Source of the DNA: a virus | Direction: 5' to 3' (one strand) | IMG/VR virus record: IMGVR_UViG_3300046167_000135 | Location: 1-35,307 of that record | DNA: 35,307 nt | Shown: positions 1 to 35,307 of the stretch, piece after piece | Numbering within the stretch: position 1 is the first letter of the stretch | Layout of the letters: each line of letters begins with the position of its first letter | Translations under genes and position numbers: made by a program | Notes under the pieces: model-generated | Database searches by the model: none | What the model was told of the DNA's origin: nothing | What the model saw: the letters and a program-made list of their open reading frames with translations, nothing else

Positions 1-1122
1 GAGCCATGCGATGAGCTTCCGTTTGCCAAGTTTGAGGTGGACCCAGAGCCACACACATTCTATGGCCGCTCACTGGCCGAGATTGTTATGGATGACCAAG
101 ACGCAGCCACATCGGTCCTGCGCTCAATCCTTGACAATGTGGCCATGACAAACAACCCACGCCTCGGCATTGTTGAGGGTGCAGTCAACATTGACGACGT
201 ACTCAACAACGAAATCGGCGCAATCGTGCGTATGCGCGCTCCGGGGTCTGTGCAGGAGCTATCTGTCCCATTCACCGCAGGTCAGACACTTGGCGCGCTG
301 ACATACCTAGATGGCCTCGTAGAGAGCAAGACAGGCGTTTCCAGAGCCTCAATGGGCCTAGACCCTGATGCAATGCAGTCAACCACAAAGGCCGCTGTGC
401 AGGCCACTGTGCAGGCCGCAGCGGGTCAGGTTGAAGTTATGGTTCGCAACCTTGCCGATGGTATGCGTGACTTGTTCGGAATCATGCTGCGCTTGATGAG
501 CAAGAATGTTGACGAAGAGCAGATGATGCGGATGAATGGCATGTTTGTGCCAGTAGATCCGCGAATTTGGGACCAGTCGATGGACGTGAGCATTAACGTC
601 GGCCTCGGCACTGGCCGTGAGGAAGAGAAGGCGATGGCGTTGAACCAAGCGCTGCAAATGCAAATGACTGTGTATCAGAACTATGGCCCCAGCAATGGCC
701 TAGTTAGCCTTACAAATATCCGCAACACTCTTGCAGACCAGCTGGCGGTTACGGGTATAAGAAATGCTGACCGTTATTTTGCGCCAATCACACCAGAGAT
801 TGAAATGCAAATGTTGCAGATGCAGCAACAAGCGCAAGCACAGCAAGGTCAGGCGGCTGATCCAAACGCTGCGTTCTTGCAGGCAGAGCAAATGAAAGCG
901 CAAACGAAGGCCCAAACTGACATGGCCAAGTTGCAGCTGGAAATGCAGAAGGCAGCGGCCAATGACGATCTCAAGCGGGATCAGATGGCGCAAGACTTGA
1001 TGGTGGACGCGGCAAAGATTTATGGCGAATACGGCACGGCCGTTGATGTAGCCCGTGTGAAAGCCGAGCAAGAGAAGCTGCGCATGATCGGCGGCATGGC
1101 TCAAGGGACACCACAACAATGA
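1..1122 (+). CDS. Portal protein, C-terminal part (cut by window start)
   Basis: Reading is open from base 1 in this frame, so the gene begins outside the left edge; the apparent GTG at 37 is internal. The first residues (EPCDELPFAKFEVDPEPHTFYG) contain the conserved portal stretch with a DELPF core followed by P-x-PH-x-FYG. The middle holds the helical region that follows it in P22-like portals, and the tail (about residues 260-330) is a Gln/Ala/Met-rich coiled coil. Portals form the dodecameric ring at one capsid vertex through which DNA is packaged and ejected. The N-terminal 319 residues lie at 34349-35307; the two parts together give about 692 residues, normal for a P22-type portal. The stop overlaps the next start (ATGA). 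The assignment rests on family motifs I recognise, without a database search. Confidence 0.9.
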   Translation, partial: EPCDELPFAKFEVDPEPHTFYGRSLAEIVMDDQDAATSVLRSILDNVAMTNNPRLGIVEGAVNIDDVLNNEIGAIVRMRAPGSVQELSVPFTAGQTLGALTYLDGLVESKTGVSRASMGLDPDAMQSTTKAAVQATVQAAAGQVEVMVRNLADGMRDLFGIMLRLMSKNVDEEQMMRMNGMFVPVDPRIWDQSMDVSINVGLGTGREEEKAMALNQALQMQMTVYQNYGPSNGLVSLTNIRNTLADQLAVTGIRNADRYFAPITPEIEMQMLQMQQQAQAQQGQAADPNAAFLQAEQMKAQTKAQTDMAKLQLEMQKAAANDDLKRDQMAQDLMVDAAKIYGEYGTAVDVARVKAEQEKLRMIGGMAQGTPQQ

Positions 1123-1361
1123 CAAAAGAGATACGCATAGAGGCCGATGAGGCACGTCGTTTGAAGAGCGATACTGCATTTCAGCAGTTTATGCAGAGTG
1201 TGCGCGAGAACCAAATGCAGGTTTTCGCGAGCAGTGGGGCGGCTGACGTGGCTGCCCGTGAGGAGGCGCACGCGATGATCCGTGCGCTTAACCAGATCGA
1301 AGTGACACTCGACGCTGCACTTGCAGCAGAGGCGCTTTTGGATCGCAAGCAAAGGAAGTAG
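1119..1361 (+). CDS. Small helical protein downstream of portal
   Basis: An 80-residue, charged, almost wholly helical protein starting in an ATGA overlap with the portal stop, with AAGGGA upstream as a ribosome site. It has no signal peptide, membrane segment or cysteine. A small protein of this kind is common between portal and scaffold in marine podovirus-like genomes; its function is not known to me. The coupled start implies production together with the portal, so a head-assembly role is plausible but is inferred only from position. Confidence 0.75.
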   Translation: MTKEIRIEADEARRLKSDTAFQQFMQSVRENQMQVFASSGAADVAAREEAHAMIRALNQIEVTLDAALAAEALLDRKQRK

Positions 1362-1366
1362 CACCG

Positions 1367-2347
1367 ATGGAATCGACTACCCTAGATGACGCAGTAGAAA
1401 GCCTACTCGCACCCTCAGAGGAAACTTCTGAGGACAATAATTTTGACGAAGCTGTGGACGCAATGATTGAGCCTGATGACGATCAGACTGAAGAAGTTGA
1501 GGTTGCAGACGACGAGCAAGATGACGTTGAGGCATCCAGCGAAGATCAAGATGATCTTGATGGTGTCGAAATTGACGACGAAGACCTAGTAGAAGCTACT
1601 GAAGACACCGCGCTCTACACCGTCAAGGTTGACGGCAAGGAAGAGCAACGGACACTGGATCAGTTGAAGCAAGGATACGCGGGACAATCGGCAATTGGAC
1701 GTGGGCTTCAAGAGAATGCTCAAGTGCGAAAGCAACTTGAGCAAGAAAAAGCCCTATTTCAACAGCAGCAGCAGCAATTCTTGCAGTTGCACCAGCAAGC
1801 ACAAAACGGTGGTTTGCAAGCTCCAACCCCGCCAACACGCGAGTTATTCGAAAGTGACCCAATCGGGTATATGGAGGAAAAGCTCAAGTATGACGAGGCG
1901 AAAGCACAATACGACCAAAATGTGTTCCAAGCACAACAAATGCAGCAGCAGCAAATTCAGCAGCAAGCGCAGGCGCATCAGTCGTATCTGCAAGAGCAGG
2001 CTGAAGTTTTGAAGCAATATATCCCTGAGATCGCTGACCCTGAAAAGGGTGAGAAGCTGAAGGGTGACCTGATGAATGTTGGCATGGAATACGGCTTTAC
2101 GGCAGAAGAAATGTCTGCCGTGTCAGATGCTAGATATGTGCGGGCGTTAAATGATGCGCGCAAATATCGTGATCTGGTGGCAAAGCGTAAATCGGCACAG
2201 TCTAAGGGTGAGAAAGCCCGTCCTGTGGTGAAAGCTGGTGCAAAGAAGCGTGTTGATAGCAACGCTGCAACTCGTAAAAAAGCGCAACAGCGCTTGCAGA
2301 AAACTGGCTCTATGGAAGACGCATTGAGCCTGATCTTAAATCAGTAA
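1367..2347 (+). CDS. Capsid scaffolding protein
   Basis: A 326-residue protein with the usual scaffold architecture. Residues about 1-85 are extremely acidic (runs of D and E). Residues about 110-205 form a long Gln-rich coiled coil, with poly-Q stretches encoded by CAG/CAA repeats near 1763-1785 and 1938-1965. The C-terminus, from about residue 270, is rich in Lys and Arg. Scaffolds of tailed phages guide capsid subunit assembly, usually through a basic C-terminal helix, and then leave the prohead. Its place between portal and major capsid genes agrees. It starts 5 bases after the upstream stop. No protease gene is evident, so exit of the scaffold is presumably without cleavage. Confidence 0.85.
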   Translation: MESTTLDDAVESLLAPSEETSEDNNFDEAVDAMIEPDDDQTEEVEVADDEQDDVEASSEDQDDLDGVEIDDEDLVEATEDTALYTVKVDGKEEQRTLDQLKQGYAGQSAIGRGLQENAQVRKQLEQEKALFQQQQQQFLQLHQQAQNGGLQAPTPPTRELFESDPIGYMEEKLKYDEAKAQYDQNVFQAQQMQQQQIQQQAQAHQSYLQEQAEVLKQYIPEIADPEKGEKLKGDLMNVGMEYGFTAEEMSAVSDARYVRALNDARKYRDLVAKRKSAQSKGEKARPVVKAGAKKRVDSNAATRKKAQQRLQKTGSMEDALSLILNQ

Positions 2348-2367
2348 GTCTTTGAAAGGACACACCA

Positions 2368-3315
2368 ATGGCACAGCCAACCAACACATTTGATACCTAT
2401 GATTCCGTGGGTATCCGTCAAGACCTCAGCAATGTTATCCACAACATTTCGCCAGAGGAAACGCCATTTTACAGCAAAGCTGCTAAAAAGGCCGCAAAGA
2501 ATACTCTCGTAGAGTGGCAGACAGACAGCCTTCGCGCTTCTACTACCAACGCTCACATTGAGGGTGACGCAACTACTGCCGAAGCTCGCGCAGCGACCAC
2601 AAGGCTTGGAAATTACACGCAAATTTTTAAAAATGCGGTTGTGGTATCCGACTCGGACGATAATGTTGACAACGCAGGTCGCGCAAAAGAGATTGCATAT
2701 CAAACCTTGAAGATTGCCAAAGAGCAAAAATTGGACATCGAAAAGGCTTTGTTTGCAAACAACGCTCGCGCAGCTGGTAACTCCACAACAGCCCGTGAAC
2801 TTGCTGGCGCACCAGCTTGGTTGACAACAAACACTGTTGCCGGTTCCGGCGGTGCAGACCCAACCGGCGACGGTACAGACGCCCGTACAGACGGCACACA
2901 AGCTGCCTTCTCACAAGCCAACTTTGACACTGTTATGCAGTCAATCTGGGTTGCTGGTGGTAAGCCAGACACAGTGTACCTCTCTGCATTTCAAATGAAT
3001 GTAGCTCTGGGATTCACCGGTAACAATAACCAGCGTTCCAGCGTACAAGCTGGCGATGAGCGCGTTGTTAAATCCTTGGCAGTATATGTAACCCCTTGGG
3101 GAAGCGTAGAATTTATGCCAAGCCGTGAGAACCGCTCGCGTGACGTTTTCATCATGCAAGACAACATGTGGGAAGTTGCTTCCTTGCGTGGCACGAAGAA
3201 CGTGGCATTGGCGAAAACTGGCGACAACACTACTCGCCAAGTTGTGACAGAACTTACACTCTGCGCCAAAAATGAAGCTGCAAACGGCATCATTGCCGAC
3301 TGTACAACTTCATGA
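2368..3315 (+). CDS. Major capsid protein (SU10 type)
   Basis: A 315-residue protein resembling the SU10 major capsid family (formerly DUF5309). The N-terminus has the typical run ending in ISPEETPFYS (about residues 28-37), followed by WQTDSLRA, a Thr/Ala-rich central part and a C-terminal segment with the pattern E-N-R-S-R-D-V-F-I. It forms the HK97-fold shell. AAAGGA upstream of the ATG is a good ribosome site. The coding frame is followed at once by a strong rho-independent terminator, as expected for the most highly expressed structural gene. The SU10-type adaptor at 20617 supports the same lineage. Confidence 0.92.
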   Translation: MAQPTNTFDTYDSVGIRQDLSNVIHNISPEETPFYSKAAKKAAKNTLVEWQTDSLRASTTNAHIEGDATTAEARAATTRLGNYTQIFKNAVVVSDSDDNVDNAGRAKEIAYQTLKIAKEQKLDIEKALFANNARAAGNSTTARELAGAPAWLTTNTVAGSGGADPTGDGTDARTDGTQAAFSQANFDTVMQSIWVAGGKPDTVYLSAFQMNVALGFTGNNNQRSSVQAGDERVVKSLAVYVTPWGSVEFMPSRENRSRDVFIMQDNMWEVASLRGTKNVALAKTGDNTTRQVVTELTLCAKNEAANGIIADCTTS

Positions 3316-3323
3316 TCTAACAG

Positions 3324-3350
3324 ATGGGGGCGGGAGACTGCCCCCATTTT
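3324..3350 (+). terminator. Rho-independent terminator after capsid gene
   Basis: Perfect 8-base-pair stem, ATGGGGGC (3324-3331) and GCCCCCAT (3340-3347), with an 8-base loop, running into TTTT and then ACTTT. It lies 9 bases after the capsid stop. It probably sets capsid mRNA abundance above the downstream small genes. Confidence 0.9.
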
Positions 3351-3369
3351 ACTTTAAGTGGAGACCAAT

Positions 3370-3624
3370 ATGACAAAGGCTACAGTGACCGTTGCAAATG
3401 TATTTACATCTGCCGGAAAGTTTCTCAAAGGCGACGTGGTTGACCTTCCCGCTGACGAGATAAAAGCAATCAACGAAATCCGCGCTGGTGCGCTTGAGGC
3501 TGAAAAGCCAGCGGCTAAGGCCAAAGCCCCCGCAAAGAGAAAGCGTGCGCGCAACGAGAATGGAACTCTACGGGCAGATAATCCGTCAACCATCCATATC
3601 AACGAGGCTTGGGTCAATGATTAA
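3370..3624 (+). CDS. Small head-region protein with basic linker
   Basis: An 84-residue protein. I place the start at ATG 3370 because GTGGAG 7-12 bases upstream is a ribosome site; an in-frame GTG at 3358 would overlap that site. Residues about 1-40 form a compact N-terminal domain (VFTSAGKFLKGD...LPADEIKAI). About 45-65 is a Lys/Ala/Arg-rich linker, and the C-terminus ends in a DNPSTIHINEAW motif that I have seen in other phage head-region proteins. The function is unknown. A capsid accessory or completion role is inferred from its place after the capsid gene. The gene overlaps the next by 8 bases. Confidence 0.75.
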   Translation: MTKATVTVANVFTSAGKFLKGDVVDLPADEIKAINEIRAGALEAEKPAAKAKAPAKRKRARNENGTLRADNPSTIHINEAWVND

Positions 3625-3922
3625 TACATCGACTAAAATCTCGGAAAATATCTCGTTTGACGGCGATGATAACATGGTTATCAAGCGCACCTTTGATGCG
3701 TCTCACATGCTCAAGGATGCGGCACAGGCCCGTGAAGTGACAAAGAACAGCTTTGGCTCTGACTACAAGCACGTTGGCAATGTTGACATGGCCTTGTTGG
3801 CAGTATGGCTGAAAGAGGCTGGAGTTGCTTGGACGGATACACAGGCCGTCAAAGATGTGTTAAAACGTAAGTTAGCAAGCAACGAGTTTAGCGCCCTTCG
3901 GGTCTGGGAAGGCAGTTACTAA
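3617..3922 (+). CDS. Hypothetical head-region protein
   Basis: A 101-residue protein starting at ATG 3617 inside the end of the preceding gene; the reading frame is open further upstream, but that part is an out-of-frame shadow. Residues about 20-60 include IKRTFDASHML and the last third is helical, with the ending LRVWEGSY. I recognise it only as a type of protein seen in marine phages between capsid and lysis genes. No catalytic motif, membrane segment or cysteine is visible. It may be a head-completion or cargo protein, but nothing in the sequence decides this. Confidence 0.7.
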   Translation: MINTSTKISENISFDGDDNMVIKRTFDASHMLKDAAQAREVTKNSFGSDYKHVGNVDMALLAVWLKEAGVAWTDTQAVKDVLKRKLASNEFSALRVWEGSY

Positions 3923-3923
3923 A

Positions 3924-4157
3924 ATGGAAATGGACGCGATCTTGAATATACTTTTTGGAGTTGTAATCGCTGGCATTGGCTGGTGGTTAAAAACACAGCG
4001 CGAAGAGCTAGATCGCCTCCGCATATTGCTTAACCGCACACGCGAGGAAATGGCCAAGGAATATGTCACGAAGTCAGACAGCTCTGAGGTTCTATCTCAA
4101 ATTATGAATAAGTTTGATCGGCTTGAAGAGAAAATTGACAGGCTGATGGATAGATAA
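3924..4157 (+). CDS. Single-pass membrane protein with coiled coil
   Basis: A 77-residue protein with a hydrophobic segment at about residues 6-22 (ILNILFGVVIAGIGWWL), then a charged heptad-like coiled coil to the end (REELDRLRILLNRTREEM; FDRLEEKIDRLMDR). A short acidic N-terminus before the membrane helix and a long coiled coil after it is the layout of an inner-membrane spanin, and the gene lies in the lysis region next to a small secreted protein. No spanin family is recognisable by sequence, so this is a weak inference. The next gene begins 1 base after the stop. Confidence 0.7.
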   Translation: MEMDAILNILFGVVIAGIGWWLKTQREELDRLRILLNRTREEMAKEYVTKSDSSEVLSQIMNKFDRLEEKIDRLMDR

Positions 4158-4158
4158 A

Positions 4159-4341
4159 ATGCTTTGCGCTTTGGTCTTTGTAAGCTTCGGTCACGCATGG
4201 GTGCAGGGCGCAGGCAATGTTTTGGTGAAGTCGTGCTATTATGACTGCGGCCAGAAGAAGATAGCGAATGGCCAGTGGTATGATCGCAAGTACAGCGTGC
4301 CGCCGCATTACGTTTGCCCAGTGAGGTTTGCAGAAGCATGA
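4159..4341 (+). CDS. Small secreted cysteine-containing protein
   Basis: A 60-residue protein with a hydrophobic N-terminus (residues 1-17) like a short signal sequence, although it lacks positive charges. The rest is polar with CYYDC at about 26-30 and another Cys at about 54. It could be exported and disulphide-bonded. There is no proper lipobox, so it is not a typical outer-membrane spanin lipoprotein. It overlaps the following gene through ATGA at 4338-4341, so it is translated with the lysis-region genes. Function unknown. Confidence 0.6.
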   Translation: MLCALVFVSFGHAWVQGAGNVLVKSCYYDCGQKKIANGQWYDRKYSVPPHYVCPVRFAEA

Positions 4342-4805
4342 TTGATCCAATTTCCGCCATAGCCATTGCCGCCAGCGCCGTGAACAATGCCAAGTCGTTG
4401 ATCGCCGCGGGGAAAGACGCCTCATCTGCTCTTAGCCGGTTCGCCGGGGCAGTATCGGATGTGAATTACGCAGCTGAAAAGTCGCGTAATCCAGGATTGT
4501 TTGCGTCTCTCACTGGCTCCGCAGAACAGGCTGCAATCGACGCATTTTCTGCGCAGAAGCGCTTGAAATCTATGAAAAAAGAGATCGAGACAATTATTAT
4601 GTATCAGTACGGCCCTCAAGGTCTGGAAGAATATAAGGACACGCTCCGAAAGATCAGAGCGCAGCGCAAGAAAACTGCGTATCGTAAGGCCGAAATCAAA
4701 GAGGCTATAATTATGTGGGTTGTTGGCGGCATCATCGTGCTGGCGGGTGTCGCCGGGCTGATTGCCACCCTGTGGCTAATCGGTAAGCAGCAAGGCCGAT
4801 GGTAG
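4338..4805 (+). CDS. Helical protein with C-terminal membrane segment
   Basis: A 155-residue protein starting at the ATGA overlap; upstream in-frame codons fall inside the previous gene and are not used. It begins MIDPISAIAIAASAVN, continues as an Ala/Ser-rich helix and a Lys/Arg-rich helix (about 75-125), and ends with a strong membrane segment (about 130-150, VVGGIIVLAGVAGLIATLWLI) and a short basic tail. Proteins with this layout are common in marine podovirus-like genomes near lysis genes. I know no established function; a lysis or membrane-docking role is inference. Confidence 0.7.
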   Translation: MIDPISAIAIAASAVNNAKSLIAAGKDASSALSRFAGAVSDVNYAAEKSRNPGLFASLTGSAEQAAIDAFSAQKRLKSMKKEIETIIMYQYGPQGLEEYKDTLRKIRAQRKKTAYRKAEIKEAIIMWVVGGIIVLAGVAGLIATLWLIGKQQGRW

Positions 4806-4955
4806 ATGAAGGACGAAGAGATCATACGCTTGTTCGATCAAAACCTTGAACTAATCATTGAGGGCTTGGCTGCGCGATCCGGTCGAGAGTTTAGTGAAGT
4901 TCTTTTACTTTTGCAGGAAGGTAGGAAGCTACATGGCACACACAATATTAGATGA
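4806..4955 (+). CDS. 49-residue helical micro-protein
   Basis: A short frame starting at ATG 4806 directly after the upstream TAG and ending at TGA 4953-4955. Its last 23 bases overlap the start of the holin-like gene. The product is mostly helical, with the amphipathic stretches EEIIRLFDQNLELIIEGLAA and REFSEVLLLLQEG. It is supported by tight packing in the operon and protein-like composition; there is no obvious ribosome site, so coupling to the upstream stop would be needed. Function unknown. Confidence 0.5.
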   Translation: MKDEEIIRLFDQNLELIIEGLAARSGREFSEVLLLLQEGRKLHGTHNIR

Positions 4956-5178
4956 TTGGAAGGTTCTGCCGCGCTTGATGATGCTGGCAGTCACTGTGCT
5001 GACGTATCAGGCGGTGCATTGGTTCATGGGGCTAGATGATCCCAGCGTTGCTCAATCAGGGCTTGTATCGGTCTGTATGGGCGCTCTCACAGGCTGCTTT
5101 GGCATCTGGATGGGTAAGGAGTCAAAGACCACCGTAACGCCCACCAAGATAGTGCATGAAGAGAGGTATGACAAATGA
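4933..5178 (+). CDS. Holin-like membrane protein
   Basis: An 81-residue protein from ATG 4933, chosen because AGGAAGGTAGGAAG just upstream is a strong ribosome site; the longer frame from 4858 lacks one. It has two membrane segments, about residues 14-31 (MMLAVTVLTYQAVHWF) and about 43-61 (GLVSVCMGALTGCFGIWMG), joined by a short acidic loop, and a polar tail. Small two-helix proteins of this pattern beside an endolysin are usually holins or holin-like. It overlaps the next gene by 4 bases (ATGA). The holin label is inferred from topology and neighbours. Confidence 0.65.
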   Translation: MAHTILDDWKVLPRLMMLAVTVLTYQAVHWFMGLDDPSVAQSGLVSVCMGALTGCFGIWMGKESKTTVTPTKIVHEERYDK

Positions 5179-5519
5179 TCGGTCAGATAATCGGATCACT
5201 CGGCGGCCTTGCGGCAAGCTACATTGACGGCAAGACTGCCGTGAAGAAAGCTGAGGCTGAGACCAAGATGAAAATCGCCACTGGCGAGATCAGCTGGGAG
5301 CAAGCCGCGATTGAGGCCAGCAATAATTCGTGGAAAGATGAGGCGTGGACAGTTGCCTTTATCGCCATTGTGCTAGGCAGCTTCATACCGGGCATACAGC
5401 CTTACATGGCGCAAGGTTTCGCCAATCTGGATGCTGCACCGCAGTGGTTCCAGTGGGCAATGTATGCGAGCATTGCGGCGAGCTTTGGCATACGCACAGT
5501 AAAGGGGTTGAAAAGGTAA
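5175..5519 (+). CDS. Holin-type protein of the GTA/3TM-like class
   Basis: A 114-residue protein: an N-terminal Gly/Ala-rich amphipathic part, a helical middle (AEAETKMKIATGEISWEQAAIEAS), then NSWKDEAWT followed by two hydrophobic segments (about 60-78 and 92-108). The W-K-D-E pattern before a membrane helix, then PGIQPYMAQGF, resembles phage holins grouped with the 3-TM gene-transfer-agent holin family. The assignment is from memory of the family. It would make the membrane lesion that lets the GH19 endolysin at 5924 reach the wall. Its stop overlaps the next start (TAATG). Confidence 0.6.
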   Translation: MIGQIIGSLGGLAASYIDGKTAVKKAEAETKMKIATGEISWEQAAIEASNNSWKDEAWTVAFIAIVLGSFIPGIQPYMAQGFANLDAAPQWFQWAMYASIAASFGIRTVKGLKR

Positions 5520-5773
5520 TGGCTACACCAGCGAAGGGTAAAGCCCGAGTTAAAGTTACATCCAGCGGACGCAAAGTCAGTTACGGTCAAGCTGGCAAGG
5601 CAAAGGGCGGTGGCCCCCGGGTCAAGCCCGGAACGTCAAAGGGTGACGCATACTGCGCACGCTCTGCTGCGCAGAAAAAGAAGTTCCCAAAGGCTGCGGC
5701 TGATCCAAACAGCCCTTTAAATCTTTCACGCAAGCGCTGGAAATGCTCCGGAACTAAATCGAAGAGGACTTAA
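5519..5773 (+). CDS. Small basic protein, GDAYCARS/SRKRWKC type
   Basis: An 84-residue, very basic protein starting at the TAATG junction. It has the conserved blocks SGRKVSYGQAGKAKGGGPRVKPGT, GDAYCARS and LSRKRWKC, with two cysteines in conserved positions. I recognise this as a small family, DUF6321-like, frequent in marine phages, with no known function. The charge and the paired Cys/His-poor motifs suggest nucleic-acid binding, which is inference. A second Lys-rich micro-gene follows directly. Confidence 0.75.
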   Translation: MATPAKGKARVKVTSSGRKVSYGQAGKAKGGGPRVKPGTSKGDAYCARSAAQKKKFPKAAADPNSPLNLSRKRWKCSGTKSKRT

Positions 5774-5777
5774 TGAA

Positions 5778-5927
5778 ATGGCAAAGCTCACACCTGCACA
5801 AAAGGCTAAGGCCAAAGCAATGTCTGCTAAAAGGGGCGTTAAATATCCAAACGCTTGGAGCAACCTTGCCGTGGCCAAGGGCCAAAAGCCCAAGAAAAAG
5901 ACAGCAAAGAAAAAGGTTAAGAAATGA
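5778..5927 (+). CDS. 49-residue lysine-rich micro-protein
   Basis: A short frame from ATG 5778 to TGA 5925-5927, with GGACTTAATGAA upstream; the stop overlaps the endolysin start (ATGA). More than a third of the product is Lys. It has the recognisable core KRGVKYPNAWSNLAVAKG and a poly-Lys tail. Similar KYPN-containing micro-proteins sit next to the preceding family in other marine phages. It probably binds nucleic acid or is a structural small protein; function unknown. A frame from ATG 5773 gives a less protein-like product and was not chosen. Confidence 0.6.
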   Translation: MAKLTPAQKAKAKAMSAKRGVKYPNAWSNLAVAKGQKPKKKTAKKKVKK

Positions 5928-6544
5928 GCAAGGCAATGGCTAGCCTCCAAACTAAAATCGGGTCAACTCCCGATGGTGAGTTTGGGCCGAATACGGCGCG
6001 AGCAATCGCAAAGTATTTTAACTTATCCCCAGCGCGCGGCGCGCATTTGATGGGGCAGGCGTCACACGAAAGCGGTGGCTTCAAGCGCACCCGTGAAAGC
6101 CTGTACTATAGCTCACCAGAGCGCATACAAGCTGTGTGGCCTTCGCGCTTCCCAACCGTTGAAGATGCAGAGCCATACGCCAAGAACCCAACCGGGCTTG
6201 CTGGCAAGGTCTATGCTGGCCGCATGGGTAACGAGAATGAGGCGCAAGCGAGCCTATACATTGGCCGTGGATTTCTCCAGCTCACAGGGCGCAACAACTA
6301 CCGCTCATTTGCGTCTGACATGGGCGTTCCGAAGGTTATGACAGACCCAGACTTAGTTGCAGACGACTACGCATTTGAAACTGCGCTGTGGTTTTTCGAG
6401 AAGAATGGCTTGTTTAAGATTGCCGATGAGGGCGTGACGGATGACGCCATTAAGCGCATAACGCGCCGCGTGAATGGCGGTTATCACGGGCTGGATGATC
6501 GAAGCAACCAGAGCAAGAAAATCCACACTTGGCTTATGGCCTAG
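5924..6544 (+). CDS. Endolysin, glycoside hydrolase family 19
   Basis: A 206-residue lytic enzyme that cuts the glycan strands of peptidoglycan. Residues 6-29 resemble a short peptidoglycan-binding motif (PDGEFGPNTARAI). The GH19 catalytic core follows: HESGGF with candidate acid E49, second candidate base E58 in TRESL, GRGFLQLTGRNNY at 114-126 and RRVNGG at 181-186. There is no signal peptide, so release would depend on the neighbouring holin candidates. It starts in an ATGA overlap with the Lys-rich micro-gene, in the order holin, small genes, endolysin. Confidence 0.93.
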   Translation: MSKAMASLQTKIGSTPDGEFGPNTARAIAKYFNLSPARGAHLMGQASHESGGFKRTRESLYYSSPERIQAVWPSRFPTVEDAEPYAKNPTGLAGKVYAGRMGNENEAQASLYIGRGFLQLTGRNNYRSFASDMGVPKVMTDPDLVADDYAFETALWFFEKNGLFKIADEGVTDDAIKRITRRVNGGYHGLDDRSNQSKKIHTWLMA

Positions 6545-6563
6545 TCTAGCTAGGTTAGCTAAG

Positions 6564-6947
6564 TTGCGCGTCCAAGATCAGAAGGCCAGCGCGGCGGTGG
6601 GCAGAGCGGGCGAGCATTTAGCACTCGCCCGTCTTTCGCTTGCTGGTTATCTCTGCACCTTGTGCCAGATCAGGGACCACGACGCGTATATACAAATGTA
6701 TGAACGCACTCTCACTTTGCAGGTAAAGAGCGCCAGCAAGACGCATGGGGTGGGCAGAAGGTACAAATTCTACACAGCTAAGAAGAGCGGGCCTCGGTCA
6801 GACGTTTACGCCTTTGTCGCTGTGGATTTGGATGCTGTAGTCTTTCGCCGTGGCGACGAGATACTCAAGACGACAACGTATGTGTCTGAGGCGGAATTTC
6901 TAAGCGAAAGCCAATCGATGCAAAAAACTCTAAGCAGCTTTAAATAG
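6564..6947 (+). CDS. PD-(D/E)XK-like nuclease
   Basis: A 127-residue product if TTG 6564 is used. The frame is open back to 6474, but the upstream part lies inside the endolysin gene, and GTG 6597 is another option, so the start is uncertain. It has GRAGEHLALARLSLAGY (E17), D40 in RDHDAY and LQVKSA (Q53-x-K55), the spacing of a PD-(D/E)XK core as in small DNA endonucleases and resolvases. The usual E of the ExK motif is Q here, which occurs in some resolvase-like families. The likely role is DNA junction or branch processing, or host DNA degradation. It is the last rightward gene before the convergent region. Confidence 0.6.
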   Translation: MRVQDQKASAAVGRAGEHLALARLSLAGYLCTLCQIRDHDAYIQMYERTLTLQVKSASKTHGVGRRYKFYTAKKSGPRSDVYAFVAVDLDAVVFRRGDEILKTTTYVSEAEFLSESQSMQKTLSSFK

Positions 6948-7111
6948 TATCTTGCGGGTCAGCGTGGGTTTGATTACAAAGTCTGAGTGGGTGGCTATCA
7001 TCAGCAAGACAAATCGACTTACCACGGGAATGGTGGTTGTTTAGCCTAGGATGACGTTGCTACCAAAAAGCGCCAAACTTTTTACACTATCAACGGCCAC
7101 CCACACGATTA
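6948..7111. terminator. Convergent intergenic region with hairpins
   Basis: Rightward and leftward genes end facing each other here. An inverted repeat GTGGGTGGC (6987-6995) / GCCACCCAC (7096-7104) spans the gap. Inside are a small hairpin ACCAC (7021-7025) / GTGGT (7033-7037) followed by TGTTT, and AAAAAG / CTTTTT near 7065-7083. Together these could stop transcription from both sides. None is a textbook terminator, so this is a tentative call. Confidence 0.35.
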
Positions 7112-7222
7112 CTAGAATATAATACCCACCAGCGTCATCAGGCCAGCGCCCGCGACGAAGCCAAATACAGCTCCGATCAGACCTGCCGCGTTTATCATGC
7201 GCTCCATTTCCTTATCTTCCAT
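7112..7222 (-). CDS. 36-residue membrane peptide
   Basis: Leftward frame from ATG 7222-7220 to TAG 7114-7112. Its start overlaps the stop of the regulator gene (TGATG), a typical coupled arrangement. The product has a charged N-terminus (MEDKEMERMIN) and one Gly/Ala-rich membrane segment of about 25 residues ending at the C-terminus. Function unknown. Small membrane peptides in early phage operons can modify the host envelope or exclude other phages, but nothing specific is visible. Confidence 0.55.
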   Translation of the reverse strand: MEDKEMERMINAAGLIGAVFGFVAGAGLMTLVGIIF

Positions 7223-7989
7223 CACTCTTCATCCTCAAACCTGTTTGACAGCGCCTTGATCGGCTGCTTGCTGAATACCCACCGCCATTGGCGCTTGGTG
7301 TAGCCCTGCACTTCAACGAAGTCACGCACCCGGTAGATTTTGTCAGCCTCCCACATCTTCTTGAGATAGCTTGACGTGCGCGGCACGCTATCGCCCAGAA
7401 GCTCTGCGGCCTCTGCGGCAGTCACGCGCTGGTCGTAAGGTATTAGCGAGAACAGGCGGTTGCCTTGGTCAATGCTGTGCTGTTTGCTCGCCTCAGCCGC
7501 TCTCAGCATGGATGGAGCCATTGTTGTGGGTCTGCGCGGGCCGGACGGTAGGGCTTCGCGTTTGCGCTGTTTATACATGAGCGTCTCAAACTCCCACAGG
7601 CAGTGGCCGTATGTAATCTCGAAGCGCTCATGCTTATCCGTGACGCCTTCTAGCTTGGCGAGCAATCGCTCTGCGGCGTCTTTTGCATCTCGCGCTTTAG
7701 CACGTCGATTAGCGCTTGCTGCTCTTCCAGACGCTGCTTCAAGTTTGGCCTCATTGCCGTCTTCTGCTCCGCCAGCATTATGCTCGTTATTCTCTCGAGC
7801 CTTTTTATAATAATCTGAGTTTGGTCCGTACTCACGTTTTTTCCTTTCGAGTTTTATGTTCGCAGCCGAACAAATGCGATGTATTGTTGACGGTGACACC
7901 CGCAGCAATTCTGCTGTCTCAATTTGAGACATACCTTGCTGGGCGCAGGACAGGACGTGTCGGGTGAGAGCTTCTGGGTCGTATTTCAT
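7222..7989 (-). CDS. Helix-turn-helix DNA-binding protein
   Basis: A 255-residue protein. Residues about 15-42 form a resolvase/ROX-like helix-turn-helix (GMSQIETAELLRVSPSTIHRI). Residues about 55-115 are a low-complexity, Ala/Lys/Arg-rich linker. Residues about 185-240 look like a second, winged-helix-like domain (VTAAEAAELL...RTSSYLKKMWEADKIYRV). It is probably a transcriptional regulator or replication-initiation accessory protein. It overlaps the zinc-knuckle gene upstream (ATGA) and the membrane peptide downstream. The linker region also contains an alternative-frame candidate gene at 7650-7835. Confidence 0.75.
   Translation of the reverse strand: MKYDPEALTRHVLSCAQQGMSQIETAELLRVSPSTIHRICSAANIKLERKKREYGPNSDYYKKARENNEHNAGGAEDGNEAKLEAASGRAASANRRAKARDAKDAAERLLAKLEGVTDKHERFEITYGHCLWEFETLMYKQRKREALPSGPRRPTTMAPSMLRAAEASKQHSIDQGNRLFSLIPYDQRVTAAEAAELLGDSVPRTSSYLKKMWEADKIYRVRDFVEVQGYTKRQWRWVFSKQPIKALSNRFEDEE
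7650..7835 (-). CDS. Nested out-of-frame candidate gene (61 residues)
   Basis: A leftward frame wholly inside the regulator gene, in another frame. It starts at GTG 7835-7833 with AAAGGA and a 6-base spacer, which is a good ribosome site. The product is hydrophilic and helical with coiled-coil character (KRLERITSIMLAEQ; LKQRLEEQQALIDVLKREM). The overlapped part of the regulator is a low-complexity linker, which could tolerate a second coding frame. It may be an overprinted gene or chance; the ribosome site and composition make it worth listing. Confidence 0.35.
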   Translation of the reverse strand: MSTDQTQIIIKRLERITSIMLAEQKTAMRPNLKQRLEEQQALIDVLKREMQKTPQSDCSPS

Positions 7990-8153
7990 TCGTCTTCCTC
8001 CAATGGTTCGATCTTGCCTATGCCAACACAGTTATCACAATCCTCAATGACAGACTCAAAGTCGCCGTGCCAAGTTGAACTCTGGCGCACCCACACGTCA
8101 CGCTCAACGGTTCCCTTGCCGTCGCATTCGGGGCAATCAATTAGATTTATCAT
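7986..8153 (-). CDS. 55-residue DnaJ-like zinc-knuckle protein
   Basis: A leftward frame from ATG 8153-8151 to TGA 7988-7986. It has two copies of the CxxCxGxG motif found in the DnaJ zinc domain: CPECDGKG at 7-14 and CDNCVGIG at 39-46, enough for one four-Cys zinc site. The rest is short and acidic at the end. It overlaps the 29-residue membrane peptide gene upstream and the regulator downstream by ATGA junctions. Roles could include binding a host chaperone, RNA or replication protein; none is shown. Confidence 0.65.
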   Translation of the reverse strand: MINLIDCPECDGKGTVERDVWVRQSSTWHGDFESVIEDCDNCVGIGKIEPLEEDE

Positions 8154-8239
8154 AGCATTGCACCCTTGATGAATAGTGGCATGGCAAACAGTGCCAAAAG
8201 GAATATGATTTCGGCGGCGATTTCTAACTTATGTTTCAT
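8150..8239 (-). CDS. 29-residue membrane peptide
   Basis: A leftward frame from ATG 8239-8237 to TGA 8152-8150. GGAG lies about 8 bases upstream, and the stop overlaps the next start (ATGA). The product is MKHKLE followed by a single hydrophobic helix (IIFLLALFAMPLFI) and a short tail, predicted N-inside by the basic start. It is supported by the ribosome site and both operon junctions. Function unknown. Confidence 0.5.
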   Translation of the reverse strand: MKHKLEIAAEIIFLLALFAMPLFIKGAML

Positions 8240-8241
8240 TA

Positions 8242-8553
8242 TTATTGCTCCATCAAGTTAACTATTTCAGAACCTTCGGCCACCCAAGCCTCAAGTGACA
8301 GGTGATTAAGCTGATGCACGTTGACGCTTTGCTGCGTCCACTCCGCCCACTCGGGGCGATCTTCGCCGTCCAGATCTGGGTGCGTGTCGTAGGTGAAGAC
8401 GAAATAGTTGCCCACGTCGGTAGAAACCTTTTCGAGGCTCAGGTGTTTGCAGCGGATTTTTTTCAAGATTTGCTTGATGGTGACGCGGCGAGGCTTTGTG
8501 CGCACCGTGACGCTGAAGATGTCAGCGGCGAAATTGTAAATTGTATTGTCCAT
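8242..8553 (-). CDS. Hypothetical protein in leftward operon
   Basis: A 103-residue soluble protein with a mixed alpha/beta look. The first 50 residues are basic (VRTKPRRVTIKQILKKIRCKH), then an acidic/aromatic part (DLDGEDRPEWAEWTQQ). GGGAG about 7 bases upstream of the ATG is a clear ribosome site. I do not recognise the family. It is the second gene of the leftward unit, separated from the first by a strong RNA hairpin. Confidence 0.65.
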   Translation of the reverse strand: MDNTIYNFAADIFSVTVRTKPRRVTIKQILKKIRCKHLSLEKVSTDVGNYFVFTYDTHPDLDGEDRPEWAEWTQQSVNVHQLNHLSLEAWVAEGSEIVNLMEQ

Positions 8554-8572
8554 GTTTGTTCTCCCAGTTGAG

Positions 8573-8592
8573 CGGGGAGCCGCAGCTCCCCG
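8573..8592 (-). other. Intercistronic RNA hairpin
   Basis: Perfect 8-base-pair stem CGGGGAGC (8573-8580) / GCTCCCCG (8585-8592) with a 4-base loop, between two leftward genes. No T-run follows on either strand, so it does not look like a normal rho-independent terminator. It could be an mRNA processing or stability element. Confidence 0.5.
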
Positions 8593-8598
8593 TGTTGA

Positions 8599-8823
8599 TT
8601 ATTTGAAATATCCAAATTGGATCAGGCGATCTATCAGCGCATGGCCCTTATAAGCTCCGCTAAAGCACTTTTCGCAAAGCATAGCCTCGGGTGCGCTTTT
8701 AGCCATTGATACTGTCGATGGGCTTGTTCGCATATTCCGATTACAATCAGCATGGCCGCACATGGCGTTGCCCAAGTGATACTTGCCTGTGCTGCTGCGT
8801 TTGATTTGCAATTCCAAATTCAT
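8599..8823 (-). CDS. Small four-cysteine zinc-ribbon-like protein
   Basis: A 74-residue protein and the first gene of the leftward operon. The cysteines C22-x4-C27 and C50-x2-C53, with a His near the first pair, suggest one zinc-binding site; the N-terminus is a short basic strand. AGGGAA lies upstream of the start. I do not recognise the family. Being first behind the divergent control region, it is likely an early product. A host-takeover or regulatory role is inferred from position only. Confidence 0.6.
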   Translation of the reverse strand: MNLELQIKRSSTGKYHLGNAMCGHADCNRNMRTSPSTVSMAKSAPEAMLCEKCFSGAYKGHALIDRLIQFGYFK

Positions 8824-8955
8824 GTCCGTGTTCCCTTAGTTTGTGTTTATACAATTAGACTAATCCGTAATTCATCCTATGTAAATACCTAATTTGCACT
8901 TGCACTAACTTTTTTTAGGATGTAACGTCCTATCAAATTAACCTTGGAGGGTGAC
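8824..8955. promoter_or_regulatory. Divergent control region with operator-like palindromes
   Basis: A 132-base, AT-rich gap between the leftward operon and the rightward repressor/replication genes. It contains the perfect palindrome ATTAGACTAAT (8854-8864). It also has TAGGATGTAACGTCCTA (8916-8932), a 17-base palindrome with one mismatched pair, and an inverted half-site CATCCTA (8873-8879) repeating its arm. TTGCAC is repeated in tandem near 8893-8905. Promoters must be here for both directions, but no hexamer pair with good spacing is convincing. The ribbon-helix-helix protein encoded next is the natural candidate to bind these sites. Confidence 0.65.
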
Positions 8956-9117
8956 ATGAAGAAAGAGAGTCGAGTGGTTTTAACCGAGGCGCAGCATGAG
9001 GCGCTGACGTTGGCCGCAGAGCGCACTGGCATGGCGCTGGCCACGTTTATTAGATCGGCAGCACTGACCGCAGCGGCTAACGCAGGCATACACGCCGAGC
9101 AGCCGCGAGCTGACTAA
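8956..9117 (+). CDS. Ribbon-helix-helix repressor candidate
   Basis: A 53-residue protein behind a strong ribosome site (GGAGG). Residues 5-10 (SRVVLT) would be the DNA-contacting strand. The helices follow: EAQHEALTLAAERTG and ALATFIRSAALTAAANAG, the pattern of CopG/Arc-like ribbon-helix-helix proteins, in which the second helix begins with a short polar turn. Such dimers usually bind short palindromes and repress their own operon; matching palindromes lie immediately upstream. The stop overlaps the next start (TAATG). Confidence 0.7.
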   Translation: MKKESRVVLTEAQHEALTLAAERTGMALATFIRSAALTAAANAGIHAEQPRAD

Positions 9118-9506
9118 TGGTCAATGGGCGCAATAAGGGCGCATCGTTTGAGCGTGAAGTTGCCATAATGCTACGCGATGAGCTTGGCATATCTTTTAAG
9201 CGTGACCTAGAGCAATACCGATTTGGCGCTCACGCAGACCTCATACCAGATGATCCGGCGTTCCCGTTTACGCTTGAGCTGAAACGCTACAAGGACGGCC
9301 CAATCGGCGGTGCGCCTGCATGGTGGGAACAAGTCAAAATAGCCGCCGAGCGTGAGCAAAAGATGCCGTGCCTGATCTATAAATACGACCGGAAGCCATT
9401 GCGATGTGTGATCCCGCTGGCTGCGTTGACTGATTGCGATCACGATTACACGGTGGAAGTGGACTTTGAGACCTTCTGCTACATTGCAAGGGAGGCAATG
9501 CAATGA
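9117..9506 (+). CDS. Holliday-junction-type PD-(D/E)XK nuclease
   Basis: A 129-residue protein of the small phage resolvase-like type. It begins NGRNKGASFEREVA (E14), then the active-site D41 (HADLI) and ELK at 54-56 (TLELKRYKDG), the full E-D-ExK set of PD-(D/E)XK nucleases. The following PAWWEQ...KMPCLIYKYDRKP is also typical of the family. It probably cuts branched DNA formed during recombination-dependent replication or before packaging. It overlaps the RecE-like exonuclease gene by 4 bases, which fits a joint pathway. Confidence 0.8.
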   Translation: MVNGRNKGASFEREVAIMLRDELGISFKRDLEQYRFGAHADLIPDDPAFPFTLELKRYKDGPIGGAPAWWEQVKIAAEREQKMPCLIYKYDRKPLRCVIPLAALTDCDHDYTVEVDFETFCYIAREAMQ

Positions 9507-10300
9507 TGATACCTGCCGACAAACTATCCAACACAGGATACCACGCCAAGAAAGACCACATATCGTCATCTGACGTAAAGATGGTCCACAGCAAGTCGCT
9601 GGCACATTGGAAGGCGAAGACATACAGCTCAAGCCCAGTCTTCGATATGGGAACCGCCGTACACGCAATGGTGCTAGAAGAGGCAAAGGGCATCGTGCGC
9701 GGCCCAGAGACACGCAGAGGCAAGGCTTGGACGGAAGCCTATGAGGAAGCGCAGGCAAACGATCAAACCCTGCTGACCGCCGGCGATTACGATCTTGCGC
9801 GGAATATTGCCGATAGCGTGCTATTCCACCCAGTGGGGCAGCGCATGGCTGGGCCAACAACGGTCAACGAAGCCAGCTTCTTTTCTACTGACCCTGAGAC
9901 CGGGCTGAAAATCAAATGCCGCCCAGATAGTTACTGGGATGCGAAAGGTGTCCTGTACGATCTCAAGACATGTCAGGATGCTTCACCACGCGGCGTAGCA
10001 AAGGACATGATCGCGTACAATTACGCAATTCAGCAAGCCTTTTACATGCACTGCCTAGAGCAGGCTGGCCATGAGGCGTCACAGTTTGTGTTTGTTCACG
10101 TCGAAAAAACCGGCGCACACTCGGTCTCGACAAACATCATACATGAGGAATATCTTGACTGGGCCAAAGGCGAAATGCACATGACCCTGCGCAAGATTGC
10201 AAAAGCCAACGAGGCCCAGAAGTGGGACACTGGTTGGTCAGATCAAACTAATGTGATTGATCTGCCACGATGGCTGCGTTTAGATGCAGTCGAACTTTAA
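9503..10300 (+). CDS. RecE-like exodeoxyribonuclease (PD-(D/E)XK)
   Basis: A 265-residue protein resembling the C-terminal nuclease of exonuclease VIII (RecE; DUF3799/PDDEXK-like). Motifs: ISSSDVKM (20-27), GTAVHAMVLEE (50-60), E123, CRPDSYW (139-145) with metal ligand D142, DLKTCQDAS (153-161), and YNYAIQQAFYMHCLE (172-186). It would resect double-stranded ends 5' to 3'. The start has GGGAGG upstream. The neighbours are a junction nuclease and an SSB. No recognisable Redbeta/RecT annealing protein is present, so the SSB-like protein or an unrecognised gene may do the annealing. Confidence 0.85.
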   Translation: MMIPADKLSNTGYHAKKDHISSSDVKMVHSKSLAHWKAKTYSSSPVFDMGTAVHAMVLEEAKGIVRGPETRRGKAWTEAYEEAQANDQTLLTAGDYDLARNIADSVLFHPVGQRMAGPTTVNEASFFSTDPETGLKIKCRPDSYWDAKGVLYDLKTCQDASPRGVAKDMIAYNYAIQQAFYMHCLEQAGHEASQFVFVHVEKTGAHSVSTNIIHEEYLDWAKGEMHMTLRKIAKANEAQKWDTGWSDQTNVIDLPRWLRLDAVEL

Positions 10301-10319
10301 TTAGCTTGGAGAAAAACAG

Positions 10320-10958
10320 ATGGCTAAAACAGACTTTAAACCAGTAATGATCCGCAACGTGGAATTTAAGTATCCCCGGCTGAATGCGTGCTACCGCTAC
10401 AACACTTCAGAGAAGAAAAGCGAGGAGTGCGCGCCAACAGCGTCAAACGCAGCTTACTCAATCGCTTGGGAAATGACCGCTGAGGAAGCAAAGACGCTGC
10501 ACGCAGAGCTAAAGGCACACTACGAAACGTGCCAAACCAAAGCTCCATTCAGCAAAGTCTTCGGCATGAAAAAGCTGGACAGCGGCAACTATGAGTTCCG
10601 CGCCAAGCGCAATGGCACAAACAGCCAAGGTGCGCTAAACGAAAAGCCGCGCGTCATCGACGGCATGAAGCAACCGCTGGCAGACACGGCGTTCTGGGGT
10701 GGCTCAAAGGGGAGCATCAAGGTCACTGCGTACCCCGTGACAGACCCAGATGGCAACGGTGGCGTCAGCTTGCTTATAGATACCGTGCAATGCACGCACG
10801 CAGTCTACGGTGGCGGCGGCCTAGATGACTTCGATGAGGTGCCGACAACAATGTCTGGCGGCGTTGATGAAGCTCTGGATGACTTTGGACCAGCCGCCGC
10901 GCCAGCACCGCAGGCAGCTCCAGCGCCAGCTGAGCTAGAGGACGAAATACCCTTTTAG
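10320..10958 (+). CDS. Single-stranded DNA-binding protein (gp2.5/DUF2815-like)
   Basis: A 212-residue protein behind a weak AGCTTGGAGA site. An OB-fold-like core of about 160 residues contains FKYPRLN, YEFRAKRNG, KPRVIDGMKQPL and KGSIKVTAYPVT, typical of phage gp2.5-like SSBs. It is followed by a disordered Ala/Pro/Asp tail ending in LEDEIPF. The acidic tail with a terminal Pro-Phe is the hallmark of SSBs that recruit partner enzymes. It would protect single strands made by the RecE-like exonuclease and the helicase encoded on either side. Confidence 0.8.
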   Translation: MAKTDFKPVMIRNVEFKYPRLNACYRYNTSEKKSEECAPTASNAAYSIAWEMTAEEAKTLHAELKAHYETCQTKAPFSKVFGMKKLDSGNYEFRAKRNGTNSQGALNEKPRVIDGMKQPLADTAFWGGSKGSIKVTAYPVTDPDGNGGVSLLIDTVQCTHAVYGGGGLDDFDEVPTTMSGGVDEALDDFGPAAAPAPQAAPAPAELEDEIPF

Positions 10959-10969
10959 GCAAAAGAAAA

Positions 10970-10997
10970 CCCCCGGCAGTTGGGACGCTGCCGGGGG
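10970..10997. terminator. Strong hairpin between SSB and primase-helicase genes
   Basis: Perfect 10-base-pair stem CCCCCGGCAG (10970-10979) / CTGCCGGGGG (10988-10997), loop of 8. On the + strand it is followed by ACACCATG, not by T. On the - strand it is followed by GTTTTCTTTTG. It therefore looks like a terminator for leftward (antisense) transcription, or an mRNA-stabilising hairpin for the SSB transcript. Confidence 0.55.
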
Positions 10998-11042
10998 ACA
11001 CCATGAAAGCGAACCCACGATTGGATGGAGAAAGGTCCGAAC

Positions 11043-13346
11043 ATGCACAGACTAACAAAGACAAGCGAAGTTGGCAAGAAACACATGCTGATTGCAGCTG
11101 GTGCGCGCGACACTCGCATTAATGACGCCGGGTCACAATATGACGGCATCACAATCGGTGAAATAGCCAAATTAGTAAGCGAACCTCAGGCGACCGAAAA
11201 GGCTGACGCAAAGTTTTTTATTCCGTCAACTTACCGCGAGCATGATGGCCGAAGCCACGCTGCCCAGCGTGAGCGCGGCGAGTATTGGATGCTGGCCATT
11301 GACGTTGACGAGGGTGATCCATCGCTGACCGAAGTGAAGACAGCCGTTGAGCGTGTCACAGGCAACGCATCCGCACTTATCTATTCATCATCCGGGGCCA
11401 GCGAAGACAATCGCAAGTGGCGCGCACTCATACCGTTGTCAGAGCCGATCAGCGGTGAAGACTACGTTGACGCACAGCTCGCACTCTTTGATCTAATGCA
11501 GCAGGAAAACATCACATGCGACGCTGCGTTGTCACGCACTGGCCAACCCATCTTCTTGCCCAACGTGCCGCCAGCGCGCAGAGATAACTTGGGTCAACCA
11601 CAGTTCTATCATGGCCTGCGCAACAGAGGTGAGGGATTGCTCATCCCAGCCGAAAGCAAAATCTGGGCAAACTTAGAGTTTCGCCGGAAGAATGAAGCTA
11701 TCGCAGCAGAACGAGCCGCCGCCGAGCGCCAGCTGCGCGCACAGCAACGCGAAGAAAAGCGAAAAGATTTCGATGACGTTGACCCAGTTGCCGAGTTCAA
11801 CCGTAACCATACAATAGCTGACATGATGCTGCGCCACGGCTACGAGAAACTAGGCCGATCAGACAGCTACAGATCACCCATGCAGACATCCGGCTCACAC
11901 GCCACCAAAGATTTCGGCACGCATTGGGTCAGCCTGTCAGGCTCAGACCGAGCGGCAGGCATCGGCCAAACCAGCGCTGAGTTTTGCTGGGGTGATGCTT
12001 TCGATCTCTACTGCTACTTCGAACATGACAACGACATGCGAGCCGCCGTGCGAACTTACGCCGCCGAGCTGCGACCCAGCAAGTTTGATGAGGTCAATCA
12101 GCAGTTGCCGGAGCCAGACGATGGGCTGGATGACTTTGACACTATACCAGACCCCGAGATTGAGCCGGAGAGCCAACCTGAGCCTGCACCCAAGCTAGAA
12201 TGGCCAACACCCGTCGGAACTATCGACGAAGCAAGTTTACCGCGCAGGCGGTGGATCTACGGGCATCACCACATTCGAGGCTTTGTTAGCGTCACGGCGT
12301 CTGCCGGGGGCATCGGCAAGACTTCGCTCACAATGGTGGAGGCGTTAGCGGTGGTGACCGGGCGGCCATTGCTGGGTGACAAGGTGCATGAGCCGTGCAA
12401 TTGCTGGATCATAAATTTGGAAGATGACATGACAGAAATGCAGATCAGGCTGGCCGCAGCCATGAAGCAACACAACGTCACACACCCAGAAATCGCTGGC
12501 AAACTATTCATGGATGCGGAAGACACAATCGGCATCACGCTGGCTGCGGAAACAAGAGACGGCATTGAAACCAATGACGCCTTCCTGAGCCACATGCGAG
12601 ACAAGATAAAGGCAAACAACATCGGCCTCGTCATCATCGACCCATTTATCTCGACGCACGAAGTTAACGAAAATTCCAATATGAGTGTGCAGAAGGTTGT
12701 CGCCATGCTGCGCCAGCTGGCTAGAGAGGCTGGCTGTGCCGTGCATGTGGTCCACCATGTGCGCAAAGGCAACGGTGAGGACGCCGACATTGACTCAGTG
12801 CGCGGCGCAGGTTCACTGATTGGCGCAGCTAGAGCAGCCAGAGTTATAAACAAAGTGAAGTTTGAGGACGCAGTGGCGCTCGGTGTGCCGGAAGCCAACG
12901 CGACGGGCGTTTTCCGAGTAGATGATGGCAAAGCTAATCTCAGCGCACCATTGCCAGCCGACAAAGCAATCTACCGCCGCATGGTCAGCACGCAGCTGGA
13001 CAACGGCGAATATGTTGGCGTGGCCGTTGAGTTTAAGCTGCCAGATCAGTGGGCAGGCATGACAACCCGTGTGGTCAACAATATGCTAGACCTGATCGAC
13101 AAAGGCCCAGAGGATGGCGAGAAGTATTCTATCAGGCCGCAGGACAAGCAACGCTGGGTCGGCGCAGTCATCACAAATTACAGGTTCCCAGACCTAGACC
13201 ACACAAAGTCAGCAGGGCAGGCAAAGACAATCCTGCGCCAGTGGAATGATGAAGGTTTACTGGAGGAAATTGTCTATCATAGCCCAAGCCAGCGCAGGGA
13301 GCGCAAAGGCATCGTATCAACGGGCAGAGTTGGGGAGATGAACTGA
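11043..13346 (+). CDS. AEP primase / RepA-type helicase fusion
   Basis: I place the start at ATG 11043 because GAGAAAGG lies 7 bases upstream; ATG 11025 overlaps that site. The product is 767 residues. N-terminal primase-polymerase domain: DVD at 87-89 (metal ligands), SSSGAS at 115-120, RKWRALIPLSEPI at 124-136, and LPNVPP. Residues about 255-340 match the accessory domain seen in plasmid and phage primases (GYEKLGR...DAFDLYCYFEHDNDMRAA). After a Pro/Glu linker comes a RecA/AAA_25 hexameric helicase: Walker A ASAGGIGKTS (419-428), Walker B LVIIDP (529-534), and HHVRKG (571-576). It primes and unwinds at the replication fork. No phage DNA polymerase is present, so the host enzyme presumably extends. 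Confidence 0.88.
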   Translation: MHRLTKTSEVGKKHMLIAAGARDTRINDAGSQYDGITIGEIAKLVSEPQATEKADAKFFIPSTYREHDGRSHAAQRERGEYWMLAIDVDEGDPSLTEVKTAVERVTGNASALIYSSSGASEDNRKWRALIPLSEPISGEDYVDAQLALFDLMQQENITCDAALSRTGQPIFLPNVPPARRDNLGQPQFYHGLRNRGEGLLIPAESKIWANLEFRRKNEAIAAERAAAERQLRAQQREEKRKDFDDVDPVAEFNRNHTIADMMLRHGYEKLGRSDSYRSPMQTSGSHATKDFGTHWVSLSGSDRAAGIGQTSAEFCWGDAFDLYCYFEHDNDMRAAVRTYAAELRPSKFDEVNQQLPEPDDGLDDFDTIPDPEIEPESQPEPAPKLEWPTPVGTIDEASLPRRRWIYGHHHIRGFVSVTASAGGIGKTSLTMVEALAVVTGRPLLGDKVHEPCNCWIINLEDDMTEMQIRLAAAMKQHNVTHPEIAGKLFMDAEDTIGITLAAETRDGIETNDAFLSHMRDKIKANNIGLVIIDPFISTHEVNENSNMSVQKVVAMLRQLAREAGCAVHVVHHVRKGNGEDADIDSVRGAGSLIGAARAARVINKVKFEDAVALGVPEANATGVFRVDDGKANLSAPLPADKAIYRRMVSTQLDNGEYVGVAVEFKLPDQWAGMTTRVVNNMLDLIDKGPEDGEKYSIRPQDKQRWVGAVITNYRFPDLDHTKSAGQAKTILRQWNDEGLLEEIVYHSPSQRRERKGIVSTGRVGEMN

Positions 13347-13687
13347 TGACACATGACCGATGGAGACGTGAGTGGAGCGGAAACTATGACGATTGCTTCT
13401 ACAGATACAATGACGGCGAAGAGGAGCAAAACGCAATGGAGTTCGCCAGCTTTGCAAACGAAAACCCAAATATAAATTTCTACTGGCCAAACTACGAGAA
13501 CGCGCCGTGGCACTTGCAGTGCATAATAGAGATCAAAGGCGAGGCCACAGAGCTTAATTTCTGGCCACACAAGTCAAAGGGCCAGTTTAAGTATGAGAAA
13601 GCCATTGAGCCTCTGGGCAAGTTTACTGAGGAAGTGAACCGCAGGCTGCAAGCCAACGAAGAGGATGATTTTGATGTTATCGAGTAG
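13346..13687 (+). CDS. Hypothetical acidic aromatic-rich protein
   Basis: A 113-residue protein starting in a TGATG overlap with the primase-helicase gene, with GGGGAG upstream. It is rich in Trp, Tyr, Asn and Glu (NINFYWPNYENAPWHLQCIIEIKG; ELNFWPHKSKGQF), probably a beta-sheet core followed by an acidic tail (NEEDDFDVIE). No family is recognised. The coupled start suggests a replication-associated role, and the acidic tail could be DNA-mimicking or partner-binding; both are inference. The candidate iteron array begins at its stop codon. Confidence 0.65.
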   Translation: MTHDRWRREWSGNYDDCFYRYNDGEEEQNAMEFASFANENPNINFYWPNYENAPWHLQCIIEIKGEATELNFWPHKSKGQFKYEKAIEPLGKFTEEVNRRLQANEEDDFDVIE

Positions 13688-13854
13688 TGCGTCAGTGGAA
13701 AATTTCAGTGACGCATGTGTGACGCGCAGTGACGCATTGCTGAAATTCGGTCAATTTGTGGGTGATTCGGAAATCTCGCAAACCCCTTATTTATATAGTG
13801 CGTCAGTGGATTTGCTGAATTTTCCTACGGAAAATTTACCTCCAGTGACGCACT
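13685..13854. repeat. Iteron-like array, candidate origin or operator region
   Basis: A non-coding array just downstream of the replication genes. The 15-base sequence TAGTGCGTCAGTGGA occurs identically at 13685-13699 and 13796-13810. The related inverse CCAGTGACGCACT is at 13842-13854. Further TGACGC cores occur at 13709-13714, 13720-13725 and 13730-13735, giving six GCGTCA/TGACGC cores in 170 bases. GGAAAATTT is repeated at 13697-13705 and 13829-13837, and AATTTTCC-TAC-GGAAAATT (13818-13836) is a perfect hairpin. An AT-rich tract (TTATTTATATAG) lies before the second long copy. Iterons plus an AT-rich element next to a primase-helicase gene is the layout of a replication origin; a multi-operator is the alternative. 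Confidence 0.6.
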
Positions 13855-13880
13855 TTGTCAAGACGCAGGTCTTAAAAAGA

Positions 13881-13909
13881 GTTCGCCAAAGCGAACACTC
13901 TCTTTTTTT
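13881..13909 (+). terminator. Rho-independent terminator after replication block
   Basis: Stem GTTCGC (13881-13886), loop CAAA, GCGAAC (13891-13896), then ACTCTC and seven T (13903-13909). AAAAAGA upstream can extend pairing with the T-tract. A small hairpin AAGAC-GCAG-GTCTT lies just before it (13860-13873). It closes the transcript of the replication block. Confidence 0.85.
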
Positions 13910-14031
13910 GAGACGACCAGCAGCTCCACTGTCCCGCCTTCCTTCGCTGGCGCGAAGTCGGGCCAGAGGCGCAGCTTTGCGTCCTAACGTCAGCTGGCAG
14001 GGTTGGCAGAGTTTACGGGAGTTGAGCCACA

Positions 14032-14625
14032 ATGGCTAAAAAAGCAAAACCCAAGTCGGATAAAGCTAAAGCAGCGATGGCCAATCGTGGCACGTTTGAA
14101 AGCAAGCACACTGACCATGACAAGCCGATCCACTACAAGGTAGCAGCAGCGGTCGAGCCGTTTAGCTTCGCGTCAGCAGCGGCTGCTAAGGTGTGGGGCG
14201 ATACGTTGGTAAATTGTGTGCCGCCAGCATACGCGCTGCGCTATCGTGAGCTGAGGGGTGAGCTGGACGCAGCGATGGTTGCAGACGATTACACGCTGTG
14301 CGCACAGCTGGCCACAAGCCTGATAAAGGCGCTCAAGGTGATGAACGTGAAGGCAAGGCAGGATGGCCATGAGCCGCCGAAGGTTGACGGGCATATAGCC
14401 GAGTTTAAGGGGAAGACGTATTGCTTCCTCGCCAGCGGTGATCTAGCGGCTGTCCGGCGCAAGTATCCAACGTGGGCCGTGTATCATATCAGCGAGGTCT
14501 GCGCAGTCATGAGCGTGCGCACAGATGAAATGGTGGCGGCTGTGACAAAAGAGTTTGCCGGGGCGAAGGTTGTGGAAGTCCGGGCGTTTGATGATGAGAT
14601 TAACTTTGAACCAACAGGAGAGTGA
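14032..14625 (+). CDS. Hypothetical protein
   Basis: A 197-residue protein. It has a Lys/Ala-rich N-terminus (about 1-17), a helical middle that includes VPPAYALRYRELRGELDAAM, and a C-terminal alpha/beta part (HIAEFKGKTYCFLASGDLAAVRRKYP; WAVYHISEV). ACGGGAGTT upstream serves as ribosome site. I do not recognise the family; there are no catalytic motifs. It follows the replication terminator, so it must have its own promoter or depend on antitermination. About 120 bases between terminator and start contain a small CTTCGC-TGGC-GCGAAG hairpin but no promoter I can defend. Confidence 0.65.
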   Translation: MAKKAKPKSDKAKAAMANRGTFESKHTDHDKPIHYKVAAAVEPFSFASAAAAKVWGDTLVNCVPPAYALRYRELRGELDAAMVADDYTLCAQLATSLIKALKVMNVKARQDGHEPPKVDGHIAEFKGKTYCFLASGDLAAVRRKYPTWAVYHISEVCAVMSVRTDEMVAAVTKEFAGAKVVEVRAFDDEINFEPTGE

Positions 14626-14626
14626 G

Positions 14627-14926
14627 ATGACGCAGAAGAATGTACGCACAGCGGTGCTAGAGGAAGCCATTGGGCTGATTAACGGGCCGCGCCAAGCGCA
14701 CTACGGTACGCCGCAGGAGAACTTTGGAGCAACGTCGCATATGTGGTCAGCATATCTAGGCATCAAGGTGTCTCCCGGCGACGTGTGCAGGCTGATGGCG
14801 CTCTTGAAGCTGGCTAGGCTGCGTAATGGGCCGCATCACGATAGCAGCTGCGATGGCGCTGCATACTTGGCGCTGGGCTGTGAGCTGGATGAGGGTATGC
14901 TTGACGTGCCAATGCAGCAGCCTTAA
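14627..14926 (+). CDS. DUF6378-like phage protein
   Basis: A 99-residue protein; ATG 14627 is chosen with AGGAGAG upstream, 1 base after the previous stop. It matches the pattern of the DUF6378 phage family: an N-terminal helix (LEEAIGLINGPRQAHYGTP), NF near 34, WSAYLGIKVSPGDVCRLMALLKLARL, then an HHDSSCDGAAYLALG segment. The all-helical layout and the conserved E/D positions recall small nucleotide-binding helical proteins such as MazG-like ones, but the family's function is not established. A terminator follows at 14967. Confidence 0.7.
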   Translation: MTQKNVRTAVLEEAIGLINGPRQAHYGTPQENFGATSHMWSAYLGIKVSPGDVCRLMALLKLARLRNGPHHDSSCDGAAYLALGCELDEGMLDVPMQQP

Positions 14927-14966
14927 CGTGAGCATCAGGCAGCGCATCCTCCCGCGCTGTCCAACT

Positions 14967-15011
14967 GACCCTCGACGGTTTTCATCCAGTTTGTCCGTCG
15001 GGGGTCTTTTT
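14967..15011 (+). terminator. Rho-independent terminator with long stem
   Basis: Stem of 12 pairs with one G-U wobble: GACCCTCGACGG (14967-14978) and CCGTCGGGGGTC (14995-15006), loop of 16, then TTTTT (15007-15011). It lies 40 bases after the DUF6378-like gene and 18 bases before the next start, so the next small gene is read only by read-through or its own signal. Confidence 0.88.
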
Positions 15012-15029
15012 ACGCAGAAGGGTGGCGGC

Positions 15030-15239
15030 ATGTCTCACCGGATTAGAATGAGCCTCGACATAGCTTGCGAAGACGATGACGCTGCGGAGGCAGAGCTTAC
15101 ATGGCTGGCCGAGTACGTTGAAGAGCGGCTGCATCATGGAGCCGACATGCAACGCATCGTGCAAGCGATGGTAGAGGCTCTCGTTGAGCTTGGCGACGCT
15201 GGTGAGCTGATGGCCGGGATGAACGATACCATACACTGA
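15030..15239 (+). CDS. Small acidic helical protein
   Basis: A 69-residue protein from ATG 15030 with AAGGGTGG upstream; the longer open frame from 14826 overlaps the previous gene and the terminator and was not used. It is strongly acidic in the first half (ACEDDDAAEAELTWLAEYVEERL) and helical throughout (RIVQAMVEALVELGDAGELM). Function unknown. Position directly behind a terminator suggests conditional expression. Confidence 0.6.
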   Translation: MSHRIRMSLDIACEDDDAAEAELTWLAEYVEERLHHGADMQRIVQAMVEALVELGDAGELMAGMNDTIH

Positions 15240-15607
15240 GAAGGGCTGTGAGCGCGTGTGAGATGGTGTTGGAGCGCTCCGCGACACTGGTTGGCAACGA
15301 CGCGCCGGGTGCGCTCGCTTAATTGAACGCTTGTTCAATTACAAGCCAGAATGTGGCGACAATGTGGCACAATGAGGTGTAATGATACCTCACAAAAGTC
15401 AACACACTGTAATCATTGCATATTAAATTTAACATAATGCATATTATGCGTCTAAGCTGGCGAAATCTGGCAAAACACCCCCCCCGGTCAGAAATCTAGC
15501 GGGGGTATGTGTGTGTAGTTTCTCGCACACACGCTTGCCCCCCCCGGCCCCCTCTTGCCAACCGATGCCCACTCAGAGTAAAATTTAAAAAAACGGGAGT
15601 TACCACA
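15240..15607. promoter_or_regulatory. Repeat-rich non-coding region upstream of terminase genes
   Basis: No gene is convincing in these 368 bases. They hold the palindrome GGAGCGCTCC (15271-15280) and a perfect 9-base inverted repeat TAATTGAAC-GCTT-GTTCAATTA (15320-15341). Four AATG units follow at 15350, 15361, 15371 and 15381 (spacing 11, 10, 10), and the inverted repeat TGAGGT/ACCTCA (15373-15392). TGCATATTA occurs twice, 21 bases apart (15417, 15438), in an AT-rich stretch. CCCCCCCCGG occurs twice, 60 bases apart (15478, 15538), and the hairpin GTGTGTG/CACACAC is at 15509-15532. Phased repeats just before a small terminase gene would suit a packaging recognition site; an origin or a regulated late promoter is also possible. 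Confidence 0.6.
15320..15341. promoter_or_regulatory. Operator-like perfect palindrome
   Basis: TAATTGAAC and GTTCAATTA are exact inverted copies separated by GCTT. The core GAAC-N4-GTTC has the spacing of the LexA box known from Gram-positive bacteria, but many repressors bind such symmetry, so the binding protein is not known. Confidence 0.55.
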
Positions 15608-16108
15608 ATGGCTGGGAAGGCTTTACGCAAACGCATTTTGGCTGATGTCGCCAAGAACGGCGGCGCTGAGTATATATTTGATCGGCTGTCATCTGGCACC
15701 ACGGTGACGGCGATGGCTAAGGAGTTTGAGTGCAGCCGGGAGTATTTGCGCAACAGTTTGCATACTGTGCCTGAGTACAAGGCGGCGATGGAGAGCGCGA
15801 AACTGACGGCTGCTGATGCGTTGGTTGAGCAGGGCTTGGAGATGGTTGATGCGCTAGATGGCGGCAGCTCAACGCAAGAGATTGCTGCGACGCGCGAGAA
15901 GGTGCAGTGGCGCAAGTTTATGGCTGGCTCGTATAATCAGGAGCGCTACGGTAACCGGCCTCAGACCAATGTTACGATTAGTGTGAGTGATATGCACTTG
16001 GACGCGCTTAGGAAGGTTAATGCTGACTTGGCGCAGATTGATGCTGAGGACCGCCAGCGTGAGGCGTCGGCCATTGAGGCTGACTATGAGGATGTGACAG
16101 ATGAGTGA
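15608..16108 (+). CDS. terS: Terminase small subunit
   Basis: A 166-residue protein from ATG 15608 with CGGGAG upstream. Residues about 25-55 form a helix-turn-helix with the terminase pattern (SSGTTVTAMAKEFECSREYLRN), followed by a helical oligomerisation region. The segment TREKVQWRKFMAGSYNQERYG (about 95-115) is characteristic of phage small terminases, and the C-terminus is acidic. It recognises phage DNA for packaging and hands it to the large subunit, whose gene overlaps by 8 bases. Its likely target is the repeat region directly upstream. Confidence 0.87.
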   Translation: MAGKALRKRILADVAKNGGAEYIFDRLSSGTTVTAMAKEFECSREYLRNSLHTVPEYKAAMESAKLTAADALVEQGLEMVDALDGGSSTQEIAATREKVQWRKFMAGSYNQERYGNRPQTNVTISVSDMHLDALRKVNADLAQIDAEDRQREASAIEADYEDVTDE

Positions 16109-17501
16109 AGCCAACCCGCTAGAAGAGTTTGTGCTGCGTTATCGTGACGACCCGGCTTTATTTGTGCAGGAGGTGTTGGGTGCGACGCCGCATGATTATC
16201 AGGCTGAGTTTCTGCGCGCTGTTGCTGACGGTGAGCGCAAGGTTAGCATCCGCAGTGGCCACGGCACGGGTAAGTCCACGTCGGCCAGTTGGATTATGCT
16301 TTGGTTTGTTTTGCTGCGTTTTCCGAATAAGGTTGTTGTGACTGCTCCGACCAGTGGTCAGCTGTTTGATGCTTTGTTTGCGGAGTTGAAGCGTTGGATT
16401 AACGAGCTGCCGCCGCAGTTGAAGGTGTTGCTGACGGTTAAGTCTGATCGAGTTGAGTTGAACGCAGCGCCGAGTGAGGCGTTTATTTCGGCTCGGACTA
16501 GCCGGGCTGAGACGCCGGAGGCGTTGGCTGGGGTTCACTCGGAGAATGTGCTGTTGGTTGTGGATGAAGCCTCGGGTGTGCCTGAGAAGGTGTTTGAGGC
16601 TGCTGCTGGTTCGATGTCTGGCCACGCGGCGACGACGATCTTGCTGAGCAACCCGACGCGATCCAGCGGTACGTTTTACGAAAGTCAGACGCGGATGGCT
16701 GACAGCTGGTGGACGCGGCGTTGGTCGTGCATCGACAGCCCGTTGGTCAGTGATGAGTTTGTTGACGAGATGCGTGCGCGATATGGGGAGGAGTCAAACG
16801 CGTTTAGGATCCGCGTGCTTGGTGAGTTCCCGATGGCGGATGATGACACGATCATTCCGTTTCACTTGGCTGAGAGTGCAATTCATCGCGACATTGAGGT
16901 GACGCCGGATGAGCGGCCTATCTGGGGCTTAGACGTTGCGCGCTTTGGCACGGATAAGACGGCGCTGTGCAAGCGATATGGCAATGTTGTGACTGAGATT
17001 ACCAGCTGGCAGGGGTTGGACTTGATGCAGACTGTTGGCCGGGTGATGGCTGAGTTTGAGGGCTTGCCGCCCAGCGCTCGTCCTAAAGAGATATTGGTTG
17101 ACAGCATTGGCGTTGGTGGCGGCGTTGTTGATAGATTGCGTGAGCTTGGTGCGCCTGTGCGTGGGATTAATGTTGGCGAGGCTCCGGCTATGGGCAAGAC
17201 GCATATGAACTTGCGCAGTGAGCTTTGGTTCAAGACGAAGGGTTGGCTTGAGGATCGGTCGTGCAAGTTGCCGAATAACGATCAGCTGTTGGCTGAGTTG
17301 ACGGCGATTAGGTACAGCTTCACGTCATCTGGCAAGATGAAGGCTGAGAGCAAGGATGAGATGCGCAAGCGTGGGTTGAAGTCACCTGACCTTGCTGATG
17401 CGTTGTGTCTGACGATGGCCAGCGATGCTGCGACTGCATTGTCAGGTTCCATGTCAACGTGGAAGCAATCACTCAAGCGTAATTTGAAAGGTATCGCATG
17501 A
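16101..17501 (+). CDS. terL: Terminase large subunit
   Basis: A 466-residue packaging motor. ATPase domain: adenine/Q-like region near HDYQAEFL (31-38), Walker A GHGTGKS (53-59), Walker B LLVVDE (151-156) with catalytic E156, and coupling motif LLSNPT (181-186). RNase H-like nuclease domain: GLDVARFGTDKT (276-287, D278), ILVDSIGVGGGV (331-342, D334), and a C-terminal SPDLADALCL with the third acidic ligand. It drives DNA into the prohead through the portal and cuts the concatemer. The start overlaps the small subunit gene; the stop overlaps the next micro-gene (ATGA). Confidence 0.96.
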   Translation: MSEANPLEEFVLRYRDDPALFVQEVLGATPHDYQAEFLRAVADGERKVSIRSGHGTGKSTSASWIMLWFVLLRFPNKVVVTAPTSGQLFDALFAELKRWINELPPQLKVLLTVKSDRVELNAAPSEAFISARTSRAETPEALAGVHSENVLLVVDEASGVPEKVFEAAAGSMSGHAATTILLSNPTRSSGTFYESQTRMADSWWTRRWSCIDSPLVSDEFVDEMRARYGEESNAFRIRVLGEFPMADDDTIIPFHLAESAIHRDIEVTPDERPIWGLDVARFGTDKTALCKRYGNVVTEITSWQGLDLMQTVGRVMAEFEGLPPSARPKEILVDSIGVGGGVVDRLRELGAPVRGINVGEAPAMGKTHMNLRSELWFKTKGWLEDRSCKLPNNDQLLAELTAIRYSFTSSGKMKAESKDEMRKRGLKSPDLADALCLTMASDAATALSGSMSTWKQSLKRNLKGIA

Positions 17502-17686
17502 AGCCAGTTCCGTTTTATAAGCTGTCACCCAAGATGAAGAATATCCGTATGAATCAATGGATTAAGACTTACATTGGCAAGGGTTTGAGTTTAGAGGAAG
17601 CGCAGTTTGCGGCCCGTTGGCGCGCTGGCCACTGGAAGCTGTCTTCCCGCATGGAAAAGATTATGGATGATTTAGGTGAACTGTGA
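17498..17686 (+). CDS. Small basic protein after terminase
   Basis: A 62-residue basic helical protein (pI clearly high) overlapping the terL stop by ATGA. It includes LSPKMKNIRMNQWIKTYIGKG and EAQFAARWRAGHWKLS. No known family is recognised. Being translated with terL, it may act in packaging or be a late accessory protein, which is inference. Confidence 0.65.
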   Translation: MKPVPFYKLSPKMKNIRMNQWIKTYIGKGLSLEEAQFAARWRAGHWKLSSRMEKIMDDLGEL

Positions 17687-17761
17687 TATTGCGGGGAATA
17701 CACCCTGCATAGCCTTTGTCAAACAAATGTGCTAATGTGCAGAAAAATGAGGATTGATGAC

Positions 17762-17842
17762 ATGACACCATGTAAAGGTTGCCCCACCCCCGCCGCTTGC
17801 AAACGCGCTGGCACTTGCCTGAAGAAAAAATACGGTAAGTAA
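17762..17842 (+). CDS. 26-residue four-cysteine micro-protein
   Basis: A frame from ATG 17762 to TAA 17840-17842 with GAGG about 9 bases upstream; ATG 17747 in frame would add five residues but has no ribosome site. The product has C4, C7, C13 and C19 in a Lys-rich peptide (CKGCPTPAACKRAGTC), enough for one zinc ion or two disulphides. I recall closely similar CPTPA-C-K-A-C micro-proteins in marine phages, which supports it being real. Function unknown. Confidence 0.6.
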   Translation: MTPCKGCPTPAACKRAGTCLKKKYGK

Positions 17843-17845
17843 GTT

Positions 17846-19474
17846 TTGGTTGGTTTGCTGTCTCCCAGCGGCTACGCTGGCTATGCTGAGGAAGGTCGTC
17901 GGCTTGCGGTTGACGTGCCTAATGTCACGCCGATGGACGCGGCTCGCTTTATAGCTGAGGCCACGCCGATTATCGGTGACGCGATGGCGGCCAAAGAGAT
18001 TTACGACGAGGCTACATCTGAAAACCCGAATTGGGCTTTAGTTGGCGCGCTTGGCGGTGCTGCCGTGTTGGGCTTGTTCCCCGGCATTGGTGACGCAGCT
18101 GCGAAGGCTGTTAAGTCTGGTGCGCGTGCGGCATTGGATCAAGTTCCATCTGATGTAATTTATGCAGGCAAGTCGCTGGCAGAGGGTGACATGCGTGGAG
18201 TGTTTGATGCGTTTGGCAAGGGCGGCGAAGCTCAAAGTTTAAGTGCCGCATCTAGCAATGTCCCTCGCCAGATGCCCGCCGGGAATGTTCTTGATGCGGT
18301 TGATAACTTAACGCAAGAGCAAATTGCAGCCGCCGTTCCATTTGCGCGCAAATCTGGGTTTGCATCTCCCCGACAGGGTGGTGGGCGTGCAAAAGACTCT
18401 GCTTTGTATTCAAATTTTGCTAAAACTAAGCAAACTGGGGTTCCCCCAAGTGAGTGGTCAGTTTCTGGCCGCAGGCTTGAGTCTGATGTTGCGGCTCCTA
18501 CACCAATGAGCGCAGAAGATATTCAGAGGGCTGGATTTACAGACCTTTTTGGTTTTGTTGCTGACAGCACAATGGGTGATACGGTTATTGATGAGGTTAA
18601 TAATGTTCGCTTGCCTCGATCAGTTATGCAACAAGGTGGCCACAACTTCGGGGATAATGTAGACAACCGAGGTTTTGCGTCAGAGGAGAGAGCATTAAGA
18701 ACAAAAGAAAAAGTTTGGGATTCAGTTGTTCAAGGAAATGGAAGACCCCTTGTTACACCCATGACAATGGGTACAGCTGGCGGCGACTTTAGTATGCACC
18801 AAACTATGACGATGGGTCAGCTTATAGGCGCGCTGGCCGATCAAATTGACCCTAATTTTGTTCCACTTCGCGGCGCAGCTAAGAACAACAATAGGTTTTT
18901 GCCAGAAGGTATGGGACTCTTGAGTCCAGAGTTGCCTGCATATCTTGCGAACTTAAAGGGTGGAGAGCGCGCGGCGTTTATGAAGTCTCTTGACACAAAG
19001 GCCGCCCATGACGCTGGTGTTCCGAGTGTTGGGGCTGTGCGTTGGGCTGCAACCGACCCAAACCTTGTTGACCCTCCAGCCCTTAGCAGCGGCTATCGCG
19101 CTTTTGAACCACAAACGGGCGACTTTTTTGAGTATGGTAATAAGCACGCATCATACGACGCAATTATTCCGCGAGTAGGTGAAAATATGACGATGAGCGG
19201 TCTTCGCCCGTGGTATTTGCAGTTTCCAGATGAGGCTTATCCAAAAATTGTTGACTCTACTCCATATGGCTCAAATATGTTAAAGGTTGAAGCAATGCCT
19301 AAAGACATTCGCAGCTTCCAAATGAACCCTAATTTGCGTCAAGCAATTGATGACCAATATGTTGAAACTAATATGAGGTATGACGAAATATTAAAGACAC
19401 AAGGCAAGGAGGCAGCTGATATGTATGCTGTTGACGCTATGGTCAACCGCGCTCAAATGTTGGGGAATTATTAA
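17846..19474 (+). CDS. Large virion-associated protein with delivery-like N-terminus
   Basis: A 542-residue product if TTG 17846 is the start; no ATG occurs before residue 30, and the N-terminal residues look conserved, but the start remains uncertain. Residues 41-83 form a hydrophobic Gly/Ala-rich module with paired motifs TPIIGD and GLFPGIGD, also present in the next protein and similar to modules that precede toxin domains in polymorphic toxins. The rest (about 160-542) includes GRPLVTPMTMGTAGGDFSMHQT and resembles segments of phage polyvalent or head-associated proteins; no enzyme motif is certain. It lies between terminase and adaptor genes, so it is probably packaged in the virion. Confidence 0.6.
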   Translation: MVGLLSPSGYAGYAEEGRRLAVDVPNVTPMDAARFIAEATPIIGDAMAAKEIYDEATSENPNWALVGALGGAAVLGLFPGIGDAAAKAVKSGARAALDQVPSDVIYAGKSLAEGDMRGVFDAFGKGGEAQSLSAASSNVPRQMPAGNVLDAVDNLTQEQIAAAVPFARKSGFASPRQGGGRAKDSALYSNFAKTKQTGVPPSEWSVSGRRLESDVAAPTPMSAEDIQRAGFTDLFGFVADSTMGDTVIDEVNNVRLPRSVMQQGGHNFGDNVDNRGFASEERALRTKEKVWDSVVQGNGRPLVTPMTMGTAGGDFSMHQTMTMGQLIGALADQIDPNFVPLRGAAKNNNRFLPEGMGLLSPELPAYLANLKGGERAAFMKSLDTKAAHDAGVPSVGAVRWAATDPNLVDPPALSSGYRAFEPQTGDFFEYGNKHASYDAIIPRVGENMTMSGLRPWYLQFPDEAYPKIVDSTPYGSNMLKVEAMPKDIRSFQMNPNLRQAIDDQYVETNMRYDEILKTQGKEAADMYAVDAMVNRAQMLGNY

Positions 19475-20617
19475 ATGTCAAGTTTTCTGGACTTTCTTAA
19501 AAGTTTCCCTAAGCGCAGCGATGTGACGCCAGAAGAGCTGGCTGCTCGCCGTAAGGGCTACGCTAATTTATATCAAGGCAGCCTACTGGCCCGCAATCGC
19601 GACCAGACGCCCCTTAGCGTGCGCGGCGCTGAAGAGGCGCAAGACTTTATACCCGTGGTTGGTGACGTGTTGGCGCTCGGTGAGGCCGGGGGGGCTTTGT
19701 CGCGGGGGGAGCTTGCCGCTGCGGGGTTGCTGGGTGCTGGCGCTATTGTTGGCCTTGTCCCCGGCGCTGGTGACGTAGTCGCTAAGCCTATTATGGCTGC
19801 TGGGCGTAAAGCTGCTGACGTTGCAAGGTCACCAGCGCAAAAAGTTGCAGATCTTTTGGCGTCTGGTCGCGCCGACGAAGTTACAAGTGAAATGTTGGGC
19901 AAGCTAACTCCCAATGACAATGCAGAATTGCTTGAGCTGTATCAGAGCGGCGCAACAGGCATGGATTTGCCGATGGATGAGGCGTCACGAATGGCTAGGG
20001 CTTCTGAACAGGGCTATGCTGGAGATTATTTCCATGGCTCAAACCTTGACTTTCCGGGCTTTGACAACAGCACAAGAGGCACTTTTCTAACTGATAGTCC
20101 TGCTGTTGCAGATAGTTATGTTGCCAAGGATGGTGGCACTATTTATCCAGCTTTAGTACGCGGCGGCTCTGATTTTCCTGTGGTTGAGGGCGGCGGTAGA
20201 TTTTATAGCGACATTCCGCAAAGCGCCCTTCCCGAAGAGCTTGAATTTATGAAATATGACATTGGTAGTGATATTCCGCTCATTACGGATAATGTTGTTT
20301 CAAGGGCTAGAGATGAGCGGTTGCCGGGAGTTATTTTTGAAGACATTGTTGATCGAGGCCCAAATCTTAAACAATATCGCGGTGAAACTGATTTAATGGC
20401 TCAAGACAGAACTAGGCAAGCGGCCGTTCCTTCTGATGTCATTAATACGTTAGACCCATCTAGGGTTCGTTCCAAATTTGCTCGCTTTGACCCACGCCTA
20501 TCTAACTTGAAAAATCTATCGGCAGCGTTGGCATCTGTACCCGGCGGCTTACTAGCCTTACAAGAAATGCAAAAACGTGCTAATGAAGAGCAACAACGTC
20601 AAGGACTGTTACAGTAA
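19475..20617 (+). CDS. Candidate ADP-ribosyltransferase effector
   Basis: A 380-residue protein starting directly after the upstream stop. Residues 58-100 repeat the FIPVVGD ... VGLVPGAGD module of the preceding protein. From about residue 180 a mono-ADP-ribosyltransferase-like domain appears. YFHGS gives H187, GTFLTDSPAVADSY gives Y215, then a TIYPALVRGG strand and VIFED with E289, together a plausible H-Y-E triad as in PARP-like and ART-PolyVal domains. The closing LDPSRVRSKFARFDPR is also typical of phage ART-like proteins. It might be injected with the DNA to modify host proteins, as T4 Alt is. Virion location and activity are inferred from context and motifs. Confidence 0.6.
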   Translation: MSSFLDFLKSFPKRSDVTPEELAARRKGYANLYQGSLLARNRDQTPLSVRGAEEAQDFIPVVGDVLALGEAGGALSRGELAAAGLLGAGAIVGLVPGAGDVVAKPIMAAGRKAADVARSPAQKVADLLASGRADEVTSEMLGKLTPNDNAELLELYQSGATGMDLPMDEASRMARASEQGYAGDYFHGSNLDFPGFDNSTRGTFLTDSPAVADSYVAKDGGTIYPALVRGGSDFPVVEGGGRFYSDIPQSALPEELEFMKYDIGSDIPLITDNVVSRARDERLPGVIFEDIVDRGPNLKQYRGETDLMAQDRTRQAAVPSDVINTLDPSRVRSKFARFDPRLSNLKNLSAALASVPGGLLALQEMQKRANEEQQRQGLLQ

Positions 20618-21237
20618 TGGCAATTACAACTTACGCAGAGCTGCAATCTAGCATAGCCAACTGGCTGAACCGTGACGATCTCACATCGGTCATTCCTGAT
20701 TTTATTGCGCTGGCAGAAAAGCAAGTGGAGCGTGAGTTGCGTCACTTCAAGATGATAAATCGTGCGACGGCTACGATTGACAGCCAATACTCGCAACTCC
20801 CTGACGACTGGCTTGAGACTGTTCGCTTCCACATTACGTCTGGAACGACTTACCGTTTAGAGCTTATTAGCTTGGACGACATGATTGAATACCGGCAAAA
20901 CAACTCCAACACTTCTGGGACGCCAAAATTTTATGCTCATGTTGGAGATTCTGTTGAGGTTTTCCCAAGCCCCGACGGGGACTACACGACTGAAATGATG
21001 TATTATCAAAGCATTCCGGCTTTGTCTGACAGCAATACATCTAATTGGGTTCTTGAATTAGCGCCGGACGCTTACCTTTATGGCGCTTTGTTGCAGGCTG
21101 CGCCATATTTGGCTGATGACGTTAGGTCTCAGGTTTGGGGCGGTTTGTATAGCGGAGCGGTAAACTCGCTTCAGTCGGCCAGTGATAAGAGTAAATACAG
21201 CGGCTCTGGGATTCGAATGCGAGTAACTTCCTATTAA
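20617..21237 (+). CDS. Head-to-tail adaptor protein (SU10-adaptor-like)
   Basis: A 206-residue protein in a TAATG overlap with the upstream gene. It has the recognisable adaptor pattern: N-terminal TYAELQSSIANWLNRDDLTSVIPDFIALAEKQVERELRH, LPDDWLE (about 61-67), RLELISLDDM, PKFYAHVGDSVEVFP, and a C-terminal helix (LYGALLQAAPYL) that packs on the portal in this family. It forms the ring between portal and tail. Its presence with an SU10-type capsid protein supports a shared virion lineage. Confidence 0.82.
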   Translation: MAITTYAELQSSIANWLNRDDLTSVIPDFIALAEKQVERELRHFKMINRATATIDSQYSQLPDDWLETVRFHITSGTTYRLELISLDDMIEYRQNNSNTSGTPKFYAHVGDSVEVFPSPDGDYTTEMMYYQSIPALSDSNTSNWVLELAPDAYLYGALLQAAPYLADDVRSQVWGGLYSGAVNSLQSASDKSKYSGSGIRMRVTSY

Positions 21238-21248
21238 GGTGCAATTGA

Positions 21249-21635
21249 ATGTCTCTGACTGACGCATATGAAACTCAGACGTTAAAGTACTTGCTGACGG
21301 CAGATAGCTTGACCCGCCCTTTAGCTTGGTATGGCGGTTTATTTACGTCTGATCCCACTGATGCGGCAATTACTAGCGGCGAGGTTTCTGGCTATGGCTA
21401 CTCTCGCAAGGCTGTTTCATTTTCCGTTAGCGGAGACACGGCGACAAATTCGTCTGCGGTAGACTGGCCTGCTGCAAAAGGTGGGAGCTGGGGGACCGTT
21501 ACGCACATTGCAATTTTTGATGCGCCTACGGATGGAAATATGATAGTTACGGCTCAACTATCGTCACCGATAGATGTTTCTGCTGGCTCTGTAGCTAGAA
21601 TATCAGCAGGCGACTTGGCAATATCAATTAACTGA
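21249..21635 (+). CDS. Tail or fibre structural protein (Gp80-like)
   Basis: A 128-residue beta-rich protein. The sequence W-Y-G-G-L-F-T-S-D-P-T-D-A, then GEVSGYGYSRKAVSF, and WGTVTHIAIFDAP is a pattern seen repeatedly in small phage tail/fibre proteins. A tail-tip or fibre connector function is likely by family and by position next to other fibre genes. AAGG lies upstream. No enzymatic motif. Confidence 0.65.
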   Translation: MSLTDAYETQTLKYLLTADSLTRPLAWYGGLFTSDPTDAAITSGEVSGYGYSRKAVSFSVSGDTATNSSAVDWPAAKGGSWGTVTHIAIFDAPTDGNMIVTAQLSSPIDVSAGSVARISAGDLAISIN

Positions 21636-21645
21636 GGACGATCAA

Positions 21646-22083
21646 ATGGCAATTACCACTGCGTTATGCAACAGTTTCAAAACGGGGATACTTGGCGGTG
21701 TCCACGATCTTGACACTGACAGTATCAAAATGGCGTTAATCAAGGCAACGCCGACAGGCACATATGGCGCTGCAACGACCAATTATTCAGACGTTACAGG
21801 AAACTCAGACGAGGCTTCTGGAACAAACTACACGGCTGGCGGCAATGTTTTAGATAACATTTCAATTACGCTGAGTGGCTCAACGGCAATTGTTGATATT
21901 GATGACGAAGTATTTGCTAACGTCACTTTGTCAGCTGATGGCTGTATTATTTACAACGCGAGTGCGGGTAATGCTGCAATTTCCGTTCATGATTTCGGAG
22001 GCACAAAGTCTGCAAGCGCGGGCGACTTTACTGTTGTAATACCAACGGCTGACGCCTCCAACGCCGTCATCCGCGTGGCGTAG
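21646..22083 (+). CDS. Phage structural protein, tail-associated
   Basis: A 145-residue beta-rich protein with the familiar pattern FKTGILGGVHDLDTDSIKMAL, Y-x10-GTNYTAGG, GCIIYNAS and HDFGG, common in phage structural gene clusters. It is probably part of the tail or a decoration domain; the exact role is not established. GAGGACG upstream acts as ribosome site. It shares style and position with the preceding small tail protein. Confidence 0.65.
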   Translation: MAITTALCNSFKTGILGGVHDLDTDSIKMALIKATPTGTYGAATTNYSDVTGNSDEASGTNYTAGGNVLDNISITLSGSTAIVDIDDEVFANVTLSADGCIIYNASAGNAAISVHDFGGTKSASAGDFTVVIPTADASNAVIRVA

Positions 22084-22099
22084 GGCTTAGGCTCCCGCC

Positions 22100-23341
22100 G
22101 TGGCAATTGCGTTTACACTCAACAGCTCATCTAGCGGTGGGCGGCAGGCTGACATAACGCTGCCTGCTACAGTTTCGGCTGGCGACCTTTTGGTTGCCAT
22201 GCACTATGATATTAGCAACGAGGCCATTCCGGCAACTCCCTCTGGCTGGACGTTAATAAACAGCATTACTAGCGGGGCGTCTGCGGGTACGCTTGGTATA
22301 ATCGCTAAAATTGCAGACGGCACTGAGGGTGGTACAAGCCTGTCTTGGCTACCCGGAACCGATAATAACTACGCAGCCTTTTCTCTTACTCCAGACGCAA
22401 CTATAACTTCTCTTGGCTCGGTAACTGGCGCGGCTTCACAGTCGAGTACAGGTTCTACGTCGCAAACAGCCCAGCCGTCATTGGCAACATACCCAGCGTT
22501 TGTTGTTTACGCAGGTGGCTCAAACGGCTCAATAAATGTTGCCCCAAACGGTGACTTTAGTGAAAGATTTAGCGGCACTGATGGCGTTGAGCTTAACGCC
22601 ACATTTTACGACGTGGGAGACAGCACTGCTAACTTTTCTGTAACCACGGGAGATACGGGGCGGCAAACGCAGGCTCTAGGCAATTTAAATTTAAACTTCT
22701 CTGTTTCTGTGAGCGCAAATATTACTGGCGCTGCGGGGACTGGCGCTGCTGGAACATTTACGTTTTCGATTGGCGGCTCTGCGGCAATTACAGGCGTCTC
22801 TGGCGCGTCTAATGCTGGCGATATGTCAGTGGGCATCGGATCTTCCGTCAGCGTCTCTGGGGCGTCTGCCACAGGCTCTGCGGGTGTCTTGGATGTAAGG
22901 ACGGGCAAGTCAGTTGAGATTAGCGGCGCTGCTGGCGCGTCGGCAGCGGGGTCTGTTTCGATAAGATCTAGCTCTTTTATTTCTCTTGTGGGCGCAGGGG
23001 CGGCGTCTGCGATTGGTCAGCTTTCGATTGGAATATCTGGATCAGCTTCTATATCTGGGGCTTCAGCTGTCGCCACTTCTAGCCCAAACTGGGTTTTTGT
23101 TGCCGTTGTTGTAGAAGCATCGGCATCTGCTGAGATTTTGGTCAGCACATCGGCTACTTTGCTTTACAAGTGGAATAATGTTCCAGATCATGTTAATAGT
23201 TGGGCTGACGTTATTAAGCCGATTGATGACTGGACTGACCAGCCTTTGCCTTCGACCTTATGGCAAGATGCAAATACGCCGTCTGACGATTGGACAAACG
23301 CGACAAGCTCGACGCCCGAGTGGACGCCGCAAACGACTTGA
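22100..23341 (+). CDS. Repeat-containing tail fibre protein
   Basis: A 413-residue protein. The start is GTG 22100 with only a weak ribosome site. Residues 1-200 form a beta-rich domain (SGWTLINSITSG; FVVYAGGSNGS). Residues about 203-330 hold at least five degenerate repeats of about 25 residues with the theme VSVSGASATGSAG alternating with short beta strands, a low-complexity Gly/Ala/Ser fibre shaft. The C-terminus is Trp/Asp-rich with a repeated spacing (SWADVIKPIDDWTDQPLPSTLW; DDWTN). It is a probable elongated receptor-contact fibre; no named family is claimed. Confidence 0.65.
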   Translation: MAIAFTLNSSSSGGRQADITLPATVSAGDLLVAMHYDISNEAIPATPSGWTLINSITSGASAGTLGIIAKIADGTEGGTSLSWLPGTDNNYAAFSLTPDATITSLGSVTGAASQSSTGSTSQTAQPSLATYPAFVVYAGGSNGSINVAPNGDFSERFSGTDGVELNATFYDVGDSTANFSVTTGDTGRQTQALGNLNLNFSVSVSANITGAAGTGAAGTFTFSIGGSAAITGVSGASNAGDMSVGIGSSVSVSGASATGSAGVLDVRTGKSVEISGAAGASAAGSVSIRSSSFISLVGAGAASAIGQLSIGISGSASISGASAVATSSPNWVFVAVVVEASASAEILVSTSATLLYKWNNVPDHVNSWADVIKPIDDWTDQPLPSTLWQDANTPSDDWTNATSSTPEWTPQTT

Positions 23342-23353
23342 AAGGGGTAAGAT

Positions 23354-23947
23354 ATGCCCACTACTACAACTAATTACTCTTGGTCAAAGCCTGTTGTTGG
23401 GGCAGACACTGACGCTTGGGGCGGTTATTTAAACGCCAACCTAGATGCTCTGGATACACTGCTTTCTGGCGTCACTGAGGCCGAATTTACCGTTTTAAAT
23501 GGGACAGCCGACTACTTGAACGTGACTACAATCGGGACTACCGAGGCAAGCCGTGCAGCAGTTACCGACGCAAATGGTGACATTTTATTTTCAGAAGAGC
23601 TAAAGGCGAAAAGCTACAACGAAACATATCTGGCGCTTACTTCAACAAGCAACGTGGTGGCGCTTGACTGCGAAACAGGCAATTCCTTTAGCCATACGCT
23701 GACTGAAAGCACCGCATTTACATTTAGCAACCCGCCAGCAAGCGGCACAAGCTACACAATGAGCATTGAGATAAAGCAGGATGCTTCTGCCAGCGGGTTT
23801 ACTGCTGGTTGGCCTATTGCGGTGCAGTGGCCAGACTCTACTGCCCCGACCTTAACTGATTTAGCCAACAGTGTTGACGTTTTTGTGTTTACGACCAGAG
23901 ATGGCGGCACAACGTGGCTGGGCTTTACGGCAAGCCAGAATTACTAG
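23354..23947 (+). CDS. Tail fibre-like protein
   Basis: A 197-residue protein with an N-terminal attachment pattern common in phage fibres (TNYSWSKPVVGADTDAWGGYLNANLDALDTLL) and a C-terminal beta domain ending DVFVFTTRDGGTTWLGFTASQNY, also common in fibres. AAGGGG upstream is a good ribosome site. It probably sits at the base of, or forms, a short fibre together with the flanking beta-propeller spike. Confidence 0.75.
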   Translation: MPTTTTNYSWSKPVVGADTDAWGGYLNANLDALDTLLSGVTEAEFTVLNGTADYLNVTTIGTTEASRAAVTDANGDILFSEELKAKSYNETYLALTSTSNVVALDCETGNSFSHTLTESTAFTFSNPPASGTSYTMSIEIKQDASASGFTAGWPIAVQWPDSTAPTLTDLANSVDVFVFTTRDGGTTWLGFTASQNY

Positions 23948-23956
23948 GAGCCAATA

Positions 23957-25495
23957 ATGGCCACTGAAAAGAAATTAATGATGGCAGCATCTGGCGGGGT
24001 TTCGGCAGATTATTGGCGGTTCAACTTGGATTATGCGTCATACAATCCGCCTGCATCGCTGAATGGCGATGTATTAACTGCTGATCCGATCAACGACGGC
24101 TCAATCACGGGCGAAACAACTAGCGTTAATGACATTCAGTTCAATTCAATTGGCACTAAAATGTATCTAATGGATACAAATGAGCTTATTGAGTTTAGAA
24201 CTATTGACCCGCCATGGTATCTTCCTGACCTAAATCTGGGCGTTAACGATAGCATTACCAGTGGCAACGATGGTTTTCATTTAATTGAAGACGAGAACAA
24301 ATTGTTTGCAGTGGAGGGTGGAGCTGTTTACGAGTACACAATCTCCGGCGGCACTTATACATTAGCCCACACTTTAGACGTGAGCGCTCAGGAAACTGAT
24401 GCTGCTGGAATTTTTGTTGGGGATGACGGCTCAAAAATGTACATTGGTGGAGTGACCAGTGACAACATTTACGAATACACTCTATCCACACCGTATTTGC
24501 TATCATCAGCAACATATGTACAAGCCCTTGCAGCTGGCGGCGGAGACATAACGTCAATTCGTTTCCGCAGCGATGGATTGCGTATGTACGCGCAGAAGGG
24601 TGTTTATGACGTCCATCAATACAATTTGACGTCTGCTTGGGATTTATCAACCGCATCATATATTCAAGAGTACAGCCCAACCGACACGGCGGTAGGTGTT
24701 AAGGGTCTTTGGTTTAGTGATGACATGAGTACGATGGCTATCGGTTGCGATGGCGACAATAGGGTTTATCGCTATTCTATTGGTGGATTTGAAGTACCTA
24801 ACACGGCATATGGGATTTTCTTCAAGCCAGACGGCAGCAAAATGTTTGTTGGGCTTACTGCTGCATCTGGCGATGGCGTGCTAGAGTACAGCCTCAGCAC
24901 AGCGTGGGATACCTCAACGGCTGTGCTTGAGAACACATTATCCACCGCAGTCGGTGTGGACGGTGTTTTCTTCAAACCCGACGGAACTAAAATGTTTATA
25001 GTTTCGGGGAATGACATCCTTGAGTATGCGCTCAGTGATCCTTGGAGTTTGGCGTCTTCGAGTGCCTCGCTCACTCAAACATTTGATCCAGCAGCAACAT
25101 CAAGAGGGGTTTACATAAAGCCTAGTGGTGACATCATGTTTGTCACGGGTCTTGAGAGCGTAAAACAGTATTCTTTAAGCACGGATTGGGACGTATCTAG
25201 CGCAACGCTTGTAAAAACTTTGGGCAATTTAGGACTCTCTGGTGATAGCAACGATATAGCATTTTCGCCAAATGGCGTCAGGATGTTTTTAACGCAAGAT
25301 AGCGGGCCTAGTAGGCGTCAAGTAGCTCAGTATTACTTATCCATACCTTGGGATATGGAAGGGGCCGTAAAGGTTAAGGAATTTGACATCTCAACAATGG
25401 CTGTTGACGCGAGCGGTTTGTTTTTCAACGATGATGGAGACAAGCTTTTTGTTACCTCTCGGAGACGGCTCTTTTCTTTCTCTTTAAGCGAATAA
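23957..25495 (+). CDS. Beta-propeller tail spike or receptor-binding protein
   Basis: A 512-residue protein. After a short N-terminal anchor (about 1-60) it consists of about ten repeats of 40-47 residues with the theme G-I-F-F-K-P-D-G-S-K-M-F-V, then a turn, then L-E-Y-S-L-S-T-A-W-D-x-S-T-A. These four-stranded units look like blades of one or two propellers, similar to YVTN/NHL-type repeats. Candidate roles are receptor or glycan binding. GGAGCC lies upstream. No catalytic residues are evident. Confidence 0.7.
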   Translation: MATEKKLMMAASGGVSADYWRFNLDYASYNPPASLNGDVLTADPINDGSITGETTSVNDIQFNSIGTKMYLMDTNELIEFRTIDPPWYLPDLNLGVNDSITSGNDGFHLIEDENKLFAVEGGAVYEYTISGGTYTLAHTLDVSAQETDAAGIFVGDDGSKMYIGGVTSDNIYEYTLSTPYLLSSATYVQALAAGGGDITSIRFRSDGLRMYAQKGVYDVHQYNLTSAWDLSTASYIQEYSPTDTAVGVKGLWFSDDMSTMAIGCDGDNRVYRYSIGGFEVPNTAYGIFFKPDGSKMFVGLTAASGDGVLEYSLSTAWDTSTAVLENTLSTAVGVDGVFFKPDGTKMFIVSGNDILEYALSDPWSLASSSASLTQTFDPAATSRGVYIKPSGDIMFVTGLESVKQYSLSTDWDVSSATLVKTLGNLGLSGDSNDIAFSPNGVRMFLTQDSGPSRRQVAQYYLSIPWDMEGAVKVKEFDISTMAVDASGLFFNDDGDKLFVTSRRRLFSFSLSE

Positions 25496-25523
25496 TTCAA
25501 CACGGGCAGACAGGAGACTTACA

Positions 25524-25982
25524 ATGTTCGTTAAAACCACAAACGGTTCAGTTGACCAATATCCCTACACGGTGGGTGACTTGCGCCGCGACAATCCAAA
25601 CGTTTCCTTCCCTCAAACTGTGCGTGAAGCGACAATGGCGGAATACGGTATGTACCCTGTGGGGTACGAAGCTGCTCCAGCCTACAATCCACGCACACAC
25701 CGCCTAGAGCATAGCAGCCTGCCATCTCTCGTTAATGGTCAGTGGAAGTTAACCAAAACTGCTGTTGCCCTTACAGACAATCAAATCGCAGCAAATGTTG
25801 CGTCAGAGGAGGCTAATGTTCGCCGCAGGCGTGATGCCTTGCTTGTTGACACTGACTGGATGGCTCTTTCTGATGTCACAATGAGCGACGAAATGGCCTC
25901 TTACCGTCAATCTTTGCGAGATATTACCAATCATGCTAGCTTTCCTTATCTTGCAGAGGCCGATTGGCCAGTGAAACCTTAA
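25524..25982 (+). CDS. Tail assembly chaperone-like protein
   Basis: A 152-residue protein. The C-terminal half matches the phage tail assembly chaperone pattern (Phage_tail_APC): RRRRDALLVDTDWMALSD, then MASYRQSLRDITNHASFPY and a terminal DWPVKP. The N-terminal half carries YPYTVGDLRRDNPNVSFP, typical of the same proteins. It likely assists folding or attachment of the fibre and spike proteins encoded upstream. CAGGAG precedes the ATG. Confidence 0.8.
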   Translation: MFVKTTNGSVDQYPYTVGDLRRDNPNVSFPQTVREATMAEYGMYPVGYEAAPAYNPRTHRLEHSSLPSLVNGQWKLTKTAVALTDNQIAANVASEEANVRRRRDALLVDTDWMALSDVTMSDEMASYRQSLRDITNHASFPYLAEADWPVKP

Positions 25983-25995
25983 TAGGGAACCTGAC

Positions 25996-27474
25996 ATGCC
26001 GTTAATTCCTCTGAACATACCCAAAGGCCAATATCGGAATGGGACTGAGTATCAGTCCCAAGGCCGCTGGCGTGACGTTAACCTTGTGCGATGGCACGAA
26101 GATTCCTTGCGCCCAATTGGGGGGTGGCGAACTAGGACAGCCATTGATTTTGAGGGAACGCCAAGGTCTATTTTTACATGGGCGGATAATTCAAGCGACA
26201 TCTACATAACTGCTGGCACATTTGAGAAGTTGTATGTTGTAGAGTCAGATGGAACAAAAACAGACATTACTCCGGCTGGTTTTACGTCTGGACGCTTAGA
26301 CGCGTCAATTAACCTTGGGTATGGGGGGTCTCTTTACGGCACTGGCCCATACGGAGAGGAAAGGCCGCAGCTAGTTGCGCCCCTGCGCGCAACGACTTGG
26401 GCGCTAGACAACTGGGGCGAGTACCTTTTGGCAATGTCTCCTGATGACGGCAAGCTATACGAATGGCAGCTGGATACAGCAAATCCAGCGGCGGTTATTG
26501 CTAACGCGCCTACGGGCTGCACGTCGATGATGGTTACGGAAGAGCGTTTTGTTGTTTGTTTTGGCGCTGGTGGTGAGCCTCGCAAAGTTCAATGGTCAGA
26601 CCGCGAAGACAATACGACTTGGACCCCTGCCGCAACAAATGAGGCTGGTGATATTAACCTGCAAACTAATGGCGAGATTTTAAGAGGTGTGCGCACTCGC
26701 GGGCAGTCTCTTATACTCACCACCGAAGACGCCCACATAATGACATACTCTGGACCTCCATACGTTTATGGCGTTGAAAGAGTTGGAACTTCCTGTGGTC
26801 TCACTGGTGCAATGGCCGTTGCTTCTGTGGATGCTGGCGTATTCTGGATGGGCCGTCGTGACTTTTTTGTTTACTCAGGCGGGGCTGTCCAAGCGCTACC
26901 GTGCGAGGTTTCGGATTATGTTTTCACCGATATGAATTACAACCAGAGGTCAAAAATATCCTGCACAGTTAATAGTGCATGGAACGAAATATGGTGGTTT
27001 TATCCAAGCTCAGGCAGCACTGAATGCGACAGATACGTTGCATTTGATTATGTAGAGAATATCTGGACAACTGGAGAGATGGATCGAACTGCGGGCGTAG
27101 ATCGCGGGGTGTTTAGGCTCCCGATGTTTGTGTCAAGCGCTGGTGTTCTGTATGAGCATGAAGTCGGCTTTGAATACGGCGGCGCTTCGCCATATGCTGA
27201 AACCGGCCCAATCTCCATTGGTGCTGGGGACCAAGTGATGGCGGTTCGAGAACTAATCCCAGATGAAAGAACGCTAGGCGACGTTAACGCTACGTTTAAA
27301 ACTAGGTTTTATCCAACGGATACTGAGCGCAGCTATGGGCCGTATAATATGTCAAACCCAACAAGCATACGCTTTACCGGTCGGCAGATAAGAATGCGCG
27401 TAACTGGCGATGCGTCTTCTGATTGGCGTGTTGGCATTATGCGCCTTGATGCTGTAAGCGGTGGTCGCAGATGA
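25996..27474 (+). CDS. Tail hub/nozzle protein (P22 gp10-like)
   Basis: A 492-residue beta-rich protein. It begins with PLNIPKGQYRNGTEYQSQGRWRDVNLVRW, the start typical of P22 gp10-like packaged-DNA stabilisation/tail proteins. Strand repeats follow that fit a propeller-like body (ILRGVRTRGQSLILTTEDAHIMTY; GVFWMGRRDFFVYSGG). It would seal the portal-adaptor channel and carry fibres. It overlaps the next gene by ATGA. Confidence 0.75.
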   Translation: MPLIPLNIPKGQYRNGTEYQSQGRWRDVNLVRWHEDSLRPIGGWRTRTAIDFEGTPRSIFTWADNSSDIYITAGTFEKLYVVESDGTKTDITPAGFTSGRLDASINLGYGGSLYGTGPYGEERPQLVAPLRATTWALDNWGEYLLAMSPDDGKLYEWQLDTANPAAVIANAPTGCTSMMVTEERFVVCFGAGGEPRKVQWSDREDNTTWTPAATNEAGDINLQTNGEILRGVRTRGQSLILTTEDAHIMTYSGPPYVYGVERVGTSCGLTGAMAVASVDAGVFWMGRRDFFVYSGGAVQALPCEVSDYVFTDMNYNQRSKISCTVNSAWNEIWWFYPSSGSTECDRYVAFDYVENIWTTGEMDRTAGVDRGVFRLPMFVSSAGVLYEHEVGFEYGGASPYAETGPISIGAGDQVMAVRELIPDERTLGDVNATFKTRFYPTDTERSYGPYNMSNPTSIRFTGRQIRMRVTGDASSDWRVGIMRLDAVSGGRR

Positions 27475-28121
27475 GTAGAATTTTGCCACCCATAACAATG
27501 GATATGAACCAGTGGGCCGAAAACCTGCGCCGCTATCTAGGCCGGGCATTAGACCAGCTGGGCTTTAAGGATGCGGCGGCGTCGGCTTCTGAGGATGGAA
27601 TTTTGTTGTGGGATGCTGCCGAGGGATACCCGGTGGTTTCAAAAAACGGTGAATGGGTGCAGGTTGTTCTGGAAGACGGCAAGTATTCTGGAGTTGTGAC
27701 GACTGACCAAACTGCCGCGTCCACAAACACAGCTTACGCTTTGACCTACACTTCCAGCATTTCTGACGGCATTTCTAACGGCACTCCGACCTCTCGTATT
27801 GTGTTTGATGAAGCAGGTCAGTACATGATTAGTTTTTCTGCGCAGATTGCGTCTACGTCTGCCTCAACTGTAAACTTTTGGTTTTGGCCACGGGTCAATG
27901 GCTCTGACGTTGCCGGGTCAACGATGAAAAACGCACTGCATCAAAACGGGTCTGTTTTGGTTGTGTCTCGCTCGGCAATATTTGAACTTAACGCTGGGGA
28001 TTACCTTGAGGCCATGTGGGCCGTAGACAGCACTAGCGGGTTTCTTGACGCAACAACGGCAACTGCATTTGCGCCTGCCGCGCCAGCCTCAACGATAGCG
28101 ATTACGAGGTTACATGGATAA
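27471..28121 (+). CDS. Fibre protein with jelly-roll (C1q-like) head
   Basis: A 216-residue protein. Residues about 1-70 are an attachment part (MNQWAENLRRYLGRALDQLGF). Residues about 80-216 form a beta jelly-roll with the pattern SRIVFDEAGQYMISFSAQIAS...FWFWPRVNGSDV...VVSRSAIFELNAGDYLEAMW, like the trimeric C1q/TNF-type heads on phage fibres. Likely role: host surface contact. It overlaps the next gene by 8 bases. Confidence 0.72.
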   Translation: MSRILPPITMDMNQWAENLRRYLGRALDQLGFKDAAASASEDGILLWDAAEGYPVVSKNGEWVQVVLEDGKYSGVVTTDQTAASTNTAYALTYTSSISDGISNGTPTSRIVFDEAGQYMISFSAQIASTSASTVNFWFWPRVNGSDVAGSTMKNALHQNGSVLVVSRSAIFELNAGDYLEAMWAVDSTSGFLDATTATAFAPAAPASTIAITRLHG

Positions 28122-28476
28122 AGAGCTAAAAAGATGCAAGCCTTGGATTGAGGCAGCTTTAAGCTACAGTGGCGGCACTCATGACTTTGCGGATATTGTC
28201 GATGGCTTGCAAAAAGGCACGTTGCAATTGTGGCCTACACCAAGGGGGTGCATAGTCACTGAAATAGTGGTATATCCGAAGAAACGCGTGTTAAACGTAT
28301 TTCTAGGCGGCGGTGAGTTGGACCAGATTTTAGATATGCACGATGATGTGATAGAATGGGGCAAGGCTCAGGGTTGCAGCGCTCTAACAATGTCCGGCAG
28401 GTTTGGCTGGAAAAAACCATTAAAGGCACACGGCTGGGAAGCTCATCATGCCTCATACATTAAGGAGTTTGAGTAA
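28114..28476 (+). CDS. GNAT-fold-like phage protein
   Basis: A 120-residue protein. The C-terminal half resembles the acetyl-CoA-binding half of GNAT proteins, as seen in small phage virion proteins: VTEIVVYPKKRVLNVFLGGGELDQIL, EWGKAQGCSALTMSGRFGWKKPLKAHGWE. The GRxGWxxxL end is characteristic, but an intact pyrophosphate loop is not obvious, so it may be a structural relative (as in T7 gp13-type proteins) and not an active acetyltransferase. It precedes the ejection protein genes and overlaps the next by TAATG. Confidence 0.7.
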   Translation: MDKELKRCKPWIEAALSYSGGTHDFADIVDGLQKGTLQLWPTPRGCIVTEIVVYPKKRVLNVFLGGGELDQILDMHDDVIEWGKAQGCSALTMSGRFGWKKPLKAHGWEAHHASYIKEFE

Positions 28477-29528
28477 TGTCAGGCGGAAAAGGTGGATCAA
28501 CTTCCTCAACGGTAACAGTACCACAGTACATTGAGGATGCGGCAAAAGCTAATCTGGCCAAAGCTGAAGATATTTCAAAAATCGGCTACACGCCGTATTA
28601 TGGCCCAGACGTTGCCGCGTTTACTCCAATGCAGCAAGCGGGTTTTCAAAACACAGCCGGAATGGCTGATGCTTTTGGTTTAGCTGGAGGCGGAACTGGT
28701 ATGGAGGGTATGCCTGCGCCAACTACATATGCGGGCGGTATCCAAGGGTATTCGTCTGCCCCGATGTTCGAGCAATCTATGGCTGAGCTTGAAGCCCGCC
28801 GACCCGGCCAATACGCTGCAATCAATGCTCCCTTCATTGACCCCGTAACTGGTGCGGAACCTGCAAGCCCATACGGAACTGGCGGGGCTGATGCGTCAGG
28901 TCCGTTTGGTACAATTTTAGCAGGCGCTGGCGGGGCTGCCCCTAACTCAGGCTCTAATAACGATGATGATTTCCATCAACAAATGATGGCAAACGCATCT
29001 AATCAAGGTGCGGGTGGTAGTGGGGCTTTTCTTGGAGGCGGCGCAGACAACCAAGGCAATTTTGGTGCTGTTGGTGATTATGTTGGAGGAATTACCGATG
29101 CTGCGGGTATTACAAATTACAGCGGAAACCAGCCAGACCTTCCGGGCAATGTAGTTAGTCGCGCCTTGAATATTGGCGCTGGTGCTAAAAACGATGATGG
29201 CGGATATTCTGGCAGCTCCAATGACGGCTGCGTAGTGGCGACACACGCAGTTAACTCAGGTGCATTTTCCCCAGCCACCAAGCGTGAGGCTGTTGTGTGG
29301 TGCATGAACGCGCTGCACGGTAAATGGTGGGGCGAGGCTGTACGGCGAGGCTATCGCTACTGCGGCAATAAGAAAATCGAGCAAGGCAAAGCGCGTGAGC
29401 ATTACGGAGAGTTCCGTCGTTACATCGACTTTGCCAGTGGTAAAAAGCGCACACTTCAAGGCGCACTTACGTTTACATTCCGAACTGCACAGTTTTTTGC
29501 AGTCGGCCTAGTTAAGAGGGACGCATAA
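28476..29528 (+). CDS. Ejection/internal virion protein with CFI-box-like C-terminus
   Basis: A 350-residue protein. Residues 1-60 (PQYIEDAAKANLAKAEDI; YYGPDVAAFTPMQQAGFQNT) match the N-terminal pattern of marine phage internal proteins. About 60-240 is Gly/Ala/Asn-rich and disordered. The C-terminus (about 250-350) is a Cys/Trp-rich domain with CVVATHAV, VVWCMNALHGKWW and RRGYRYCG, then basic helices. It resembles the CFI-box C-terminal domain and the end of the next protein. Likely packaged and ejected with DNA; this is inferred from composition and position. Confidence 0.65.
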   Translation: MSGGKGGSTSSTVTVPQYIEDAAKANLAKAEDISKIGYTPYYGPDVAAFTPMQQAGFQNTAGMADAFGLAGGGTGMEGMPAPTTYAGGIQGYSSAPMFEQSMAELEARRPGQYAAINAPFIDPVTGAEPASPYGTGGADASGPFGTILAGAGGAAPNSGSNNDDDFHQQMMANASNQGAGGSGAFLGGGADNQGNFGAVGDYVGGITDAAGITNYSGNQPDLPGNVVSRALNIGAGAKNDDGGYSGSSNDGCVVATHAVNSGAFSPATKREAVVWCMNALHGKWWGEAVRRGYRYCGNKKIEQGKAREHYGEFRRYIDFASGKKRTLQGALTFTFRTAQFFAVGLVKRDA

Positions 29529-29529
29529 A

Positions 29530-30843
29530 ATGAGTTTTTCATCAGCGGGAAGTCCGAATGCTCTAACAATGGGTCCAATGCCGGGAGGCTCGCCCTCTGG
29601 CCCCGGCAAGGGGGCTGGCGGTGGCGGGGGAATACCAGCTGCTCCGGGTCAAGGGATAACCGCCCAGCATCTTCCTGCGCCCGCTGTGAAAGGCCCTCCG
29701 CCCCGTACTTACGCGCCACTCCCTCAGCCGGGCGGTTTTAACGTCAATCGTGCAGCGGCAAGCGGTTTGCAGCAAGCCATGCAGGGTACTCAGCAGGCAA
29801 TGGGGTATCAGCCAATGGCAGTTAGGCCCACTGATTACAGAGCGGCTCAGGCAGGAAGCCAAGGTTACGATGCGAGTCAAGTTAGCGCGGGGCAAATTGC
29901 TAGCACTGACCTTAGCGCGTACACTAACCCATATGAAAGCCAAGTCGTTCAGCAGTCATTAGGCGACCTTGAGCGCAGCCGTTTGATGCAGCAAAACCAG
30001 CTTGGCGCACAGGCGTCAGCTGCTGGAGCTTTCGGCGGATCACGCCAAGGAATTGCTGAGGCAGAAACCAACCGTGCATTTGCGGAACAAGCGGCTCGTA
30101 CAGCATCAGGCTTGCGCCAATCTGGATACCAACAGGCGCAGCAGCTTGCAGGGCAAGATATTGCAACGCAGATGCAAGCAGGATTAGCCAACCAAGCCGC
30201 TCTCAACCAAGCTGGTCAGTTTGGTGCATCGGCAGCAAATCAAGCTGCATTGCAGAACCAAGCGGCCTTAAATCAGCAGCGTCAGTTTGGTGCTACGCAG
30301 GGCATGACGGCTCAGCAGCTAAACCAAGGCGCGGGCTTGCAGGGCGCTCAGTTCCGTTTAGGGGCTGCGAGCCAGATGGGCAATTTGGGTCAGCAAGCGT
30401 TTAACACATCGCAGGCTATTCAGCAGCAGCAGATGCAGCAAGGCTTAATGCAGCAAGGTTTGATGCAGCAACTCATTGATGCGGCTCGCGGGCAGTATGC
30501 AGGCGCAATTGGCGCACCGCAGCAATCACTTGGATTACCACTTGCCGCGCTGGGTGCAGCGCCAGCTCCTCAGAGTACAACTGAAACTATGAAGCCCGGC
30601 TTGCTTCAATACTTACAGGTTGGCGCAAGCCTTTGCTGGGTTGCCCGTGAAGTTTACGGCGAAGACGATCCAAAGTGGTTGCAATTCCGCGAGTGGGTTA
30701 TTGGTTACTCACCAAACTGGTTTTACAAAGCGTACAGCAAATATGGCGAAAGTGTGGCGAAAGTTGTGGCAAAAGTTCCAGCTCTTAAACTTGTCATCCG
30801 CCCGTTTATGGACGCTAAGCGCAAGGCAATGGGGTATAAGTAA
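29530..30843 (+). CDS. Gln/Ala-rich ejection protein with CFI-box-like C-terminus
   Basis: A 437-residue protein. A Pro/Gly-rich start (about 1-90) is followed by a long Ala/Gln-rich helical region (about 130-320) with repeats such as NQAALNQAGQFG and QQGLMQQGLMQQL. The C-terminal domain (about 363-437) begins CWVAREVYGEDDPKW and continues FREWV, PNWFYKAYSKYGE and IRPFM, which match the CFI-box layout more fully than the preceding protein. Long amphipathic Ala/Gln helices are common in phage proteins that form the ejection tube. The stop overlaps the next start (TAATG). Confidence 0.7.
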   Translation: MSFSSAGSPNALTMGPMPGGSPSGPGKGAGGGGGIPAAPGQGITAQHLPAPAVKGPPPRTYAPLPQPGGFNVNRAAASGLQQAMQGTQQAMGYQPMAVRPTDYRAAQAGSQGYDASQVSAGQIASTDLSAYTNPYESQVVQQSLGDLERSRLMQQNQLGAQASAAGAFGGSRQGIAEAETNRAFAEQAARTASGLRQSGYQQAQQLAGQDIATQMQAGLANQAALNQAGQFGASAANQAALQNQAALNQQRQFGATQGMTAQQLNQGAGLQGAQFRLGAASQMGNLGQQAFNTSQAIQQQQMQQGLMQQGLMQQLIDAARGQYAGAIGAPQQSLGLPLAALGAAPAPQSTTETMKPGLLQYLQVGASLCWVAREVYGEDDPKWLQFREWVIGYSPNWFYKAYSKYGESVAKVVAKVPALKLVIRPFMDAKRKAMGYK

Positions 30844-32423
30844 TGCCGCAAGGTTTTATCCCTCTTTCAACTCAAATGGACTTTCTCTGGAATGAAGTGC
30901 AGGGGAAGGAAAAGTCTGGCTTCGGCAAGTTTCTTACGGCAAACGCTTCAACGCCAGAAGACTATGCAACGCTGTGGGATAAATACTATGAGCGCTCTGG
31001 CGGCGCTGATGATGAAAAGGCTCGGGGTTACGCCAACAGCGTTTTCGCGGCAATGCACGATGGTACATCCAGCCCCGGTGTGATCTCTCCAAACGCAAAG
31101 TTTGCTTACGGCTACCTCACGCAAAAGGGTCTCACTCCGCAGCAGGCCGCTGGCGTCACTGGTCGATTGATGGCTGAGAGCTATCAAGACATGAACCCAG
31201 ACGCTCGCAACACTATGGCAGGCGGTCAAGGCACATATGGCATTGCGCAATGGCGCGGTAGCCGGATGGAAGATTTGGCCGATTTTGCAGGCGTTGACAT
31301 GGCTGACATTACATCACTTCCAGCAACCACTGCCAGTGGCGGTTTACTTACAAGCAATCAAGGGGGTCAAGACATGGCCATTTCTAATAAGCCTCCATAT
31401 ATGGTGGGCGGCGAGGAAACTTACAACGCACCCAATATGCAGCAGCAAGGCGGGATGCGCGGGCTTCTGTCAACTCTGAAAGATAAGGCGACTGCCGTTA
31501 ATCCGCAAACCGGGTTGACGGGTCTTCAGACTTTTGCAGCTTCGCTTGACCCTCTTATCTTGCCAGAACTGCGTGGCGGTGGTGAGGCTATTCGGAAGCA
31601 GGGTGCACAACGGGTTGCTTCTGGGAACAAGAATAGAACCATTGAGATGCTGCGGGCCAGAGGTCGTGATGACTTGGCTGACATGCTTGAGCGCGGAATG
31701 ATCTCTCCAACCGATGCGGCCAGTCAGTTGCTTGCGGCTAAGCCAAGGCCCATAGTCGTGGGCGACAAGCTACTTGACCCGAATACATTTGAAGTTCTTT
31801 ATGGAACCCCAGCGCCAGAGGGTGGAGACTTTAAGGACGCATCTGCGTTTCGCAAGGAGTTTACAAGCCTCCCTAGAATTAAAAACTTTGCTGGCGTTAC
31901 TGAGGCGTATTCTCGAATTGTGGCGTCGGCGCAAGACCCTTCCGCCGCTGGTGACTTGGCTTTAATCTTTAACTACATGAAGGTTCTTGACCCCGGCTCT
32001 ACTGTTCGTGAGGGTGAGTTTGCTACAGCACAGAACGCTGGTGGCGTAGATGCTAGAGTTCGCAGTCTTTTCAACAGTGTTGTTGATGGTACAAGGCTTA
32101 CAGCCACGCAACGCGCGGACTTCTTAGACCGATCAAATAGACTTTATAAATCTCAAGAGAGCTTAGTTCTTCCGCTTTACAAATATTATGGGAATATCGC
32201 CACTTCCAGAGGCTTTGATCCAGAGAGGGTTCTTCCAAAATTTGGGTACACTGGCGATATGCCCCAAGTCGCTCCAGAGTTCAGCCCAATGCCAGCTCCA
32301 CCAGTCCCAGAAGGTGCAACGGCCAATGGGCAGCCTCTTACTCAAGACGCTTGGCAAGCTATTTGGAACTCTCGCACAGCAGAAGAAAAGAAAAGGTTTA
32401 TGGAAACAGGAGCGTTTGAATAA
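30843..32423 (+). CDS. Ejection protein with permuted tail-lysozyme domain
   Basis: A 526-residue protein. Residues about 8-70 (QMDFLWNEVQGKE; STPEDYATLWDKYYERSGG) match what is normally the second half of the phage-tail lysozyme domain. Residues about 85-150 (LTPQQAAGVTGRLMAES with candidate E112; GTYGIAQWRGSRMEDLADFAG) match the first half, so the halves are in swapped order. The domain would locally open the host wall during DNA entry. The C-terminal half (about 290-465) contains DLALIFNYMKVLDPGSTVREGEFATAQN, a signature of internal/ejection proteins of many podovirus-like phages. The next gene overlaps by TAATG. Confidence 0.78.
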   Translation: MPQGFIPLSTQMDFLWNEVQGKEKSGFGKFLTANASTPEDYATLWDKYYERSGGADDEKARGYANSVFAAMHDGTSSPGVISPNAKFAYGYLTQKGLTPQQAAGVTGRLMAESYQDMNPDARNTMAGGQGTYGIAQWRGSRMEDLADFAGVDMADITSLPATTASGGLLTSNQGGQDMAISNKPPYMVGGEETYNAPNMQQQGGMRGLLSTLKDKATAVNPQTGLTGLQTFAASLDPLILPELRGGGEAIRKQGAQRVASGNKNRTIEMLRARGRDDLADMLERGMISPTDAASQLLAAKPRPIVVGDKLLDPNTFEVLYGTPAPEGGDFKDASAFRKEFTSLPRIKNFAGVTEAYSRIVASAQDPSAAGDLALIFNYMKVLDPGSTVREGEFATAQNAGGVDARVRSLFNSVVDGTRLTATQRADFLDRSNRLYKSQESLVLPLYKYYGNIATSRGFDPERVLPKFGYTGDMPQVAPEFSPMPAPPVPEGATANGQPLTQDAWQAIWNSRTAEEKKRFMETGAFE

Positions 32424-34321
32424 TGGCTGATTTTTCAAAGTATGCTCCCGGTGCAACAGAAGTTCCCACCCAGCGGGCTAGAACTTTTGCGCAGGGTTTG
32501 ACCTTCGGCTTTTCGGATGAAATTGAGGCAGCCATAAGGTCACTTGGTGGCAGGGAATATTCTGAGCTTGTTGCAGAAGTTAGAGATGCTGTTTCAGAGT
32601 ATCAAGCAGATCGCCCGATGGAGGCTTTGGGCGTTGAGATCGGTGGTGCCGCTCTTCCGGCCCTAATTGGTTCGCTGCTTACTGGCGGCGGCGCAGGAGT
32701 GGGCGCTGCGGCTATAATTGCTGCAAAGTATCCCACCATTGCAAAGGTCGCTGGCGTGGCTGCCCCCAAAACTATTGTGGGGGCTGGGGCCACCGGGGCA
32801 GTTCAGGGCGCTCTGACTGGCGTAGGCAAGGGCGAGGACTTTGAAAGCCGCTTAACTGGTGGCGTTATTGGCGCTCCAGCTGGGGCGGTTTTTGGTGCGG
32901 GTGCATACGCAGCTTCAGAGCCAATCAAGAGGATGACGGTCGGAATAATTGATGCCGCCCGTCGAAAGTTGGGTGATCGTGGCGCAAAGGTTGTTGAGAC
33001 TGAGCTTCAGCGTCTTGCTTCAGAAAGCGGCATGACCGTCGATGAGATTGTTGAGGGGGTAGCATCTGGCCGCATTATGGCTGAGAACAAAACATTGCTT
33101 GACGCTGTTAGGTCATACCGAGCATCTGGCGGACCAGCGGCGGCGCAGTTGAGCGAGACTATGCGCGTCAGACCGGAGCAGACACGCCAAGAGGCTATGT
33201 CTGAAATACAGAAGTATTTATCAAGCGTTGAAGATCCCAACATTTTGCGAGGTATGCAAGCATCTGATGTTGAGGCGAGGGCTTTGGAGAAAGCTGCCTA
33301 CGAGCCTTTCAAGACACAAGACGCACCGTCTGAAGTTTTAAGCGATCTCGCTGAGGCTTTGCGCAGAGTGCCGTCAGCGGCGAAAGAAGTTGAAGAGGCT
33401 TTATTGGCCAGCACTGGCCAGAAACCATTTTTCTCCATTGATGAGGCTGGCGCAGTTTCGTTCAATAGAACCCCGACCATGCAAGAGGCAGAGGCAATTA
33501 GGCGCTCACTGCAAGGCACAGCAAGCGCTAGATATACAGCCAAACAGGGTGTGGCTGGGGAAGCTATTTCTGACGTTGAAAGTGGTTTGCGAACCTCTCT
33601 TGACGCTGCGTCACCACAGCTTGCCGCGACAAGAGCGCAGGCGAGTGTAGTCCGAACCGCTAGAGAGGCATTTGGCGATGGCCAAAAGGCTCTATCAAAA
33701 AGCCCAGATGCAATTGAGGTTGAGTTTGCAAAAGTATCCCAAGCTGGCCCAGAAGCTGTTAGCGCCTACCGAGCCGGGGTGATGCAGGCATTTCGCAACA
33801 AGATGAGCATGGGGTCACGCAAGAGCATGATGGGCGCTCTGGCCGATCCGGCCCGCAAGGAAAATAGGATTCTGTCCATTGTGATGCCAGAGGATCAGCT
33901 GCCAAATATTATGGCTCAAGTCGAACGCGCCGCTGGATCGCAAGCCGCCGCAACGGCCATATCTGGAGGCTCTCCAACAAAAATAACTGATGCACAGTTG
34001 GCAAGGCAGGGCATGAACATTGGTGCGGGTGAAATAGCTGAAACTCTGATGTCACCAAACCCAATTAACCTTATGAGGTTGTTGGGCAAAGTTGCTAGCA
34101 GAGCCGCTCCGCAGCTTTCTGACGCTGAGCGCCAACGTGTAGTTCAAGTCTTGATTTCAGAAAACCCAGACGTTGTGCGAAACGCATTAAGCGACGAGAG
34201 CGGGCTGGCAATGTTGCAGTCAGCTATTGAGCGTATTGCTGGCACAGCGCAAGCTGGCCTCCAGCGCGCGGCTCCAGTAGTATTACCGGAAGCCATACAG
34301 CAACAATATCGCCCGCAGTAG
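32423..34321 (+). CDS. Large ejection/internal virion protein
   Basis: A 632-residue, almost entirely helical protein. It has the N-terminal pattern RARTFAQGLTFGFSDEIEAAIRSLGG, seen in other phage internal proteins. Residues about 67-160 are hydrophobic Gly/Ala-rich segments able to enter membranes. The remainder is a long charged helical part (about 170-600). This is the profile of a DNA-ejection protein that helps form the trans-envelope conduit. It is the last gene before the portal in the circular map, after the lysozyme-bearing partner. Confidence 0.75.
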   Translation: MADFSKYAPGATEVPTQRARTFAQGLTFGFSDEIEAAIRSLGGREYSELVAEVRDAVSEYQADRPMEALGVEIGGAALPALIGSLLTGGGAGVGAAAIIAAKYPTIAKVAGVAAPKTIVGAGATGAVQGALTGVGKGEDFESRLTGGVIGAPAGAVFGAGAYAASEPIKRMTVGIIDAARRKLGDRGAKVVETELQRLASESGMTVDEIVEGVASGRIMAENKTLLDAVRSYRASGGPAAAQLSETMRVRPEQTRQEAMSEIQKYLSSVEDPNILRGMQASDVEARALEKAAYEPFKTQDAPSEVLSDLAEALRRVPSAAKEVEEALLASTGQKPFFSIDEAGAVSFNRTPTMQEAEAIRRSLQGTASARYTAKQGVAGEAISDVESGLRTSLDAASPQLAATRAQASVVRTAREAFGDGQKALSKSPDAIEVEFAKVSQAGPEAVSAYRAGVMQAFRNKMSMGSRKSMMGALADPARKENRILSIVMPEDQLPNIMAQVERAAGSQAAATAISGGSPTKITDAQLARQGMNIGAGEIAETLMSPNPINLMRLLGKVASRAAPQLSDAERQRVVQVLISENPDVVRNALSDESGLAMLQSAIERIAGTAQAGLQRAAPVVLPEAIQQQYRPQ

Positions 34322-34348
34322 ATCGACAAGCGAATAGGACAACGGCAC

Positions 34349-35307
34349 ATGGAACTTAAACCAAAATCACGCAGCGAAATTGAAAGCATTGTCCAAGACG
34401 CAATATCGGATGCGGTGGACTTTGTTGAGGGCGAGATCAGCGATGATCGGATCAAAGCCCAACGCTACTACGATGGCGAGGTTGACCTTGGCTACGAGGA
34501 TGGCCGCAGCAAGGTTGTAGCCACAAAGGTACGGGATACTGTACGTTCTGTGAAGCCAAGCCTGATGCGCATATTCCTCAGCACAGCCAAGCCCGTTGAG
34601 TTTGTGCCGCGCGGTGCAGAAGACGTGGCAATGGCCGAGCAGGCCACTGAGTTTATGCACCATGAGTTTACTCGGTTAAACGGCTACCGCGTGATGAATG
34701 ACGCCTTCCAAGATGCGCTGGTTAAAAAGCAAGGCATCGTGAAGGCATACTGGATGACATATCCAGAGGCCGAGATTTACACGTTTACCGACCTATCTGA
34801 CGATGAATACACATATCTCATTGAAGACGATAGCGTGACTGTGCTTGAGCATACTGCCGAAATGACCATTGAGATTGACCCAATGGGCATGGAAGTTGAG
34901 TTGCCGATCCACAGCGTTAAGCTCAGCCGCCAGAAAGAACGTGGCGAGCTGTGCATCGAGAGCGTCCCGCCGGAAGAGTTCTTTATCAACCGTGACGCTC
35001 GCAGCCTTGCCGACGCTTATATAGTTGCTCACCGCACAGATATGCGCGCTGGCGATTTGATTGCGATGGGCTATGACCCAGACGTGGTGCTTAATCTGGA
35101 CAGCTTTGAAAGCGGCTCAGACATGACCGAGGCCGAGATGTATGAGCGGCGCGGGTATGACATGGATACGTCAGATGAGGACGTGCAAGACCCATCCATG
35201 CGCAATGTTGCCGTGACTGAAGCCTATATGCGCATTGACGTTGACGGCACTGGCGTACCTATCCTGCACAAAATCACATGCGGTGGCACGGCATACGAAA
35301 TGCTGGA
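34349..35307 (+). CDS. Portal protein, N-terminal part (cut by window end)
   Basis: Start ATG 34349, with AGGA upstream; 319 complete codons and two bases before the window ends. It has the N-terminal helix (SRSEIESIVQDAISDAVDFVEGE), RYYDGEVDLG, then RDTVRSVKPSLMRIFLSTAKPVEFVPRG and DALVKKQGIVKAYW, a sequence pattern of P22-like portals. Later ESVPPEEFFINRDARSLADAYIVAHR is the clip/stem-side motif common to the family. Its continuation is the frame at 1-1122. Confidence 0.92.
   Translation, partial: MELKPKSRSEIESIVQDAISDAVDFVEGEISDDRIKAQRYYDGEVDLGYEDGRSKVVATKVRDTVRSVKPSLMRIFLSTAKPVEFVPRGAEDVAMAEQATEFMHHEFTRLNGYRVMNDAFQDALVKKQGIVKAYWMTYPEAEIYTFTDLSDDEYTYLIEDDSVTVLEHTAEMTIEIDPMGMEVELPIHSVKLSRQKERGELCIESVPPEEFFINRDARSLADAYIVAHRTDMRAGDLIAMGYDPDVVLNLDSFESGSDMTEAEMYERRGYDMDTSDEDVQDPSMRNVAVTEAYMRIDVDGTGVPILHKITCGGTAYEML

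Follow-up and report, generated by a model that had tools for sequence, protein, structure and literature searches.

The 35,307-nucleotide virus DNA analysed here (positions 1 to 35,307 of IMG/VR record IMGVR_UViG_3300046167_000135, hereafter the window) encodes a 526-aa protein that starts with the two halves of a phage-tail lysozyme domain in the reverse of their usual order. Do these halves make up one domain, and what would such an enzyme do at the front of this protein? In our view this is very probably an ejection (pilot) protein similar to P22 gp20, with a complete, circularly permuted PF18013 lysozyme as its exchangeable N-terminal cartridge. This reading is based on the permuted order, the full coverage of the family profile, conservation across phages and the exchange of cartridges near an internal ATG.

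Order of the lysozyme halves

Pfam found PF18013 (Phage_lysozyme2) in two stretches of the protein, with a score of 79.1 bits against a curated cut-off of 28.2. When residues 1-79 and 80-176 were scanned apart, the separate halves scored 32.7 and 56.4 bits. Together they cover the 140-position profile almost wholly, and once, in exchanged order (Table 1); the window protein does not show the canonical order, in which the catalytic half precedes the YER half. An earlier note on this DNA had claimed that the YER half comes first and the ES/GIAQW half second, and the profile matches agree. The limits it had given (residues 8-54 and 100-145, with a linker of about 30 residues) have to be replaced by 8-71 and 84-150, with a linker of about 12.

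Table 1. Features of the ejection gene and its neighbours (window coordinates; residues are those of the 526-aa protein)
Feature	Position	Strand	Evidence
Upstream gene, probable gp7-like ejection protein, 437 aa	29530..30843	+	Weak phrog_4287 match; fused arrangement in L205
gp20-like ejection protein CDS with N-terminal permuted lysozyme	30843..32423	+	ORF; PF18013 in two stretches; phrog_13634 body
YER half (canonical second half), residues 8-71	30864..31055	+	PF18013 profile 75-140, E 1e-7
Linker joining the old termini, residues 72-83	31056..31091	+	Gap between profile matches; weak stretch of model
Catalytic half (canonical first half), residues 84-150	31092..31292	+	PF18013 profile 2-66, E 4.9e-15
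Putative catalytic Glu112	31176-31178	+	Aligns with phi29 gp13 residue 45
GIAQW motif	31239-31253	+	Within catalytic half
Shine-Dalgarno-like AAGGGGG before in-frame ATG	31360..31366	+	Suggestive only
Ejection-protein body from internal M178; conserved core residues 327-464	31374..32423	+	phrog_13634; Kapi1 alignment
Downstream gene, probable gp16-like ejection protein, 632 aa	32423..34321	+	phrog_5880; Kapi1-like position

The conserved ES, GxAQW and YER residues are all present in the window domain, and E112, S113, Q136 and R141 are invariant in an alignment of 31 diverse permuted sequences. One permuted lineage (L219-L240; L numbers denote the sequences compared) has GIAQF in place of GIAQW. 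The window E112 aligns with residue 45 of phi29 gp13, which we take to be its catalytic Glu. The window domain thus has in common with PF18013 and the N-terminal domain of phi29 gp13 (3csr, 3csq) both halves and the ES, GxAQW and YER residues, but the halves are exchanged, the domain now begins and ends in the loop between the lobes, and about 12 residues connect the old termini. By sequence, it is a permuted variant of PF18013 and not a canonical member, and circular permutation of the lysozyme domain is well supported. The suggestion that permutation might place the active site nearer the N-terminus fails, because permutation moves the catalytic Glu to residue 112, compared with about 30 residues from the domain start in the canonical order.

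Predicted fold

The AF2 model built from an alignment of the 31 diverse permuted sequences (A5) has a mean pLDDT of 88.2 and a pTM of 0.86 over 172 residues, and is weak only near the linker and towards the C-terminal end. Such a pTM over this length would be hard to reach unless the halves held a fixed mutual placement. The two halves are predicted to form one compact domain, in line with the single-domain folding that the earlier note had proposed. In this reading of one complete permuted lysozyme, the chain would begin in the loop between the lobes, pass through the YER lobe, cross the linker of about 12 residues that joins the old termini, run through the catalytic lobe (Glu112, GIAQW) and exit to the body. 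An AF2 run from close relatives only was poor (pLDDT 69.6, with the catalytic loop below 50), and a fold search with that model gave chance helical matches only.

Structural matches to known lysozymes fell in the catalytic half only. A sequential structure search aligned model residues 78-152 to residues 11-83 of phi29 gp13 (3csq_D, Z 2.7), and a BFVD phage tail lysozyme matched over 78 columns at 2.8 A and 44% identity. Histone dimers ranked above phi29 gp13 in searches with the good model (Foldseek/VIA); we took these to be chance helical matches (Z at most 3.6). Against the phi29 gp13 sequence, a profile of the permuted family gave two matches whose order was reversed: profile positions 74-151 fell on gp13 residues 8-83, and positions 27-70 on residues 114-156, this second match being weak alone.

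Distribution and origin of the permuted order

Aligned catalytic halves, and after them aligned sets of diverse permuted sequences, served as queries for distant relatives; the fetched sequences were classed for order by two half-profiles. Among 126 distinct sequences, 65 are permuted, all from environmental phages, 56 are canonical and 5 could not be classed. The half-profiles found no canonical second half after residue 150, the position beyond which the earlier note would have looked for one, in any permuted protein. Close relatives with the permuted order (66-96% identity) occur in about 40 contigs, and distant permuted domains (31-50% identical) in many other phage contigs and in several protein contexts. 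Among the distant domains, some stand at the N-terminus of ejection-type proteins (L168-L173, L207, L219-L240) and others at that of virion proteins of the phrog_11190 family, 890-990 aa long (L167, L253); a third set lies inside chains of 1,100-1,450 aa (L166, L205, L206, L211, L235). Given this recurrence in close and distant contigs, the permuted order is neither chance nor an assembly artefact; the window domain is no one-off and belongs to a widespread family.

Canonical order was found in all the related PHROGs (9570, 8949 and 19487), and in Bacillus phage Moonbeam, where the catalytic half (52817-53068) is directly followed by the YER half (53066-53230). Synechococcus phage Sf-FP1 looked permuted by tblastn and is actually canonical; searches of named phages found the permuted order in no isolate. 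Of two scans of bacterial genomes, the first yielded no confirmed relative and the second six, all canonical by half-profiles. In a tree of catalytic halves the permuted sequences cluster, with 2 changes of order versus 23 in shuffles. A single origin of the permuted form is neither shown nor rejected (AU p 0.317; few columns, unrooted tree). Judged solely by its broader spread, the canonical order would be the ancestral one.

The probable ejection-protein body and its neighbours

The ORF starts with an ATG that shares one base with the upstream stop (TAATG), and its place is within a co-directional virion gene cluster, ahead of the portal gene. The portal gene itself is broken across the window ends, with 34349-35307 matching phrog_1216 profile positions 7-325 and 1-1122 matching positions 349-678. 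Since it is split in this way, the 35.3-kb record looks complete, circularly closed or permuted; it is classed as linear despite the split.

The body of the protein matches phrog_13634 (E 2.7e-40) and has the core NYMKxLDPxSVVREGE in common with the DNA transfer protein of coliphage Kapi1 (tblastn E 3e-5, and alignment). That protein, Kapi1_057, is a PF16928 Inj_translocase of the P22 injectosome. A Pfam scan found PF16928 in Kapi1_057 and no match to it in the window protein, which we therefore name gp20-like and not gp20. The 437-aa upstream gene weakly matches the DNA ejection protein family phrog_4287 (E 0.0024), and the 632-aa downstream gene matches phrog_5880, of unknown function (E 7.8e-18); the order of the 437-, 526- and 632-aa genes resembles that in Kapi1. 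The core and the gene order support the earlier suggestion of an ejection protein. Since the part beyond the lysozyme is similar to P22 gp20 injectosome proteins, we read the whole as gp20-like, an ejection protein that bears a muralytic cartridge at its N-terminus.

Compared with P22 gp20 (PF16928; Kapi1_057), the window protein has a similar C-terminal core and a similar gene order, with neighbours that are probably ejection-type genes, but it lacks PF16928, where a wall-cutting cartridge stands instead at the N-terminus. T7 gp16 is likewise an ejection protein with an N-terminal peptidoglycan-cutting domain; we read the window body as unrelated to it, and the enzyme as different in being a permuted PF18013. 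The peptidoglycan-cutting domain of the T7 gp16 type moves between ejection proteins in T7 relatives (PMC8954989).

Probable fusions occur among the relatives. In L205 (440-4378), a 1,313-aa chain joins a strong phrog_4287/6121 ejection stretch to the permuted lysozyme, apparently by fusion of two genes that adjoin in the window. Pseudanabaena phage Pam1 gp16 (L297, 2324-5077), annotated as a mediator of RNA polymerase II, starts with a relative of the window ejection body and seems to run into a relative of the downstream gene; it is probably a fused ejection protein. The 9m7n Gp16, considered as a possible solved homologue, is not Pam1 gp16. In many relatives (for example, L009) similarity to the window protein ends near residue 298 (31735) and a different C-terminal part follows, and this region may be a second exchange boundary inside the body.

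The cartridge slot and its boundary

Relatives of the body carry different domains at their N-termini: Glucosaminidase PF01832 (L044, L045), SLT PF01464 (L047, L058), Hydrolase_2 PF07486 (L056) and an unidentified domain (L046), while L042 and L043 have no cartridge at all. Over 351 aa, L044, L045, L046 and L047 have bodies with 97-99% identity. Their cartridges, in contrast, show no relationship or very little similarity, save in the L044/L045 pair. The DNA match begins exactly at the internal ATG in L045/L047 (99.1% over 2,987 nt, from 2860 in both) and in L046/L047 (92.4% over 2,988 nt, from 3211/2860). The L045/L046 match (92.9% over 4,064 nt) sets in 13 bases ahead of the ATG (2860/3211), at 2847/3198 in a common AAAGGAAAAGAC stretch. 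Upstream, the L045/L047 match stops at 2390/2453, before the cartridge start. As read from these alignments, unrelated wall-cutting enzymes can replace one another in the N-terminal slot, and its boundary falls on an in-frame ATG or no more than about 13 bases from one. That ejection proteins trade wall-cutting domains is already known from T7 relatives (PMC8954989); the sharp boundary is a new detail.

Alternative readings of the domain

An exchanged order could readily arise by tandem duplication and later loss, and both PF18013 halves are recognizable separately. The window protein might then contain two truncated tandem domains that do not pack together, the catalytic half being inactive or working alone. 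We regard this as highly improbable: no protein with 1.5 or 2 domain copies was present among the 126 distinct sequences classed by half-profiles, many lineages have kept both halves, their key residues and a short linker between them, and the modelled pTM implies a fixed mutual placement. The halves could instead pair between neighbouring subunits of an oligomeric ejection protein, as a domain swap that the short linker could favour in proteins that make rings and tunnels (PMC8954989); the confident monomer model speaks against this, and we judge it very unlikely.

It is also unlikely that the domain is without enzyme activity and serves only in peptidoglycan binding or in a structural role in the virion. 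The lineage with phenylalanine for tryptophan in GIAQW would fit a loss of activity, but Glu112, Ser113 and Gln136 are invariant in the 31 diverse members, and recognized peptidoglycan-cutting domains fill the slot in relatives.

A possible internal start

The window M178 codon (31374) is the equivalent of the boundary ATG of the relatives and is preceded by the AAGGGGG sequence. Most permuted relatives have a comparable signal at the cartridge boundary, a Shine-Dalgarno (SD)-like sequence with an in-frame ATG. Averaged over 34 permuted proteins, the anti-SD duplex energy is -9.5 kcal/mol at the boundary ATG (residues 150-185), compared with -1.5 kcal/mol for 539 other internal ATGs and -4.7 kcal/mol for the genes' own starts, where the best ATG was picked per protein and the sequences are related, although from several lineages. 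A synonymous-codon null gave per-sequence p values of 0.03-0.55, mostly 0.09-0.16, which means that the Gly-rich residues themselves favour SD-like sequence. The cartridge-less genes of L042 and L043 begin at the boundary site, in favour of an internal start; these starts are without a strong SD.

Endolysin genes with an internal translation start yield two products (PMC9430671, PMC4777826). As in the window gene, an in-frame ATG with a sequence resembling a ribosome-binding site follows the enzymatic domain, but those are lysis enzymes for which two products were shown, whereas here the signal alone is seen, in a virion protein. On the sequence evidence we lean slightly towards use of the internal start at M178, and an enzyme-less short product from it is possible. 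A further, tentative proposal is that such ejection genes are two-start genes, in which an exchangeable in-frame cartridge gives enzyme-bearing and enzyme-less products and the permutation determines how enzyme and conduit are linked. Under this two-start proposal, the cartridge would be bounded by the end of the upstream gene and the body's own start, so that unrelated enzymes could exchange cleanly.

Implications

From the families involved and a review (PMC8954989), we infer that the protein would most likely be packed in the head and ejected after adsorption into the periplasm. The lysozyme would open the peptidoglycan locally, and the ejection proteins would then build the DNA conduit. 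The permutation would mainly alter the tether point between enzyme and body and not the chemistry, as the body would leave from the inter-lobe loop rather than from the end of the YER lobe.

The literature searched (titles and abstracts) gave nothing relevant on a permuted phage lysozyme. Neither the domain family nor the ejection protein nor the exchange of cartridges is new in kind; the novelty lies in the permuted form. Apparently a phage lysozyme domain has been circularly permuted in nature, and the result is present in many environmental phages and in several protein contexts, where current family models read it only as two out-of-order fragments. The permuted and canonical sets provide matched natural material for asking why the permutation persists. 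Unrelated enzymes exchanged at an internal start codon, or close to it, point to a way for ejection proteins to gain new wall-cutting domains, and raise the hypothesis of two products from one gene, which is directly testable.
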